Assembly (NCBI RefSeq): GCF_003347515.1
Contig: NZ_QEII01000324.1
Coordinates: 124,001 to 188,000, forward strand
DNA length: 64,000 nt
Reading direction: 5' to 3'
Source: Rhodoferax ferrireducens
GTDB taxonomy: Bacteria; Pseudomonadota; Gammaproteobacteria; Burkholderiales; Burkholderiaceae_C
A model generated the notes under the pieces. It had not been told where the DNA came from. It did not search any database and was given only the letters and a program-made list of their open reading frames with translations. Shown here in pieces: positions 1 through 64,000 of the stretch (the stretch's first letter is position 1; every line of letters begins with the position of its first letter). The position numbers were made by a program, and so were the translations under genes.

Positions 1-58
1 CGGACAGACCACTCAATGCAGCAGGGTCAAAAGGCAAGTCTTGAATACGATTTTCCAT
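1..58 (-). CDS. chrC: Fe-type superoxide dismutase, chrC-like (5' end only)
   Basis: Only the first 19 codons lie in the window; the gene runs off the left edge. The start ATG (56-58 on the complement) follows a strong GAGGAG ribosome site six bases upstream. The visible N-terminus, MENRIQDLPFDPAALSG, matches the usual opening of Fe-superoxide dismutases. Chromate operons of beta-proteobacteria often carry such a gene (chrC) after chrB and chrA, where it is thought to remove superoxide formed during chromate reduction. It follows chrA by 10 bp on the same strand. The family call rests on a short peptide plus context. Confidence 0.65.
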   Translation of the reverse strand, partial: MENRIQDLPFDPAALSGLS

Positions 59-68
59 GTGCATCTCC

Positions 69-1424
69 TCAGGTTAAAACGGGCGGCAGAAATGTCAGGG
101 CCAAGCCGGCCAGGCCGGAGGCCAAGACGACGGGAATGACCCCGACCTTGAAACGAAACAAGGCCACGGCCGCGCACACGCCAATGAGCGCGGACATCCA
201 TTCAAAATGACCAGACAGACCCTGAGGCCAAAGCACGTGGTAGGCGAAGAACACCGCCAGGTTCACGATGACGCCGACGACGGCCGCCGTGATGCCACTG
301 AGCGGCGCCGTGAATTTCAGCTTGCCGTGCGTGGACTCGATAAAGGGCGCGCCCAGAAAGATGAAGAGGAAGGAGGGCAGGAAGGTGAAGAAGGTCACCA
401 CCGTGGCCGCGATGGCGCCTGACAGCAAGAGCGCGTCCGGGCCAAAAATGGCCTTGGTCCAGCCGCCCACAAAACCCACGAACGAGACCACCATGATGAG
501 CGGGCCGGGGGTGGTTTCGCCCAGGGCCAAGCCATCAATCATCTGCGGCGCCGTCAACCACTGGTAGTGTTCGACCCCGCCCTGAAACACGTACGGCAAC
601 ACGGCATAGGCGCCGCCAAAGGTCATCAGCGCCGCCTTGGTGAAGAACCAGCCCATCTGTGTCAGGACAGAATCCCATCCATAGGCCGCAGTCAAAGCAC
701 CGATGCCGGCCAGCCACAGGGCCAGGCATACGGCGAGTACCCGGCTGAAGCGCCGCCAGCTGAACAGGGCATGCTCCGGCGTCGGGGTGTGGTCGTCAAT
801 GAGGGCTGGGCCAAGTGACTTGACTGCCTTGCCGTGACCACCGCTTGCCGTGAACTTGGCCGGCGCAAATCGGCCACCCAGGTAGCCGACGATGCCGGCG
901 GCCAGCACAATCAGAGGGAAGGGCACTTGCAAGGCGAAGATGGCCAGAAATGCGGCCACCGCGATACCCCCTAGCCAGCCATTCTTCAAAGACCGGGAGC
1001 CCACCCGGTAGGCCGCGTGCGCCACCAGGGCGGTGACCGCCGGCTTGATGCCATAGAACACGCCCGCAATGGCGGGTACGCTGCCATAAGCCATGTAGAC
1101 CCACGACAGACCGATGAGAATGAACAGCGAGGGCAGCACGAACAGCACGCCGGCGACGATGCCGCCCCAGGTCCGGTGCATCAGCCATCCGATATAGATG
1201 GCCAATTGCTGGGCTTCGGGGCCAGGCAGCAGCATGCAGTAATTCAAGGCATGCAGAAAGCGGTTCTCGGATATCCAGCGTTTTCGCTCAACCAGGTCCT
1301 CGTGCATGATGGCGATCTGCCCGGCGGGGCCACCAAAGCTGATGAAGCCCAGTTTGAGCCAGTAGTAAAAAGCTTCGCCGAAGCTCAGTCTTTGAGGTGT
1401 ATCTGTGAGGGTGTTCGAGTTCAT
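69..1424 (-). CDS. chrA: Chromate efflux transporter ChrA
   Basis: Inner-membrane chromate/sulfate antiporter of the CHR family that expels chromate. At 451 residues it has the normal two-domain (long) size. Each half carries the family pattern: FGGPAGQIA near residue 30 and [10 protein letters not shown] near 66 in the N-terminal half, and [12 protein letters not shown] then ETTPGPLIM in the C-terminal half. About ten to twelve hydrophobic segments are visible, with a charged cytoplasmic stretch around residues 195-225. The start codon overlaps the chrB stop (ATGA), so the two are translationally coupled. A chrC-like gene follows 10 bp downstream. Confidence 0.95.
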
Positions 1425-2365
1425 GGGCGTACCTTCAGGGCGGTATACAGGGCGTCAAAAATGGAGAGCGAGGCAGAGAGCAAGGCGTCGTCCTTGTCGT
1501 GCTGCGCCTGGAGTCCCCGCACGAGGGTCTCGACGCCGGCGGCTTCGTCAACGGGGATGCCGCCGATGTCGATGTAATGCACCAATTCACCCAGGCGCTG
1601 GAGTCCGACATCGGCCTCCAGGCTAAACGTGTGCGCCAGGACTTCAAACGTCACCTTGTCGCCCACGTGGGTGAATCTGGCGTCGTCGAAATCGAAACCC
1701 AGCGCAGCTTTCGGACACTTTTTCGGGTCTCTCAGCCAAATAAACTTCGGTGATTTGTCGATGAAGCGCTGGATCAACCAGGCACTGGCGAGGCGGTCGA
1801 CCCACGGACGTTGGCGCGTGGCCCAGGTTCGGCCCTGGAATTCTTCAAGGGCCTGGCGCTGGATAGCCTCGGCACGCGGGATGGGCTCGCCCGGTGACAA
1901 ATGCCGCTCGATTTCGCCGCGCAAGGCGGTCAACGCAGCGCTGGCCTTGTCGCGGGCCTGGTCGGGGAAAAAGTCACTGGCCTGGACGGCATGAAGTTGC
2001 TGTTCGAGCCCGCGCAAGACCTTGTGAAGCTCGGCTTCGCTGGCCTTTTTGATGCGGCTGCGGGTTTCCTTGATGGACTGAAGCAGCTCGGTGTAGAGCT
2101 CAGTGCGGTCGAATAGCCCGCGAAAATTCTTCTCCTGAACGTCGTCGCGCGCCGTGACGACGAGCATGTGGGCGTCAACGCCGCTCTCCTGAATAAGCCG
2201 CTCAATATCCCACAGCGCCTGTGCCGTGGGTGCGCTGGAGGGAAGCAGGTAAACCCCCTCGCGCAGCGTTCCGGCGCCCGTCGTTTTAAGTGCCCGCCAC
2301 ACCCGCACACGCAGCGCGCTGGGATGGGTCGGAAGGGTTGCCGTCAGTACAAGCCAGGTGTTCAT
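1421..2365 (-). CDS. chrB: Chromate resistance regulator ChrB
   Basis: 314-residue ChrB family protein, first gene of the chr operon and thought to be the chromate-responsive regulator. The N-terminal part ([16 protein letters not shown], then GVYLLP) is the typical ChrB N-domain. The C-terminal part from about residue 175 ([17 protein letters not shown], later [16 protein letters not shown] and HYIDIGG) is the conserved ChrB C-domain. The reading frame stays open far upstream, but the family N-terminus and the promoter fix the start at ATG 2363-2365. The best promoter on this strand places transcription start almost at this ATG, so the mRNA may be leaderless. Its stop overlaps the chrA start. 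Confidence 0.93.
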
Positions 2366-2371
2366 GTAGCA

Positions 2372-2400
2372 AATATCGCAAAATGTGATGAACGATACAA
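2372..2400 (-). promoter_or_regulatory. chrB promoter with overlapping inverted repeat
   Basis: On the minus strand TTGTAT (2395-2400) and GATATT (2372-2377) are separated by exactly 17 bp, a plausible sigma-70 promoter. A dyad TATCG-N14-CGATA (2374-2397) overlaps both boxes and is a candidate ChrB operator. The -10 box ends 7 bp before the chrB ATG, implying little or no 5' leader. Seen directly; the regulator assignment is inference. Confidence 0.5.
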
Positions 2401-2476
2401 TAGCATGGCCAAGGCACTTTTGCAAATCCAAATTGCGTCTGTGCTTGCTTTCGCCATGGGGCGTGAACAGGAAGAG

Positions 2477-2496
2477 CCCACGGTCATCTCCGTGGG
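2477..2496 (+). promoter_or_regulatory. Hairpin in the leader of the formate dehydrogenase operon
   Basis: A perfect 7-bp inverted repeat, CCCACGG and CCGTGGG with a 6-nt loop, lies 43 bp before the DUF3305 start codon. It has no T-run, so it is not an intrinsic terminator. It could be an operator or an RNA control element. No known riboswitch was recognised. Confidence 0.3.
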
Positions 2497-2539
2497 TCCG
2501 CAACGCGTGTAAAGACATGGGAGTAGAGTATGAAGACAT

Positions 2540-3097
2540 ATGCCCAACATTCGTCCCTCTATTGAAGTTGCCGTGGTGATGCGGCGCGAACGCATCACCG
2601 GCCCTGCCAGCCGCTGGCAGACGTGGCGCTGGGTGCTGGCGGAGGTGGTGCCGCACGAAGCCGGCTTTGGCGCCGCGCCGCGCCTTCTTTATAAAAATGA
2701 TAGCGAGGAGCGCTGGCTGCACCCGGGCTATAAGGTCGAATTGTTCAAGGATGATGCCGAAGGCTACTACCTCAACGTCACCACGCAGGCACCTTGCTGG
2801 TTCGTGTTGTGGCGCATGGAGGACGAGGCCGGTGTTGCGGAGGAACCCATTGCCAAACCCGTGATGGTGAGCTTGAGCTATTACGACGCGGGTCGCTGGC
2901 TGGATGCACAGGAAACGGTGGAGCAAGTGCCTGCGCCAGCGTCGGTCGTGGAATGGCTGCAGGCCTTTGTGGATGAACACCATGTGCCGGAGCCCAAGCG
3001 CCGCAAGCGGCCGGAGAGTTTTCGTTCCCTGACTGATCGCTTTGGCAATCCCGCGTCGATCAGCACCGAAAAGAAGACCGGCGGTGCTCATGGCTGA
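2540..3097 (+). CDS. DUF3305 protein of the formate dehydrogenase operon
   Basis: 185-residue protein matching DUF3305, found at the head of formate dehydrogenase maturation clusters; its biochemical role is unknown. The conserved features are the N-terminal RITGPASRWQTWRW stretch (residues about 18-31), the WLHPGYKVELF region (about 59-69) and EGYYLNVT with the PCWFVLWRM core (about 73-94). The C-terminus is basic and probably disordered. The next gene starts inside its 3' end, which suggests coupling. A copy of the interspersed repeat (2685-2741) is read in frame through residues about 49-67. No signal peptide is seen, so it is probably cytoplasmic. Confidence 0.85.
   Translation: MPNIRPSIEVAVVMRRERITGPASRWQTWRWVLAEVVPHEAGFGAAPRLLYKNDSEERWLHPGYKVELFKDDAEGYYLNVTTQAPCWFVLWRMEDEAGVAEEPIAKPVMVSLSYYDAGRWLDAQETVEQVPAPASVVEWLQAFVDEHHVPEPKRRKRPESFRSLTDRFGNPASISTEKKTGGAHG
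2685..2741 (+). repeat. Interspersed 57-bp repeat, copy inside DUF3305 gene
   Basis: Shows the repeat core ATAGC (2700-2704), 20 nt, GGGCTA (2725-2730), preceded by the A/T-rich TTTATAAAAATG that is unusual in this GC-rich gene. It is translated in frame. Confidence 0.6.
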
Positions 3098-3740
3098 CGG
3101 TTTTCTGGATCGCTGGTCGCAGCGCAAGCAGGCGGTGCGCGAAGGCAAGGTGCCGGACGAGCCGCCCGCAACGCCAGTAACGCCGGTTGCCGGGGCTTTG
3201 CCCGCCCTTGTTCCGGCACAGGCGGCATCGACTGACGCGCCGCAGACGGCACCGGCATCGCCGGCGCCAGCACCTCCCCCGCCATCGCTGGACGACGTGC
3301 AGCGCCTCACGCCCGAGTCCGACTTCGCCCCTTTTGTGGCGCGTGATGTTGCGCCCGAGGTCCGCAACGCCGCCATGAAGAAACTGTTTGCCGATCCTCA
3401 CTACCAGGTCATGGACGGTCTGGACACCTATATTGACGACTACGCCAAGCCGGACCCGCTGCCCGAATCCATGCTGCGTCAGATGGCCAGCGCCAAGTTT
3501 CTCAAGCTGTTCGAGGAGGAGGGCGAGGACGAGCACAAGGTAGGGACCGGGCTAGGGGATGATGCCGATAGCCCGCCGGCCGAATCCATGGCAGAGTCTG
3601 CGCAAGCGCCACAAACCGGCGCTGTTCCCCTGACCGAGAACCTTTCCCAAGAGCCGGGCCCAGACCATGACCACACTGATTTGCGATTGCAACCAAACCA
3701 TGCCGCTGGACCCCCGGAGCCTGGGCGCAGCGCTGAATGA
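3090..3740 (+). CDS. DUF3306 protein of the formate dehydrogenase operon
   Basis: 216-residue protein of the DUF3306 type, a constant partner of DUF3305 in formate dehydrogenase clusters. The opening MADGFLDRWSQRKQAV is the conserved motif and fixes the start at ATG 3090, rather than the in-frame ATG at 3042. Residues about 28-70 are a Pro/Ala-rich linker; the conserved core (LTPESDFAPFVARDV, then MKKLFADPHYQVMDGLD and YIDDY) covers about 75-120; the tail is acidic and low in complexity. It overlaps the upstream gene by 8 bp and the next gene by 74 bp. Molecular function is unknown. Confidence 0.82.
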   Translation: MADGFLDRWSQRKQAVREGKVPDEPPATPVTPVAGALPALVPAQAASTDAPQTAPASPAPAPPPPSLDDVQRLTPESDFAPFVARDVAPEVRNAAMKKLFADPHYQVMDGLDTYIDDYAKPDPLPESMLRQMASAKFLKLFEEEGEDEHKVGTGLGDDADSPPAESMAESAQAPQTGAVPLTENLSQEPGPDHDHTDLRLQPNHAAGPPEPGRSAE

Positions 3741-5805
3741 AAACCTGACACTGCACTCCACCTTGTGCCGGCGCGAGGCCGGTGCTTTTCTGGCGGCCGT
3801 CAAGACGGGTGAGGAATTGGTAGTTGCCTGCACCCAGGAAAAACGCCTGTTCACCGAACTGGCCGAACAGGCCGCCGGGGCCGGGCGCGGGGCAACAACG
3901 TATGCGCCGATCCGCTTCGTGAACATCCGCGAAACCGGGGGCTGGAGCAGGGATGCCAGCCAGGCCAGCCCCAAGATGGCGGCCCTCCTGGCCGCCGCCC
4001 ATCTGCCTGAACCGGAACCGGTCGCCACCGTCACGTACAAGAGTGCAGGGCGCCTGCTGATCATCGGCGAACTGGGCGCTGCCGAGCATGCCGCCGAATT
4101 GCTGGGCGAGGAGCTTGACATCACGCTGTTCACGCAAGGTGCGGGCGATACCCTGGGCTTTGGCGGCGCCATGCAGGAGCGGCGCTACCCGGTGCTCGGT
4201 GGCCAGATCCAGTCTTTGACCGGCTGGCTGGGCGCCTTCGAGCTCCAGTGGCTGCGCAGCAACCCGATTGATCTGGATCTGTGCACGCGCTGCAACGCCT
4301 GTCTGGCGGCCTGTCCCGAAAATGCCATCGGCCTGGACTATCAAATTGACTTGAATGCCTGCCAATCGCACCGTGCCTGCGTCACGGCGTGCCAGGTCGC
4401 GGGCGCGATTGATTTCAGTCGCGAACCCGAGGCCTTGAGCGAAACCTTTGATCTGGTTCTGGATTTGCGCGCCACGCCAGCGTTCACCCAGCATGCCCTG
4501 CCGCAAGGCTACCTGCGCTGGGACGGCCGCGATCCCAAACCGCTGATGCAGCTGCGCGGCCTGGTCGGCGAGTTTGAAAAGCCCAGGTTCTTTGTCTACA
4601 AACAAAAACTCTGCGCCCACAGCCGCAACGAAAAAACCGGCTGCACCGCCTGCATCGACGTCTGCTCGGCGTCTGCCATCAGCAGCGAGCGCAGTCGCCA
4701 GCAAATCAAAGTCAATCCCCATCTGTGCGTGGGCTGCGGCACCTGCACCACGGTCTGCCCCAGTGGCGCCCTGACTTATGCCTATCCGCGCGCCAGTGAC
4801 CAGGGTGTCAGGCTCAAGACCCTGCTGGGTACCTATGCGCGCAGCGGCGGCAACCATGCGGCCCTGCTGCTGCACAGCCAGGACGGGGGCACGCGCTTGC
4901 TGGGCGATCTGGGTCGTCTGGCCCAATTGGACCGTGGCACGCATGGCAATTTTCACGAGGGCACGCATGGCGTGCCGGCGCGTGTGCTGCCCGTTGCGCT
5001 CTGGCATACCTCCTCGCTTGGGCTGGAGGTCTGGCTGACGGCCATCGCTTATGGCGCCTCGCAGGTCTGGGTGCTGATGACCGACGAGGAAGCGCCGCAG
5101 TACCTGGACGCCATTCGCAGCCAGATGGCGGTGGCGCAAGCCATTCTGACGGGGCTGGGCTACCAGGGTGAACATTTCCGCGTGCTGCAGGCCCGGGATG
5201 CGCGTGACCTCGCTTCGCTGGACCGCGAGTTGCAGGCCGCGCCCGCCCAGTGTGTCAGTCGCCCTGCAGGGTTCGCCGTGCAGTCCGACAAGCGGGCCAC
5301 GCTGGAACTGGCGCTGGATCATTTGATGGCGCACGCGCCGGTAAAAACCGATGTCATTGCGCTGCCGGTTACGGGTTCGCCGCTGGGCGCGCTGGCCATC
5401 GACAAGGACAGCTGTACCCTGTGCCTGAGCTGCGTCAACGCCTGCCCGGCCAGTGCCCTGCAGGACAACCAGGACGCGCCGCAGCTCAAGTTCATCGAGA
5501 AGAATTGTGTGCAGTGCGGCCTGTGCGTCACCACCTGTCCGGAGAAATCGCTGTCTCTGGTGCCGCAGCTGAACCTGTCACCCCTGCGCAAAGAGGCCGT
5601 CGTGATCAACGAGATGAAGCCTTACGCCTGTGTGCGCTGCAGCAAACCTTTCGGCACCCTCAAGGCGATCGAGGCCATGCTGGGCAAGCTCAGCGGTCAC
5701 AGCATGTTCCAGGGCGCGGCACTGGAGCGCCTGAAAATGTGCGGCGACTGCCGGGTCATTGATATTTACTCGGCCCAGAACGAAATCAAAATCACGGACC
5801 TCTGA
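3667..5805 (+). CDS. Multi-cluster 4Fe-4S protein of the formate dehydrogenase operon
   Basis: 712-residue cytoplasmic iron-sulfur protein that accompanies DUF3305/3306 and the TorD-like chaperone. Several ferredoxin-type motifs are visible: CTRCNACLAACP (about residue 206), CVGCGTCTTVCP (about 356), CTLCLSCVNACP (about 584) and CVQCGLCVTTCP (about 615). Extra Cys pairs occur near the N-terminus (CDC), near residue 330 (CTACIDVC) and near the C-terminus (CVRC, CGDC). It is probably an electron carrier or cofactor-maturation factor; the precise role is not established. It overlaps the DUF3306 gene by 74 bp and is followed by the chaperone gene after 2 bp. Confidence 0.85.
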   Translation: MTTLICDCNQTMPLDPRSLGAALNENLTLHSTLCRREAGAFLAAVKTGEELVVACTQEKRLFTELAEQAAGAGRGATTYAPIRFVNIRETGGWSRDASQASPKMAALLAAAHLPEPEPVATVTYKSAGRLLIIGELGAAEHAAELLGEELDITLFTQGAGDTLGFGGAMQERRYPVLGGQIQSLTGWLGAFELQWLRSNPIDLDLCTRCNACLAACPENAIGLDYQIDLNACQSHRACVTACQVAGAIDFSREPEALSETFDLVLDLRATPAFTQHALPQGYLRWDGRDPKPLMQLRGLVGEFEKPRFFVYKQKLCAHSRNEKTGCTACIDVCSASAISSERSRQQIKVNPHLCVGCGTCTTVCPSGALTYAYPRASDQGVRLKTLLGTYARSGGNHAALLLHSQDGGTRLLGDLGRLAQLDRGTHGNFHEGTHGVPARVLPVALWHTSSLGLEVWLTAIAYGASQVWVLMTDEEAPQYLDAIRSQMAVAQAILTGLGYQGEHFRVLQARDARDLASLDRELQAAPAQCVSRPAGFAVQSDKRATLELALDHLMAHAPVKTDVIALPVTGSPLGALAIDKDSCTLCLSCVNACPASALQDNQDAPQLKFIEKNCVQCGLCVTTCPEKSLSLVPQLNLSPLRKEAVVINEMKPYACVRCSKPFGTLKAIEAMLGKLSGHSMFQGAALERLKMCGDCRVIDIYSAQNEIKITDL

Positions 5806-5807
5806 AC

Positions 5808-6431
5808 ATGATGTCAACGCCCGAACTGGCGCCAAGCAGCGCGCTCGACGAAGAAACCGCACGATCCGAGCTCTATGGGCTTCTAGCCCTCTTGTACTAT
5901 GCGCAACCAGCTACTGAATTAATAGCAAAATTGCGCATCGCCGCGACCGATGCGCCTGCCGCCGGCGCTTTTCTGGAGGAGCCCTGGCGCGCGCTGGTGG
6001 GTCAGGCGCGCGCCATGACGGATGAAGCCATTCAAAGCGAATACGAGACCTTGTTTGGCGGCATTGGCAAGCCCGAGGTGTATCTCTATGGCTCGCATTT
6101 CCTGAGCGGCTTCCTCAACGAGAAGCCGCTGGCCCGGCTGCGCACCGAGCTGGCCCAACTCGGTCTGGCGCGCGACGAGGGCATGTCCGAGACCGAAGAC
6201 CACTTTGCCTATTTGTGCGAGGTCATGCGCTATTTGATCGCCGGTGAGGACGTGGCTGTGGCCAACCTCACGCGTCAGCAGGCGTTCTTTGCCACCCACA
6301 TTCAGCCCTGGGTGTTGATGATGTGCGACGACCTGCAGAAACACCCCAAGGCCCGCTTCTATGCTGCGCTGGCCGAGCTCACGCGCGCGTTTATGGGCGT
6401 TGAGGCGCAGGGTTTTGACATGCTGGACTGA
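5808..6431 (+). CDS. TorD/DmsD-type chaperone for formate dehydrogenase
   Basis: 207-residue TorD-family redox-enzyme maturation protein. The all-helical core includes SELYGLLALLYYAQP (about residues 20-34), YETLFGG near 79, YLYGSHFLSGFL near 88 and the family region SETEDHFAYLCEVMRYLI near 125-142. Such chaperones bind the Tat signal of molybdoenzymes and hold them until the cofactor is inserted; the client here is most likely the alpha subunit encoded at 6823. A repeat copy on the opposite strand (5873-5929) overlaps residues about 22-40. It starts 2 bp after the Fe-S gene. Confidence 0.88.
   Translation: MMSTPELAPSSALDEETARSELYGLLALLYYAQPATELIAKLRIAATDAPAAGAFLEEPWRALVGQARAMTDEAIQSEYETLFGGIGKPEVYLYGSHFLSGFLNEKPLARLRTELAQLGLARDEGMSETEDHFAYLCEVMRYLIAGEDVAVANLTRQQAFFATHIQPWVLMMCDDLQKHPKARFYAALAELTRAFMGVEAQGFDMLD
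5873..5929 (-). repeat. Interspersed 57-bp repeat, copy inside torD-like gene
   Basis: Read on the minus strand this aligns without gaps to the copy at 28367-28423, with roughly three quarters of positions identical. It has GTAGC, 20 nt, then GGGCTA, and the shared TTGCGCATA stretch. It lies within coding sequence, antisense to the chaperone gene. Confidence 0.8.
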
Positions 6432-6604
6432 CGCGAGTGATTGCGCTGATGCGGATGGTTAAGTGCTATTTTTTTTGCAGCGAGTTCACGTTTACCCTAG
6501 GCCGATACGGCAATTCTCTTGAGAAGAATCATTGTGGGTTGAGCGATTGATCTTTACACTATGTAACAACTTGCATAGCAGCCAGCATTCCCTGGGAGAC
6601 AACC
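6432..6604 (+). promoter_or_regulatory. Intergenic region before the structural formate dehydrogenase genes
   Basis: 173 bp without a gene. It separates the maturation genes from the structural genes and ends in a CTGGGAGACAACC ribosome-site region. A short perfect dyad TTCTCTTGAGAA lies at 6514-6525. A T-run (6469-6477) follows a weakly paired GC stretch. A second promoter here is plausible, but I cannot fix its boxes. Confidence 0.35.
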
Positions 6605-6808
6605 ATGTCGAATAGCCAGCCTCAAGCCTCGCGGCGAGGATTCTTCCTGTCGGCCACCGTGGCAGGCGCGGCCGTCGCGTCGGCTACTCTGCTCAAGACC
6701 GAGGCGCCTTTGGTGGTGACCGAGGTGAGCAAGCCTTTGCCAGAAAAAGGCGGCGGCTACTCCTTGAGCGATCACGTCAAGCAGTACTACAAGACGACGC
6801 GCGTCTGA
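6605..6808 (+). CDS. Small Tat-signal protein of formate dehydrogenase clusters
   Basis: 67-residue protein almost entirely made of a twin-arginine signal: ASRRGFFLSATVAGAAVASA (residues about 8-27), followed by a short tail ending in YYKTTRV. This matches the small formate-dehydrogenase-region Tat target family that precedes the catalytic subunit in many proteobacteria. It may be a non-catalytic subunit or an export partner; the role is unproven. A GGGAGA ribosome site lies upstream. The gene sits 14 bp before the alpha subunit gene. Confidence 0.82.
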   Translation: MSNSQPQASRRGFFLSATVAGAAVASATLLKTEAPLVVTEVSKPLPEKGGGYSLSDHVKQYYKTTRV

Positions 6809-6822
6809 CTCAGGAGAGCACC

Positions 6823-9783
6823 ATGTTGCTAACCAAAAAATCCGGGTCACTCGGCCCCACTGCCCGTTCCCCGTTCGTGCACAGCTTGCGCCGCGGTTTG
6901 TCCCAGGCCTTGCCCACCATGGACCGGCGCGCCTTTTTGCGTCGCTCCGGCCTGGGCGTCGGCGTAGGCATCGCGGCATCTCAACTGTCGCTGGTGAAAA
7001 AGGCCAATGCCGCACAAGGGGCAGCGGCGATTGGGGAAGGAAAGATAGAAGTCAAGCGTACCGTCTGCACGCATTGCTCCGTCGGCTGCGCGGTCGATGC
7101 GGTGGTGGAGAACGGGGTCTGGGTGCGCCAGGAGCCGGTGTTTGATTCCCCGCTCAACCTGGGCGCCCATTGCGCCAAAGGGGCGGCCTTGCGTGAGCAC
7201 GGGCACGGCGAGTTCCGGCTGCGCTACCCTATGAAGCTGGTCAACGGCAAGTACGAGCGCATCAGCTGGGACACGGCTTTGAACGAAATCAGCGCCAAAT
7301 TAGTGGACTTGCGCAAGGCCAGCGGGCCGGATTCCATTTACTGGATCGGTTCCTCCAAGCACAACAACGAGCAGGCCTATCTGCTGCGCAAGTTCGTCAG
7401 TTTCTGGGGCAGCAACAACTGCGACCACCAGGCCCGTATCTGCCACTCCACCACGGTGGCCGGGGTGGCCAACACCTGGGGCTATGGGGCCATGACCAAC
7501 TCGTACAACGACATGCAAAACAGCAAGGTCGCGATGTACATTGGCTCCAACGCGGCCGAGGCGCACCCGGTAAGCATGTTGCACATGCTGCACGCCAAGG
7601 AGACGGGCTGCAAGATGATCGTGGTGGACCCGCGCTTCACCCGCACGGCCGCCAAGGCTGACGAGTACGTGCGCATCCGCTCGGGCTCGGACATTGCCTT
7701 TTTGTTTGGCCTGCTGCACCATATTTTCAAAAACGGCTGGGAAGACAAGCAGTACCTCAACGACCGGGTCTTTGGCATGGAGAAGGTCAAGGAGGAAGTG
7801 CTGGCCAAGTGGACACCGGACAAGGTGGAAGAGGTCTGCGGCGTGCCGGAGGCGCAAGTGCTCAAGGTGGCGACCTGGCTCAATGAGAACCGGCCCGGCA
7901 CGGTCGTGTGGTGCATGGGCCAAACCCAGCACACCACGGGCAACGCCATCGTGCGGGCGTCGTGCATTTTGCAACTGGCCCTGGGCAATGTGGGCAAGTC
8001 GGGCGGCGGCACCAACATCTTCCGCGGGCACGACAACGTGCAGGGCGCCACCGACGTCGGCCCCAACCCTGATTCACTGCCCGGCTACTACGGCATTGTG
8101 GAAGGTTCCTGGCGGCACTTTGCCAAGGCCTGGGGCGTTGACTATGAATGGATCAAAGGCCGGTTTTCATCGCCCGCCATGATGACCAAGCCGGGCATTA
8201 CGGTGTCGCGCTGGATAGACGGCGTGCTGGAGAAGAACGAGCTGATTGACCAGGACGCCAATTTGCGCGGCGTGTTCTATTGGGGCCATGCCCCGAATTC
8301 CCAGACCCGCGGTCTGGAGATGAAACGCGCCATGGACAAGCTCGATTTGCTGGTGGTGGTGGACCCCTATCCATCCGCCACGGCGGCGATGGCGGCGATG
8401 CCGGGCAAGGCGGAGGATCTGAATCCGAATCGCGCGGTGTACCTGTTGCCGGCCGCCACCCAGTTTGAAACCAGCGGTTCGGTCACCGCGTCCAACCGTT
8501 CCTTGCAGTGGCGCGAAAAAGTGATCGAGCCCTTGTGGGAGAGCCGCAGCGACCACATGATCATGCAGCAGTTTGCCGACAAGCTGGGCTTTGGCAAAGA
8601 ACTGTCCAAGAACTACAAAATGCAAAAAGTCAAAGGCATGGACGAGCCCATGCCGGAAGACATCCTGCGCGAGATCAACGGGTCGGTATGGACCATCGGC
8701 TACACCGGCCAGAGCCCGGAGCGGCTCAAGGCGCACATGCGCAACATGCATCTGTTCGATGTCAAAACGCTCAAGGCCAAAGGCGGCAAGGACAAGGAAA
8801 CCGGCTACGACTTCACGGGCGACTACTTTGGCTTGCCCTGGCCTTGTTACGGCACGCCCGCGCTCAAGCACCCGGGTTCATCCAACCTCTATGACACGTC
8901 CAAACACGTGATGGAGGGGGGCGGTAATTTCCGCGCCAATTTCGGGGTGGAGCGAGATGGCCAGAATCTGCTGGCCGAGGACGGCTCCTACTCCAAGGGC
9001 GCCGACATCACCACCGGCTACCCCGAGTTTGATCACGTCTTGCTCAAAAAGCTGGGCTGGTGGGACGACCTCAGCGACGCTGAGAAGACGGCCGCCGAAG
9101 GCAAGAACTGGAAGACCGACATGTCGGGCGGCATCATTCGCGTGGTGATGCAGGTGCATGGCTGCCATCCTTTTGGCAACGCCAAGGCGCGCGCCGTGGT
9201 GTGGAACTTTCCCGACGCGATTCCGCAGCACCGCGAACCCCTGTACGGCATCCGGCCCGATCTCGTGGCCAAATATCCGACGCACGACGACAAGAAAGCC
9301 TTCTGGCGTTTGCCCACCTTGTACAAGACGATTCAGGACAAAAACATCGCGGACAAAGTCCATGAGAAGTTCCCGTTCATCCTGACCTCGGGCCGCCTGG
9401 TCGAATATGAAGGCGGTGGCGAGGAAACCCGTTCCAACCCCTGGCTGGCGGAGTTGCAGCAGGAGATGTTCATCGAGATCAACCCGAAGGTCGCGGCGGA
9501 CAAAGGCATTCGCAATGGCGAGCGGGCCTGGGTCTCATCGCCCACTGGTGCGCGTCTCAACGTGCAGGCGCTGGTCACCGAGCGCGTCGGGCCGGACACG
9601 GTGTTCATGCCTTTCCACTTCTCGGGCCGCTGGCAGGGCGCCGACATGCTGGCTTATTACCCCAATGGGGCCGCGCCGATCGTGCGCGGCGAGGCCATCA
9701 ATACCGCGACTACTTACGGTTACGACAGCGTGACCATGATGCAAGAGACCAAAACCACGGTCTGCAACATCGAACGCGCCTAA
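6823..9783 (+). CDS. fdhA: Formate dehydrogenase alpha (catalytic) subunit, Cys type
   Basis: 986-residue molybdopterin oxidoreductase that oxidises formate to CO2 in the periplasm. A Tat signal with RRAFLR at residues 35-40 sits behind an unusual 33-residue N-terminal extension; the upstream start is kept because of its AGGAGA ribosome site. The 4Fe-4S motif is Cys82, Cys85, Cys89 and Cys117. The molybdenum ligand position in ARICHSTTVAG is Cys207 (codon TGC), so the enzyme does not need selenocysteine. The C-terminal molybdopterin-dinucleotide-binding domain starts around residue 845 (FPFILTSGRLVEY). It is followed by beta and gamma genes in one operon. Confidence 0.96.
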   Translation: MLLTKKSGSLGPTARSPFVHSLRRGLSQALPTMDRRAFLRRSGLGVGVGIAASQLSLVKKANAAQGAAAIGEGKIEVKRTVCTHCSVGCAVDAVVENGVWVRQEPVFDSPLNLGAHCAKGAALREHGHGEFRLRYPMKLVNGKYERISWDTALNEISAKLVDLRKASGPDSIYWIGSSKHNNEQAYLLRKFVSFWGSNNCDHQARICHSTTVAGVANTWGYGAMTNSYNDMQNSKVAMYIGSNAAEAHPVSMLHMLHAKETGCKMIVVDPRFTRTAAKADEYVRIRSGSDIAFLFGLLHHIFKNGWEDKQYLNDRVFGMEKVKEEVLAKWTPDKVEEVCGVPEAQVLKVATWLNENRPGTVVWCMGQTQHTTGNAIVRASCILQLALGNVGKSGGGTNIFRGHDNVQGATDVGPNPDSLPGYYGIVEGSWRHFAKAWGVDYEWIKGRFSSPAMMTKPGITVSRWIDGVLEKNELIDQDANLRGVFYWGHAPNSQTRGLEMKRAMDKLDLLVVVDPYPSATAAMAAMPGKAEDLNPNRAVYLLPAATQFETSGSVTASNRSLQWREKVIEPLWESRSDHMIMQQFADKLGFGKELSKNYKMQKVKGMDEPMPEDILREINGSVWTIGYTGQSPERLKAHMRNMHLFDVKTLKAKGGKDKETGYDFTGDYFGLPWPCYGTPALKHPGSSNLYDTSKHVMEGGGNFRANFGVERDGQNLLAEDGSYSKGADITTGYPEFDHVLLKKLGWWDDLSDAEKTAAEGKNWKTDMSGGIIRVVMQVHGCHPFGNAKARAVVWNFPDAIPQHREPLYGIRPDLVAKYPTHDDKKAFWRLPTLYKTIQDKNIADKVHEKFPFILTSGRLVEYEGGGEETRSNPWLAELQQEMFIEINPKVAADKGIRNGERAWVSSPTGARLNVQALVTERVGPDTVFMPFHFSGRWQGADMLAYYPNGAAPIVRGEAINTATTYGYDSVTMMQETKTTVCNIERA

Positions 9784-9793
9784 GGAGACCAAT

Positions 9794-10411
9794 ATGGCAC
9801 GCATGAAATTTGTCTGTGACGCCGAGCGCTGCATTGAATGCAATGGTTGCGTCACCGCCTGCAAAAATGAGCATGAGGTGCCTTGGGGCGTCAACCGTCG
9901 GCGCGTGGTGACGCTGAACGATGGTGTGCCCGGAGAAAAATCGATCTCGGTGGCTTGCATGCACTGCAGCGATGCGCCTTGCATGGCCGTGTGTCCAGTG
10001 AACTGCTTCTATAAGACTGAAGAAGGCGTGGTCTTGCACGACAAGGATGTCTGCATCGGCTGCGGTTATTGCTCCTACGCCTGTCCCTTTGGCGCGCCGC
10101 AGTTTCCATCCGAGGGTACGTTCGGCGTGCGTGGCAAGATGGACAAGTGCACCTTCTGCGCCGGCGGCCCCGAGGTCAACGGCAGCCAGGCCGAGTTCGA
10201 GAAATACGGCCGTAACCGGCTGGCCGAAGGCAAGCTGCCGGCCTGCGCCGAAATGTGCTCGACCAAAGCCCTGATCGCCGGTGACGGCGATGTGGTGGCG
10301 GATATCTTTCGCAACCGCGTGCTCAGACGCGGAAAAGGGGCCGAAGTATGGGGCTGGGGCACGGCTTACGGTTCCAAACAGGCGGGGCAGCCTGAAGGAG
10401 GCAAATCATGA
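9794..10411 (+). CDS. fdhB: Formate dehydrogenase beta (iron-sulfur) subunit
   Basis: 205-residue ferredoxin-like subunit that passes electrons from the alpha subunit to the membrane cytochrome. Four cluster motifs are visible: Cys13-x2-Cys16-x2-Cys19-x3-Cys23; CMHCSDAPCMAVCP (about 55-68); CIGCGYCSYACP (about 86-97); and the CTFC plus CAEMC pair (about 118 and 154). It lacks the C-terminal membrane anchor helix of the E. coli FdnH type, so it should be held by the other subunits. A lipoprotein gene starts within its stop codon (ATGA overlap). Confidence 0.94.
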   Translation: MARMKFVCDAERCIECNGCVTACKNEHEVPWGVNRRRVVTLNDGVPGEKSISVACMHCSDAPCMAVCPVNCFYKTEEGVVLHDKDVCIGCGYCSYACPFGAPQFPSEGTFGVRGKMDKCTFCAGGPEVNGSQAEFEKYGRNRLAEGKLPACAEMCSTKALIAGDGDVVADIFRNRVLRRGKGAEVWGWGTAYGSKQAGQPEGGKS

Positions 10412-10629
10412 AACACGCTTGGTGGATCGTCGCCTTGGCCGCGTCGCTGCTCGCTTGTGGCGAACGGCCGCAAACGCTGGGCCCGGTCAAGCAGGATGCG
10501 GCGCCTTCCAGCGGGACAGGCAAGCCCTTTGCCGATGGCGGCTGGAAGCAGGGCGACAAGGCCAGCTGGGAGTCGCACATGAAAGCCCGCACCCAACAGG
10601 GGCAGAACGACTACAGCCGGATGAACTGA
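10408..10629 (+). CDS. Small putative lipoprotein in the formate dehydrogenase operon
   Basis: 73-residue protein with a lipoprotein signal: KHAWWIVALAASLLACGE, lipobox LLAC with the predicted lipid-bearing Cys at residue 17. The mature part (about 56 residues) is polar, with GWKQGDKASWESHMKARTQQ and a YSRMN end. I recognise no domain. Its position between the beta and gamma genes, translationally coupled to beta, suggests a periplasmic accessory protein of the enzyme, but this is inference from context. Confidence 0.7.
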   Translation: MKHAWWIVALAASLLACGERPQTLGPVKQDAAPSSGTGKPFADGGWKQGDKASWESHMKARTQQGQNDYSRMN

Positions 10630-10641
10630 CGGGAGGCCGTG

Positions 10642-11856
10642 ATGAACAAAGCCTTTTCTGCTGCCCTGTTGTTAGCCCTGGTGTGGGGCAGCGCCATGGC
10701 GCAAAGCACCTCACCGGCGCCTGATACAGCCGTAGCAGCATCAGCGGCAGCGTCCGCGCCGTCTGATGCCGGTGCCATCAAGAGCCAGAATATTCTGGAC
10801 ATGAAAAAACCGGATGCCAGTGCCGAGGCCGGCTATGCCACGCAAACCAACGGCGAACGCGCCAAGGTCCAGCCCGGCAACAACGCGCCCATGTGGCGGC
10901 AGGTGAGTTCCGGCGTCACCGGCTACAGCAGCCTGCCCAAAGCCCAGGCGCCCGAAGCGGGCAATCTGATTCAACCCTTTGTGCAATACCCGGGCTCCCG
11001 CCTGACCAATGCCGGCGAGGCCTGGCGACAAGTGCGCAACAACTGGCTCCTTCCTTATGGCGGCGCGTTGCTGCTGATTGTGCTGGGCGCCATTGCCTTG
11101 TTCTACTGGCGCAAGGGTAGCCTCGCCCTGCACGGCGCCGAGACCGGGCGCAAGATTGAACGCTTTACGCCGTTTGAGCGCTCGGCGCACTGGGCCAATG
11201 CCATTGCCTTCAGCATTCTTGCGATTTCCGGGGTGGTGATGGCTTTTGGCAAGTTCTTTCTGTATCCCGTGATGGGCACCACGCTCTTTGGCTGGCTGAC
11301 CTACGCACTCAAGAACGCCCATAATTTTGCCGGGCCGGTGTTTGCCGTGTCCTTGCTGGTGGTGATCGGCACTTTCATCAAGGACAATCTGCCGCACAAG
11401 GAAGACCTCACCTGGCTGGCGCATGGCGGCGGTCTCTTGTCAGACCGTGAGGTGGCCTCGCACCGCTTCAATGCCGGTGAAAAAGTGGTGTTCTGGGGCG
11501 GTGTGTTCTTCCTGGGCCTGATCGTGGTGGGCTCGGGCCTGGTGCTGGACAAGCTGATTCCCGGGCTGGTGTATGAGCGCGGCACCATGCAGCTGGCGCA
11601 CATGGTTCACGCCGTGGCGACGGTGCTGATGATGGCGATGTTCCTGGGACATATCTACATGGGCACGATCGGCATGGACGGCGCCTACAAGGCCATGAGA
11701 ACCGGCTATGTGGACGAGACCTGGGCCAAAGAGCACCATGAACTCTGGCTCGATGACGTCAAGAGCGGCAAGATTCCAGCGCAGCGTTCGCAGTCCCCGC
11801 TATCAGATATCCGGCCAGTCCATGCAAGTTTGAGAAGTTTGAGAAAGCCCGTATGA
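10642..11856 (+). CDS. fdhC: Formate dehydrogenase gamma subunit (cytochrome b556)
   Basis: 404-residue membrane cytochrome b that takes electrons from the beta subunit to quinone. It begins with a signal peptide (ALLLALVWGSAMAQ) and an Ala-rich periplasmic stretch, then a first transmembrane segment around residues 137-155. The formate dehydrogenase cytochrome b core follows from FTPFERSAHWANAI (about residue 173), with four further helices carrying His residues in HNFAGP, LAHMVHAV and LGHIYMG that are likely haem ligands. The C-terminus has the usual AKEHHELW motif. ATG 10642 is chosen over GTG 10639 because of GGGAGG five bases upstream. The stop overlaps the next start. Confidence 0.92.
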   Translation: MNKAFSAALLLALVWGSAMAQSTSPAPDTAVAASAAASAPSDAGAIKSQNILDMKKPDASAEAGYATQTNGERAKVQPGNNAPMWRQVSSGVTGYSSLPKAQAPEAGNLIQPFVQYPGSRLTNAGEAWRQVRNNWLLPYGGALLLIVLGAIALFYWRKGSLALHGAETGRKIERFTPFERSAHWANAIAFSILAISGVVMAFGKFFLYPVMGTTLFGWLTYALKNAHNFAGPVFAVSLLVVIGTFIKDNLPHKEDLTWLAHGGGLLSDREVASHRFNAGEKVVFWGGVFFLGLIVVGSGLVLDKLIPGLVYERGTMQLAHMVHAVATVLMMAMFLGHIYMGTIGMDGAYKAMRTGYVDETWAKEHHELWLDDVKSGKIPAQRSQSPLSDIRPVHASLRSLRKPV

Positions 11857-12254
11857 AAGAAGCTCTGAAACAAATTTTGCTGGCGGGTTGCGCGCTCTTG
11901 ATCGGCACTACCGTCATGGCCAAGTTGCCGGCTTTGTCGGAGGAAGCCAAAGCCAAAGCGGCCGAGGCGGCCGCCAAAACCGCCTGGAGCGGCAAGGTCG
12001 ATGCTTACCTGAGTTGCAAATCGCAGGACAAGGTCGCTGCCCACTATTACAAGACGGCCAAAGCCGAAAGCAAGGACACCAAGCCGGCGGCAGCAACACC
12101 GCCTTGTGCCGATCCGGGCGTTTTTTCCTACACCCCTCCTGAGGCGGCCAAGCCGCTGGAGGCCTCGGGTGCGCATTCGCCAGCGCCTACAGCAACCAGC
12201 CCACCCAGTAGCACAACACCGGCTGCGGCCTTAGCGCCTGCCAGCAAGCCTTGA
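11853..12254 (+). CDS. Hypothetical exported protein in the formate dehydrogenase operon
   Basis: 133-residue protein with an N-terminal signal (ILLAGCALLIGTTVMA, cleavage near residue 23), an Ala/Lys-rich helical stretch (EEAKAKAAEAAAKTAW), two Cys (LSCKS about 50 and PPCADPG about 81) and a Pro/Ala/Ser-rich disordered C-terminal third. The two Cys might form a disulfide in the periplasm. It resembles no family I can name. Its start overlaps the gamma-subunit stop (ATGA), so it is coupled to the enzyme genes and may assist assembly. Confidence 0.7.
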   Translation: MKEALKQILLAGCALLIGTTVMAKLPALSEEAKAKAAEAAAKTAWSGKVDAYLSCKSQDKVAAHYYKTAKAESKDTKPAAATPPCADPGVFSYTPPEAAKPLEASGAHSPAPTATSPPSSTTPAAALAPASKP

Positions 12255-12258
12255 CACC

Positions 12259-13110
12259 GTGCCCCTGCCTTTTCTGACTCATGCCCGTGCGCCGCTGACC
12301 TGCGAGGTCGATGCCGTCAACGAGTACGGTGAGCCGCAACAGATCTCGATTCCTGCCGAGCGCGCGCTCACGGTGTACGTGGACAAGCGCGAACTGGTGA
12401 CACTGATGACCTTGGGTGCCCAGCCTGAATTGCTGGTGCTGGGCTTTTTGCGCAACCAGCGGCTGGTGCAGTCGGTGGACGAGGTGGAGTCCATCACCGT
12501 GGACTGGGAAGTGGGCGCGGCGGCTGTGAAAACGCGCCAAGGCATCTCCGATATTGAAGCGCGTACCTCTAAACGTGTGGTGACCACCGGCTGCGGTCAG
12601 GGCAGCGTGTTTGGCGACTTGATGGCGGAAGTGGACCGCCTGGTGCTGCCCGAAGCGCGCCTCACCCAGTCGCAACTTTATGGCATTGTCAACGTCATCC
12701 GCTTGCAAGAGACCACCTACAAATCAGCCGGTTCGGTGCACGGTTGCGCCTTGTTCCAGGGCGAAGAAATGCTGGTGTTTGTGGAGGATGTCGGTCGCCA
12801 CAACGCCATCGATACCATTGCCGGCTGGATGTGGCTGCAAGGCAGGCAAGCCATGTCAGGCCATGACAAAGTGTTCTACACCACGGGTCGCCTGACCAGC
12901 GAGATGGTGATCAAATCAGCCCAAATGGGCGTGCCCATTGTGGTGTCGCGCAGCGGTATCACCCAGATGGGGTACGAGGTGGCGCAGCGCCTAGGCCTGT
13001 GCACGATTGGGCGGGCCACCAACAAGCGCTTTCTTTGCTACAGCGCGCCGGAACGCTTGCGACTGCAATCCGAACTGGCGGGTGCCCGGCTACAGGCCGC
13101 CGGGCGGTAG
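12259..13110 (+). CDS. fdhD: FdhD sulfurtransferase for formate dehydrogenase
   Basis: 283-residue FdhD family protein, needed to transfer sulfur from a cysteine desulfurase to the molybdenum cofactor of formate dehydrogenase. Family motifs are seen: PAERALTVYVDKREL near residue 32, TTGCGQGSVFGDL near 110, VFVEDVGRHNAIDT near 173 and YTTGRLTSEMV near 208. Only one Cys is present where the E. coli protein has Cys-x2-Cys. Translation appears to start at GTG 12259; no better start lies downstream. The 3' end is part of the direct repeat that flanks the guanidine island. Confidence 0.94.
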   Translation: MPLPFLTHARAPLTCEVDAVNEYGEPQQISIPAERALTVYVDKRELVTLMTLGAQPELLVLGFLRNQRLVQSVDEVESITVDWEVGAAAVKTRQGISDIEARTSKRVVTTGCGQGSVFGDLMAEVDRLVLPEARLTQSQLYGIVNVIRLQETTYKSAGSVHGCALFQGEEMLVFVEDVGRHNAIDTIAGWMWLQGRQAMSGHDKVFYTTGRLTSEMVIKSAQMGVPIVVSRSGITQMGYEVAQRLGLCTIGRATNKRFLCYSAPERLRLQSELAGARLQAAGR

Positions 13111-13126
13111 CGATGAAGTCCGTGTC

Positions 13127-13186
13127 TCAGGTCGGGACCAGCCTGGTGCTGACCGCGGCCTCGTCGAGGTTGGTGAATGTGTTGGA
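13127..13186 (-). pseudogene. 3' remnant of the small gene found intact at 23428-23661
   Basis: Read on the minus strand this encodes SNTFTNLDEAAVSTRLVPT followed by TGA. The intact gene at the other end of the island ends NTTFSDLDEAVINAKLAPT, in register without gaps and about half identical. Nothing resembling the rest of the gene is found upstream, so it is a truncated leftover. Confidence 0.75.
13134..13150 (+). promoter_or_regulatory. NtrC-like enhancer box
   Basis: GGGACCA-GCC-TGGTGCT matches 11 of 14 defined positions of the NtrC dyad TGCACCA-N3-TGGTGCA. It is centred about 74 bp upstream of the predicted sigma-54 start site. It lies inside the gene remnant. Confidence 0.5.
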
Positions 13187-13189
13187 TGT

Positions 13190-13205
13190 TGGCACGGCTA
13201 TTGCA
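13190..13205 (+). promoter_or_regulatory. Sigma-54 (RpoN) promoter of the guanidine operon
   Basis: TGGCACGGCTATTGCA, preceded by T, fits the consensus YTGGCACG-N4-TTGCW at every position. The conserved GG and GC have the required spacing. Transcription should start near 13216, about 28 nt before the riboswitch aptamer. This implies control by nitrogen limitation through NtrC or a similar activator. Confidence 0.8.
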
Positions 13206-13243
13206 TAGCTATTCGGGAGAGGCGTTTACGCCGCATCACAAAG

Positions 13244-13340
13244 AAAACTAGGGTTCCGGCCACGCAAGTGGTGTCTGGTCCGAGAGTTTTCGGCACTCCG
13301 TATTGGAGGGCTCCACGGAGGGACAAAAGCCCGGGAGAAG
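13244..13340 (+). promoter_or_regulatory. Guanidine-I (ykkC) riboswitch
   Basis: The aptamer's conserved blocks appear in order: ACTAGGGTTCCGG (13248-13260), GTCTGGTCCGAGAG (13273-13286), a variable stem, ACGGAGGGACAAAAGCCCGG (13315-13334) and GAGA. These are the hallmark strings of the ykkC subtype that binds guanidinium. It lies in the leader between a sigma-54 promoter and a guanidine-type ABC importer gene. The expression platform has no clear T-run terminator; a GGCG/CGCC hairpin (about 13355-13367) and the GGAG ribosome site at 13382 suggest translational control. Confidence 0.93.
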
Positions 13341-13391
13341 CTTGCTGTAGCGCAGGCGTCTCTCGCCGTTCCCACCACTATGGAGTCTCTC

Positions 13392-14489
13392 ATGCCCCTG
13401 AACTATTCCAAATTTACAACCTGCGAAGCCGTCACTGGACGTCGCAACATGCACACACTTTGTGCGCAATTCAATCTGCAAACCACAAAAAGCGGAACTC
13501 AGCCCCGAATCGGTGCATTCAAGCGCATCGTTGCCTTCATCGTGACGAGTGCGGCCTTGCTGATGGCCACTACCCCAGCCCGGGCCGAGATCAAGGTCGG
13601 TGTTTCTGATTGGCCCGGTTGGGTCGCGTGGTATGTGGCGCAAGAAAAAGGCTTTTTCAAAAAGCACAAGGCCGACGTCAAGCTGGTCTGGTTTGCCAAC
13701 TACACCGACTCTATTTCGGCGCTGTCTTCGGGGCAGCTGGATGCCAATTCCCAGACCTGGTCGGACACCATGGGGCCGCTGGCCAAAGGCATTCCTGTGA
13801 AGGCGGTGCTGGCCAACGACAACTCGGCCGGCAACGATGCGCTGGTGGTTAAACCAGGCATCAAGTCCGTCAAGGAGCTGAAGGGGAAAAGCGTCGCGCT
13901 CGAGCAGTTCAGCGTTTCGCATTTTGTGCTCGTGAATGCCCTGGCCAAAAATGGCATGAAGCAAGACGATGTGAAGATCGTCAATCTGGCCGCCGGTGAT
14001 GCGGCCGCCGCCTTCATGACCGGCCGGGTGGACGCCGCCGTGGTCTGGAACCCCTGGATCAGCCAGATTGAAGCCAGCGGCAAAGGGCGCGCCATCTTCA
14101 CCTCCAAAGACATGCCCGGTCTGGTACCCGACTTGCTGGTAGCGCAGGACAAGGCCATCCAGACCAAGCGCAAGGAACTGGTCGGCATGATCCGCGCCTG
14201 GTTTGACACCATGGCCTTCATTGAGAAAAATCCGGCCGAAGCCTCCAAAATCATGGCCAAGGTGGTCGGTATGTCGGCCAAGGAATATCAGGTGTTTTTG
14301 CCGGGCACCCGTTTCTTCGACGCCAAGCTGAATCAGGAAGCCTTCGGCCCGGCTACCAGCCCGGTGTCATTGATCGGCGCCGCGCCCACGATCGAGAAGT
14401 TCCTGGTGGACAACAAGCTGATTGAAGGCAAGCCGGACATCGCACGCGGTATCGACAGCTCCTTGCTGGCCGAAGCCCTGAAACCTTGA
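13392..14489 (+). CDS. Guanidine-operon ABC transporter, periplasmic binding protein
   Basis: 365-residue NMT1/SsuA/TauA-type solute-binding protein that probably captures guanidine in the periplasm. A signal peptide with hydrophobic core AFIVTSAALLMATT ends at ARA (about residue 64); the mature protein starts EIKVGVSDWPGWVAWYVAQE. Start ATG 13392 has GGAG six bases upstream; ATG 13380 and 13449 are alternatives, and the N-terminal region before the hydrophobic core is unusually long. It is the first gene after the guanidine-I riboswitch and is followed by permease and ATPase genes, so the system is built as an importer. Confidence 0.9.
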   Translation: MPLNYSKFTTCEAVTGRRNMHTLCAQFNLQTTKSGTQPRIGAFKRIVAFIVTSAALLMATTPARAEIKVGVSDWPGWVAWYVAQEKGFFKKHKADVKLVWFANYTDSISALSSGQLDANSQTWSDTMGPLAKGIPVKAVLANDNSAGNDALVVKPGIKSVKELKGKSVALEQFSVSHFVLVNALAKNGMKQDDVKIVNLAAGDAAAAFMTGRVDAAVVWNPWISQIEASGKGRAIFTSKDMPGLVPDLLVAQDKAIQTKRKELVGMIRAWFDTMAFIEKNPAEASKIMAKVVGMSAKEYQVFLPGTRFFDAKLNQEAFGPATSPVSLIGAAPTIEKFLVDNKLIEGKPDIARGIDSSLLAEALKP

Positions 14490-14571
14490 CGGCGCGAATT
14501 CGCCCCTTTGCGCCGAGTCAAATGACCGGCCGGGGCGGGTGTCCACCAACCTCACACAAGAGAGTTTTCTC

Positions 14572-15396
14572 ATGCAGAACAAGCCTCATTCGTCCCGTCG
14601 CGTGCGTCAGGGTCTCTGGTCGGTTCGTACGCCCATCACGCGCAAGCAGTACTGGGCTTTGGCCCTGATGGGGCTTGTTGTGCCGCTGGGAATGTGGACT
14701 TTGCTGGCGGCTTACGGCGGCATGAACCAGGTGTTCATGCCCTCACCCGCCCAAGTGCTCAGCCGCGCCATTGATTGGGGAATCGATGCAGATTTGCTGG
14801 GCGACATCGGCATCAGCTTCGGCCGGGTGGTTGGTGGTTTCCTGCTATCGGCACTGATTGCCCTGCCGCTCGGCCTGTTGATCGGCTCCTTTCGCTCGGT
14901 GCAAGCGTTGCTGGAGCCGCTCACTGATTTCATCCGCTACATGCCCGCCGTCGCGTTCATTCCGCTGGTCATGTTGTGGGTGGGCATTGATGAGGGCTCC
15001 AAGGTGGCCATCATTTTCATCGGCACTTTTTTCCAGATGGTGCTGATGGTGGCGGAAGATGTGCGCCGTGTGCCCAGTGCGCAGGTGGAGGCGGCGCAGA
15101 CCATGGGTGCCAGCCGCCGTGAGCTGATTGAGAAAGTCATCCTTCCCAGTGCCAAGCCCGCACTGCTCGACACTCTGCGCGTGACGATGGGCTGGGCCTG
15201 GACCTATCTGGTGGTGGCCGAACTCGTGGCCGCGAGTTCAGGTCTGGGCTACGCCATTCTGAAGGCGCAGCGCTTCCTGCAGACCGACAAGATCTTCGCC
15301 GGCATCATGATGATCGGCGTCATTGGACTGGTGACCGACCAGGCTTTTCGCTGGCTTCATCGCCGCGCGTTTCCCTGGCTTTATTTGAAGGGGTGA
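14572..15396 (+). CDS. Guanidine-operon ABC transporter, permease
   Basis: 274-residue inner-membrane permease of the SsuC/TauC/NrtB type with about six hydrophobic segments. The coupling-loop motif EAAQTMGASRRELIEKVILP (about residues 174-193) is present. ATG 14572 is chosen for its AAGAGAG ribosome site; a GTG at 14539 in frame is less likely. The stop codon lies 5 bp before the ATPase start. The substrate is inferred as guanidine from the riboswitch and downstream enzymes. Confidence 0.9.
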   Translation: MQNKPHSSRRVRQGLWSVRTPITRKQYWALALMGLVVPLGMWTLLAAYGGMNQVFMPSPAQVLSRAIDWGIDADLLGDIGISFGRVVGGFLLSALIALPLGLLIGSFRSVQALLEPLTDFIRYMPAVAFIPLVMLWVGIDEGSKVAIIFIGTFFQMVLMVAEDVRRVPSAQVEAAQTMGASRRELIEKVILPSAKPALLDTLRVTMGWAWTYLVVAELVAASSGLGYAILKAQRFLQTDKIFAGIMMIGVIGLVTDQAFRWLHRRAFPWLYLKG

Positions 15397-15401
15397 AACG
15401 C

Positions 15402-16232
15402 ATGATGCAAGCCAAAATTCAGATCCGTGACCTGTACAAACGCTTTGAGGGTGCCACCGTCAATGCGCTTGAAAACATTGAACTCGACATTGCAGAAAAC
15501 GAGTTCGTGACCTTTGTCGGTGCTTCGGGCTGCGGCAAGTCCACCTTGCTGCGCACCATCGCTGGTCTGGAAACGCATACCTCCGGAACCTTGCTGGTCG
15601 ATGGCCAACCGGTTGACGGCCCCGGCATCGACCGCGCGATGGTGTTCCAGCACTACAGCCTCTATCCCTGGATGACGGTGCAGGGCAACATCAAGTTTTG
15701 CCGCCAGCTCGAAGCCCACACGCGCGAGCGCACATCCGGCGATGTCGAAGCGGCCGCAGGTCGCGCCGATGCGCTGCTGAACCTCATGGGGCTCACGCCA
15801 GCAGCCCATGCCTGGCCCAACCAGCTCTCGGGCGGCATGCAGCAACGGGTGGCCATTGCACGCGCCCTGATGGGTCGTCCCGAGGTCCTCTTGATGGACG
15901 AGCCCTTCGGCGCACTCGATGCCCAGACCCGTGAAGTCATGCACGACCTCATTCGCCATGTTCACCGGCTGGAGAAGGCAACCGTCATCTTCGTCACCCA
16001 CGATGTGGAGGAGGCCATCTATCTGGGCAGCCGCGTGGTGCTGATGGCCCCGCGTCCCGGCCGCATCGACACCATCTTTGAAATTCCCTTTGGCGAGGCG
16101 CGCACCCAGGACCTCAAACATGCGCCGGAATTTCTGCGCCTGAAGCGGGAAATTCTGGACCGCATCCGCGATACCTCCGGCATGAAGACCGATCTTGAAC
16201 AACTGCAGCGCCTCTCGGCGCAGCCCGTCTGA
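15402..16232 (+). CDS. Guanidine-operon ABC transporter, ATPase
   Basis: 276-residue ABC ATPase of the nitrate/sulfonate/taurine group. It shows Walker [10 protein letters not shown] (about residues 42-50), Q-loop [11 protein letters not shown] (about 81), signature [15 protein letters not shown] (about 141), Walker [13 protein letters not shown] (about 161) and the switch His in VTHDVEEA (about 196). It energises the importer from the cytoplasmic side. ATG 15402 follows AAGGGG by 8 bp; a GTG at 15393 overlapping the permease stop is possible. Confidence 0.92.
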
Positions 16233-16249
16233 ACCGAAAAGGAAACCCC

Positions 16250-17086
16250 ATGAACCCAGCCGAAATTCTTGACGACCCGCTGAAGGTCATTCCCGCGAAT
16301 CCATTGAGCACGGCCCCGGTGGACGCGCCCAGCTTCTGGCAACGTTTCCCTGACGCCGCCATGGCGGGCGTGACGACAGACTGCGTGATGTGGTCCGAAG
16401 TGATGCCCGGCGGTGGCCACTGGTCGTGGCGTTTGCCGCGCGGCACCGCCCTGCGATTCATCGCGCTGGAGCCCGGCGCCAACGCCAGCATCGTGCTCTA
16501 CGCCGCCCAGGAAAAGTTGGAGCGTTACAACATGCCCGACTCGCTCAAGGCCCAGCACACCGCGCACTACCAACGCGGCCATGTGCTCATGAGCGACATG
16601 GGCCGCGCCATGGCGAGTTTCACGGCCGACAGCCTGGGCTGGCACGATCCGCTCGGTGGTTTGCTGGACGCCGAGCTGCTCGCCAAAAAATACGGCGAGC
16701 GTCGCTTCGCGGAGCATCGCAACACCATGTACCGCTCGGGCAAGGATGGTCTGCTGATCGAGATCGGCAAGTACGGCTTGACCCGGCGCGACCTGATCGC
16801 GCCGGTCAATCTGTTTTCCAAAGTCAGTATCGATACCGAGGGTCAATTTGCCTACGCCGCAGATCACGCCAAGACTGGTGATTTTGTTGAGTTGCGATTC
16901 GACATGGATGTGATCCTGGCGATCTCAACGGCCCCGCATCCGCTTGACCCCACGCCCGGCTATGCCCCCAAGAAGCTCGGCCTGGTGGCCTGGCGCTGCG
17001 GTGCCGCGCCAGCCGACGACTATTGCCGCGCCTTCCGCCCCGAGAACGCACGGGCCCTGCACAACAGCGACATGCTGTACCTCTGA
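16250..17086 (+). CDS. Carboxyguanidine deiminase subunit (urea-carboxylase-associated protein, DUF1989)
   Basis: 278-residue DUF1989 protein of the type long annotated as urea carboxylase-associated protein; such pairs are now known as carboxyguanidine deiminases (CgdAB) that turn carboxyguanidine into allophanate and ammonia. Visible features include [20 protein letters not shown] (about residue 40), the [22 protein letters not shown] region (about 95-115) with two His, and C-terminal [14 protein letters not shown] near 227. A GTACGGLTRRDL-like [14 protein letters not shown] block is shared with the next gene. An AAGGA ribosome site precedes it. Which subunit letter applies I cannot say. 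Confidence 0.87.
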
Positions 17087-17096
17087 GGACACTCAC

Positions 17097-17777
17097 ATGA
17101 ACCCGATTGCAAGCACTCCTAAAGCCGCCGCCATCCGCCTCCAGGACAGCGTCCTGGACCCTGCCGATGCGGCGCAAGACCTGCGCCACCCCGCTGGCGA
17201 ACCTATTCTGTTCGAGCTCAAGGCGGGCCAGACCCTGCGCATCGTCGATCTGGAGGGCAACCAGGCGGCTGACGTCATTTTTTACAACCGCCACGACAAC
17301 GCCGAGCATTACAGCGCGACCGAGACCATGCTGCGCCAAGGCGGCATCTACCTCACCACGGGGTCCGTGCTGTACAGCAACGATGGCCGAGCCATGCTCA
17401 CCATCGTCGCCGACACCTGCGGTCGCCACGACACGCTGGGTGGCGCCTGCGCGGCCGAGAGCAACACCGTGCGTTACGCGCTGCAGAAGAAATACATGCA
17501 CAGCTGCCGGGACAACTACCTTATTGCGCTGCAACACGCCGACATCGGCCTGACCAAGCGCGACCTGGTGCCCAACATCAATTTCTTCATGAACGTACCC
17601 GTCACGGCGGAGGGCGACCTCACCTTCGCCGACGGCGTGTCCGGTCCCGGCAAGTACGTGGAGATGCAGGCGGCGATGGACTTGTGGGTGCTGATCTCCA
17701 ACTGCCCGCAGCTCAACAACCCGTGCAACGCCTACAACCCGACGCCGACCCGCCTGCTGATCTGGGACCCGGCCTGA
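17097..17777 (+). CDS. Carboxyguanidine deiminase subunit (second DUF1989 protein)
   Basis: 226-residue partner of the preceding protein, also DUF1989. Conserved residues include [14 protein letters not shown] (about 50-63), ERYS-like [14 protein letters not shown] (about 68-81), [18 protein letters not shown] (about 106-123) with Cys and His candidates for metal or catalysis, and [19 protein letters not shown] (about 153-171). The pair should convert the carboxylase product to allophanate. It starts 10 bp after the first subunit; 109 bp with a second riboswitch separate it from the carboxylase gene. Confidence 0.88.
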
Positions 17778-17824
17778 CAAGCGGTCGAAGCCTCAAAAAT
17801 ATTTGGCATTTTTGCCTTCAACCC

Positions 17825-17874
17825 CGCGCCGGGACGACCCGATGCGCTAGCAAACTTATAGCGGGACGACTCGC
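17825..17874 (+). promoter_or_regulatory. Guanidine-II (mini-ykkC) riboswitch
   Basis: Two hairpins with identical ACGA loops, the defining feature of mini-ykkC RNA. Hairpin 1 is CGGG-ACGA-CCCG (17830-17841), extendable to 17825-17846 with one C/A mismatch. Hairpin 2 is GCGGG-ACGA-CTCGC (17861-17874), with one G/T pair. The linker is short and hairpin 2 sits 12 nt before the start codon of guanidine carboxylase, next to a weak GGTGA ribosome site, as expected for translational control by loop-loop pairing on guanidine binding. Confidence 0.88.
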
Positions 17875-17886
17875 CACGGTGACCTC

Positions 17887-20800
17887 ATGTTCAACAAGGT
17901 TCTCATTGCCAATCGCGGCGCCATCGCCTGCCGCATCATCCGCACGTTGAAGAAACTGGGTGTGCGCAGCGTGGCGGTTTATTCCGAGGCCGATGCGCAA
18001 TCCCGACATGTGCGCGAGGCGGATGAAGCGTATTGCATCGGGCCGGTCCCGGCGGCACAAAGCTATTTGCGCGCTGAACGCATCCTTGAGGTAGCTCTGG
18101 AATGTGGCGCCCAGGCGATCCACCCGGGTTATGGCTTCCTGTCAGAAAACCCCGGATTTTCCGAAGCCTGCGAGTTGGCGGGTATCGCCTTCATCGGTCC
18201 CAGCGCCGGGCAGATGCGCGCCTTTGGTCTCAAGCACACCGCCCGCGCGCTGGCCGAAGCCCACGCGGTGCCGCTGCTACCCGGTTCCGGCTTGCTGGGC
18301 GATCTCGATCATGCCCGCACCGAGGCGCTGCGCATCGGCTACCCGGTGATGCTCAAGAGCACGGCCGGTGGTGGCGGTATCGGCATGCGGCTGGTCTGGC
18401 GCGAAGCCGAACTGGCGGACGCTTTTGCGGCCGTCGAGCGCCTGGCGCGTGCGAACTTCAAAGATGCCGGGCTGTTTCTCGAAAAGTATGTGGAGCAGGC
18501 TCGCCACATCGAGGTCCAGGTGTTCGGCGATGGCCGCGGTGAAGTGATTGCACTCGGTGAGCGTGACTGCTCGGTGCAGCGGCGCAATCAGAAGGTGATC
18601 GAGGAAACGCCAGCGCCGGGCTTGACGGATGCCCAACGGAGTTCGCTGCACGCGACGGCGGTGCGGCTGGCCAAGGCCGTGAACTACCGCTCTGCCGGCA
18701 CCGTGGAGTTTGTCTACGACGCAACCAACGCCCAGTTTTATTTTCTTGAAGTCAACACCCGCCTGCAGGTCGAGCACGGTGTGACCGAACAGGTGTGCCA
18801 GGTCGATCTGGTCGAGTGGATGGTGTTGCTCGCAGCGGGCGAGTTGCCGCCCTTGCTCGGTTTGACCCCAAGCCCGCAAGGTGCCTCGATCCAGGTGCGT
18901 CTCTACGCCGAAGACCCGGGCAAGAACTTTCAGCCGTGCGCGGGTCTGCTCACCGAAGTGCAGTGGCCCGCCGAGGCGCGTGTTGACGACTGGGTCGAGC
19001 GGGGTACCGAGGTGCCCGCCTGGTACGACCCGATGCTGGCCAAAATCATTGTCACGGCCGACGATCGGGTCGCGGCGCTGACCAAGCTGGAAGCCGCGCT
19101 GGACGCTACCCGCATCGCCGGGATCGAGACCAACCTCGACTACCTGCGCCAGGTCATCCGCGACCCGGTGTTCCGTGAAGGCAGGCAGGTCACCCGCTTC
19201 CTCAACGACTTCCAGTACCGGCCGGCGACGATCGATGTCATGGAAGCCGGTGTCCAAACCTCGGTGCAGGACTGGCCGGGGCGCATCGGCTACTGGAACG
19301 TTGGGGTGCCGCCCTCTGGCCCCATGGATGCCTACGCCCACCGCATGGCCAACCGGCTGGTGGGCAACGCGGCCGAGGCGGCGGGGCTGGAATGTACGCT
19401 GGCTGGACCCACGCTGCGCTTCAATGTTGAGACGGTGATAGCCGTGACGGGCGCTCCGGTGCCGGTGACGCTCGACGGCGTGCCGCTTGCCATGTGGCAG
19501 TCGCACCGCGTGTCGGCGGGCGCGCTCTTGGCCATCGGCCGCGCTGACGCTGGCTGTCGTTTTTATCTGGCCGTCGGTGGCGGGCTGGATGTGCCGACCT
19601 ATCTGGGCAGCTGCTCCACCTTTACCCTGGGCCAGTTCGGCGGACACGCCGGGCGCAACCTGCGCTTGGGCGACGTGCTGCATCTGCTGGCCCCGGCCAG
19701 CGGCAGCGCGGGTCTGGCCAGCGCGCCCGCCACGATTCCCGTCTACGGCAAGCAGTGGGACGTGGGGGTGCTGTATGGCCCGCACGGCGCGCCCGATTTC
19801 TTCCTGGACGAGGACATCGCCAGCTTCTTCGCCACCGACTGGGCGGTGCACTACAACTCCAGCCGCACCGGGGTGCGCCTGATCGGACCCAAGCCGACCT
19901 GGGCCCGCACCGATGGCGGCGAGGCCGGCTTGCATCCTTCCAACATCCACGACAACGCCTACGCCATCGGGGCCATTGACTTCACCGGCGATATGCCGGT
20001 GATCTTGGGGCCGGATGGTCCCAGCCTGGGCGGCTTTGTTTGCCCGGCCGTGGTCGTCCATGCCGAACTGTGGAAGATTGGCCAATTGCGTCCCGGCGAC
20101 ACCGTGCGCTTTCACAGGCTGTCTTTGGCGCAAGCCAGCGACCGTGAGGCCGCCCTGGAAGCCAGTCTGGCCAGTCTGGCCGCCTCGCTACCCGACGCGC
20201 CACAGGATGATGCAGCGGCTTGCGCGACGCCCGTCCTGTTTGAACGCGCAGGGCAGGGCGGCGCGCCAACCGTGACCTACCGCCAGGCCGGCGACCGCTA
20301 TTTGCTGGTGGAATACGGTCCGCTGGTGCTGGACATTGAACTGCGTTTGCGCGTCCACGCGCTGATGGAGTGGCTCAAGGCCCAGAACGGCGGTGCCGGC
20401 TTGAACGGCATTGTTGACCTCACGCCCGGCATCCGCTCGCTGCAGGTTCATTTCGATCCGGCGCAGCTGCCGCGCGCAGCATTGCTGGCAACGCTACAAG
20501 CGGCCGAGGACGGCCTGCCAGCGGTTGACGACATGGTGGTGCCGAGCCGCGTGGTGCACCTGCCGCTGTCATGGGACGACGCTCAGACCCGCCTCGCCAT
20601 CGAAAAATACATGCAGTCGGTGCGCAAGGACGCCCCCTGGTGCCCGAGCAACATCGAGTTCATCCGCCGCATCAATGGTCTGGGCAGCCTCGATGAAGTG
20701 TTCGATATCGTTTTTCAGGCCAGTTACCTGGTGCTGGGGCTGGGGGATGTTTACCTGGGCGCCCCGGTGGCGACGCCGGTCGATCCGCGCCATCGCCTGG

Positions 20801-21513
20801 TCACCACCAAATACAACCCGGCCCGCACCTGGACGCCGGAAAATGCCGTCGGCATCGGCGGCGCCTACCTGTGCGTGTACGGCATGGAAGGCCCGGGCGG
20901 CTACCAGTTCGTCGGCCGCACGCTGCAGATGTGGAACCGCTGGCGCCACGGTGAAACGGGCAGCCCGGAGTTCAGCCAGCCCTGGCTGCTGCGCTTTTTC
21001 GACCAGATCCGCTTCTACAAAGTGTCGGAGGCGGAGCTGCTCCAGATCCGCGCCGATTTCCCCAACGGCGGCTACCCGCTGCGCATAGAGGAAACCACCT
21101 TCAGCCTCAAGGACTACCGGCGGTTCCTCGACGACAACGCCGCCAGCATTGGCACCTTCAAGGCCACGCAGCAGTCTGAATTCGAGGCTGAACGCGAGCG
21201 CTGGAAGGCCAGCGGGCAGGCCGAATACGCCAGTGACGCGGATGTGGCCGAGGCCGGACCCGACAGCGAGCTTGACCTGCCCGAGGGCGGCCGCGCGGTG
21301 GCGACCACTGTGCCGGGCAATGTCTGGAAGATTGAGGTCGCGGTCGGCGATGAGGTGCAGGCCGGCGATCTGTTGCTGGTGATCGAGTCGATGAAGATGG
21401 AATTCAGCGTGCTGGCGCCCAGCGCCGGCACGGTGCACCAGCTCTATTGCCGTGAAGGTGCCCCGGTGGCGGCGGGCCAGGACGTGGTGGTCATTCTCGA
21501 AAAAACGCATTAA
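17887..21513 (+). CDS. Guanidine carboxylase (urea carboxylase family)
   Basis: 1208-residue biotin enzyme that would carboxylate guanidine with ATP and bicarbonate. Domains in order: biotin carboxylase (about 1-450; [14 protein letters not shown] at the start, ATP-grasp [10 protein letters not shown] near 159, [15 protein letters not shown] near 285); KipA-like domain (about 455-760; [18 protein letters not shown]); KipI-like domain (about 780-1000); and a C-terminal biotinyl domain with ESMKMEF, biotinylated Lys1170. Family members act on urea or guanidine. Guanidine is favoured here by two guanidine riboswitches and the deiminase pair. The second riboswitch controls this gene locally. Confidence 0.93.
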
Positions 21514-21524
21514 GGACAAGCAAC

Positions 21525-23387
21525 ATGAATCCGAACCTGAACGAACTTTCCTTCGACCTGGCCGCCCTCCGGGCCGCCTATGCCGGTGGCGTGACGCTGC
21601 GCCAGATCATCGGCGAGGCGATGCGCCGCTGTGATGACCTGAGCCACCGGGCCTTTATTCACCGCCTGTCGCTGACGGAAATCGAGCCCTACCTCGCACG
21701 TCTTGAAACACTTGATCCGGCGAGCCTGCCCCTGTATGGCATTCCCTTCGCCATCAAGGACAACATCGATCTGGCCGGCGTGCCCACCACCGCCGGGTGC
21801 CCGGAATTCGCCTACACCCCGACCGAACATGCTTTTGTGGTCGAGCAATTGATTGCCGCCGGCGCGGTGCCCATTGGCAAGACCAACCTGGATCAGTTCG
21901 CCACCGGTCTTAATGGCACGCGCTCGCCGTATGGTGCCTGCCGCAACGCATTTGATCCGGACTACATATCGGGTGGCTCCAGTTCCGGGTCATCCGTGAC
22001 TGTCGCCAAGGGCTGGGTGAGCTTCTCGCTCGGCACCGACACCGCCGGCTCGGGCCGCGTGCCCGCGTCGTTCAACAACCTCATCGGCTTGAAGCCGACC
22101 TGTGGTTTGCTGTCGTCCACCGGCGTCGTGCCGGCCTGCCGGTCGCTGGACACGGTGTCCATCTTCGCCCTGACCGCGGGGGACGCGCAAGCGATCCTCA
22201 ACGTGGCGGCGGCTTTTGACGCGGCGGATCCCTTCAGCCGCCGCGCCGAACCCTTTGGCGTCGATTTCTCAGCCGGGCCGTTTCGTTTTGGCGTGCCAGG
22301 GCAAGACCAGTTGGCGTTTTTCGGCGATGTTGGCGCCGTGGCTCTATTTGAAACAGCCGTGGCGCGATTGAAAAAACTGGGCGGAACCCCGGTCGAGATC
22401 GACTTTGCCCCTTTTCTGGAGGTGGCGCGTCTGTTGTACGAAGGGCCGTGGGTGGCTGAACGTTACGTCGCGATCCGTGACTTCATTGATGCGCAGCCGC
22501 AGGCGGTGATCGAGCCCGTGCGCAGCATCATCGCGAGCGGCCGTGATAAATCGGCGCCGGACGCCTTTGCGGCGGCTTACCGGCTCAAGGCACTCAAGCG
22601 CAGCTGCGATGCCGTGTGGTCACACATCGACTGCCTGCTGACGCCGACTGCTGGCACGATCTACCGCATTGCCGAGATGCAGGCCGATCCGGTCCGGCTC
22701 AACTCGAATCTGGGCTACTACACCAACTTCGTCAATCTGCTCGACTACAGCGCCGTAGCGCTGCCGGCCGGTTTGATTGAGCGTGGCGCGGCTACCGCGC
22801 TGCCCTGGGGGGTGACGCTGGTCGCGCCCGCCCATCGTGATGTTCCCTTGCTGCGGCTGGCCGACCGGGCGCATCGGACCCTGGGCGGGAATCTGGGCGC
22901 GACGGCCAGCGCACTTGCCGGCACGCCGGTTGGCACTGGCGCGCCACAAGGGTCGCTGAAATCCGGCACGGTGCAGCTGGCGGTATGTGGCGCGCACCTG
23001 TCGGGTTTGCCGCTCAACCCCCAACTGACCGACCGCGGGGCACGCTTGCTTGCCACGACGCATTCGGCCCCTGAATACCGTTTGTTCGCTCTTGCCGGCG
23101 GTCCACCCCAGCGGCCGGGCATGGTCCGCGTGGCCAAAGGCGGCGCTGCCATTGCACTGGAGGTTTGGGAGTTGCCCGCCGAGCACTTCGGTAGTTTCGT
23201 GGCGGCCATTCCGGCCCCGCTGGCGATTGGCAAAGTGCTGTTGGCGGATGGAGCGTTGGTTTGCGGCTTCGTCTGCGATGCCTTGGGTGTTGCGGGGGCG
23301 CAGGACATTACGCAGCACGGCGGCTGGAAGGCGTGGCTAATGGCAAACGCAACTCGACCGCATCCGACGGCAGGCGAACACCCCTAA
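21525..23387 (+). CDS. atzF: Allophanate hydrolase
   Basis: 620-residue amidase-signature enzyme that splits allophanate into two ammonia and two CO2, the last step of the pathway. The Ser-cisSer-Lys triad is visible as Lys78 (FAIKDNID), Ser153 (GGSSSGSS) and Ser176 (DTAGSGR). A second domain from about residue 480 (VQLAVCGAHLSGLPLNPQL, later LPAEHFGSFVAAIPAPLAIG) is the usual C-terminal domain of full-length AtzF/DUR1-type proteins. It starts 11 bp after the carboxylase stop and ends the operon just before the right flanking repeat. Confidence 0.94.
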   Translation: MNPNLNELSFDLAALRAAYAGGVTLRQIIGEAMRRCDDLSHRAFIHRLSLTEIEPYLARLETLDPASLPLYGIPFAIKDNIDLAGVPTTAGCPEFAYTPTEHAFVVEQLIAAGAVPIGKTNLDQFATGLNGTRSPYGACRNAFDPDYISGGSSSGSSVTVAKGWVSFSLGTDTAGSGRVPASFNNLIGLKPTCGLLSSTGVVPACRSLDTVSIFALTAGDAQAILNVAAAFDAADPFSRRAEPFGVDFSAGPFRFGVPGQDQLAFFGDVGAVALFETAVARLKKLGGTPVEIDFAPFLEVARLLYEGPWVAERYVAIRDFIDAQPQAVIEPVRSIIASGRDKSAPDAFAAAYRLKALKRSCDAVWSHIDCLLTPTAGTIYRIAEMQADPVRLNSNLGYYTNFVNLLDYSAVALPAGLIERGAATALPWGVTLVAPAHRDVPLLRLADRAHRTLGGNLGATASALAGTPVGTGAPQGSLKSGTVQLAVCGAHLSGLPLNPQLTDRGARLLATTHSAPEYRLFALAGGPPQRPGMVRVAKGGAAIALEVWELPAEHFGSFVAAIPAPLAIGKVLLADGALVCGFVCDALGVAGAQDITQHGGWKAWLMANATRPHPTAGEHP

Positions 23388-23398
23388 ATTAGCCCGCG

Positions 23399-23488
23399 CG
23401 GGCGGTAGCGATCAAGTCCGCGGTGTCTCAGGTTGGGGCCAGTTTGGCGTTGATCACGGCCTCGTCGAGGTCGGAGAAAGTGGTGTTG
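23399..23488 (+). repeat. Right flanking repeat of the guanidine island
   Basis: Direct-repeat partner of 13101-13186. It holds a copy of the fdhD terminal bases (GGGCGGTAG), a linker and the 3' end of the intact small gene. A perfect 12-bp GC palindrome (23392-23403) spans its left boundary. Confidence 0.8.
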
Positions 23489-23661
23489 TGGCGGTCCGTG
23501 AGCGGGCCACCGCCGGGAATGGCGTCGCCGTGCTCGTCGTAGCCAATCGCCTTGAACTTCCATACGCCGTTAATGAGCTTCAGGTAACCCACATGCTCAT
23601 CCTGGTCCCTCAGGACGCGATAAACGCCGTCGTTCAACTTGCTGAGTGTCAGTTTATTCAT
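23428..23661 (-). CDS. Small hypothetical protein
   Basis: 77-residue cytoplasmic protein opening MNKLTLSKLNDGVYRVLRDQ and ending LDEAVINAKLAPT. It has no Cys, no signal and no helix-turn-helix that I can see; the centre (VGYLKLINGVWKFKAIGYD) looks like a small beta-rich fold. The start is ATG 23661; the frame is open further upstream but runs into the MarR gene. Its 3' end is duplicated in truncated form at 13127-13186, so it once adjoined fdhD before the guanidine island came between them. Function unknown. Confidence 0.75.
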   Translation of the reverse strand: MNKLTLSKLNDGVYRVLRDQDEHVGYLKLINGVWKFKAIGYDEHGDAIPGGGPLTDRHNTTFSDLDEAVINAKLAPT

Positions 23662-23731
23662 GGTGTTTAGCATTCTCCAGCATGCGGATCTGAACTGCAA
23701 TGGCATTGCACCGCGGGCCTTCCGGCACGCC

Positions 23732-24190
23732 TCATTCGCGACGTCCTTGGGCGGGCAAGGCGTCTGCATCATTGAACGCGGTGATGCGCGCCACCTGAAA
23801 CGTATCGCGCAAGGAGCGCAGCTCGGTGTCGTGCAGCGCCGCGAGTCGTTCCAGTTGGGCCGCGCCTTTGTCCTGCAGGTGAATCTCGACCAGGCGGCGA
23901 TCCGTCGTGCTTTTCTGCCGCCGCACCAGTCCCGCCTCTTCACAGCGCGTCAGCAAAGCTACCACGCCGTGGTGCTTCATTTGCAGGCGGTCCGCCAGCT
24001 CGTTGACCGTGGCCCAATCGCGGCCCGGGAATCCACGCACATGCAGCATCAATTGGTATTGCAGGGGTGTCAGTCCGGCATTTTTGGCCGCCGTCTCACT
24101 GAAATGCAGAAAGCGTCGCAACTGATAGCGAAACTCCGAGAGCGCCTCGTACTGCGATTTCTTCAATGGTGTTGAAGTCGATGGGTTCAT
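23732..24190 (-). CDS. MarR-family transcriptional regulator
   Basis: 152-residue winged-helix regulator. The recognition region reads LTPLQYQLMLHVRG, TVNELADRLQMKHHGVVALLTRCEEAGLV (about residues 60-90) and the wing RRQKSTTDRRLVEIHLQDKG (about 92-111). It faces ccoG across a 96-bp intergenic region that holds a perfect 5-bp dyad, a likely operator. The inducing ligand cannot be guessed from sequence. Confidence 0.88.
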   Translation of the reverse strand: MNPSTSTPLKKSQYEALSEFRYQLRRFLHFSETAAKNAGLTPLQYQLMLHVRGFPGRDWATVNELADRLQMKHHGVVALLTRCEEAGLVRRQKSTTDRRLVEIHLQDKGAAQLERLAALHDTELRSLRDTFQVARITAFNDADALPAQGRRE

Positions 24191-24227
24191 GGGTCGTGGG
24201 GTCTCTGGGCGTCTTGATGCGGAAATA

Positions 24228-24242
24228 TATCATGTCGTGATA
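24228..24242. promoter_or_regulatory. Candidate MarR operator
   Basis: Perfect dyad TATCA-TGTCG-TGATA between the divergent MarR and ccoG genes, 38 bp from the MarR start. Spacing and A/T ends fit MarR-type sites; binding is inferred. Confidence 0.45.
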
Positions 24243-24286
24243 CATTGGCCGCCCATTCAATCCCCCCTTTGAACCACAAGGACACC

Positions 24287-25735
24287 ATGACCCGAAAAGT
24301 CATACCCATCATCCCGCAAGAGGGCTACCAGGCACCTGGCCAGGCGCTCGAAGGTGACGATGATTTGCTCTCTCTGTATGCGTCCGACAAGAAGATCTAC
24401 CCCCGCAGTGTCTCGGGCCTGTTCGCGCGCTGGCGCTGGGGGATGGTCTGGCTGACCCAGCTGGTGTTTTACGGCATCCCGTGGCTGGAGTGGGGCCAGC
24501 GCCAGGCGGTGTTGTTTGATCTGGGTACCCGGCGTTTCTACATTTTTGGCCTGGTGCTGTACCCGCAGGACTTCATTTATCTCGCGGGGATTCTGGTGAT
24601 CTCCGCGCTGTCGCTGTTTCTGTTCACGGCCGTGGCCGGTCGCCTGTGGTGCGGCTATGCCTGCCCGCAAACGGTGTACACCGAAATCTTTCTCTGGATT
24701 GAAAAGAAGGTGGAAGGCGAGCGCTCGGCCCGCATGCGCCGCGATGCCCAGCCGCTGTCCGCGAACAAGGTGATGCGCAAAACTGCCAAACACGTGTTGT
24801 GGCTGGCCGTGGCACTGTGGACCGGTTTCACCTTTGTTGGCTATTTCACGCCCATCAAGGAACTGGGTGTCGAGTTTCTTCAAATGAGCATGAATTCGTG
24901 GGAAATCTTCTGGGTTTTCTTCTACGGCTTTGCCACCTACGGCAACGCCGGCTTCATGCGTGAGCAGATCTGCAAACACATGTGTCCGTATGCGCAATTT
25001 CAAAGCGTCATGTTCGACAAGGACACCTTGATCGTGACCTACGACACGGCGCGTGGCGAGCCCCGGGGCAACCGCTCACGCACGGCGGACCTCGCCGTCT
25101 TGAATTTGGGCGCCTGTGTGGACTGCACGCTGTGTGTTCAAGTCTGCCCGACCGGTATCGATATTCGCAACGGCCTGCAGCACGACTGCATTGGCTGCGG
25201 CGCCTGCGTCGACGTGTGCGACACGGTGATGGACAAAATGGGCTATGCGCGTGGCCTAATCAAGTACGCGACGGAGAACGCCGTGGTACAGCACTGGAGC
25301 CGATCGCAAACCTTGCGCCATGTGCTCAGGCCGCGCGTGCTTGTCTATGCCGCCGTGCTCGGCGCCATGGTGCTGGCCATGGTGGTCAGTCTGTCGCTGC
25401 GCACGCCCTTCAAGGTGAACGTGGTGCGCGATCGCGGCGTCATGGCGCGCGTCGTGTCCGGCGGGAAAATAGAAAACTTGTATCAGTTGCAGGTGATGAA
25501 CGCCACCGAAACACCCCAAAATTACAAAATCACCGCCTCTGGCATCCCCGGTTTGCTGGTGACGTCTGAAAACACCGTGCAGGTGGAGTCCACCGCGGCG
25601 CGTTGGCTGGCGGTGCGGGTGCAGGTGCCTTTTGATGCGGCGGCACCGGGCTCACACCCCATACAGTTTGAAATTGAGGCCCTGGACTCACCCGCTCATT
25701 TGACTGAAAAATCGGTGTTCCTCATTCCGCGGTAA
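24287..25735 (+). CDS. ccoG: Cytochrome c oxidase accessory protein CcoG (FixG/RdxA)
   Basis: 482-residue membrane iron-sulfur protein involved in copper handling during assembly of cbb3-type oxidases. It has membrane segments around residues 40, 85, 160, 185 and 345, a WCGYACPQTVYTEIF motif near 124, two 4Fe-4S motifs, CVDCTLCVQVCPTGIDIRNG (about 277-296) and CIGCGACVDVCD (about 301-312), and a C-terminal periplasmic Ig-like domain (from about 375). ATG 24287 is preferred over TTG 24245. No ccoNOQP genes are in the window, so its oxidase must be elsewhere. Confidence 0.93.
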   Translation: MTRKVIPIIPQEGYQAPGQALEGDDDLLSLYASDKKIYPRSVSGLFARWRWGMVWLTQLVFYGIPWLEWGQRQAVLFDLGTRRFYIFGLVLYPQDFIYLAGILVISALSLFLFTAVAGRLWCGYACPQTVYTEIFLWIEKKVEGERSARMRRDAQPLSANKVMRKTAKHVLWLAVALWTGFTFVGYFTPIKELGVEFLQMSMNSWEIFWVFFYGFATYGNAGFMREQICKHMCPYAQFQSVMFDKDTLIVTYDTARGEPRGNRSRTADLAVLNLGACVDCTLCVQVCPTGIDIRNGLQHDCIGCGACVDVCDTVMDKMGYARGLIKYATENAVVQHWSRSQTLRHVLRPRVLVYAAVLGAMVLAMVVSLSLRTPFKVNVVRDRGVMARVVSGGKIENLYQLQVMNATETPQNYKITASGIPGLLVTSENTVQVESTAARWLAVRVQVPFDAAAPGSHPIQFEIEALDSPAHLTEKSVFLIPR

Positions 25736-25825
25736 ATCACACCCTGCGGCCGCCGTCCTGTGCGCGCCGCAGGCCAATACCCCCTCGGGACGGCGCCCGG
25801 TCGCTGACTGCGCTAAGGTAGCGCC

Positions 25826-28345
25826 ATGAATATCTCTTTTTGGCGCCTGGGCTGGCGCTCTTTGTGGCGCGATCTGCGCTCCGGCGAACTGCGTTTGCTC
25901 ATCGTTGCCGTCACCTTGGCGGTGGCGGCCTTGACGGCGGTTGGTTTCTTTGCCGACCGGCTCAAAGGCGGCTTGCAGCGCGATGCGCGGCAGTTGCTCG
26001 GCGGCGACGCCGTGATTTCCAGCGACAACCCGACGCCCGCCGCGTTTGCCGAGAAGGCCCGTTCCCTGGGCCTGGAACTGGTGCAAACGCTGGGCTTTCC
26101 CACCATGGGCCGCGCCAGCGACGCCAAGGGCGGTGGCACCAAACTGGTGGCGCTGAAGGTGGTCGAGCCGGGTTACCCGCTGCGCGGCAACCTGAAGGTG
26201 GCGAACCAGCCGGGTGCGCCGGGCGACCTCACGCGCGCCATTCCCGCAGCCGGTGAAGCCTGGGTCGAAGCGGCCTTGCTGGATGCCATCGGCCTGCAGA
26301 TGGGCGACGCCTTGCTGTTGGGCGATGCCAGCCTGCGCGTCGCCAAAATCATTGTCAACGAGCCGGACCGGGGCGCGGGTTTCATGAACTTCGCCCCGCG
26401 CGTCATGATCAACCGGGCTGATGTGGAGGCCACCAAACTGATCCAGCCGGCGAGCCGCCTGACCTATCGCGCGGCGGTCGCGGGGGCCGACAAGCCGGTG
26501 GCCGCCTTTGTGGCCTGGGCGCAGGCCGAAGCCAAAAAGCCGGAGGTGCGCGGTCTGCGGGTGGAGTCGCTGCAGGGCGGGCGGCCGGAGGTCGGGCAGA
26601 CGCTGGAGCGGGCCGAGAAGTTTCTCAATCTCATCGCCTTGCTTTCGGCCCTCCTGAGCGCGGTGGCGGTGGCGCTGGCGGCCCGCGGATTTGCCGCCAA
26701 CCACCTGGACGACTGCGCCATGCTGCGCGTGCTGGGCTTGAGCCAGCGCACCATTGCCTCAAGCTACGCCTTTGAGTTCAGCATCATCGGTCTGCTGGCC
26801 AGCACCCTGGGCGTGCTGGCCGGCTACGCCGTGCACTATGTGTTTGTGTTGCTGCTGGCCGGTTTGGTGGACGGGGCGCTCCCGCCACCGGGCATCTGGC
26901 CGGTCCTCTTTGGCCTGGGCATGGGGATGACGCTGCTGTTGGCATTTGGCCTGCCGCCCGTGCTGCAGCTGGCCCAGGTGCCGCCGCTGCGCGTGATCCG
27001 CCGCGATGTGGGCAACCTCAAGCCCGTGTCCATCGGCGTGCTGGGCCTGGGGGTGGCCGGCTTTGCTGCCTTGCTGCTGGCCGCCAGCAGCGATGTGAAA
27101 CTGGGCCTGATCGCGGTCGGCGGCTTCGCGGCGGCGGTTCTGGTGTTTGCCGCATTGAGCTGGCTGGCCGTCAAGCTGCTGCGCTGGAGCGTGAACGAGG
27201 GCACGGCGCCGCGCTGGCTGGTGCTGGCCACGCGGCAGATTTCGGCGCGCCCGGCTTTTGCCGTGGTGCAGGTCAGCGCCCTGGCGGTGGGTTTGCTGGC
27301 GCTGGTGCTGCTGGTGCTCTTGCGCACCGACCTCATCAGCAGCTGGCGCAAAGCCAGCCCGGCGGATGCGCCGAACCGTTTTGTCATCAACGTCATGCCC
27401 GAGCAGGGCGATGCGTTCGGCCAGGCCTTGCGCGACGGGGGGGTGCGCCAATTTGACTGGTACCCCATGATTCGCGGGCGGCTGGTGGCCGTCAACGGCA
27501 AGGCGGTGACGCCGGATGACTACGTGGAAGACCGGGCCAAGCGGCTGGTGGACCGGGAATTCAACCTGTCGCACAGCGCCAAAAAACCGGCGCAAAACGA
27601 AGTGGTGGCCGGGCGCTGGACCGAGGACGAGCCGGGCGCGATCAGCGTCGAGGAGGGCATTGCCAAGACGCTCAATCTCAAGCTCGGCGATAGCCTGAGT
27701 TTTGACGTGGGGGGCGCGCAGACCGAGTCCAAAATCACCTCGCTGCGCAAGGTGGATTGGGGCTCAATGCGGGCCAATTTCTTTGTCATGTACCCGGTGG
27801 CCAAGCTGGCCAATGTGCCGACGACCTACATGAGCGCCTTCAAGGCGCCCGCGACCCCTGGATTTGACAATGCCCTGGTTCGGAGTTTTCCCAACATCAC
27901 GAGCGTGGACATGACCGCCACCATCGCCCAGATTCAACGCGTGCTGGACCAGGTCATTCGTGCGGTGGAGTTTTTGTTTGGCTTCACCCTGGCCGCCGGG
28001 CTGGTGGTGTTGTTTGCCGCCGTGACGGCAACGCGGGAGGAGCGGGCGCGCGAATTTGCCATCATGCGCGCGGTCGGGGCGCAAAGCAGTTTGCTGCGCC
28101 AGGTGCAGCGCGCCGAGCTGATGGGCGTGGGCCTGCTCGCCGGCTTCCTGGCCTCCGTGGTCGCCACGGCGGTCGGCTGGGCGCTGGCCAAGTATGTTTT
28201 CGAGTTCGAGTGGACGGTCTCGCTGTGGGTGCCCTTGTTCGGCTCGATCAGCGGCGCGCTGCTGGCACTGGCGGCAGGCTGGTGGGGCTTGCGCGAGGTC
28301 TTGCGACGCCCGGTGGTGGAGACACTGCGGCGGGCGGCGCAGTAG
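25826..28345 (+). CDS. FtsX-like ABC transporter permease (YbbP type)
   Basis: 839-residue inner-membrane protein with two FtsX-type permease units. Hydrophobic segments cluster near residues 25-45, 265-290, 310-345, 360-385, 410-465, 485-510, and a C-terminal set from about 715 (FLFGFTLAAGLVVLFAAVTA), with large periplasmic domains between. The REFAIMRAVGAQSSLLRQVQ stretch near 745 is the classic coupling region. In E. coli-like operons such a protein pairs with the ATPase YbbA; no ATPase gene is adjacent here. It may share another ATPase. Confidence 0.87.
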   Translation: MNISFWRLGWRSLWRDLRSGELRLLIVAVTLAVAALTAVGFFADRLKGGLQRDARQLLGGDAVISSDNPTPAAFAEKARSLGLELVQTLGFPTMGRASDAKGGGTKLVALKVVEPGYPLRGNLKVANQPGAPGDLTRAIPAAGEAWVEAALLDAIGLQMGDALLLGDASLRVAKIIVNEPDRGAGFMNFAPRVMINRADVEATKLIQPASRLTYRAAVAGADKPVAAFVAWAQAEAKKPEVRGLRVESLQGGRPEVGQTLERAEKFLNLIALLSALLSAVAVALAARGFAANHLDDCAMLRVLGLSQRTIASSYAFEFSIIGLLASTLGVLAGYAVHYVFVLLLAGLVDGALPPPGIWPVLFGLGMGMTLLLAFGLPPVLQLAQVPPLRVIRRDVGNLKPVSIGVLGLGVAGFAALLLAASSDVKLGLIAVGGFAAAVLVFAALSWLAVKLLRWSVNEGTAPRWLVLATRQISARPAFAVVQVSALAVGLLALVLLVLLRTDLISSWRKASPADAPNRFVINVMPEQGDAFGQALRDGGVRQFDWYPMIRGRLVAVNGKAVTPDDYVEDRAKRLVDREFNLSHSAKKPAQNEVVAGRWTEDEPGAISVEEGIAKTLNLKLGDSLSFDVGGAQTESKITSLRKVDWGSMRANFFVMYPVAKLANVPTTYMSAFKAPATPGFDNALVRSFPNITSVDMTATIAQIQRVLDQVIRAVEFLFGFTLAAGLVVLFAAVTATREERAREFAIMRAVGAQSSLLRQVQRAELMGVGLLAGFLASVVATAVGWALAKYVFEFEWTVSLWVPLFGSISGALLALAAGWWGLREVLRRPVVETLRRAAQ

Positions 28346-28366
28346 CCGATCTTTACCAAGCGTCGA

Positions 28367-28423
28367 TTTACTATAAATATAATAGCTACCTGCGCATATT
28401 ACACGAGGGCTATAGCCCGATTT
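28367..28423 (+). repeat. Interspersed 57-bp repeat, intergenic copy
   Basis: The best-defined copy: TTTACTATAAATATAATAGC, 20 nt, GGGCTATAGCCC, then GATTT. ATAGC is at 28382-28386 and GGGCTA at 28407-28412. GGGCTATAGCCC is self-complementary. It ends 4 bp before the globin start codon, so it forms that gene's leader. Confidence 0.85.
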
Positions 28424-28427
28424 GACT

Positions 28428-28832
28428 ATGAAAATTCAGGAAAAACCGCTTTTTGACACGCCGTTCGAATGGATTGGCGGCGAAGCCCGCGTGCAGGCGC
28501 TGACCGAGCGTTTTTACGACTTGATGGATCTGGAGCCGGGCTACAGCGTCTTGCGGGCCGCGCACGGCCAGGAACTGGACAACGCCAGGCAGCGCCTGTT
28601 CTGGTTTTTGTGCGGCTGGCTGGGCGGCCCGCAGCATTACACGGAACGATTCGGCCACCCGCGCCTGCGAGCGCGCCACGCGCCGTTCAAGATTGGTATC
28701 ACCGAGCGCGACCAGTGGGTGGCCTGCATGGACCAGGCGATGGGCGAGACCGGTGTGCCGGAGGATTTGCGCGCCCATCTGCGTGACTCGTTTTTCAAGA
28801 CGGCAGACTTCATGCGCAACACGCCCGCGTAA
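28428..28832 (+). CDS. Group II truncated haemoglobin
   Basis: 134-residue truncated globin (2/2 fold, group II). FYDLMDLEPG (about 29-38) marks the B-helix/loop region, LFWFLCGWLGGPQHYTERFG (about 57-76) the E-helix region with the group-II Trp-Gly pattern, and RLRARHAPFKIG (about 79-90) carries the probable proximal His. These proteins bind oxygen or nitric oxide, or act in redox protection. The ATG follows directly on a repeat copy and no clear ribosome site is seen. TTG 28422 is an unlikely alternative. Confidence 0.9.
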   Translation: MKIQEKPLFDTPFEWIGGEARVQALTERFYDLMDLEPGYSVLRAAHGQELDNARQRLFWFLCGWLGGPQHYTERFGHPRLRARHAPFKIGITERDQWVACMDQAMGETGVPEDLRAHLRDSFFKTADFMRNTPA

Positions 28833-28915
28833 TAATTGTCGTCAGTCCCCCGTGCGTTCACGTTTCTTTACAAAGCGTTGATCGTGTTGGTACAAGTGTT
28901 TGCGATAGTGTCGAA

Positions 28916-29812
28916 ATGACTCACCACATTAAAAACAACTCCATGATGGCGCATAAACACGGACTTACCCATGACCTTGAAACCCTCATCCAAACCGCCC
29001 CAGACCGGCGCCGCGTCTTGCGCTGGCTGTCCGTCGGCGGTGCTGCGGCGCTACCGCTGATCGGTTGCGGCGGCGGTGGGGACGACGGCGGCACAAGCGC
29101 CGCCACGACGGCCACGGGAACCACAACCACGACAACAGCAAGCACAACGGCAAGCTCGGGCTCATGTTCGGTGATCCCCTCCGAGACGGCTGGACCGTAT
29201 CCCGGTGATGGCTCCAACAGCAATAGCAGCGGCATTGCCAATGCGCTCACCCTGTCGGGCATCGTGCGCTCCGACATTCGTTCCAGCATCGCAGGCTCCA
29301 GCACCACCGCGCCTGGCGTGCCCCTGAGCGTCACGCTCAAACTCGTCAACACCGGGGCCAGTTGTGCCTCGCTGGCGGGTTACGCGATCTACCTGTGGCA
29401 CTGCACCCGGGATGGGGGCTATTCCATGTATTCCAGTGGCATCACCGGCGAGAACTATCTGCGCGGCGTGCAAGTGACCGACAGCAACGGTGAAGTTACC
29501 TTCAGCACCGTCTTTCCCGGCTGCTATTCGGGCCGCTGGCCGCATATCCACTTTGAGGTCTATGCCAGTCTGGCCGCCGCCACCACGACGCCCGCCAGCG
29601 ACCAGGTGCGCACCTCCCAGCTGGCCTTGCCCAAGACCGCGTGCGACGCGGTGTATGCGAGCACCGGCTACAGCGCCAGTGTGTCCAATCTGGCGGCCAT
29701 TTCGCTGGCCAGCGACAACGTGTTCAGTGACGACAGCGCCGCCCTGCAGATGCCCACCCTGACCGGCAATGTCAGCAGTGGTTATGCGGCCACGCTGACG
29801 GTCGGTTTATAA
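28916..29812 (+). CDS. Intradiol-dioxygenase-like exported protein
   Basis: 298-residue protein. The N-terminus RRRVLRWLSVGGAAALPLIGC (about 31-51) combines a twin-arginine-like start and a lipobox LIGC. A Gly then Thr/Ala/Ser low-complexity linker runs to about residue 80. The catalytic domain follows: ETAGPYPGDG (about 88), LTLSGIVRSDIRSS (about 110), YAIYLWHCTRDGGYSMY (about 157-173) and GCYSGRWPHIHFEVY (about 200). The two Tyr and HxH iron ligands of intradiol dioxygenases seem kept. The natural substrate is unknown; exported members are not tied to soluble aromatic pathways. Confidence 0.85.
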   Translation: MTHHIKNNSMMAHKHGLTHDLETLIQTAPDRRRVLRWLSVGGAAALPLIGCGGGGDDGGTSAATTATGTTTTTTASTTASSGSCSVIPSETAGPYPGDGSNSNSSGIANALTLSGIVRSDIRSSIAGSSTTAPGVPLSVTLKLVNTGASCASLAGYAIYLWHCTRDGGYSMYSSGITGENYLRGVQVTDSNGEVTFSTVFPGCYSGRWPHIHFEVYASLAAATTTPASDQVRTSQLALPKTACDAVYASTGYSASVSNLAAISLASDNVFSDDSAALQMPTLTGNVSSGYAATLTVGL

Positions 29813-29815
29813 GCA

Positions 29816-32293
29816 TCAGCTCTCCATCGGCGCCAGCAGCCCCTGCAAATCGGCTTCGCTGAATTTGACGGCGCTCGCTCCATCCACGCCCAGCACACCC
29901 TCGACCAGCGCACTTTTGCGCGCCTGGAGTTCGAGCATGCGGTCTTCAATGCTGCCCTGCACGACCAGCTTGTAGACAAACACCGGCTGCTCCTGGCCGA
30001 TGCGGTGGGCGCGGGCGGTGGCTTGCTGCTCGACGGCCGGGTTCCACCACGGGTCGACATGGATCACGGTGTCGGCGGCGGTGAGGTTCAGGCCCAGGCC
30101 ACCGGCTTTGAGGCTGACCAGAAATACCGGCACATCACCCGCCTGAAACTGGGCCACCACGTCGCCGCGCTTGGCGGGTGGCGTTTTGCCGGTCAGCGCC
30201 AGCCACGGCAGCTGCAGCGCGTCCAGCATGGGTTCGATCAGGCTCAGCATTTCGGTGAACTGTGAAAACACCAGGATGCGCCGACCCTCTTTGACCAGCG
30301 CCGGTAGCATCGTCATGAGCAGGTCCAGCTTGGCGCGCTCCATGCTGGTTGGAGTACTCACACCTTTGAGTAAATACGGGTCGCAGCACACCTGGCGCAG
30401 CTTGAGCAGCGCATCCAGAATGCTGATTTGCGCCCCGGCAAAGTGGGCGCGCGCCAGCACCCGCCGCACCTGTTTATCCGCCGCCACGCGAACGCTCTCG
30501 TACAGGTCGCGTTGCTGGCCCTGGAGCTGGACGCGCTTGATGATTTCGGTCAGGGGCTTGAGTTCGGTGGCCACGTCTTCCTTGCGGCGGCGCAGGATGA
30601 AGGGGCGAACCCGCTGCGCCAGCAGTTGGGCGCGCACGGTCTCGCCGTTGACTTCAATCGGCTTGCGCCACAGGCGCTGAAAACTCCGTGCGTCGCCCAA
30701 AAAACCCGGCATCAAAAAATCGAACTGCGCCCACAACTCGCCCAGGTGGTTTTCCAGCGGCGTGCCGGTCAGGCACAGGCGGTGCCGCGCCTGCAGCCGA
30801 CGCACGGCCCGCGCGCTGCGGCCGGCCGCATTCTTGACGGATTGGGCTTCGTCCAGAATCAGCAAATGAAAGGGCTGGGCCGCCAGTGCGCGAACGTCGC
30901 GCCACAGCAGGGGAAAGGTCGTCAGCACCACATCGCAGTCGGCCATGCGGCCGAAGTCTTGCGCGCGCTGCGGGCCTTGCAGGGTCAGCACACGCAAAGC
31001 CGGCGCCATGCGCGCGGCTTCCGCCTGCCAGTTGAATACCAAGGAGGTGGGCAGCACCACGAGTGCTGGCAAGTCCAGCCGCCCAGCCTGTTTTTCAATC
31101 AGCAGATGCGCCAGCGTCTGCGCGGTTTTGCCCAGGCCCATGTCGTCGGCCAGGATGCCGGCCAAGTGGTTCTGGCGCAGGTATTGCAACCAGGCCACGC
31201 CCTGCAATTGGTAGGGCCGCAGCGTGATGCCCAGGCCGTGTGGCGCCTGGATGGCTTGCGGGCTACCGCTGCCGCGCAGCTGCCGGGTCAGTGCGAGCAA
31301 GCCGTCTTCCCCCTGCAGCTGCCAGCCCCCGTGCGGACCGGCGCGCGCGGCTTGGTCGTTGATCAAATCCTGGCGCAGCGCGTCCAGCCGGAACGCATCC
31401 CAGGGCGATAGTTGCAGGGGCCCTTCCTTGCGCCGTGGCTCGGTCAGCAAGTCCAGCATCGCGCCGACTATTTTTTTCAGCGGTGCGGCGGGCGCGTCAA
31501 TGCGCTTGCCGCCGGGCGCGCGCAGGGTGATGACGGCATCGTCCTCAATCGCATGCAGCTGACGCAGATCGAGCCAGCGGCGGTCGCGCTTGAGCAGGTC
31601 GGCCAGCAGCGGCGCCAGGTCCAGAGTCTGCCCCTCGACCTCTACGCCCAGGCTTAGCAGCCAGGAGCCCTCGCGCCGGGCCAGGGTCAAGGCAGCCACC
31701 GCCGGGGGCGGATGCAGCCGCGGTCCGGCGACTTCCTTGGCCCCTTCTTCGCCCGCCATGGCACCGGCTGGCGGACTCAGCACCAGCTGCCAGGCTTGCA
31801 CCGGCACACTCAAATGTGCAAAGCCGGGCGTGACCACGATGGACCAGCCCCAGCTCTGCAACAGCGGCACCTGCTCGGCCCAGAAGTCGGCAAACTGGTC
31901 TTCCTGCGGCAGCGTCCACAGCGGCCACAGGGGCGCCGTGGTTTCCGTGCCCAGCGTCAAATCATCGCCGCGCCACTGCAAGACGCCGGGCGGCAGGGCT
32001 TGCAGGCCCAGGGCGCGCAAGGTGTCGCGGGCCTGCGCCTGGACCTCGGCCGGTGTCGCCCCGTCGCCTGGCCGCAAGCTGGCCGGGGCGGCGCTGGCCC
32101 AGTCCAGGGAGGCCACGGTCACGCGCTCACCGCGGGGGCCAAACGCCACCGCGGCCGGCCTGGATTTTTCAGACGCTGGCGCAAAACCCATCATGCCCAG
32201 CAGGCCATCACCACGCCCCAGGGTGCGCAGCGTCAGACGAACCCGGTGGGTAGGCGAGGGCGCGAGGTCCCGCGGCGGATGCGAATTGGGCAT
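29816..32293 (-). CDS. SNF2-family DEAD/DEAH-type helicase
   Basis: 825-residue Swi2/Snf2 ATPase of the bacterial RapA-distant group. Motifs in order: I DDMGLGKTAQTLAHLL (about residue 376), II LDEAQSVKN (about 478), III LTGTPLEN (about 507), IV-V region VFSQFTEML (about 673) and VI WWNPAVEQQATARAHRIGQ (about 745). The first 300 residues are a poorly conserved bacterial N-terminal region. It probably remodels DNA-protein complexes; the specific task is unknown. It ends 3 bp from the convergent dioxygenase-like gene. Confidence 0.92.
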   Translation of the reverse strand: MPNSHPPRDLAPSPTHRVRLTLRTLGRGDGLLGMMGFAPASEKSRPAAVAFGPRGERVTVASLDWASAAPASLRPGDGATPAEVQAQARDTLRALGLQALPPGVLQWRGDDLTLGTETTAPLWPLWTLPQEDQFADFWAEQVPLLQSWGWSIVVTPGFAHLSVPVQAWQLVLSPPAGAMAGEEGAKEVAGPRLHPPPAVAALTLARREGSWLLSLGVEVEGQTLDLAPLLADLLKRDRRWLDLRQLHAIEDDAVITLRAPGGKRIDAPAAPLKKIVGAMLDLLTEPRRKEGPLQLSPWDAFRLDALRQDLINDQAARAGPHGGWQLQGEDGLLALTRQLRGSGSPQAIQAPHGLGITLRPYQLQGVAWLQYLRQNHLAGILADDMGLGKTAQTLAHLLIEKQAGRLDLPALVVLPTSLVFNWQAEAARMAPALRVLTLQGPQRAQDFGRMADCDVVLTTFPLLWRDVRALAAQPFHLLILDEAQSVKNAAGRSARAVRRLQARHRLCLTGTPLENHLGELWAQFDFLMPGFLGDARSFQRLWRKPIEVNGETVRAQLLAQRVRPFILRRRKEDVATELKPLTEIIKRVQLQGQQRDLYESVRVAADKQVRRVLARAHFAGAQISILDALLKLRQVCCDPYLLKGVSTPTSMERAKLDLLMTMLPALVKEGRRILVFSQFTEMLSLIEPMLDALQLPWLALTGKTPPAKRGDVVAQFQAGDVPVFLVSLKAGGLGLNLTAADTVIHVDPWWNPAVEQQATARAHRIGQEQPVFVYKLVVQGSIEDRMLELQARKSALVEGVLGVDGASAVKFSEADLQGLLAPMES

Positions 32294-32325
32294 GGATGGC
32301 CTCCAGGCGATGGACTGGGGCGGGT

Positions 32326-33003
32326 TCAGCGTCGCGACGCCATCAGCAGCACCACCAACGCGCCGCCGCCGCCATCGGCCGGCTTGGCCTGCACAAAGGC
32401 CAGCACCTCCTGTTTTTGCACCAGCCAGCTGTGCACCCGGCTCTTGAGTACCGGCGCTTTGCCCGGCGAGCCCAGGCCTTTGCCATGGACCACGCGCACG
32501 CAGCGAATGCCGTGTTTGTGCGCCTCGCGGATGAAGAAGCTCAATTGCTCGCGCGCCTCGTCACGGCGCAGGCCATGCAGATCCAGCTGACGCTGGATCG
32601 ACCAGTCGCCGCGGCGCAGCTTGCGGGTGACATCGGGCCCGATGCCGGGGCGGCGAAAACTCAATAAATCATCAACATCGAGCAGGGTGCCGACGTCGAA
32701 TTCGTCGCTGATGGCCTCGATCAGCACCGCTTTTTCATCCTGCTCGTATTGCATCGGCCGGGGCGCAGTGGGCTCTTTTTTCAGGAGCGCCCGGCGCTTG
32801 TCCGGCAAGGGCTTGACGGTACCCGCGGCCAGAATAAACAGATTTTTTTCGCTTGCCGCCTGATGCTTGGCCAGGGCCAGTTCGGCGGCCAGTTGTGTCC
32901 GCCGCAGGGCCTGCGCTTCAATCTCGCGCTTGACCAGTTTCAAATCCGCCAAGGCGTTGAACTTGGTGGGCCGCTTGCTTGTCGGCATCTTCACAATCTT
33001 CAC
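32326..33003 (-). CDS. Smr-domain protein
   Basis: 225-residue protein with a C-terminal Smr domain: [19 protein letters not shown] (about 142-160) and the nuclease-like loop [11 protein letters not shown] (about 168-178). The N-terminal half is charged and helical ([19 protein letters not shown]). Smr proteins are structure- or RNA-acting endonucleases, some linked to rescue of collided ribosomes. Its start overlaps the stop of radC (ATGA), so the two genes form a unit. Confidence 0.9.
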
Positions 33004-33701
33004 AGTAACCCCCGCTCCGCCATGGACAGCGCTTCACCCGGTGCCACGATCACATGGTCCAGCACCCGCACATCAATCAGCGCCAGCGTGGTTTTCAGCG
33101 TTTGCGTCAAGGCCTCGTCGGCGCGCGAGGGCTGCACCGTGCCGCTGGGGTGGTTGTGCGCCAGCACCACGGCGGCGGCCTGGTGGTGCAGGGCGCGCAG
33201 CACCACCTCTCTGGGGTAAACCGAGGTTTGCGTGAGCGTGCCGCGAAACAGTTCTTCCATGGCCAATAGTCTATTCTGGACGTCCAGAAACAGCACGGCA
33301 AAGACCTCATGCGGCTTGGCCGCCAAGTGCAGTTGCAGGTAGTGCTTGACGGCGTCCGGCGTGGCAAACACCGTGCGTTCCTTGAGCTGCTGCGCCAGCG
33401 CCCGGCGCGATAACTCCAGCACGGCCACGATTTCGGCGCGTTTGGCCGGCCCCAGGCCTTTGATGCGTTTGAGATCGTCCGTGGTGGCGTGCAGCAGGCC
33501 GGCAATGCCGTCAAAACCATCACAGCCGTTGGTGCTGGTCTTGAGTAGCAGCAGCTCCTGCGCCATTTGCAGCACGCCCTTGCCCTGGATGCCGGTGCGC
33601 AGCAGGATGGCCAGCAGCTCGACGTCGCTCAGGGCGCCGGGTCCGCGTGCCAGCAGCTTTTCGCGGGGGCGGGCGTCAAGGGGAAGGTCTTTGAGGGGCA
33701 T
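33000..33701 (-). CDS. radC: RadC-family JAMM protein
   Basis: 233-residue protein with an N-terminal helix-hairpin-helix-like region ([28 protein letters not shown] around 75-90) and a C-terminal JAMM metalloprotease-like domain with [15 protein letters not shown] (about 128), the metal motif [14 protein letters not shown] (about 180-193) and a final Asp. Its role, despite the name, is not settled. ATG 33701 ([16 protein letters not shown]) is chosen over TTG 33740. It is divergent from slpA, and the start codons are 74 bp apart. Confidence 0.92.
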
Positions 33702-33775
33702 TGGTCGGGCTTTTAGAATAGGGGCCAGTTTATTCGTCAAAACCCTGTCTTTTCAGACTTTCATCCGGGACTCTC

Positions 33776-34240
33776 ATGACCACCACACCTGCCTCTGTTC
33801 AACCGGGTTCCTTCCTCACGCTGCACTACCGCATGGCCGGGCCGGCCGGGGACGTGATCAACACCTTTGAGGGCAAACCCGCTACCCTCACCCTGGGCAA
33901 CGGCGAGCTGTCACCCGCGGTGGAAGCCTATTTGCTGGGCCTGGCCGAGGGCAGCCGCAGCACCTTCGAGCTGCCAGCGGGCGCGGCCTTTGGCGAGCGC
34001 AACCCGGAGATGCGTCAGTGGCTGGCGCGCCAGGTGCTGATCGACATGGGCGACGCCGATGCGCAGTACCAGGTCGGCGACGTGGTGCAGTTCCCCACGC
34101 CCGACGGCCAGGGTCAATTTGCCGGCTCCGTGCAGCAGTTCCGCAGCGACGAGAAAGGTGATGCTGTGCTGTTTGACTTCAACCACCCGCTGGCCGGCCA
34201 GCCGGTGACGTTTGAAGTGCATGTGATCGGCATTCTGTGA
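33776..34240 (+). CDS. fkpB: FKBP-type peptidyl-prolyl isomerase, SlpA/FkpB
   Basis: 154-residue FKBP of the SlyD-like SlpA class. The fold features are FLTLHYRMAG (about 13-22), the LTLGNGELSPAVEAYLLGLAEGS loop (about 38-60) and a C-terminal FDFNHPLAGQPVTFEVHVIGI (about 133-153). This cytoplasmic isomerase often precedes ispH in proteobacteria, as here, where the stop codon overlaps the ispH start. Confidence 0.9.
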   Translation: MTTTPASVQPGSFLTLHYRMAGPAGDVINTFEGKPATLTLGNGELSPAVEAYLLGLAEGSRSTFELPAGAAFGERNPEMRQWLARQVLIDMGDADAQYQVGDVVQFPTPDGQGQFAGSVQQFRSDEKGDAVLFDFNHPLAGQPVTFEVHVIGIL

Positions 34241-35196
34241 ACGCAGCCTCTGTCTCCACGCCGCCGCAGGAAATTTTGCTGGCGGAGCCGCGCGGCTTTT
34301 GCGCCGGCGTGGACCGGGCCATCGAGATCGTCGAGCGGGCGCTGCAGAAGTTCGGCGCGCCGATTTATGTACGCCACGAAATCGTGCACAACACCTATGT
34401 GGTGAACGACCTCAAGGCCAAGGGCGCTATCTTTATAGAAGCGCTTGACGATGTGCCGGCGGGGGCTACGCTCATTTTTTCAGCCCATGGCGTGAGCCGG
34501 GCGGTGCAGGCCGAAGCGGCCGCGCGGGGTTTCCAGATTTTTGACGCCACCTGTCCGCTGGTCACCAAGGTGCATGTGGAAGTCGCCAAGCTGCACAAAG
34601 AGGGCTATGAATTCATCATGATCGGCCACAAGGGGCACCCCGAGGTCGAGGGCACCATGGGCCAGCTGGACAGCGGCATTCACCTGGTGGAAGACGTGGC
34701 CGATGTGGCGCGCGTGCAGCCGGCCCAGACCGCGCTGCTGGCGGTGGTGACGCAGACCACGCTCAGCGTGGACGACGCGGCCGATATTGCCGCCGCCATC
34801 AAGGCGCGCTTCCCGAACGCACGCCAACCCAAGCAACAAGACATCTGCTACGCCACGCAAAACCGCCAGGACGCCGTGAAAGTCATGAGTCCGCAGGTCG
34901 ATGTGCTGATCGTCGTGGGCAGCCCGACCAGTTCCAATAGCAACCGCCTGGCCGAACTGGCGCGCAAGCTCGGCACCGAGAGTTATATGGTGGACAGCGC
35001 CGACGAATTGCAGGCGCCCTGGTTCGAGGGCCGCCAGCGCGTGGGCCTGACCGCCGGCGCCTCCGCCCCCGAGATCCTGGTGCGCCAGGTGATCGACCGC
35101 ATCAAGGCGCTGGGCGCCGTGTCGGTGCGAAAGATGGACGGGATTGAAGAGACGGTGAAGTTTCCGCTGCCCAAGGGACTCAAGCTCCATGAATAA
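34237..35196 (+). CDS. ispH: 4-hydroxy-3-methylbut-2-enyl diphosphate reductase IspH
   Basis: 319-residue iron-sulfur enzyme for the last step of the MEP isoprenoid pathway, giving IPP and DMAPP. The three cluster Cys are in EPRGFCAGVDRA (about 18), DATCPLVTKVH (about 104) and DICYATQNRQDAV (about 205). SPTSSNSNRL (about 229) binds diphosphate. Translation seems to start at GTG 34237, overlapping the fkpB stop. A divergent copy of the interspersed repeat (about 34424-34481) is read in frame near residues 63-82. Confidence 0.95.
   Translation: MNAASVSTPPQEILLAEPRGFCAGVDRAIEIVERALQKFGAPIYVRHEIVHNTYVVNDLKAKGAIFIEALDDVPAGATLIFSAHGVSRAVQAEAAARGFQIFDATCPLVTKVHVEVAKLHKEGYEFIMIGHKGHPEVEGTMGQLDSGIHLVEDVADVARVQPAQTALLAVVTQTTLSVDDAADIAAAIKARFPNARQPKQQDICYATQNRQDAVKVMSPQVDVLIVVGSPTSSNSNRLAELARKLGTESYMVDSADELQAPWFEGRQRVGLTAGASAPEILVRQVIDRIKALGAVSVRKMDGIEETVKFPLPKGLKLHE
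34424..34481 (+). repeat. Interspersed repeat, degenerate copy inside ispH
   Basis: Contains GCTATCTTTATAGAAGCGCTTG, split here as GCTAT and TATAG, followed by GGGGGCTAC and ATTTTTT. The spacing is 3 nt longer than in other copies, an in-frame difference. Lower confidence than the ungapped copies. Confidence 0.45.
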
Positions 35197-36142
35197 GCCG
35201 GACATCAGTCGCTCTGATATTGATAGTGCCTTGCGCAGGCTGGACGAGGGCTACAGCCATTTTTTACGTAAAACACCGATCTGGACCCTGCCGGGCAAGG
35301 CCTTTGGCCTGAACTGCGCCGAAGTCTGGCTCAAGCTGGAACAGCTGCAGGTAGGCGGCAGCTTCAAGGCCCGCGGCATGCTGAACCGCATGCTGGCGCA
35401 CGATATTCCTGCCAGCGGCGTGATCATCGCGTCCGGCGGCAATGCCGGCATTGCCACGGCGGCTGCAGCCCAGGCGCTGGGTGTGTCGTGCGAGGTGTTC
35501 GTACCCGAGGTTTCCAGCGAGGCCAAGCGCGCCCGCTTGCGCGAGCTGGGGGCCGAGGTGGTGGTCACCGGCGCGGCGTATTCGCAGGCCTTTGAGGCTT
35601 GCCTGGCGCGCCAGCGCCTCAGCGGCGCCTTGCTGATGCACGCCTATGACCAGGTCGAAGTGGTCGCCGGCGCCGGTACCCTGGCGGCCGAGATCGAGGC
35701 CCAGGCGGGTCTGCCCGACAGCCTGCTGGTCAGCGTGGGTGGTGGCGGTTTGATTGCCGGCATCTCTGCCTGGTTTGAAAACCGCGTTCGCGTGGTGGCG
35801 CTGGAGCCGGTACTGGCACCCACTTTGTACCAGGCGCGTCAGGCCGGGCAGCCGGTGGACGTGGCGGTGAGCGGTATCGCGGCGGATTCGCTGGGCGCCA
35901 AGCGCATCGGCGACATCGCCTGGCAGGTGACCCAGCGCCATGTCAAAGACGCACTGCTGCTTCCTGAAGACGCCATCCGCGCGGCGCAGCTGTGGCTCTG
36001 GCGGGAGCTCAAGCTGGCCGTGGAGCCCGCCGCCGCGCTGGGTCTGGCCGCCTTGCAGTGTGGCGCCTACGTGCCGCGTACCGATGAAAAGGTGTGCCTG
36101 GTCCTGTGCGGCGCTAACCTTGACCCCGCCACCCTATCCTGA
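35189..36142 (+). CDS. Threonine/serine dehydratase family PLP enzyme
   Basis: 317-residue fold-type II PLP enzyme. The PLP lysine is in GGSFKARGML (about residue 55), the Asn loop in SGGNAGIATAAAAQALG (about 82-98) and the phosphate-binding glycine loop in SVGGGGLIAGI (about 184-194). This size, without a C-terminal ACT domain, fits catabolic-type threonine dehydratases or related serine/threonine deaminases. It starts inside the ispH 3' end (8-bp overlap). Confidence 0.85.
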   Translation: MNKPDISRSDIDSALRRLDEGYSHFLRKTPIWTLPGKAFGLNCAEVWLKLEQLQVGGSFKARGMLNRMLAHDIPASGVIIASGGNAGIATAAAAQALGVSCEVFVPEVSSEAKRARLRELGAEVVVTGAAYSQAFEACLARQRLSGALLMHAYDQVEVVAGAGTLAAEIEAQAGLPDSLLVSVGGGGLIAGISAWFENRVRVVALEPVLAPTLYQARQAGQPVDVAVSGIAADSLGAKRIGDIAWQVTQRHVKDALLLPEDAIRAAQLWLWRELKLAVEPAAALGLAALQCGAYVPRTDEKVCLVLCGANLDPATLS

Positions 36143-36145
36143 TAG

Positions 36146-37552
<1,407 letters not shown>

Positions 37553-37558
37553 CGTGCC

Positions 37559-38584
37559 ATGATTCCCCGTCTATTGACAATACTTGTCGCCGGTCTGGCG
37601 CTGAGTTTGCCAAGCCAGGCGGTGGAAACCTTGCGCGTGCTGACCTGGCCAGGCTACGCCGACAGCGATCTGGTCAAGGCATTTGAGAAAAAATACGATG
37701 CGCGGGTCGAGGTCAGCTTTGTCAGTTCTGATGAAGTGCTGCGGGAAAAAATAGGCGCGAACCAGGGTGGTGACTTCGATGTCTTTGCCGCCAATACAGC
37801 GGAGATGCAGCATTACATTGACCAGAAGCTCGTGGTGCCCTTGCGCCTGTCGAACATTCCCAATACGGCGCAGCAGTTGCCCCGATTTCGTGATGCGCGC
37901 AGCATTCCTGGCATCACGCAGCTGGGCGAGGTCTATGCCGTGCCCTATACCTATTCGGAGATGGGGCTGATTTATGACCGCAAGCAGTTCGAGCAAGCAC
38001 CCACCTCGCTGTCCGTGCTGTGGGACCCGAAGTACCGGGGGCGAGTCCTGGCTTACGACACCAGCAGCCACAACTTCTCGATCGCCGCGCTGGCACTGGG
38101 GGACAAGCCGTTCCGGATTGAAGAAGCCAAGTTCAAAGCCGTGGTGGATCACCTCATCGCTTTGCGCCGCAATGTGCTGACCTTCTACACCTTGCCGGAA
38201 GAATCGGTCGAACTGTTCCGTAATCACGCGGTGGCCGTCATGTTTGCCAATTACGGGAGCCAGCAACTCAAACTCTTGCGTGATGCGGGCGCGGATGTCG
38301 GCTATGTCATCCCGGTGGAAGGCGCACTGGCCTGGCTGGATTGCTGGGCCGTGACGCGAGGGGGCAAAAACAAAAATCTGGCTGAAAGCTGGATCAACTA
38401 CATGCTGGACAAACATGTGAGCCGTGAGTTGACCCGGCGGCAGGGTTTGTCCAATACGCTGGATGTCGACACAGCCACCCAGGAGACCGACAAGATCATC
38501 TGGCTGGAGCCCGTGGAAGACGACAAGCGTAGAGCGGCGCTGTGGGGGCGCATTATTTCCGGCGATCTGCCGGGGCGGTTCTAA
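37559..38584 (+). CDS. PotD-like periplasmic binding protein (sensor type)
   Basis: 341-residue spermidine/putrescine-type solute-binding protein. A signal peptide (LLTILVAGLALSLPSQA) precedes VETLRVLTWPGYADSDLVKAFEKK. Family blocks include GDFDVFAANTAEMQHYI (about 71), VPYTYSEMGLIYD (about 127) and PEESVELFRNHAVAVMFANYG (about 215). No permease or ATPase gene is adjacent. Instead a membrane diguanylate cyclase starts 3 bp downstream. This arrangement resembles NspS-MbaA of Vibrio, where a PotD-like protein relays polyamine signals to a c-di-GMP enzyme. Ligand and partner are inferred. Confidence 0.85.
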   Translation: MIPRLLTILVAGLALSLPSQAVETLRVLTWPGYADSDLVKAFEKKYDARVEVSFVSSDEVLREKIGANQGGDFDVFAANTAEMQHYIDQKLVVPLRLSNIPNTAQQLPRFRDARSIPGITQLGEVYAVPYTYSEMGLIYDRKQFEQAPTSLSVLWDPKYRGRVLAYDTSSHNFSIAALALGDKPFRIEEAKFKAVVDHLIALRRNVLTFYTLPEESVELFRNHAVAVMFANYGSQQLKLLRDAGADVGYVIPVEGALAWLDCWAVTRGGKNKNLAESWINYMLDKHVSRELTRRQGLSNTLDVDTATQETDKIIWLEPVEDDKRRAALWGRIISGDLPGRF

Positions 38585-38587
38585 CCC

Positions 38588-40306
38588 ATGCGCTACGGCA
38601 TTGCCTTCAAACTGGGGCTGTTGCTAGCCACCTTCGGCGTTGTGGCGATGGGTATCGTGGGCTACTACTCCTACGCCGGCAGTCGTGCCACGTTGCTGAG
38701 CGCGGCGCAGCGCGACTTGCTCACGGCGACCCAGGTGCTGGGCCGCAATTTCAAGGCGAGCATTGACGGAATTGCCGACGATGCAAGGCTGTTGGCCAGC
38801 CTCCCGACAACCCCGGCTATTGTTAGTGCCCATAACGCAGTCACCGCAGACCGTGAGAAAGAGGTACTGGGCGAGACCTTTGCAGCCATGATGGCCTTGC
38901 ATCCCGAGTATTTCCAGATCCGGCTGATAGGCGCGGGTGATCATGGTCTGGAATTGGTTCGCGTTGACCGTGATGCAGACCAGCTGGCACACGTGCCTGC
39001 AACCGATTTGCAGGAAAAGGCCCATTACCCCTACGTCTTCAACACCTTATTGCTGGGCCGGGGCCGGGTCTATTTGTCAGACATCACCATCAACCACGAG
39101 GAGGGCGTGCATTCCGGATTGCACAAGCCAACCGTGCGGGTGGCCACGCCAGTCGTCGCAGGCGACGGGAAAGTGCTGGGGCTGATCGTGATCAACCTGG
39201 ATCTGAACAGCCTGTTTGCCCGCCTGAAATCGGATCTGCCGAATGCCTACCAGTTGTATCTCAGCAATCATTGGGGTGACTATCTGATTCACCCCAACCC
39301 CGCCCAGGCCTTTGGTTTTGACCAGGGCCGCAGGATCTTCATTCAGGAGTTTTTCGAGCCTGTTGCATCCTTGATCAATGGCCAGAGCGCCAGTGTGGTG
39401 ACCAGTATCGAAGGCGCGGAACAGTCTCATGATGGGCTGGTGGCTGCTTTTGTCCGGCTTCCATTTGGTGGATCAGCCGACAAGCATTTTGTCATTCTCG
39501 GCTTGTCGCAACCGCTGGAGAATGTGGTGCGGGAAATCAAACGACTGGGATGGACCACCGTACAAATGACGCTGGCGCTGGGCGTGCTGGCCGTTGTTCT
39601 TGCCGCGCTGGTCTCGCGTGCCGTGACCGGCCCCTTGAGGAACATGGTTGACGCGGTGGGATTGTTTTCAAAAGAGCAGGTGGTCAGGGAACTGCCCTCT
39701 ACCAATAGCGACGAAATCGGGCTGCTGGCGCGCAGCCTGAACGACATGCAGACCACCATTGTGGCGAACCTGCATGAATTGAATGAAAGCCGGCAAGCGC
39801 TCAAGCACCTGGCACAACATGATTCCCTGACTGGTCTGCCCAACCGCGCCCTGTTTGATGACCGGCTGGGTCAGGCGGTCTCGCAGGCCCGGCGCGATCA
39901 AACACGCATGGCCTTGATGTTTGTCGATCTGGATGGATTCAAGGCAGTCAACGATACCTATGGCCATCATGTTGGCGATTGTTTGCTGATTGCGGCTGCG
40001 CAGCGGATGCAAACGTGCGTGCGCAATGTCGATACGGTGGGCCGGCTGGGCGGTGATGAGTTCGTCGTGTTGCTAAACCACGTCGAGAAAGACGTGGATG
40101 CCTTGCTGGTGGCGGAAAAAATTTGCCTGGCGCTCAATCAGCCATTTGACCTTGACGGCCGACACATGGATATTTCGTCCAGCATCGGCGTGGCTATCTT
40201 TCCGGCGCATGGCAGCGACGAGTTGACGCTCTCGCGCAGTGCCGATGCCGCCATGTACCTGGCCAAGGAAAGCGGCGGTAACCGTGTCAGGCTTTTTGGG
40301 GCTTGA
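38588..40306 (+). CDS. Membrane diguanylate cyclase with periplasmic Cache-type sensor
   Basis: 572-residue protein: transmembrane helix 1 (about 8-28), a large periplasmic domain (about 30-310; [11 protein letters not shown] and [10 protein letters not shown] are typical of double-Cache folds), helix 2 (about 322-342), a HAMP-like linker ([17 protein letters not shown]) and a GGDEF domain (about 405-570). The active site RLGGDEF is intact at about 484-490, and RNVD five residues before GGDEF is a complete inhibitory I-site. It should make c-di-GMP. It is co-transcribed with the binding protein upstream, a probable sensor partner. Confidence 0.92.
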
Positions 40307-40331
40307 GAAAAACTTTGGACCCGCCAATGAA

Positions 40332-40367
40332 AAAGCGCTTTCACCATGAAAATAGTGAAAGCGCTTT
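40332..40367. terminator. Strong hairpin terminator between the cyclase gene and tRNA-Ser
   Basis: Perfect 13-bp inverted repeat AAAGCGCTTTCAC / GTGAAAGCGCTTT with a 10-nt loop, followed on the plus strand by ATTTTTGG. It ends the cyclase transcript and may act on the converging tRNA transcript too. Confidence 0.88.
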
Positions 40368-40372
40368 ATTTT

Positions 40373-40460
40373 TGGAGGAGAAGGTGGGATTCGAACCCAC
40401 GGTACCTTTCGGTACGCCTGATTTCGAGTCAGGTACATTCGGCCACTCTGCCACTTCTCC
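40373..40460 (-). tRNA. tRNA-Ser (anticodon CGA)
   Basis: The complement folds as a class II tRNA: acceptor GGAGAAG/CTTCTCC, anticodon stem CCTGA/TCAGG around loop CTCGAAA (anticodon CGA), a long variable arm (GTACC-GAAA-GGTACC) and T-arm GTGGG-TTCGAAT-CCCAC. CCA is encoded. The discriminator base is U rather than the G common in tRNA-Ser. Confidence 0.96.
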
Positions 40461-40526
40461 AATCTAAATCAGGCGCCATTGTATCAGCGGCGCCGTGCCT
40501 GGCGAGACAAGCACGCTGCGTTTTAG

Positions 40527-41822
40527 CTAATCGGCGTCCAGCATCAGCTGCAAGGCCGCATGGATGTCCTGCGCGTCAACGTCGCTGCTGGCCTGCAATT
40601 TGTCAGCAAGTGCCGGCAGGGCGCTGGCGCCTTGCGTCTGCAGCAAGGCAATGGACTGCCCCGCATCCTTTGGCGAGTCGAAGCCCATGCTTTGCAACAG
40701 CAGGCGGCCATCGGTGTCCACGAGTTTGAAGTAGAACTTGCCATCGCGTTCGCGGTACTGTTTGTACACCGGCTTGGCGATCTTGGTGGTTTTGGTGGCT
40801 CTGTTGCTGACCTGCGCCCGCAGGTCGCGCAGGCCAACAGCCGAGCGCAGGCGGCCCATGAACGGGGTGGCGATCTGGCGCGCCTTGGCTGCGCCCGCGA
40901 GCAGGATGGTTTCGATTTTGGCCGGGTCGTTCATGAGCGCCAGATAGGCTTCGCGCATGGGCGCGATCTCGCGGTCGATGCGCTCGAACACCAACTGCTT
41001 GGCGTCCCCCCAGGCGATGCCGTCAGCGTAGGCCTGGCGCAAGTCGGCGGTTTCCTCTGGCGTGGCAAAAGCCTGGTAGATCTGGAACAGGGCCGAGCCT
41101 TCGACGGTTTTAGGTTCGCCCGGCGCGCTGGAGTCGGTCACGATGCTGGCGATGAGTTTCTTCAACTGTTCGCGCGGCGCAAACAGCGGGATGGTGTTGT
41201 CGTAGCTCTTGCTCATCTTGCGGCCATCCAGGCCGGGCAGGGTGGCGACGTCGTCTTCAATCTCGGCTTCGGGCGGCACAAAGTGCTCGCCGTAGCGGTG
41301 GTTGAAGCTGTGCGCCATGTCGCGCGCCATCTCGATGTGCTGGATCTGGTCGCGCCCCACCGGCACCTTGTGGGCGTTGAACATCAAAATGTCCGCCCCC
41401 ATTAGCACCGGGTACATGAACAGGCCGGCACTCACATCCGAGTCGGGGTCATCGCCGGCGTTGATGTTTTTATCCACCGAGGCCTTGTAGGCATGGGCCC
41501 GGTTCAGGACGCCTTTGCCGGTGACGCAGGTGAGGAACCAGGTGAGTTCCGGAATTTCCGGGATGTCGGACTGGCGGTAGAAGATGACGCGTTCGGGGTC
41601 GAGCCCGGCCGCCAGCCAGCTGGCCGCAATCTCCAGCGTGGAGCGCTGGATGCGCGAGGGCTCGTCGATCTTGATCAGGGCGTGGTAGTCGGCCAGAAAG
41701 TAGAAACTCTCGACGTCAGCCCGCAGGCTGTGCCGCACCGAGGGCCGGATGGAGCCGACATAGTTACCCAGATGGGGCGTGCCGGAGGTGGTGATGCCGG
41801 TCAGGAAGCGCGTGGAACTCAT
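40527..41822 (-). CDS. trpS: Tryptophanyl-tRNA synthetase with C-terminal extension
   Basis: 431-residue class I synthetase. The HIGH-type motif is TPHLGNYVGS (about 15-24) and the KMSKS motif is in LDGRKMSKSYDNT (about 205). Typical bacterial enzymes have about 335 residues; the extra segment from about 345 (REDGKFYFKLVDTDGRLLLQ in part) looks like a YegP/DUF1508-type repeat and is followed by an acidic tail. The catalytic body is complete. It is the last gene of a minus-strand run reading from 42524. Confidence 0.94.
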   Translation of the reverse strand: MSSTRFLTGITTSGTPHLGNYVGSIRPSVRHSLRADVESFYFLADYHALIKIDEPSRIQRSTLEIAASWLAAGLDPERVIFYRQSDIPEIPELTWFLTCVTGKGVLNRAHAYKASVDKNINAGDDPDSDVSAGLFMYPVLMGADILMFNAHKVPVGRDQIQHIEMARDMAHSFNHRYGEHFVPPEAEIEDDVATLPGLDGRKMSKSYDNTIPLFAPREQLKKLIASIVTDSSAPGEPKTVEGSALFQIYQAFATPEETADLRQAYADGIAWGDAKQLVFERIDREIAPMREAYLALMNDPAKIETILLAGAAKARQIATPFMGRLRSAVGLRDLRAQVSNRATKTTKIAKPVYKQYRERDGKFYFKLVDTDGRLLLQSMGFDSPKDAGQSIALLQTQGASALPALADKLQASSDVDAQDIHAALQLMLDAD

Positions 41823-41855
41823 GAGAGAAAATTTCTTGTGCGGAGTAATGAAAGG

Positions 41856-42524
41856 CTAGCCAAAAATCAGGGCAATCGGAGTCAGCAAAATATCCAGCAG
41901 GCCATAGCTAAGGGCCATCAAGGGCTGCAGCCACAGTGTGCTCACGACCCCTGAAATCACCAGCGCCATCACGATGAAGAAGCCCCAGGGCTCCACCCGC
42001 GAGACCAGTTCAGCCTGCCGGTAAGGCAACAGGCCAACCAGAATTCGCCCGCCATCCAGTGGCGGCAACGGGAACAGGTTGAAGGCAAACATCACCAGAT
42101 TGACCAGAATGCCGCCTTGCGCCATCTTGAGGAAAAAGGGCTCCGTCACGCCACTCCCGCGCAAAATGAAAAACAGCGCACCCCAGAAAAATGCCTGGAT
42201 GAAATTGACACCTGGCCCGGCCAGTGCCACCCAGATCATGTGGCGTTTGGGGTTGCGCAGGTTGCCAAAGCGTACCGGTACAGGTTTGGCATAACCGAAC
42301 AAAAAGGCGCCCGAGGTCGCAAAGTACAGCAGCAGGGGCATCAAAATAGTGCCCACCGGGTCAATGTGCTTGAGCGGATTGAGCGTGACGCGTCCCATCA
42401 TATAGGCCGTGTTGTCGCCAAAATGCCGGGCCACGTAGCCGTGCGCGGCCTCGTGAATCGTGATCGCGAAAAGAACCGGCAGCGCGTACAAGGCGACGGT
42501 CTGAATGAGGTGTGCAATATCCAT
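41856..42524 (-). CDS. Site-2 protease family metallopeptidase (M50)
   Basis: 222-residue membrane protein with the zinc motif HEAAHGYVARHFGD (about 23-36) at the end of the first hydrophobic region and the second ligand region NLFPLPPLDGGRIL (about 150-163). Four to five further hydrophobic segments are visible. Members of this short group resemble Bacillus SpoIVFB-like or YwhC proteins and probably cut membrane substrates; the target is unknown. It lies 33 bp upstream of trpS. Confidence 0.9.
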   Translation of the reverse strand: MDIAHLIQTVALYALPVLFAITIHEAAHGYVARHFGDNTAYMMGRVTLNPLKHIDPVGTILMPLLLYFATSGAFLFGYAKPVPVRFGNLRNPKRHMIWVALAGPGVNFIQAFFWGALFFILRGSGVTEPFFLKMAQGGILVNLVMFAFNLFPLPPLDGGRILVGLLPYRQAELVSRVEPWGFFIVMALVISGVVSTLWLQPLMALSYGLLDILLTPIALIFG

Positions 42525-42559
42525 CAGGTCATTGTCTCAGAGGAATTTGGACAGACAAC

Positions 42560-43183
42560 TCATAAACCGAGGGCCGCCAGCGTGCCGCGTCCCTGGCGAA
42601 TCAGCTCCGGCTCTTCGCCCGTCAGATCGACCACCGTGGTGGCCTCCCGGGTGCAGGCGCCGGCGTCGATGACGGCGGCAATCTGCTTTTTGTAACGCTC
42701 GCGGATTTCCGCGGCGTCGTTGAGGGGGTCGGTCTCGCCCGGGGGAATCAAGGTGGTCGCCAGCAGGGGCCCGCTGTGCAAGGCCAGCAATGCCTGCAGC
42801 ACCTTGTGTTCAGGCACCCGCAGGCCAATGGTCTTGCGCGAGGGGTGGCTCAGGCGGCGCGGCACTTCCTTGCTGGCTTCCAGAATAAAGGTGTAAGGCC
42901 CAGGGGTGGCCGACTTGAGCAAGCGAAACTGCTGGTTGTCTACCTTGGCGTAGTTGGCCAGTTCACTCAGGTCGCGGCACAACAGGGTGAGGTGGTGCTT
43001 GTCGTCCACCCCGCGGACGCGGCGCAGCTTGTCGGCAGCCGCTTTGTCGTCCAGGTGGCAGACCAGGGCGTAGCTGGAGTCGGTGGGCACAGCCAGGATA
43101 TCGCCTTTTTCCAGCAGGGCGACGGCCTGCTTGAGCAGCCTGGGTTGCGGATTGTCGGGGTGAACTTCAAAAAACTGGGGCAT
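42560..43183 (-). CDS. Sua5/YciO/YrdC-family protein
   Basis: 207-residue L-threonylcarbamoyladenylate synthase-type protein, more like YciO than YrdC in length. Motifs are the N-terminal LEKGDILAVPTDSSYALVCH (about 24-43), KHHLTLLCRDLSELANYA (about 62-79) and PGPYTFILEA (about 94-103), followed by IGLRVPEH. YrdC enzymes start t6A synthesis on tRNA; YciO-type members have a less certain role. It is transcribed toward the M50 protease gene. Confidence 0.85.
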   Translation of the reverse strand: MPQFFEVHPDNPQPRLLKQAVALLEKGDILAVPTDSSYALVCHLDDKAAADKLRRVRGVDDKHHLTLLCRDLSELANYAKVDNQQFRLLKSATPGPYTFILEASKEVPRRLSHPSRKTIGLRVPEHKVLQALLALHSGPLLATTLIPPGETDPLNDAAEIRERYKKQIAAVIDAGACTREATTVVDLTGEEPELIRQGRGTLAALGL

Positions 43184-43211
43184 GGGCGTATTGTCGGTGA
43201 AGGGCGATGAA

Positions 43212-44150
43212 TCAGTGGGACGGCGGGATGGCCGGTGGAACCTGGTTGGCGGTGACTGCCGCGATGGCGCGTCGTCGAATGGCCAACTCGTGGGCCGTCA
43301 GCAAGGCGTTGCCAACGCCACTGAACGCAATCACGGCGATGCCGAGCCAGGCCAGGGTGTCGGGAATATGCTTGAACACCAGCCAGCCGCCCAAGGTTGC
43401 AAACGCGATTTGGCTGTAGAGAAAAGGCGTCAACACCGGGGCAGATGCGCGCATATAGGCCCGAATCAACATCAGGTGGCCAAAGGTTCCCAAAAAGCCG
43501 ACCCCCATGAACCAGGGCCAGTGCGCCAACAGGGCGGCCGTGTCCCAGCTGAAAACCACGATCGGGCTCATCACCAGGGCGCCCACCAGGCCGGTGTAGA
43601 AATGGGTGGTGTAGGGGTCTTCGTCGCCACTCAAGCGGCTGGTCAGCACCTGAAACCAGCCATAGGTGGTCACCAGCAAGACCGGAAATAAGATGGCCCA
43701 GCTGAAGACCTGGCCACCGGGGCGCACGACCAGCAGCACCCCGACCAGGCCTGCCGCCATCAGCATCCAGCGCTGCAGCGAGACATGGTCTTTCAGCACC
43801 CAGGCGGCCAGCGCGGTCGCCACCGCTGGCGCCAGCATCACCATGGCCGTGAACTCGCCCACCGGGAGGTATTGCAAGCCGAAAAATGAGCAGACACTGG
43901 TGATCAGCAGCAGTACGCCGCGCAAGACCTGAAAGCGCGGGTTGGGCGTGGACAGCAGGCGCATGCCTTGCACTGGAAACCGCAGGGCAAAGGTCACGAC
44001 CGCCTGAAACGCATAGCGGAACCAGAGCAGCATCAGTACCGGCGCCAGCGTGACCGCGTATTTGGTGGTGGTGTCGAGTGCCGCGAAGCAGAATGTTGCC
44101 AGCACAATGAACAAAACGCCAGAGCCCTGGCGCGTTCGCAAGAACGACAT
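43212..44150 (-). CDS. DMT-family (EamA) transporter
   Basis: 312-residue inner-membrane protein with ten predicted helices in two EamA repeats. The first includes LFIVLATFCFAALDTTTKYA (about 13-32) and the second starts around residue 155 (ILFPVLLVTTYGWFQVLTSR). It is a drug/metabolite exporter of unknown substrate. It lies 6 bp after the PHP gene on the same strand, so the two are co-transcribed. Confidence 0.87.
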   Translation of the reverse strand: MSFLRTRQGSGVLFIVLATFCFAALDTTTKYAVTLAPVLMLLWFRYAFQAVVTFALRFPVQGMRLLSTPNPRFQVLRGVLLLITSVCSFFGLQYLPVGEFTAMVMLAPAVATALAAWVLKDHVSLQRWMLMAAGLVGVLLVVRPGGQVFSWAILFPVLLVTTYGWFQVLTSRLSGDEDPYTTHFYTGLVGALVMSPIVVFSWDTAALLAHWPWFMGVGFLGTFGHLMLIRAYMRASAPVLTPFLYSQIAFATLGGWLVFKHIPDTLAWLGIAVIAFSGVGNALLTAHELAIRRRAIAAVTANQVPPAIPPSH

Positions 44151-44156
44151 CGAAGA

Positions 44157-45056
44157 TCAGCGGCCCATGGAGGCCGCGACCTCCGGGCTTGTGTCGAATG
44201 TTCTTTGAATCCGGTCAGCCAGCAGTTCCCATACCGGTGTCAGTCGGCCCGGCAGGTAGGGCAACGTGCCCAGTTCGGTGTGAGATTCAGCGGGGCTGTG
44301 AAAGTCGCTGCCCCGGCTGGCGGCCAGGCCGAATTCGCGGGCGGTGTCGGCGTAGGTCAGGTATTCAGCCGGGGTATGGCTGCCCGTGACGACTTCCACG
44401 CCTTGCCCGCCATGCCCCTTGAATTCGGTAAACAAGGCGAATTCCTGGTTGGCGGTGAATTTGTAACGTGCCGGATGCGCAATGACCGCCATGCCACCGG
44501 CGTCCCGGATCCAGGTCACCGCGTCTTTCAGGCTGGCCCAGCGGTGCTCGACATAGCCGGGCTTGCCCTCGGTCAGGTATTTGCGGAACACTTCATTGGT
44601 ATCCCGGCAGACACCGCTTTCCACCAGAAAACGGGCAAAGTGGGTACGGGAAATCAGGTCGTGGTTGCCGGCAAACTTCCACGCCCCTTCAAAAGCCCCC
44701 TGGATGCCTGCCTTGGCCAGACCATCGGACATTTCCCTGGCCCGTTGCGCACGCCCGCCACGCGTCTGTCTGAGGCCGAGTTGGAGGGCCGCATTTTCCG
44801 GATCAAATCCCAGGCCCACGATATGCACTGTCTGGCCGATGAAGGTGACCGAAATCTCGACGCCGGTGAGGTACTGCAGCCCCACGGTCTTGGCCGCTGC
44901 GGCGGCACGCTGCTGTCCGCCAATTTCGTCATGGTCGGTCAGGGCCCACAACTCGACGCCGTTGGCCTTAGCGCGTGCTGCCAGCGCCTCCGGCGTCAGG
45001 GTGCCGTCGGAGACGACGGAGTGGCAGTGGAGGTCGGCATTGAGGATGGAAGTCAC
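44157..45056 (-). CDS. PHP-domain phosphoesterase (RNase AM / YciV type)
   Basis: 299-residue PHP metal-dependent phosphoesterase. Metal-binding motifs are LNADLHCHSVVSDG (about 4-17), LTDHDEIGGQ (about 39-48), GVEISVTF (about 65), ISRTHFARFLV (about 134), VIAHPARY (about 195) and GSDFHSP (about 254). The family includes 3',5'-nucleoside bisphosphate phosphatase and the 5'-3' exonuclease RNase AM, which trims rRNA 5' ends. All metal ligands appear intact. Confidence 0.9.
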   Translation of the reverse strand: MTSILNADLHCHSVVSDGTLTPEALAARAKANGVELWALTDHDEIGGQQRAAAAAKTVGLQYLTGVEISVTFIGQTVHIVGLGFDPENAALQLGLRQTRGGRAQRAREMSDGLAKAGIQGAFEGAWKFAGNHDLISRTHFARFLVESGVCRDTNEVFRKYLTEGKPGYVEHRWASLKDAVTWIRDAGGMAVIAHPARYKFTANQEFALFTEFKGHGGQGVEVVTGSHTPAEYLTYADTAREFGLAASRGSDFHSPAESHTELGTLPYLPGRLTPVWELLADRIQRTFDTSPEVAASMGR

Positions 45057-45184
45057 TTATTGATTTTAGGCCTTGTCAAGGGCATCGACTCAAGCCCGGT
45101 CGATCGACCTTGACCAGGTCATGGCCAATGGGAGCGCATTGGACTGCCCGGTCACGGTCCTCGGCGAACTGGCAGAATTGGCAC

Positions 45185-45865
45185 ATGTCCGATTTCATTG
45201 CCACCCACGCCATCGATCTCTTCAGCTTTGTCCTCAGCGTTGCGGCAATCTTTGTCTACCAGGTCTATTTGCGCTGGCGCACGCACCGCGACCCGGCGTC
45301 CAGCGCGCAGGACATCATGCTGGTGGCCCGCGAGGCTTGGGTCGACAGTGTGATGCGGGAGCGCCGGGACATCCTGGCGGTGCAGACCCTGCGCAATTCC
45401 ACCATGGCGGCCAGCTTCATGGCCTCGACGGCGATCCTGCTGATCATTGGCGTACTGACCCTGAGCGCCCAGGGCGACCGGCTCTCCGGCACCTGGCATG
45501 CACTCAATTTTCTGGGTCGCGTCAGCGCCGAGATGTGGCTGTTCAAGCTGCTGGTGATTCTGTTGGACCTGCTGCTTGTGTTTTTCGCCTTCTCCATGTC
45601 GGTGCGCCTGTTCCATCACATCGGTTATTTGATCAACGTGCCGCTGGACCCGCCGCTCGAACGAACCCAAACCCGGCATGTGACGGCGCAGATGAACCGC
45701 GCCGGCGTGTTTTATCGCATTGGCATGCGCGCCTACTATTTCACCGTGCCGCTACTGTTCTGGCTGATGGGGCCGCTGTTCCTGCTGGGAGCGACGGTGC
45801 TGCTCATCTTTTTCCTCTACCACCTGGACCGCGCGCCCCAGAGCGACGCGGATTTGTTGGGCTGA
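45185..45865 (+). CDS. DUF599-family membrane protein
   Basis: 226-residue protein with four hydrophobic segments: ATHAIDLFSFVLSVAAIFVY (about 6-25), ASFMASTAILLIIGVLTL (about 78-95), LLVILLDLLLVFFAFSMSV (about 120-138) and AYYFTVPLLFWLMGPLFLLG (about 183-202). The sequence matches DUF599, a membrane family of unknown function. ATG 45185 (MSDFIATHAI) is chosen; upstream in-frame starts give an unlikely N-terminus. It converges with recJ, 19 bp away. Confidence 0.8.
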   Translation: MSDFIATHAIDLFSFVLSVAAIFVYQVYLRWRTHRDPASSAQDIMLVAREAWVDSVMRERRDILAVQTLRNSTMAASFMASTAILLIIGVLTLSAQGDRLSGTWHALNFLGRVSAEMWLFKLLVILLDLLLVFFAFSMSVRLFHHIGYLINVPLDPPLERTQTRHVTAQMNRAGVFYRIGMRAYYFTVPLLFWLMGPLFLLGATVLLIFFLYHLDRAPQSDADLLG

Positions 45866-45884
45866 AGCGCACCGGACCCGGCGC

Positions 45885-47609
45885 CTAAAGTTCCGCCGCC
45901 TCCACCAGAAAGCGCACCCGCCGCACGCCATTCCAGGCGTCGGCGTCCAGGCGAAACGCGAGTTTGACGCGGGCGGGCAGGGGCTCGGTGCGGCCGAACC
46001 AGATGCCGTCCACCGGCTCGCCCTGGTGCTTGAGTTTGAGCGCCAGGTGTTTCTCGCCCACCAGGCGCTGCGACACCACCTCGACCTCTTCGCTGAAAGT
46101 GGGCGGCGCAAAACCCTGGCCCCACACCTCTTTGTGCAGCACGTCCACCAGTTCGATCCGGCGGTACTCGGGCTTGAGCGGGCCGTCGGTGTCGAGGCGG
46201 CGGGTCAATGTGGCGGCGTCCAGCCACTCCTGCGCCACTTCGTTCAGGCCCTGCTCGAAGGCATCAAAATTTTCTTCGGCAATCGTGCAGCCCGCCGCCA
46301 TGGCGTGGCCGCCAAAGCGCAAGAGCACACCGGGGTAGCGCTTGGCCACCAGGTCCAGCGCATCGCGCAGGTGAAAACCGGGGATGGAGCGGCCCGAGCC
46401 CTTGAGCTCGTGCTCGCGGCCCGGCGCGGCGCTGGCGGCAAAAACAAAAGTGGGGCGGTGCAGCTTGTCCTTGATACGCGAAGCCACGATGCCGACCACG
46501 CCTTCATGAAAATCGGGATCGAAGACGCAGATCGCCGGCGGCGGCTCATCCTCTTCATCAAACAGTGATTCGGCAATGACAAAGGCCTGCTCGCGCATGC
46601 TGCCTTCAATCTCGCGTCGTTCGCGGTTGATGCCGTCGAGGGTTTTGGCCAGTTCGTCACCGCGCGCGGCATCGTCGGTGAGCAGGCACTCGATGCCCAG
46701 CGTCATGTCGGACAGGCGCCCCGCCGCGTTGATGCGCGGGCCCAGCGCAAAGCCGAAGTCGAAGGTGGTGGCGACCGGCGCGCTGCGCCCGGCTGCTACA
46801 AAAAGAGAAGCTAGTCCCGCAGGCAGGGCAAGGGCTCTGACCCGTTTTAACCCTTGGGCGACGAGACGGCGGTTGTTGGCGTCGAGTTTGACCACATCGG
46901 CCACGGTGCCTAAAGCGACCAGCGGCAGCAAGGCATCGAGTTTGGGCTGGCTGGCGGCGTCGAACACGCCGCGCTGGCGCAACTCGGCGCGCAGCGCCAG
47001 CAGCACATAAAACATCACGCCGACCCCGGCAATCGATTTGCTCTCGAAGCTGCAGCCCGGCTGGTTCGGATTCACGATGACATCGGCGTCGGGCAGCACG
47101 ATCTGGCCGTTGATCGAGGCGGGCAAGTGGTGGTCCGTCACCAGCACCTGCAGGCCCAGCGCCTTGGCGGTGGCGACGCCGTCAAAGCTGGCGATGCCGT
47201 TGTCCACCGTGATCAACATGTCGGCGCCGCTGTCCTTGACGCGTTGCGAGATCGGTGAGGTCAGGCCGTAGCCATCGACCACGCGGTCGGGCACGATGTA
47301 GTCCACATGCTTGGCGCCCAGCAGGCGCAGGCCGCGAATGCCGACGGCGCAGGCGGTGGCGCCGTCACAGTCGTAGTCGGCCACGATGCAGAGTTTTTTG
47401 TCCAGGGCAATGGCGTCGGCCAGCAGCTTGGCGGCGGCATCCAGACCCAGCATATCGCCCGGTGGAATCAGGCGCGCCAGGCCGTCATCGAGTTCCTGCG
47501 CGCTTTGCACGCCGCGGGCTGCGTAGAGCTGGGCCAGCAGCGGATGGATGCCGGCCTGCTCCAGTGTCCATTGAGTTCGTGGCGGAATGGTGCGTGCTAC
47601 TATTTTCAT
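45885..47609 (-). CDS. recJ: Single-strand DNA exonuclease RecJ
   Basis: 574-residue 5'-3' exonuclease of DNA repair. DHH motifs are seen in IVADYDCDGATACAVG (about 73-88), TVDNGIASFDG (about 137) and VTDHHLPA (about 159); the DHHA1 motif is FGGHAMAAGC (about 431-440). Two repeat copies touch this gene: one is in frame at 46792-46848 (residues about 254-272), and another (47593-47649) supplies the start codon. The start overlaps the upstream gene's stop (ATGA). Confidence 0.95.
   Translation of the reverse strand: MKIVARTIPPRTQWTLEQAGIHPLLAQLYAARGVQSAQELDDGLARLIPPGDMLGLDAAAKLLADAIALDKKLCIVADYDCDGATACAVGIRGLRLLGAKHVDYIVPDRVVDGYGLTSPISQRVKDSGADMLITVDNGIASFDGVATAKALGLQVLVTDHHLPASINGQIVLPDADVIVNPNQPGCSFESKSIAGVGVMFYVLLALRAELRQRGVFDAASQPKLDALLPLVALGTVADVVKLDANNRRLVAQGLKRVRALALPAGLASLFVAAGRSAPVATTFDFGFALGPRINAAGRLSDMTLGIECLLTDDAARGDELAKTLDGINRERREIEGSMREQAFVIAESLFDEEDEPPPAICVFDPDFHEGVVGIVASRIKDKLHRPTFVFAASAAPGREHELKGSGRSIPGFHLRDALDLVAKRYPGVLLRFGGHAMAAGCTIAEENFDAFEQGLNEVAQEWLDAATLTRRLDTDGPLKPEYRRIELVDVLHKEVWGQGFAPPTFSEEVEVVSQRLVGEKHLALKLKHQGEPVDGIWFGRTEPLPARVKLAFRLDADAWNGVRRVRFLVEAAEL
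46792..46848 (+). repeat. Interspersed 57-bp repeat, copy inside recJ
   Basis: Ungapped alignment to 28367-28423 with well over half of positions equal: TGCTACAAAAAGAG, GAAGC (46807-46811), 20 nt, GGGCT (46832), CCCGTTTT. Antisense to recJ and read through by it. Confidence 0.7.
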
Positions 47610-47649
47610 AGCTTCTCCAGCACAGTGGACGGGGGCTGGGTGCCAAAAA
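47593..47649 (+). repeat. Interspersed 57-bp repeat spanning the recJ start
   Basis: TGCTACTATTTTCATAGC (ATAGC 47608-47612), 20 nt, GGGCT (47633-47637), then GCCAAAAATG. On the minus strand it encodes the last residues of the upstream gene, its stop codon and the first residues of RecJ, including its ATG. Confidence 0.72.
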
Positions 47650-48535
47650 TGTTCATAAAACGTTTCACAAAGGTTTGGGTGCGGGGGTAAAAAGTCTGTG
47701 CGTGGCGTTCGCCGCAGAGTGTGAGTTGGCCGGGTTCACCTTGCTCCAGCGCGGCCAGCAGGGCGGCGCATTCGGTGGCGTCCAGTGTGGCCCAAGCCTG
47801 CGCCCAGGCGGCCCAGTCTTCATTCAAAGCCGCGTCGCGCAGGGGCGTGAGCACGAGCGGGGGCGGCTCACTGACTGGTTTTTGCCGTGTTTGCGGCAAG
47901 GCGCCGGTGCCGCTGAGCCAGAACGAGTTGACCGGCAGCGCCCCTCGTGCGGCCCGGGCGTCATTCACCGGGTGGGTGTAGAGCAGCATCTGCATTTCGT
48001 TCTGCAGACGGCGCAGATGGGCGGCGCTGGCACTGCGCGGCATCCAGTTCTCCAGGTTGCGCCCTACCACGCGGTCCAGCGAGGCGGTGGCCAGTTCCCT
48101 GAACACCTCACCGCTGGCCAGCCAGCGACTGGGTTGGTCGTATTGCAGTGTGATGCCATCTTCTTCAAAATAAGGCTGCATGGCGGCCAGCAAGGCTTGC
48201 GACTCCTGCGCCGGGAAATCCGGCAGTTCTTGCCCGCTCATGGCGATGTGGTTGGTGCCGATTTGCCAGTGGCAGGGCGTGATGAAACCCCAGCCGCTTT
48301 CCGACGACCGGTCTTGCAACGCAGCCCAGGGAATCAGGCCGTCCGTGACGGGCAGGCCCAAAGTCCGCGCCAAAGCCCGTTCATGCGGCGGAGAAAGGCT
48401 GAACTCGTCGCCCACGTCCGGTGGCTCCGGCGTCAGGCGGGCCAGCAGTTTTTCAAGGTGGGGCAGTTTCAGGGTGGGTAGCGCAGCGGCGCAGCCTTCA
48501 GAGGTGCAATACGCGAACGGGATCAGGAGGTGCAT
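47606..48535 (-). CDS. Hypothetical protein upstream of recJ
   Basis: 309-residue cytoplasmic protein I cannot assign to a functional family. It opens MHLLIPFAYCTSEGCAAALP, has a central PCHWQIGTNHIAMSGQELPDF (split for length; about 108-128), a NEMQMLLYTHPVNDAR stretch near 196 and a C-terminal CGERHAQTFYPR (about 276). ATG 48535 is chosen for its GGAGG ribosome site on the complement; longer in-frame starts exist at 48559 and 48619. It overlaps recJ by 4 bp and may be co-translated. The C-terminal codons derive from a repeat copy. Confidence 0.72.
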   Translation of the reverse strand: MHLLIPFAYCTSEGCAAALPTLKLPHLEKLLARLTPEPPDVGDEFSLSPPHERALARTLGLPVTDGLIPWAALQDRSSESGWGFITPCHWQIGTNHIAMSGQELPDFPAQESQALLAAMQPYFEEDGITLQYDQPSRWLASGEVFRELATASLDRVVGRNLENWMPRSASAAHLRRLQNEMQMLLYTHPVNDARAARGALPVNSFWLSGTGALPQTRQKPVSEPPPLVLTPLRDAALNEDWAAWAQAWATLDATECAALLAALEQGEPGQLTLCGERHAQTFYPRTQTFVKRFMNIFGTQPPSTVLEKL

Positions 48536-48620
48536 GCGGCGATTGTCCGGGAAATGCATGAACCCACAATTTTCCCGCCCATCGGCAGGCCCCTGCCAAT
48601 AGACCGCCTGTCTCGCCAAC

Positions 48621-48644
48621 AGGGCCTCAACACCGGCCCTTTTT
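48621..48644 (+). terminator. Orphan terminator-like hairpin on the plus strand
   Basis: AGGGCC-TCAACACC-GGCCCT followed by TTTT on the plus strand. No plus-strand gene precedes it within 2.7 kb, so it might end a small RNA. It may also be a weak bidirectional element after the minus-strand lipoprotein gene. Confidence 0.35.
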
Positions 48645-48652
48645 GCGGGCTC

Positions 48653-48877
48653 TTATTTTTTGTCTTTGCTGACCTCGTTGCCGATGACGCCACCCACCGC
48701 CGCGCCACCCACGGTTCCGACCGCGCTGCCACCGGTCAGCACAGACCCGGCCACGCCGCCGACACCCGCGCCAATCGCGATATTCTTGTCGCGCTTGGAC
48801 ATGCTGTCACATGCGCTCAGGCCGAACAGCAGTGCCATGACCACGGTACTTACCCAAAATCGTTGCATTGTTTTCAT
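48653..48877 (-). CDS. Glycine-zipper 2TM-domain lipoprotein (OsmB-like)
   Basis: 74-residue lipoprotein. The signal VVMALLFGLSACDS has the lipobox LSAC with lipid-bearing Cys23. The mature part is a glycine zipper, IAIGAGVGGVAGSVLTGGSA followed by GGAAVGGVIG, ending KDKK. Such small outer-membrane proteins are often stress-induced. A good AGAGG ribosome site precedes the ATG. It resembles OsmB but lacks a feature that would fix the name. Confidence 0.85.
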   Translation of the reverse strand: MKTMQRFWVSTVVMALLFGLSACDSMSKRDKNIAIGAGVGGVAGSVLTGGSAVGTVGGAAVGGVIGNEVSKDKK

Positions 48878-49156
48878 GACAGTACCTCTTTTTCACACTC
48901 CAGTTATGAAACTTACGCCTGGTATGCCGCGACTTGGTTCTGGCACCTCTGGTCGACGCGCACCCTGGCGCTCTCGATTTGATTTTTGTTCTTTGTATGG
49001 TTTTTTGAGTCATTGAAAATGGTTTTTGTTCCCGGAGCACGACACTTTGATTTACCAAATTCCGAAGCGGGGACTCACCCATGATCCCACCGCAAGACCG
49101 GTACCTTCTCTATTCCTCGCTATGCGCCGTTATGGATGGCGGCAATCTAAATGCCC
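48878..49156. other. Intergenic region without recognised genes
   Basis: 279 bp between two minus-strand genes. It should hold the promoter of the small lipoprotein gene. The open frames here have no family resemblance, and I see no hairpin terminator or repeat. Confidence 0.4.
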
Positions 49157-50503
49157 TTAGTTCGACAGCGCCCTATCCACATCGGCCCCGTTGCGCTCGT
49201 CCGTATAGGGTGCGCCCTGACCGGGACGACTGCTGTTGTAGCAGCTGACGATCACGTTGCTTTGGGGCTGTGTTTTGTGCAGCACCTCCACCGCGCAGCG
49301 GCCGTAGACGCTCTCTATGGTCGCCAGCAGGTTGCGGGCGTAAGGTGTTTCCAGTCGCCCGTCCAGAATCAGGTTGATCAGCAAAACGCCCTGCGGGGTC
49401 AAGATGCGCCGGGTGTCTTGCCAGAACTCGCGCGTCACCAGGTGGCCGGGAATGGAGGTGTGGCTGCTGAACACATCCACCACCACGGCCTCAAACTTCC
49501 TGTCGGTGCTGCGCACGAAGCGGCGGGCATCGTCGACGATGAAGCTGCCGTGCATCGGACCCTTCAAGAAACGTTGCTCGGCAATCGCGCGGATTTTGGG
49601 GTCGATGTCCACATAGGTGTAGCGGTTGCTCAGCTCGCGGTGCGACAGGGTGAATCCGCCCGCCCCAAGCACCAGGATGTCCCGGTCATACAGGCCGAGT
49701 TCATCCAGAATGATGTGGCGCAGATGCTGCACGTAGCGCGCGTATTTCGGTGGCTCACTGTCGTCCATCAGGGAGGCCAGGGAATTGTTGATGAAGAAGG
49801 CGCGCGGATAGTTGTCCTGCGGCCGCACGATGTTCTTGACCGCGTAATCGGCATAAGCCGTGTCCACCACGTCCTGGGCCGGGCGCAGGTTGATGGCGCT
49901 GGCCACCACGCTAATCATCAACCCGGCAGCCCAGTTCTGGCGGCTGCGCGCGGCGAGCAGTAGACTGCCCAGCGCCAGCAGGAGGGTGCACACCAGCACC
50001 GCCACGGATACCCCCAGCCATTGCATCACCACCAGCGACAGGCTGACGGACCCCAGAAACGAGCCGAGCGTGGACCAGTACAGGGCGTAGCCGCTGGCCT
50101 CGCCGGCGCGCGCGTGTTTCATCAGGTTGGTGAGCACCGGTACGGTTTGCCCCAGCAGCCAGGCCAGCGGGCACAGCACGCCGCCGATGAATATCAGGTA
50201 GGCCAGCCCGGTCGGCTGCACCAGGGCAAACAGGCCATCGACCGTGATCCGCGCCAGCCCCACGCCCGCGAGCAGGGCCGAGATCTGGAAATTGCGCGCC
50301 ACCACGGCCGTGAAACGCGTCGTCACCCTGGCCCCCGAGCCGTAACCGAGCGCCAGCGCCAGCAGGAATAAACCGATGGTCGGCGCCGTGACCACGATGG
50401 CACTGCCAACATGCGGCACCAGGCGGCGCAGGGCGATGACCTCTGCCCCCAGCGAGCAGAAGCCTTCGATGAAAACGATGAGGTAGAGCAGGTTGCGCGG
50501 CAC
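49157..50503 (-). CDS. Fused membrane/spermidine-synthase-like protein
   Basis: 448-residue protein. The N-terminal half has about six to seven hydrophobic segments (LLYLIVFIEGFCSLGAEVIA, then IGLFLLALALGYGSGA). The C-terminal half from about 225 is a Rossmann methyltransferase-like spermidine-synthase fold: DRDILVLGAGGFTLSHREL (about 275), YVDIDPKIRAI (about 297) and VVVDVFSSHTSIPGH (about 339). The usual catalytic Asp region is altered, so aminopropyl transfer is uncertain. The start appears to be GTG 50503 with no strong ribosome site. Confidence 0.82.
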   Translation of the reverse strand: MPRNLLYLIVFIEGFCSLGAEVIALRRLVPHVGSAIVVTAPTIGLFLLALALGYGSGARVTTRFTAVVARNFQISALLAGVGLARITVDGLFALVQPTGLAYLIFIGGVLCPLAWLLGQTVPVLTNLMKHARAGEASGYALYWSTLGSFLGSVSLSLVVMQWLGVSVAVLVCTLLLALGSLLLAARSRQNWAAGLMISVVASAINLRPAQDVVDTAYADYAVKNIVRPQDNYPRAFFINNSLASLMDDSEPPKYARYVQHLRHIILDELGLYDRDILVLGAGGFTLSHRELSNRYTYVDIDPKIRAIAEQRFLKGPMHGSFIVDDARRFVRSTDRKFEAVVVDVFSSHTSIPGHLVTREFWQDTRRILTPQGVLLINLILDGRLETPYARNLLATIESVYGRCAVEVLHKTQPQSNVIVSCYNSSRPGQGAPYTDERNGADVDRALSN

Positions 50504-50652
50504 GACGAGGCTCAGAAAAGTTGTTCGTCATTAAACCAAATGGTTGTGGCTTTGTCGCAGGCAGGCTGGCGTGCCATTTTGGCGCCATGCAAAACCCCGT
50601 GCCGTCTTGCGCCTGTTTGGATGCCACGGTGTCTGCGCGCCAGCCGGGGTGT

Positions 50653-51573
50653 TCAGTGGCGTTCCAGTAGCGCCGGCAGCCGTTGCACCAGGCGGTCGAT
50701 CACCACTCGCAGGCGCAGCGGCATGACACGGGTTTGGGGCCAGATGGCGTTGAGTTCGTAGCCGTAGGGTTGCGGCTCGTCAAATACGCGCACCAGGGCG
50801 CCGCTGCCCAGCGACGGGGCGGCCAGCCAGGTCGGCAGGCGCACCAGTCCCAGTCCGGCCACGCCAGCGTCGGCCACGACCTCCAGGCTGTCGAAGGCGA
50901 AGCGACTGCTCACGTCGAAGGGGACGACGTGGCCGTTCGCGTCGTTAAACAGCCAGGGCTGGACCTTGCCGCTGCGTGCGTAGGCGATGAAGCTGTGCTG
51001 GTCGCGCTGCGCCACTAACTCGTCGAGGCTGCGCGGCTGCGGATGCGCGCCCAGGTAGTCCGGCGCCGCATAGACCGCGACCCATTGGCGGCACAGCGGC
51101 CGCGCGGCCAGCAAGGCGCTATTGGCCAGCGGGCCGCTGCGTAAGGCCAAGTCAATTCGCTCTTCGAGCAGGTCGACACGGCGGTCGGTGAATGAGACGT
51201 CGAGCGACAGCCCCGCATGTTCGCGACCCAACTCCAGCAGCAGCGGCGCGACGCAGCGTCGGCCCAGCAGCTCCGGCATTGACAGGCGCAGCCGCCCGAC
51301 CGGCTCGTTGCGACCGGCCTCCAGCGAGACGCTGGCCTCGTCCAGTTCTGCCAGCGCGCGGCGGCAACGTTCATAGTAGAGCTGGCCGTCTTCGGTCAGC
51401 CGCTGACTGCGGGTGGTGCGGTGGAACAGGCGCACGCCGAGCCGGGCCTCCAGCCGCGCGATGGCCTTGCCCACCGCCGAGCGACTGAGTTGCAGGCGCT
51501 CGCCCGCGGCCGAGAAGCTTTCTGCCTCGACGGTGGCCACAAAGGTGGCGATGCCTTGTAAACGTTCACTCAT
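50653..51573 (-). CDS. LysR-family transcriptional regulator
   Basis: 306-residue LysR regulator. The N-terminal winged helix is FVATVEAESFSAAGERLQLSR (here cut at two points: about 9-20 and 21-29), followed by LEARLGVRLFHRTTRSQRL (about 37-55); the effector domain starts near residue 88 (VGRLRLSMPELLGRRCVAPL). ATG 51573 (MSERLQGIATF) is the family-like start; an ATG at 51615 is in frame. It is divergent from the oxidoreductase gene 102 bp away, which it probably controls. Confidence 0.9.
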   Translation of the reverse strand: MSERLQGIATFVATVEAESFSAAGERLQLSRSAVGKAIARLEARLGVRLFHRTTRSQRLTEDGQLYYERCRRALAELDEASVSLEAGRNEPVGRLRLSMPELLGRRCVAPLLLELGREHAGLSLDVSFTDRRVDLLEERIDLALRSGPLANSALLAARPLCRQWVAVYAAPDYLGAHPQPRSLDELVAQRDQHSFIAYARSGKVQPWLFNDANGHVVPFDVSSRFAFDSLEVVADAGVAGLGLVRLPTWLAAPSLGSGALVRVFDEPQPYGYELNAIWPQTRVMPLRLRVVIDRLVQRLPALLERH

Positions 51574-51674
51574 TGGGGACTTTATATCTACATTGATGGG
51601 AATTAATGATGCCACATGGGATTACTTTGCGACAGTAGCATGGTGTTTCCCTCACTTTCAAACAAGGATTTCCC

Positions 51675-52682
51675 ATGACTCTTGCACTTTCTCACCAATG
51701 GCAGCTCAGCGCATTCGGGCAACAAAACCTGCGCTATGTTGAAGCCACACTGCCACCGCTGGCGCCCCATCAGGTTCTGGTACGGGTGGAGGCCGTTGCA
51801 CTCAACTACCGTGATTTGATGCTGGTCGAAAACCGCTACGGCATGACGCCCACGTTGCCGTTCACGCCGGGTTCGGACATGGCGGGCACGGTGCTCGAAG
51901 TCGGCCCGGAGGTCACACGCTGGCGTGGTGGCGAGCGTGTCATCAGCACCTTTGTGGCCGGCTGGCTGGACGGTGCCGCGCCGGCGTCGGCTTTTCCACT
52001 GGGCGGCCCCGGCCCGGGCATGCTGGCGTCGCATGTGGTGCTCGATGCGCAGTGGCTGAGCGCAGCGCCGACGACGCTCAACGCCGCAGCGGCCAGCACG
52101 CTGCCGTGCGCGGCGCTGACGGCTTGGGTCGGACTGGTGCAAGACGGCGGGCTGCGCGCCGGTCAGACCGTGCTGATTCACGGCACCGGCGGCGTGGCAT
52201 TGTTCGGCCTGCAGATTGCCCGCCTGCACGGCGCACGGGTGATCGTGGTGTCGGGCGACGCCGACAAGCGCGCACGGGTCCTGGCGCTGGGTGCCAGCCA
52301 GGCGCTCGATCGCGCCAGCGACTGGCCGTCCGCAGTGCTGGAACTGACCGGGGGGCGTGGTGCCGATCTGGTGCTGGAGACCGTCGGCGGTGCCAATCTC
52401 GGGCGTTCGCTGCAGGCCCTGGCAATGGGCGGCCATGTGGCGTTTATCGGGGTGCTGGACGGCGGCGAACTCGCCGGTTCCGGCTTCGACCTGATTTGGC
52501 GGCGGGCCGTGGTGAAAGGGGTCAGCGTGGGCCACCGCCACGCGTTGGAGCAGCTGATGCGTGCCATCGAGGCCAATGCGCTACAGCCCGTGGTCGCGGC
52601 CGAATACCCGGCGGCGGAACTTGCGGCCGCCTTTGATCATTTGGCGCGCGGCCCCTTCGGCAAGGTGGTGCTCAAGTTCTAG
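51675..52682 (+). CDS. Zinc-type alcohol dehydrogenase / quinone oxidoreductase family
   Basis: 335-residue MDR-family reductase. The N-terminal GroES-like domain includes VEAVALNYRDLMLVENRYG (about 37-55) and PGSDMAGTVLEVG (about 63-75). The NAD(P)-binding loop is TVLIHGTGGVALFGLQIARL (about 165-184). The Cys/His zinc ligands of true alcohol dehydrogenases are not evident, which favours an NADPH:quinone or enone reductase. An AAGGA ribosome site is present. Divergent from the LysR gene. Confidence 0.88.
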   Translation: MTLALSHQWQLSAFGQQNLRYVEATLPPLAPHQVLVRVEAVALNYRDLMLVENRYGMTPTLPFTPGSDMAGTVLEVGPEVTRWRGGERVISTFVAGWLDGAAPASAFPLGGPGPGMLASHVVLDAQWLSAAPTTLNAAAASTLPCAALTAWVGLVQDGGLRAGQTVLIHGTGGVALFGLQIARLHGARVIVVSGDADKRARVLALGASQALDRASDWPSAVLELTGGRGADLVLETVGGANLGRSLQALAMGGHVAFIGVLDGGELAGSGFDLIWRRAVVKGVSVGHRHALEQLMRAIEANALQPVVAAEYPAAELAAAFDHLARGPFGKVVLKF

Positions 52683-52762
52683 CCGGGATCGGCGCATGGT
52701 GCCGATCACATCACTTTTGTGGGCAATGCCACAATGGCGCCTGTTCAAAACACGGTCGGCCG

Positions 52763-54019
52763 ATGCAACTCCCCTACGAACTCATTCTTGGCTGGCGCTA
52801 CACCCGGGCCGGCCGCGCCACCCGGCGCAACGGCTTTATCTCCTTTATTTCGGGTGTGTCCATGCTCGGCATCGCCCTGGGCGTGGCGGCGCTCATCATC
52901 GTGCTGAGCGTGATGAACGGCTTTCAGAAAGAAGTGCGCGACCGCATGCTGGGCGTGGTATCGCACATCGAAATTTTCGCGCCCAATGGCGCTGCCTTGC
53001 CCGATCTGGCGCGCACCCTGACCGAAGTACGGGCCAACCCGCAGGTCATCGGTGCTGCACCTTTTATAGCCACCCAGGCATTGTTGGCGAGGGGTGAGGA
53101 CATGAAAGGCACGATGGTTCGGGGCATTGACCCGGCCCGCGAGCCGGAGGTCACCGACCTGGCCGTCGAGCTGAAAAACACCGGCCTGAGCCGCCTGATT
53201 CCGGGCGAGTTTGGCGTCGTGCTGGGCGGCGAGCTGGCCCGCAGTCTGGGCGTGCGCGAGGGCGACAAGGTCACGCTGGTGGCACCCAGCGGGCAGGTGA
53301 CGCCCGCCGGTATCGTGCCGCGCCTGAAGCAGATGACGGTGGTGGGCACTTTTGACTCGGGCCATTTTGAATACGACTCCGCGCTGGTGCTGATGCACAT
53401 GGACGATGCGGCCCGGATTTTCCGCCTCGAAGGTCCGACCGGCGTGCGGCTCAAGCTGCGCGACCTGCATCAGGCGCGCGAGGTGGGCGCGCAGCTGGCG
53501 GGCAGCTTGACTGGCGACCTCTTGATCCGCGACTGGACGCGCCAGAACCGCACCTGGTTCTCCGCCGTGCAGCTGGAAAAACGCATGATGTTCATCATCC
53601 TGACCCTGATCGTGGCGGTGGCGGCCTTCAACCTGGTGTCAACGCTGGTGATGACGGTGACCGACAAGCGCGCCGACATCGCCATCCTGCGCACGCTCGG
53701 TGCCAGTCCGCAAAGCATCATGGGTATTTTTGTGGTGCAGGGCGCCATGGTCGGGGTGATCGGCACGCTGGCCGGTTTGGCGCTGGGGCTTGGCGTCGCC
53801 TTCAACATCGACGTGCTGGTGCCCGCGCTGGAACGCTTGCTGGATGCCAGCTTCCTGCCCAAGGATATTTACCTGATCAGCCGCATGCCGAGCGACCCGC
53901 AGCAGTCGGACATTTTGCCCATTGCCATTATTTCTTTGGTACTGTCTTTTCTCGCCACGCTCTACCCGAGCTGGCGCGCCAGCCGGGTGAACCCGGCGGA
54001 GGCCCTTCGTTATGAGTGA
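52763..54019 (+). CDS. lolC: Lipoprotein-releasing ABC transporter permease LolC/E
   Basis: 418-residue inner-membrane protein of the Lol system that extracts outer-membrane lipoproteins for hand-over to LolA. It has one N-terminal helix ([20 protein letters not shown], about 29-48), a large periplasmic domain and three C-terminal helices (from about 272: [20 protein letters not shown]). [13 protein letters not shown] and the C-terminal [19 protein letters not shown] are characteristic. As in many beta-proteobacteria a single LolC/E (LolF-like) protein stands with lolD. It overlaps lolD by 8 bp. Confidence 0.93.
53051..53107 (+). repeat. Possible interspersed repeat copy inside lolC
   Basis: Has ATAGC (53066-53070), 20 nt, then GGGGT and GAGG, and the A/T-rich CTTTTATAGC start. 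Agreement elsewhere is weak, and the protein here is close to the family norm, so this may be chance. Confidence 0.3.
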
Positions 54020-54782
54020 TATCACCCCCACGCTTGCCGCTTCGCGTGCTGCGCTGCCAACCGACAGGGCCGCTACCAGTTCGGGTCGACCCGGTGTCGA
54101 CGGACCCGTTGTTTTGAGCGCCCGAGGACTTACCAAGCGCTTCACCGAAGGCCGGCTTGATGTGACCGTGCTGCAAGGCGTGGACCTGGACGTGCGCGCC
54201 GGCGAAACGCTGGCCATCGTGGGCGCGTCGGGCTCCGGCAAAAGCACGCTCCTGCATGTGATGGGCGGGCTGGAGGCCCCCACCAGCGGCTCGGTCTGGC
54301 TGAAAGGCCAGGACCTGGCACACCAGAGCGCCGCCGCGCAGGGCCGTTTGCGCAACCAGCACCTCGGTTTTGTCTACCAGTTTCACCACCTGCTGCCAGA
54401 GTTCAGCGCGCTGGACAACGTCGCCATGCCTTTGTGGATTCGGCGTCTGCCACCAGCGGAATGCGCGAAGGAGGCGACCAAGATGCTGGCCAATGTCGGC
54501 CTGCTGGACCGCCTGCACCATCGCCCCTCGGAGCTTTCCGGCGGTGAGCGCCAGCGCGTGGCCATCGCCCGTGCCCTGGTGACGCGTCCCGCCTGCGTGC
54601 TGGCCGACGAGCCGACTGGCAACCTGGATCGCAACACGGCCGATGGTGTGTTCGAATTGATGCTGGACCTAGCCCGCACCCACGGCACGGCGTTTATTCT
54701 GGTCACCCATGACCACGCGCTGGCCTCTTGCTGCCAGCGCCAGCTGCGCCTGGTTCAGGGCAAGCTGTCGGAAACTATTTAA
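54012..54782 (+). CDS. lolD: Lipoprotein-releasing ABC transporter ATPase LolD
   Basis: 256-residue ABC ATPase powering lipoprotein release. Walker [10 protein letters not shown] (about 73-81), the Lol Q-loop [17 protein letters not shown] (about 118-134), signature [15 protein letters not shown] (about 177-191), Walker [13 protein letters not shown] (about 197-208) and switch VTHDHALA (about 235-242) are all intact. A 35-residue N-terminal extension precedes the usual start at [11 protein letters not shown]; a later start cannot be excluded. Confidence 0.95.
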
Positions 54783-54818
54783 GCAGATTCACACGCTATT
54801 GTTATTGATGGAAATCTT

Positions 54819-56063
54819 ATGAAAGACACCGGCTTCACCACCAACATACTGCACGCCGATCGGCACTTCGGTGCCGAGCATGGTGCCATTCACAAACCCA
54901 TTCACACCTCGGTGCAATACGGCTTCGAGCGGGTAGAAGACCTGATTGGCGTGTTCCAGGGCACGATCAAGGGCGGCTACAACTACGCGCGCCAAGGCAC
55001 GCCGACCACGGCGGCGCTGGAAGCCAAGATCACGCAGATGGAGCAGGGCCTGGGCACGGTCAGTTTTGCCACCGGCATGGCGGCCATCACCGCCGTGTTC
55101 CTGACCCTGCTCAAAGCGGGCGACCACCTGGTGGCCAGCCGCTTTGTGTTCGGCAACACCAACAGCTTGTTCGGTACCCTGGCCGACCTGGGCATCCAGG
55201 TCACCACGGTCGATGCGACGCAGGCCTCCAACGTGGCGGCGGCGATCCAGCCCAACACGCGCATGGTGTTCGTGGAAACCATCGCCAATCCCGGCACGCA
55301 AATCCCCGACTTGGCGGCCATCGGAAAATTGTGCGTGGATCACCGCCTGCTTTATGTGGTGGACAACACCATCACCTCGCCCCTCTTGTTTCGCCCAAGC
55401 ACGGTGGGGGCTGGCCTGGTCGTCAATTCGCTGACCAAGACCATTGCCGGCCACGGCACGGCGCTCGGTGGCGCGGTGACCGACACCGGCCTGTTCGACT
55501 GGCAGGCCTATCCCAACATCTTTGCCAGCTATCGCCAGGGCGATGCACGCCATTGGGGGCTGCAGCAAATTCGCAAAAAAGGCCTGCGCGACATGGGTGG
55601 CACGCTCTCTAGCGAGCACGCGCACAAGATCAGCGTCGGCGCCGAGACACTGGCCTTGCGGGTGGCGCAATCCAGTGCCACGGCCTTGACACTGGCGCGT
55701 TTCCTGGAAGGGCACCCGGCGGTGAATCGCGTGCATTACCCCATGCTGGAATCGCACCCGCAACACGCCCTCGCCAAAGCGCATTTCAGCGCTGGCTCGT
55801 GGTTGCTGTCATTTGAGCTGCGCGATGTGGCGGCGTGCCTGGCGTTCATCAACCGGCTGCGCCTGCCGGTGATTGCCACCGGCCTGGGCGACACCCGCAC
55901 CCTGATCATTCCCGTGGCACCAACCATATTCTGGGAAGCCGGTGCGCAGGTGCGCGCCGACATGGGCATTGCGGACGGTTTGATTCGCCTGTCGGTGGGG
56001 CTGGAAGACAGTGCGGATTTGCTCAGCGATTTCGAGCAGGCGCTTGGGCAAACCAAAGCCTGA
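54819..56063 (+). CDS. Cys/Met metabolism PLP enzyme (cystathionine gamma-synthase / sulfhydrylase type)
   Basis: 414-residue fold-type I PLP enzyme. Key blocks: YNYARQGTPTTAALEAKITQ (about 53-72), SFATGMAAITAVFLTLL (about 83-99), DNTITSPLLFRP (about 183-194) and the PLP lysine in NSLTKTIAGHGTALGGAV (about 204-221). The family covers cystathionine gamma-synthase, O-succinyl- or O-acetylhomoserine sulfhydrylase and methionine gamma-lyase; sequence alone does not choose between these. It follows lolD by 36 bp. Confidence 0.85.
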   Translation: MKDTGFTTNILHADRHFGAEHGAIHKPIHTSVQYGFERVEDLIGVFQGTIKGGYNYARQGTPTTAALEAKITQMEQGLGTVSFATGMAAITAVFLTLLKAGDHLVASRFVFGNTNSLFGTLADLGIQVTTVDATQASNVAAAIQPNTRMVFVETIANPGTQIPDLAAIGKLCVDHRLLYVVDNTITSPLLFRPSTVGAGLVVNSLTKTIAGHGTALGGAVTDTGLFDWQAYPNIFASYRQGDARHWGLQQIRKKGLRDMGGTLSSEHAHKISVGAETLALRVAQSSATALTLARFLEGHPAVNRVHYPMLESHPQHALAKAHFSAGSWLLSFELRDVAACLAFINRLRLPVIATGLGDTRTLIIPVAPTIFWEAGAQVRADMGIADGLIRLSVGLEDSADLLSDFEQALGQTKA

Positions 56064-56083
56064 TACGCCTCGGTTCTTTTTCA

Positions 56084-56128
56084 TCAATCGCCTATGATCT
56101 GCCGCTCGCGGATAAATTGTTGAGTCAT
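56084..56128 (-). other. 14-codon ORF with a strong ribosome site after the aldehyde dehydrogenase gene
   Basis: On the minus strand AAGGAGA is followed six bases later by ATG and 14 codons (MTQQFIRERQIIGD) then TGA. It lies 33 bp beyond the aldehyde dehydrogenase stop. It may be the truncated start of a lost downstream gene or a true micro-ORF. Confidence 0.35.
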
Positions 56129-56161
56129 GCTTGTCTCCTTCCGTTGGTTTGATCCGCGGGT

Positions 56162-57613
56162 TTAGAACGGGTAGTGGCGCGGCGTCGTTTGCACCGTGAC
56201 CCAGCGCAAATCGGTAAAGGCTTCGATGCCGGCCTTGCCGCCGAAGCTGCCGATGCCACTGCCCTTGACGCCGCCAAATGGCATCTGCGGCTCGTCATGT
56301 ACGGTGGGGCCGTTGACATGGCAGATGCCCGACTGGATGCGCCCCGCCACTTGCAATGCGCGCGCAATATCGCGGCCAAATACAGCGCTGGACAGACCGT
56401 AGGCGTTGTCATTGGCGCAGGCCACGGCTTCTTCGACACCGCTGACTCGCACAATGCCTTTCACCGGGCCAAACGATTCGTCGCTGTAAATTTTCATGGC
56501 GGGCGTGACATGGTCCAGCAGCGTGGCCGGCATCAATGTGCTGTCGGCCTTGCCGCCGCACAGCAGGGTGGCGCCCAGGGCCAGGGCATCGTCGATCATC
56601 GCGTTGCAGCGGTGCACGGTGCTCATGTCCACCACCGAACCCAGCACCACCGGCCCCTCGCGCGGATCCCCCAGCGGCAGGCTGACCGCCTTGGCCGCGA
56701 GTTTGGCGACAAATTCATCGGCGATTTTTTCGTCCACGATGATGCGTTCGGTGGACATGCAGATTTGCCCGGAGTTGGCAAAAGCACCAAAGGCCGCGGC
56801 GTTGACGGCGGCGTCCAGATCGGCATCGTCCAGCACCACCAGCGGGGCTTTGCCGCCCAACTCCAACACGACCGGTTTGAGGTATTTGGCGCAGGTGCCG
56901 GCGATGATCTTGCCGACATGGGTGGAGCCGGTGAAGTTCACGCGGCGCACCGCCGGATGCGCGATCAGGGCCTCCACCACAATGGCGGCGTCGGCTGGCG
57001 CGTTGGTGATGAAGTTGACCACGCCCGGGGGGAGTTCGGCTTCCTGCAGGGCCTCGACGATCAGGCCGTGGGTGGCGGGACACAGTTCCGAGCCTTTGAA
57101 CACCACGGTGTTGCCACAGGCCAGCGGTACGGCAAGGGCGCGCACACCCAGGATGATGGGCGCGTTCCAGGGTGCGATACCTATGACCACGCCTGCGGCC
57201 TGGCGCAGCCCCATCGACAGGCTGCCCGGCACGTCCGAGGGAATCACCTCGCCACTGATCTGGGTGGTGAGCGACGCAGCCTCCAGCAAGGTGCCGGCCG
57301 CCAGGTGCACGTTGAAGCCGGCCCACAGTCCCGAGGCGCCGGTTTCCGCGGCCATCGCGGCGATGAAGGCAGGTGCTTTCGCTTCCAGCGCGTGCGCTGC
57401 TTTGGTTAACAGGGCGCGGCGTGTGCCGGGTCCCGTGGCCGACCAGGCGGGAAACGCCTTGGCGGCGGCCTCCACGGCTGCCACTGCATCTTGCACGGTG
57501 GCCGCCGGCGCGACCGTGGCTACCGTGCCGTCGAGCGGATTGCGGCGTTCAAAGGTGGCACCGTTGCGGGCGGCAGTTTGTTCGCCGTTGATGAGCAGGG
57601 AAATGTTGGCCAT
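56162..57613 (-). CDS. NAD(P)-dependent aldehyde dehydrogenase (vanillin/salicylaldehyde type)
   Basis: 483-residue aldehyde dehydrogenase. The nucleotide-binding and active-site blocks are intact: GIAPWNAPIILGVRALAVPL (about 145-164), FTGSTHVGKII (about 228-238), catalytic Glu in VLELGGKAPLVVLDDADLD (about 250-268) and catalytic Cys in NSGQICMSTERI (about 282-293). It most resembles enzymes that oxidise aromatic aldehydes such as vanillin or salicylaldehyde. The gene stands alone on its strand, with a good AGGAGA site; the short ORF downstream hints at a lost partner gene. Confidence 0.88.
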   Translation of the reverse strand: MANISLLINGEQTAARNGATFERRNPLDGTVATVAPAATVQDAVAAVEAAAKAFPAWSATGPGTRRALLTKAAHALEAKAPAFIAAMAAETGASGLWAGFNVHLAAGTLLEAASLTTQISGEVIPSDVPGSLSMGLRQAAGVVIGIAPWNAPIILGVRALAVPLACGNTVVFKGSELCPATHGLIVEALQEAELPPGVVNFITNAPADAAIVVEALIAHPAVRRVNFTGSTHVGKIIAGTCAKYLKPVVLELGGKAPLVVLDDADLDAAVNAAAFGAFANSGQICMSTERIIVDEKIADEFVAKLAAKAVSLPLGDPREGPVVLGSVVDMSTVHRCNAMIDDALALGATLLCGGKADSTLMPATLLDHVTPAMKIYSDESFGPVKGIVRVSGVEEAVACANDNAYGLSSAVFGRDIARALQVAGRIQSGICHVNGPTVHDEPQMPFGGVKGSGIGSFGGKAGIEAFTDLRWVTVQTTPRHYPF

Positions 57614-57719
57614 GGTTTGTCTCCTTGGGGATGGGAAGTTGTTTGAAAAATGGGGGCAGAGGCAAATCTTAGGGTGTGCAGCTCAGCTACCTCCACTTCC
57701 ACCAGCTCAGCATTGGCCG

Positions 57720-58817
57720 CTACAAAATCCGGTTAAACCAAAGCAGTGACAAGCCAGCCGATACGATGGCCAGCAGGGCCGCCGCCAGCGCCAGCAAACC
57801 CGAGATTTCGGTTTCCTTCTTCTCCACCGTCAGGCGCGAACTCAAGGTCTCGTAGACTTTTTTCAAGTCGGCGGCGGTGCCGGCGTAAAAGTAATCGGCC
57901 TGGGTTTTGCCAGCGATGGCTTTGAGCGTTTCTTCGTCCAGCCGGACGCGCATCGACCAGCCTTCAAAGCCTATGGTTTCGCCGTTCACCGTGCCCACGC
58001 CCACGGTGTAGACGCGCACACCGTACTCCGAGGCCAGCTTGGCTGCCTCGAGCGAGTCCACGCCGGTGGTGCGCTGCCCATCGGTCAGTAAAATGATAGC
58101 GCCTGAGCTATATGATCCGGGGGCTACGGGCACAAATGGTTTCTTTTCTGGTTTGGCTTCCTCGTCAATCGCAACACCTCGTGAACGATCTCGGCCATAG
58201 CCCATGTCACCCAAGTCAATGCCAGCATTGGGGAATAGGGTGGCCAGCGAGAGCACGATGCCGTTGCCGATGGCCGTGCCGCGCTGCAACTGAAAACTGT
58301 CAATCGCCGACACCAGATCTTCGCGGTTGATGGTCGGAATCTGGGCCACCTGGGCCGAGCCAGCAAAGGCCACAATGCCGACCTTCACGCCGCGCGGCAA
58401 TTCGGCCAGGAACGCCTTGGCGGCATTTTGCGCTGCCACTAGGCGGTTCGGCAACACGTCAGTGGCGCGCATGCTGCCAGAGACGTCGATAGCCAACATG
58501 ATGGTTTCCTGCTGCATGGGCAAGGTCACCACGGCAAAAGGCCGCGATGCCGCCAGCAGCATGGCGGCGATGGAAAACAGGAACAGCAAGGGCGGAATAT
58601 GGCGGCGCAACTGGCGGCCACTGCCCATGGCTTCGCGCACGACGAGCAGGCTGGCGTAACGCAGCGCCAGTTTTTTCTTGCGGCGCAACAACCAGACGTA
58701 GGCCAACACCAGCAAGGGGACGGCCAGCAGCAGCCACAACAGCTGGGGCCACAGGAATGTCACGGGCAACGTCTTGGGCCACAGTGTCGGGAGCAGGCTG
58801 GAAAAGTTCATGGTCAT
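57720..58817 (-). CDS. VWA-domain membrane protein (BatA-like)
   Basis: 365-residue protein with two N-terminal helices (about 22-42 and 72-92), a von Willebrand factor A domain with the MIDAS motif LAIDVSGSMRATD (about 107-119) and LLTDGQRTTGVDS (about 238-250), and a C-terminal helix (about 340-360). It is the last gene of a serine protease-MoxR-DUF58-VWA operon; such sets are linked to folding or metal-cofactor insertion and stress tolerance. An interspersed repeat copy (58081-58137) underlies residues about 227-245. Confidence 0.9.
   Translation of the reverse strand: MTMNFSSLLPTLWPKTLPVTFLWPQLLWLLLAVPLLVLAYVWLLRRKKKLALRYASLLVVREAMGSGRQLRRHIPPLLFLFSIAAMLLAASRPFAVVTLPMQQETIMLAIDVSGSMRATDVLPNRLVAAQNAAKAFLAELPRGVKVGIVAFAGSAQVAQIPTINREDLVSAIDSFQLQRGTAIGNGIVLSLATLFPNAGIDLGDMGYGRDRSRGVAIDEEAKPEKKPFVPVAPGSYSSGAIILLTDGQRTTGVDSLEAAKLASEYGVRVYTVGVGTVNGETIGFEGWSMRVRLDEETLKAIAGKTQADYFYAGTAADLKKVYETLSSRLTVEKKETEISGLLALAAALLAIVSAGLSLLWFNRIL
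58081..58137 (+). repeat. Interspersed 57-bp repeat, copy inside the VWA gene
   Basis: AGTAAAATGATAGC (ATAGC 58096-58100), 20 nt, GGGCTA (58121-58126), followed by CACAAATGG. Same core spacing as the intergenic copy; antisense to the gene and translated through. Confidence 0.7.
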
Positions 58818-58848
58818 GTCTCCTGTGCGGCGGGTGCGTGCATGGATT

Positions 58849-59832
58849 TCAGGCGACTACTTCGAGGTGCGTCGGCAGTTTCGCGCCTGCCACCACACGG
58901 CTGCGGCGTTTGCGCAAATCAGTGAAACGCAGAATGGCCTGCACCAGGTCGTCGCTGGTCGACAGTTCCAGCGTATCCACCCCGGCGCGTGCCAGCGTCT
59001 GGCGCAGTTGTGCTTCGCGCTGCGCCGCAATCTGGCTGAAGCGCTGGCGAAACCTGGGGTCGTGGGTGTCCACCAGCAATTGCTCGCCGCTCTCCGCGTC
59101 GCGCATGGTGATCAGGCCCAGGTCGGGCAGCTCACGTTCCAGCGGGTCCATCAGGCGCACGGCGACCACCTCGTGCCTTTGCGCCAGCAGGCCCAAAGGC
59201 TTCTCCCAGCCGGCCTCACTGATGAAGTCTGACACGACAAAAATAGTGGAACGGCGATGCACGATGCCGGCCGCAGATTGCAGCAGCTCATGCAGGCGCG
59301 TCGTGCCAACCTCGGCGTGCCGGGGTCGCTGCAGCATGGCGTGCATCAGCCGCAGCACATGGCGTCGGCCACTGCCGGCTGGAATCACGGTGTCCACGCC
59401 CGCGCCATACAAGAGTGCACCGACGCGGTTGCCATGGCGCGTGAGCAGGCGCGCCAGCACGGCCACAAAGCCGGCCGACACATGGTGCTTGCGCTGTTCG
59501 CCCGAGCCGAAATCAACCGAGGGGCTCAAATCCAGCAAAAACCACGCCGCCATCTCCCTGTCCTCGGTGAACACCCGCACATGGGGAATTTGCAGGCGGG
59601 CGGTGACATTCCAGTCGATATGGCGCACGTCGTCGTGGTGCTGGTATTCGCGCAGGTCCGCCAAGTCAATGCCGGTGCCACGCAACAGCGTGCGGTAGTC
59701 GCCTTGCAGCAGTCCGTCAAGACGGCGAATGACCGTCCATTCCAGATGGCGCAAAACGTGTTCCGCCTCACCGGGCGCTGGGCCCGTACTGGCCTGAGCG
59801 GGCGCTGCCTTGGGCTTGAACAGGCCAAACAT
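58849..59832 (-). CDS. DUF58-domain protein
   Basis: 327-residue DUF58 protein, the usual partner of MoxR ATPases. The signature DLREYQHHDDVRHIDWNVTAR (split: about 57-66 and 67-77) is followed by HVRVFTEDREMAAWFLLDLS (about 83-102), and a VWA-like fold continues to VVSDFISEAGWEKPL near 208. It lacks transmembrane segments and is probably cytoplasmic. It lies 36 bp downstream of moxR and 31 bp upstream of the VWA gene. Confidence 0.9.
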   Translation of the reverse strand: MFGLFKPKAAPAQASTGPAPGEAEHVLRHLEWTVIRRLDGLLQGDYRTLLRGTGIDLADLREYQHHDDVRHIDWNVTARLQIPHVRVFTEDREMAAWFLLDLSPSVDFGSGEQRKHHVSAGFVAVLARLLTRHGNRVGALLYGAGVDTVIPAGSGRRHVLRLMHAMLQRPRHAEVGTTRLHELLQSAAGIVHRRSTIFVVSDFISEAGWEKPLGLLAQRHEVVAVRLMDPLERELPDLGLITMRDAESGEQLLVDTHDPRFRQRFSQIAAQREAQLRQTLARAGVDTLELSTSDDLVQAILRFTDLRKRRSRVVAGAKLPTHLEVVA

Positions 59833-59868
59833 GGTGCTTTCCCCGCGATGCGCTTGTGTCCGCTGGCT

Positions 59869-60873
59869 TCAGGCCGCGAGCTGCTCGTGTGCCAGCGGTT
59901 TGGCTGGCGCCACCACCTTGGCCATGATCCGGGCGGTGATGGCGTCTGCCGTCAGCCCCTCGGAGAGCGCCTCGTATGACAGCACCAGGCGGTGGCGCAG
60001 CACATCCGGGACCAGATCCGTCATGTCTTCCGGCAGGGCATAACTGCGCCCACGCAGCATGGCCAGCGCGCGGGCGCCTTCGGTCAGGTTGATGGTGGCG
60101 CGCGGGCTGGCGCCAAAGGTGATGAAGCGCGCGAGATCCTTCAAGCCATGTTTATCAGGTGTGCGTGTGGCGGATACCAAGTGCACGGCATATTGGATCA
60201 GGCTGGGGTCCACATACACCCGGCGACACTCACTTTGCAGTGCCCCCAGCTGCTCCGTGGTGGCGACGGCGCTGACACTGACCGCCGGGCCGGTCACCCG
60301 TTGGACGATGACGAATTCTTCTTCGTCGGTCGGGTAATCCACCAGAACCTTCATCATGAAGCGGTCCACCTGCGCCTCCGGCAGCGGGTAGGTACCCTCG
60401 GTTTCGATCGGGTTTTGCGTGGCCATCACCAAAAAGGGCTCGGGTACCTTGTGGGAAACCCCGGCGATGGTCACCTGGCGTTCCTGCATGACCTCCAGCA
60501 AGGCGCTTTGCACTTTGGCGGGCGCGCGGTTGATTTCGTCGGCCAGCAGCAGATTGGTGAACACCGGCCCCAGCGAGGTGCTGAATTCGCCGGTCTTCTG
60601 GTTATAGATGCGCGTGCCCACCAAGTCGGCGGGCACCAGATCGGGGGTGAACTGGATGCGCTTGAAATTGCCGCGCACGGTGTTGGCCAGGGTTTTGATG
60701 GTGAGCGTTTTGGCCAGCCCGGGCACGCCTTCCACCAGCAAATGGCCCTGCGCCAGCAGGGCGACCATCACCCGCTCCAGAAAGCGGTCCTGACCGACCA
60801 CGACGCGTTTGACCTCGTACAGAATCTGCTCCATGAGCTGGGCCGTCTCGGTGCTGGTGGTGTGTGCGTCCAT
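59869..60873 (-). CDS. MoxR-family AAA+ ATPase
   Basis: 334-residue AAA+ chaperone-like ATPase. Walker A is in VEGVPGLAKTLTIKTLA (about 53-69; GLAKT replaces the common GxGKT as in other MoxR proteins), Walker B in LLLADEINRAPAKVQSALL (about 109-127), sensor 1 in VMATQNPIETEGTYPLPEAQ (about 152-171) and the MoxR C-terminal domain after 250. It likely acts with the DUF58 and VWA proteins encoded downstream. Confidence 0.93.
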   Translation of the reverse strand: MDAHTTSTETAQLMEQILYEVKRVVVGQDRFLERVMVALLAQGHLLVEGVPGLAKTLTIKTLANTVRGNFKRIQFTPDLVPADLVGTRIYNQKTGEFSTSLGPVFTNLLLADEINRAPAKVQSALLEVMQERQVTIAGVSHKVPEPFLVMATQNPIETEGTYPLPEAQVDRFMMKVLVDYPTDEEEFVIVQRVTGPAVSVSAVATTEQLGALQSECRRVYVDPSLIQYAVHLVSATRTPDKHGLKDLARFITFGASPRATINLTEGARALAMLRGRSYALPEDMTDLVPDVLRHRLVLSYEALSEGLTADAITARIMAKVVAPAKPLAHEQLAA

Positions 60874-60899
60874 GGGTGGGCCTTTCAGAATTGGGGGGG

Positions 60900-61805
60900 T
60901 CAGAAGGGTGGCATGCCGACCGCCATGGCGGCGTTTTCAATCGGCACGGCAAAACCGATGCCGATGAAGGTGCGCTGCCGGGACGGGTTGAGGATGGCGG
61001 TGACGATGCCCACCACCTCGCCGTCCATGGTGACCAGCGGGCCACCCGAATTGCCGGGGTTGGCGGCGGCGTCAAACTGGATCAGGTTGCTCATCTCCTG
61101 CTGACCCTCGGGCGATCGAAATGTGCGTCTCAGGCCCGACACCACGCCGCTTGAGGCCGAGGGCCCGATGCCAAATGGAAAGCCCACCGCGAGCACCTGG
61201 TCGCCAGGGCGTAAATCTGCGGTGGAGCGCAGGGTGGCTGCGATCATGTCGTCGGGGATCTTGTGCGCCTGCAACACCGCCAGATCGTTTTCAGGCTGCA
61301 CGCCGGTGACCGACGCGGTTGTTTCCAATCCATCGGAAAAGATCACCTTGATGGTTTGCGCCCCCTGCACCACATGCAGATTGGTCAGGATGATGCCTTT
61401 GTCCACAATCACGACGCCCGTTCCCACGTCGTGCGCCATGTCTTCTTTGCCATCTTTGCTCTTGACATAGCCGACCACCCGCACCACAGAGGGAAAAATG
61501 GCCTCGTAGGCCTTGGCGGCCGGTGAGGGCAGGCTGGCTGTTTCCAGGGTTTTAAGCACCGCGCGGTCAATGGCAACTTGTGTCAGCCGGGGAGGGCCAG
61601 GGCGCAAAGCCAGACCCAGGCTGAGCGCCAGCAGTACGGTCAACAGCGCGATGGCCGACCAGAGCAAGCGGGGATCGTGGGGAGAAATTCTGCGCAGGGC
61701 CGCAAAGCGGGGCCGTTGCGCGGGCTGCGTAGGCAGCACAGCCGGCTGCGCATCGGGTACCCGAGGGGAATGGCTGGAGCTGCTGTAAAGGGCTGACCTG
61801 CGCAT
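60900..61805 (-). CDS. Membrane-anchored trypsin-like serine protease
   Basis: 301-residue DegP/HtrA-type protease without a PDZ domain. One N-terminal helix (WSAIALLTVLLALSLGLAL, about 48-66) anchors it to the membrane. The catalytic triad is His in ILTNLHVVQG (about 138), Asp in PENDLAVLQ (about 167) and Ser in NPGNSGGPL (about 249). ATG 61805 is chosen for the AAAGGTGA ribosome site; ATG 61829 and GTG 61862 are in frame upstream. It heads the MoxR operon and may provide proteolytic quality control for it. Confidence 0.9.
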   Translation of the reverse strand: MRRSALYSSSSHSPRVPDAQPAVLPTQPAQRPRFAALRRISPHDPRLLWSAIALLTVLLALSLGLALRPGPPRLTQVAIDRAVLKTLETASLPSPAAKAYEAIFPSVVRVVGYVKSKDGKEDMAHDVGTGVVIVDKGIILTNLHVVQGAQTIKVIFSDGLETTASVTGVQPENDLAVLQAHKIPDDMIAATLRSTADLRPGDQVLAVGFPFGIGPSASSGVVSGLRRTFRSPEGQQEMSNLIQFDAAANPGNSGGPLVTMDGEVVGIVTAILNPSRQRTFIGIGFAVPIENAAMAVGMPPF

Positions 61806-62019
61806 GCGTTCACCTTTTGGGGTTTTCATTCGAAACGCCGACTCAACAGTATCACGGTTCACGTTTTTCTGCAGCTTGAATCTGCGCCCAATGCGGCAGT
61901 CGAGACTGTCGATTTGCTGACAGTCCCTGCCGACTGGACGCAGGTCAAGGGTTTGCAGGGATGTGGGACGGCGCGCCGTGTTCTATGCTGTAGGCTCAAC
62001 ACTTTAGGCCGGTACAAGA
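61806..62019. promoter_or_regulatory. Divergent intergenic region
   Basis: 214 bp between the divergent protease and binding-protein genes; it must carry both promoters. I could not pick out convincing boxes, repeats or operators. Confidence 0.35.
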
Positions 62020-63222
62020 ATGAACATACGTGGGTACAAACAAGGGGCGTGTCTGCTGGCCTTGATGGGTGTCATGGGAATCGCACTGGGCCAGACGGTC
62101 AAACCCCTGCGTGTGGGTTTTATTGGTCCTTTCACCGGCCCATCCGCTGATTTCGGCATACCCCTGATCAACGGGGCCAAGCTGGCGATGGACGAAATCA
62201 ATGCCGCCGGCGGCTACCTGGGGCGTCCGCTGGAGCTGGTGATCAAGGACGACACGGCCAACCCGGAGGTCGGCTTGCAGCGCTCGCAGGAAATGATGCG
62301 GGAAAACGTGGTCGCCACGATCGGCTTTTGCAATACCGGTGTGGCGCTGAAGTCACTGCACGTTTTCCAGACGGCCAAGTCGCCTTTGATCGTGCCGTGC
62401 GCGACCGGAACACCGATTACCACCCAATACCCGGCGCCGGACAGCTACATTTTTCGAACCTCGGCGCGTGATGCCATCCAGGCGCCTTTCGTGGTGGACG
62501 ACATCGTCGTGCGCGGCTGGACCCGGGTTGCCGTGTTTGCCGACAACACCGGCTACGGTGAGGCCGGCTTGCAGGACGTGATCAAGGCCCTGGCGGCCAA
62601 AAAGCTCAAGCCGGTCCATGTGGCCCGCTTTGAGCTTGGCGTGAAAGACTTGCAGGCAGAGCTCAAGGCGGCGCAGGCGGCCGGTGCCAATGTGGTTTTC
62701 AGCTACACCGTCGGGCCCGAAAATGCCGTCATCGCCCGCGGACGCCAGTCCCTGAACTGGAAGGTTCCCCAAGTGGGCGCTTGGCCTCTGTCGTTCCCGT
62801 TCTTTATTGAGGGTGCCAAGGAAGCCGCAGACGGCGCGCTGATGGCCCAGACCTTTATTGCCGAGCCCAGCAACGAGCGCCGCAGCGCGTTTCTCAGCGC
62901 CTACGCCCGCAAGTACAAGACCACCAAGATCAGCGTGCCCATGGCGGCGGCGCAAGCCTACGACACGGTGTATTTGCTGACCTATGCCATTTTGGCCATA
63001 CGCAATGGCGACCTCTCGGGGCCTGCCGTCAAGGCGGCGCTGGAGAACATGCCCCGCGTCTACTATGGCGTGACCGCCACCCATGAGCACCCGTTCAGCA
63101 AAAACGACAAGGATGCCGTGACCAGCAACATGCTCGTGATGGGCATGGTGAAAAATGGTGCGGTGACGTTTGCCTACCCGGATGACAGAACCCGCAATTT
63201 GTTTGTGCAGCGCAAACGCTGA
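62020..63222 (+). CDS. Branched-chain-amino-acid-type ABC substrate-binding protein
   Basis: 400-residue type I periplasmic binding protein (LivJ-like). A signal peptide with ACLLALMGVMGIALGQ (about 9-24) precedes PLRVGFIGPFTGPSADFGIP. The two-lobed fold continues through GAKLAMDEINAAGGYLGRPL (about 51-70) and VAVFADNTGYGEAGLQDVI (about 170-188). No Liv permease or ATPase genes follow within the window; the next gene is convergent and of another transporter class. The ligand is unknown and could be an aromatic or amide compound. Confidence 0.88.
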   Translation: MNIRGYKQGACLLALMGVMGIALGQTVKPLRVGFIGPFTGPSADFGIPLINGAKLAMDEINAAGGYLGRPLELVIKDDTANPEVGLQRSQEMMRENVVATIGFCNTGVALKSLHVFQTAKSPLIVPCATGTPITTQYPAPDSYIFRTSARDAIQAPFVVDDIVVRGWTRVAVFADNTGYGEAGLQDVIKALAAKKLKPVHVARFELGVKDLQAELKAAQAAGANVVFSYTVGPENAVIARGRQSLNWKVPQVGAWPLSFPFFIEGAKEAADGALMAQTFIAEPSNERRSAFLSAYARKYKTTKISVPMAAAQAYDTVYLLTYAILAIRNGDLSGPAVKAALENMPRVYYGVTATHEHPFSKNDKDAVTSNMLVMGMVKNGAVTFAYPDDRTRNLFVQRKR

Positions 63223-63256
63223 CGCCCGAGTCACTGGGCTGACTTTGTATTCGCGG

Positions 63257-64000
63257 TCAGGGCTTGGGGTGTGAGTTCGCTGCCTTGGCACCACGCAACA
63301 GCGTGAGGGCCAGCAGCGCCGAAGCCCCCATCAGAAACAGACTCACCGCATTGAGCACCGGCGTGGCACCCTCCCGCATGCGGCCATACATCATGACGGT
63401 GAGCGGTGCGTCCGACCCCACCAGCATCAGCGTGGTGTTGAAGTTCTCGAACGACATGAGGAATGAGATGGCGGCCGTGCCGATCAGGGCGGGCTGCAAA
63501 TAGGGCAGGGTGATGGTGGTGAACACCGCCGCGCGTGATGCGCCCAGGTTGTAGGCGGCATCCTCCAGTGTCACGTCGAAGCGTTTAAGGCGCGCCGTGA
63601 TGGTCAGGGTAGCGATCGACACGATGTAGGAGAACTGCCCCAGTACGACAAGAGGCAAGCCGGGCCGCAAAAACTCCAGCTCCAGTCCGTACAAGTCATC
63701 GGCCAGATTCGCAATACGGCTGGTGAAGGCCAGAATCGAGATGCCCAGAATCACACCGGGGATAACCAGGGGCGCCAGCATCAGCAGCGAGAGCGCCTGC
63801 TTGCCGCGAAACTGCGTGCGCTCAATCAGAAAGGCATTGGCTGTGCCCACCAACACGGACAAGACCGTCACCCAGCCCGCCACCACCACGCTGGTCCACA
63901 AGCTGCCCAGCAGGGCCTGGTCGGCAAACAGACCTTGACGTCCCAGCGCTTTACCCGTGCCGGCGCTACCCAGAAACCAGTCCAGCGTCGCCCCGCGCCA
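63257..64000 (-). CDS. PotC-type ABC transporter permease (5' end beyond window)
   Basis: Binding-protein-dependent permease, 248 codons visible and open to the right edge, so the N-terminus is missing. Reading from the edge, the frame gives a DWFLGSAGTGKALG stretch before the helix SVVVAGWVTVLSVLVGTANA. The EAA coupling loop is LEDAAYNLGASRAAVFTTIT with later LPYLQPALIG. It resembles PotC/YdcV permeases for polyamines or similar organic cations. The rest of the transporter should lie to the right. It converges with the binding-protein gene, 34 bp away. Confidence 0.9.
   Translation of the reverse strand, partial: WRGATLDWFLGSAGTGKALGRQGLFADQALLGSLWTSVVVAGWVTVLSVLVGTANAFLIERTQFRGKQALSLLMLAPLVIPGVILGISILAFTSRIANLADDLYGLELEFLRPGLPLVVLGQFSYIVSIATLTITARLKRFDVTLEDAAYNLGASRAAVFTTITLPYLQPALIGTAAISFLMSFENFNTTLMLVGSDAPLTVMMYGRMREGATPVLNAVSLFLMGASALLALTLLRGAKAANSHPKP

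Follow-up and report, generated by a model that had tools for sequence, protein, structure and literature searches.

The window, that is the whole 64-kb stretch of DNA analysed here, carries on its forward strand a guanidine operon headed by a guanidine-I (ykkC) aptamer, which the original prediction had placed at 13244-13340 and which the covariance model RF00442 recovered at 13237-13339 (91.8 bits against a gathering threshold of 63). The aptamer is followed by the genes of an ABC transporter, namely the substrate-binding protein (13392-14489; Pfam NMT1, and TIGR01728 with 209.9 bits against a cut-off of 163.5 for the frame 13380-14489), the NitT/TauT-like permease (14572-15396; best NCBIfam matches SaoP and TauC, both under their cut-offs) and the ATP-binding protein (15402-16232; best NCBIfam match ntrCD, under its cut-off). 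For the first of these genes the listed ATG at 13380 has no Shine-Dalgarno sequence recognisable by eye, and the in-frame ATG at 13392 has the motif GGAG at 13382-13385; the true start is, therefore, probably 13392. Downstream are encoded two proteins of the DUF1989 family (PF09347), of the CgdA type (UAAP1; 16250-17086; TIGR03425, 328.5 bits, cut-off 205.95) and the CgdB type (UAAP2; 17097-17777; TIGR03424, 332.5 bits, cut-off 284.7), then a biotin enzyme of 1208 residues (17887-21513) and, starting 11 nt past the stop codon of the latter, the allophanate hydrolase AtzF (21525-23387; TIGR02713, 799.6 bits, cut-off 511.05).

The NCBIfam label of the biotin enzyme is urea carboxylase (TIGR02712, 1892.9 bits, cut-off 1303.85). 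However, guanidine carboxylases were set apart in a 2024 paper by the aspartate residues at the positions corresponding to 1330 and 1584 of the Kluyveromyces lactis enzyme (PMC11410670). When the window protein is aligned to 5i8i, the K. lactis enzyme, its Asp698 stands opposite Asn1330, and its Asp954 opposite position 1584, the latter counted by hand. Since both signature residues are present, the product of 17887-21513 is by the signature-aspartate rule a guanidine carboxylase, as judged from its sequence, and the same two residues rule out the identity as a urea carboxylase. Its nearest relatives among the matches listed were the carboxylases of Hydrogenophaga and of a Burkholderiales metagenome-assembled genome.

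Between the CgdB-type gene and the carboxylase gene there is a gap of 109 nt (17778-17886), where the original prediction had recognised, at 17825-17874, in two ACGA hairpins a riboswitch of the guanidine-II (mini-ykkC) class. The comparison with the Rfam covariance models, which it had proposed as a check, gave significant matches to the models of both classes. Thus, when the whole window was scanned with Rfam release 15 at the gathering thresholds, RF01068 (Guanidine-II) matched 17826-17874 of the forward strand with 35.3 bits against a gathering threshold of 32 (E = 0.0023 over the 64 kb scanned), and the only other matches were the guanidine-I aptamer and a minus-strand tRNA (40376-40460). 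When 13000-18100 was scanned permissively, both riboswitches came up again, together with one chance match far under its cut-off. In the 6.87-Mb assembly a single match was found at E <= 0.001 for each of the two families; the candidates of the first look that were scored numbered 150 of 929 and 150 of 200. The first hairpin, P1 (17826-17847; GCGC-CGGG, the loop ACGA at 17834-17837, and CCCG and GCGC separated by a bulge), consists of 4 + 4 pairs with the 2-nt AU bulge at 17842-17843; a linker of 13 nt (17848-17860) connects it to P2 (17861-17874; GCGGG, the loop ACGA at 17866-17869, and CUCGC), which has 5 pairs. This corresponds to the layout described for the guanidine-II class, with two GC-rich hairpins carrying ACGR loops and a linker between them (PMC9094411). 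The two strands of the window together contain a single pair of ACGR hairpins so arranged, counting stems of 4 or more pairs and a loop-to-loop distance of 22-40 nt, and such a pair was reproduced from the 109-nt gap in 2 of 20,000 dinucleotide shuffles, where as much as 70 nt between the loops was allowed. The chance origin of the hairpin pair is ruled out by these shuffles and the Rfam score; the folding energy of the whole gap is ordinary (z of -0.36 and -1.07).

Guanidine-II riboswitches are defined by the cooperative binding of two guanidine ligands. That the element of the window is a decaying, non-functional copy of such a riboswitch is very improbable: its score lies near the cut-off, P1 is bulged, and in P2 the second pair from the loop is a G.U found in the window alone among 69 leaders (the others having 66 G-C and 2 A-T, in a set in which standard pairs near the loops are built in, because the leaders of this set and of the 61-leader set used below were chosen for having two hairpins, those of L071 and L128 being identical), but neither of the ACGA loops nor their G-C closing pairs are impaired, and the 13 pairs of P1 and P2 (8 + 5) are standard throughout. 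The G.U pair may reduce the affinity for guanidine. The assignment of 17826-17874 as a guanidine-II riboswitch that precedes the guanidine carboxylase gene in an operon headed by a guanidine-I riboswitch is thus supported at the level of sequence.

The presence of two sensors in one operon was considered unusual in the original prediction, a view that does not hold, because the paired layout is already in print and is frequent among the relatives (39 of 73 wider carboxylase loci and 19 of 25 loci of the same family, as specified below); the reading of the arrangement as a rare one is ruled out by this literature and these counts. A 2025 review describes the division between guanidine-I and guanidine-II in Raoultella, Erwinia and Klebsiella (PMC12186494), and the window resembles these enterobacterial operons in that guanidine-I goes with the genes of the importer and the carboxyguanidine deaminase, and guanidine-II with those of the carboxylase and the hydrolase, while it differs from the cases named there in that, to judge from its nearest carboxylases, it seems to belong to the Burkholderiales. 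The operon of the window is, accordingly, an ordinary further example of an arrangement that is common and already published, and it represents no new kind of system. The first description of the paired arrangement may be that of Sinn et al. in 2021.

Within the family of the window, 299 genomes, its own included, were searched (E <= 0.001) under strict filters, at the expense of weak matches, and guanidine-II was found in 32 and guanidine-I in 29 of them. Forty stretches were compared, comprising all the guanidine-I matches of the family except that of the window and five stretches picked on guanidine-II, and the carboxylase start could be located in 25 of the 40; in L096 guanidine-I lies at the opposite end of the same contig, which was taken as circular. 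Two ACGR hairpins satisfying the stem rule stand in the gap before the carboxylase in 19 of these 25 loci, 17 of which, L067 among them, were also recognised by Infernal (one of the 17 below the gathering score), and L085 and L089 have the hairpin pair by pattern alone, without guanidine-II at the gathering score. L064 contains two GACGAC motifs, yet fails both the stem rule and Infernal. Neither a hairpin pair nor a GACGAC pair was found in L063, L084, L088, L091 and L092, where the CgdB and carboxylase matches overlap or are separated by no more than 39 nt.

For the wider survey one genome per species was scanned with an alignment of ten carboxylases as the query, and of the best 80 loci listed, the 73 whose upstream sequence reached 6.4 kb or more were counted, the seven shorter ones being left out. 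Infernal found guanidine-I upstream in 63 of these 73 loci, guanidine-II within 250 nt of the carboxylase in 40, and both riboswitches at E <= 0.001 in 39, a proportion that is no unbiased frequency, because only the best 80 matches were listed and all ten seed carboxylases came from guanidine-I operons, nine of which also had guanidine-II or two GACGAC motifs. The Infernal coordinates were matched to the loci without contig numbers, and the patterns of the loci agree with them for 63 of 63 guanidine-I and 44 of 44 guanidine-II matches. With the patterns added (guanidine-II by pattern only in L108, L109, L130, L137 and L166), the same 73 of the best 80 divide into 43 loci with both riboswitches, 20 with guanidine-I only, 2 with guanidine-II only and 8 with neither. 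Among the 39 Infernal pairs from the best 80 listed, guanidine-II scores above the gathering threshold in 35 by hand count, and below it in L133, L140, L153 and L156; the spacing from guanidine-I to guanidine-II is 1.6-4.5 kb in 38 of them and 6.7 kb in one. Both riboswitches score above the gathering thresholds, among the matches listed, in Leclercia, Enterobacter, Kosakonia, Pseudomonas, Paraburkholderia and Vibrio. The loci lacking guanidine-II are mostly those with little room for it: in 15 of the 20 guanidine-I-only loci from the best 80 listed the CgdB match is at most 26 nt from the carboxylase, as against at least 72 nt in the 43 paired loci of the same list. However, room alone fails to explain the absence, because five loci (L111, L112, L113, L125 and L158) combine guanidine-I with a 66-177-nt gap in which neither Infernal nor the pattern shows guanidine-II.

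The operon may be one transcription unit, as the original prediction had it, but the two riboswitches of the window might also be the separate leaders of two mRNAs, if the carboxylase and hydrolase genes were transcribed from a promoter of their own just upstream of guanidine-II. A promoter-like sequence CTGACA-18-AATATT at 17774-17803, the one site found in a scan of both strands of 17500-18000 (mean of 0.1 in 50 shuffles), speaks for such an arrangement, but with 9 of 12 consensus positions it is a weak match, and in several members of the family P1 begins soon after the CgdB stop codon, which leaves little space for a promoter outside cgdB. The same scan found none in 13050-13450 either, and its sensitivity is accordingly low. 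On balance, the second promoter appears rather unlikely.

The usual description of guanidine-I is that of a transcriptional switch whose expression platform is an intrinsic terminator. Simple consensus rules, however, revealed no terminator-like site in 13050-13450 of the window or within 200 nt, and at the 63 guanidine-I loci of the relatives such sites were present within 200 nt in 6 cases against a mean of 6.1 in ten rounds of mononucleotide shuffling under a simple consensus rule, so there was no enrichment. The guanidine-I leader of the window, in which no such site was found, may therefore act on translation, and the candidate Shine-Dalgarno sequence UGGAGU of the ATG at 13392 (13381-13386) is predicted to pair with the aptamer bases 13295-13300. 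In the free fold the occupancy of 13381-13386 is 0.94, and its pairing with 13295-13300, which belongs to the P2 arm of the aptamer, has a probability of 0.74-0.81 for five of six bases. When the aptamer was enforced, the site was freed in the shortest of three leaders only (from 0.94 to 0.61) and remained occupied in the two longer ones (0.94 to 0.94 and to 0.97), at a cost of 20-23 kcal/mol in a model that includes neither the ligand nor tertiary contacts. For this reason, the action of the guanidine-I leader on translation is only suggested by the folding model.

As regards the element before the carboxylase, we consider it likely that it is a bona fide guanidine-II riboswitch acting as a guanidine-dependent translational ON switch of the carboxylase, and possibly the hydrolase, within the operon led by guanidine-I, a reading chosen because of the position of the element and the published proposal. 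Guanidine would stabilise P1 and P2, and the folded hairpins would free the ribosome-binding site of the carboxylase before 17887, where the candidate Shine-Dalgarno sequence is GGUGA (17878-17882); without the ligand, the 5' arm of P1 (CGCC, 17827-17830) might mask GGUG (17878-17881), which is the weaker part of the scheme. The allophanate hydrolase, with its start so near the carboxylase stop codon, would possibly be switched as well through coupling. In the published model of guanidine-II the ligand-bound P1 and P2 form a kissing interaction, upon which the anti-Shine-Dalgarno sequence of the linker leaves the ribosome-binding site (PMC9094411). The E. coli sugE riboswitch, proposed to be a translational ON switch, has like the window two GC-rich ACGR hairpins, and differs from it in the putative anti-Shine-Dalgarno sequence, which is the linker in sugE (PMC9094411) and the P1 5' arm in the folds of short leaders of one sequence, that of the window.

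These folds were calculated for leaders from 17826 to 17889, 17895 and 17900, where, unconstrained, the pairing of GGUG with CGCC of the P1 5' arm has a probability of at least 0.96. On enforcing P1 and P2, at a cost of 3.2-3.8 kcal/mol, the occupancy of GGUGA decreased from 0.79, 0.80 and 0.96 to 0.49, 0.57 and 0.59, respectively. In the leaders extended to 17910, 17920 and 17940 the site was hardly freed (0.92 to 0.81, 0.96 to 0.78 and 0.96 to 0.83); the free-state partner of GGUGA in the 17940 leader is the coding region and not P1, and with the upstream context (17778-17920) the mean occupancy of 17876-17889 dropped from 0.66 to just 0.60, so that the reading based on the P1 arm is weakened by both of these folds. 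A shared anti-Shine-Dalgarno sequence was not found among the 61 leaders, as the P1 5' arm, the linker and the two P2 arms showed no greater complementarity to the ribosome-binding region of their own leader than to those of other leaders (permutations at least as strong as observed in 1664, 1985, 1565 and 1901 of 2000, respectively). The P1 3' arm showed a weak preference for its own region (equalled or exceeded in 75 of 2000 permutations), and the full P1 5' arm of the window, compared against its own site, tied for the fifth rank of the 61. The pairing of the P1 5' arm with the Shine-Dalgarno sequence is, consequently, put forward as a hypothesis for the sequence of the window, taken from models of short leaders. 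The broader proposition that both riboswitches are translational, each for its first gene, with the anti-Shine-Dalgarno sequence of guanidine-II in its own P1 5' arm and not in the linker, appears doubtful; if true, it would make the guanidine-II aptamer its own expression platform.

The lack of such complementarity of the P1 5' arm, the linker and P2 to the ribosome-binding region in the 61 leaders, many of which have no obvious Shine-Dalgarno sequence by eye, would also suit a guanidine-II element that binds guanidine and governs mRNA stability or Rho-dependent termination within the operon in place of ribosome access, but in most leaders the element stands just upstream of the start codon and the proposal in print is a translational one, which leaves this function improbable. 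The second translational lock envisaged in the original prediction agrees with the published proposal as to the translational level, and the folding of the window lends it weak, model-level support.

The closest counterpart is the guanidine carboxylase operon of Vreelandella boliviensis, both riboswitches of which were probed by Sinn et al. in 2025 (PMC12508155). Gd-I had an apparent KD of 44 uM for guanidine and did not bind methylguanidine in the tested range, and for Gd-II the apparent KD values with guanidine and methylguanidine were 93 and 83 uM. As regards the different affinity supposed for the second sensor in the original prediction, these values lie about two-fold apart for guanidine in V. 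boliviensis, and the sharper contrast is one of specificity, with Gd-II accepting methylguanidine (PMC12508155). The two operons share guanidine-I in the 5'-UTR and guanidine-II between cgdB and gca, as well as the genes of the ABC importer, cgdA/B, gca and atzF (PMC12508155). In the same source the role of Gd-II is proposed to be translational and Gd-I is called presumably transcriptional, unlike what is suggested by the guanidine-I leader of the window with no terminator-like site found, and mgdH and mgdL stand between gca and atzF, where the window has only the 11-nt junction (PMC12508155). Two unrelated sensors of guanidine in one assimilation operon recur, among the matches listed, in many Beta- and Gammaproteobacteria, and the reason for keeping both is therefore a fair question; because the carboxylase-hydrolase junction of the window is without mgdH and mgdL, its operon hints that the use of methylguanidine is not the whole reason.

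The entire guanidine operon is bracketed by a direct repeat of 63 nt (13122-13184 and 23423-23485; 81% identical), the downstream copy of which overlaps the end of a minus-strand ORF of 171 aa without a Pfam match. With 23380-23620 as the query, the repeat was located in the genome at those two sites only. It could have been left by an insertion or duplication that took place around the operon long ago.
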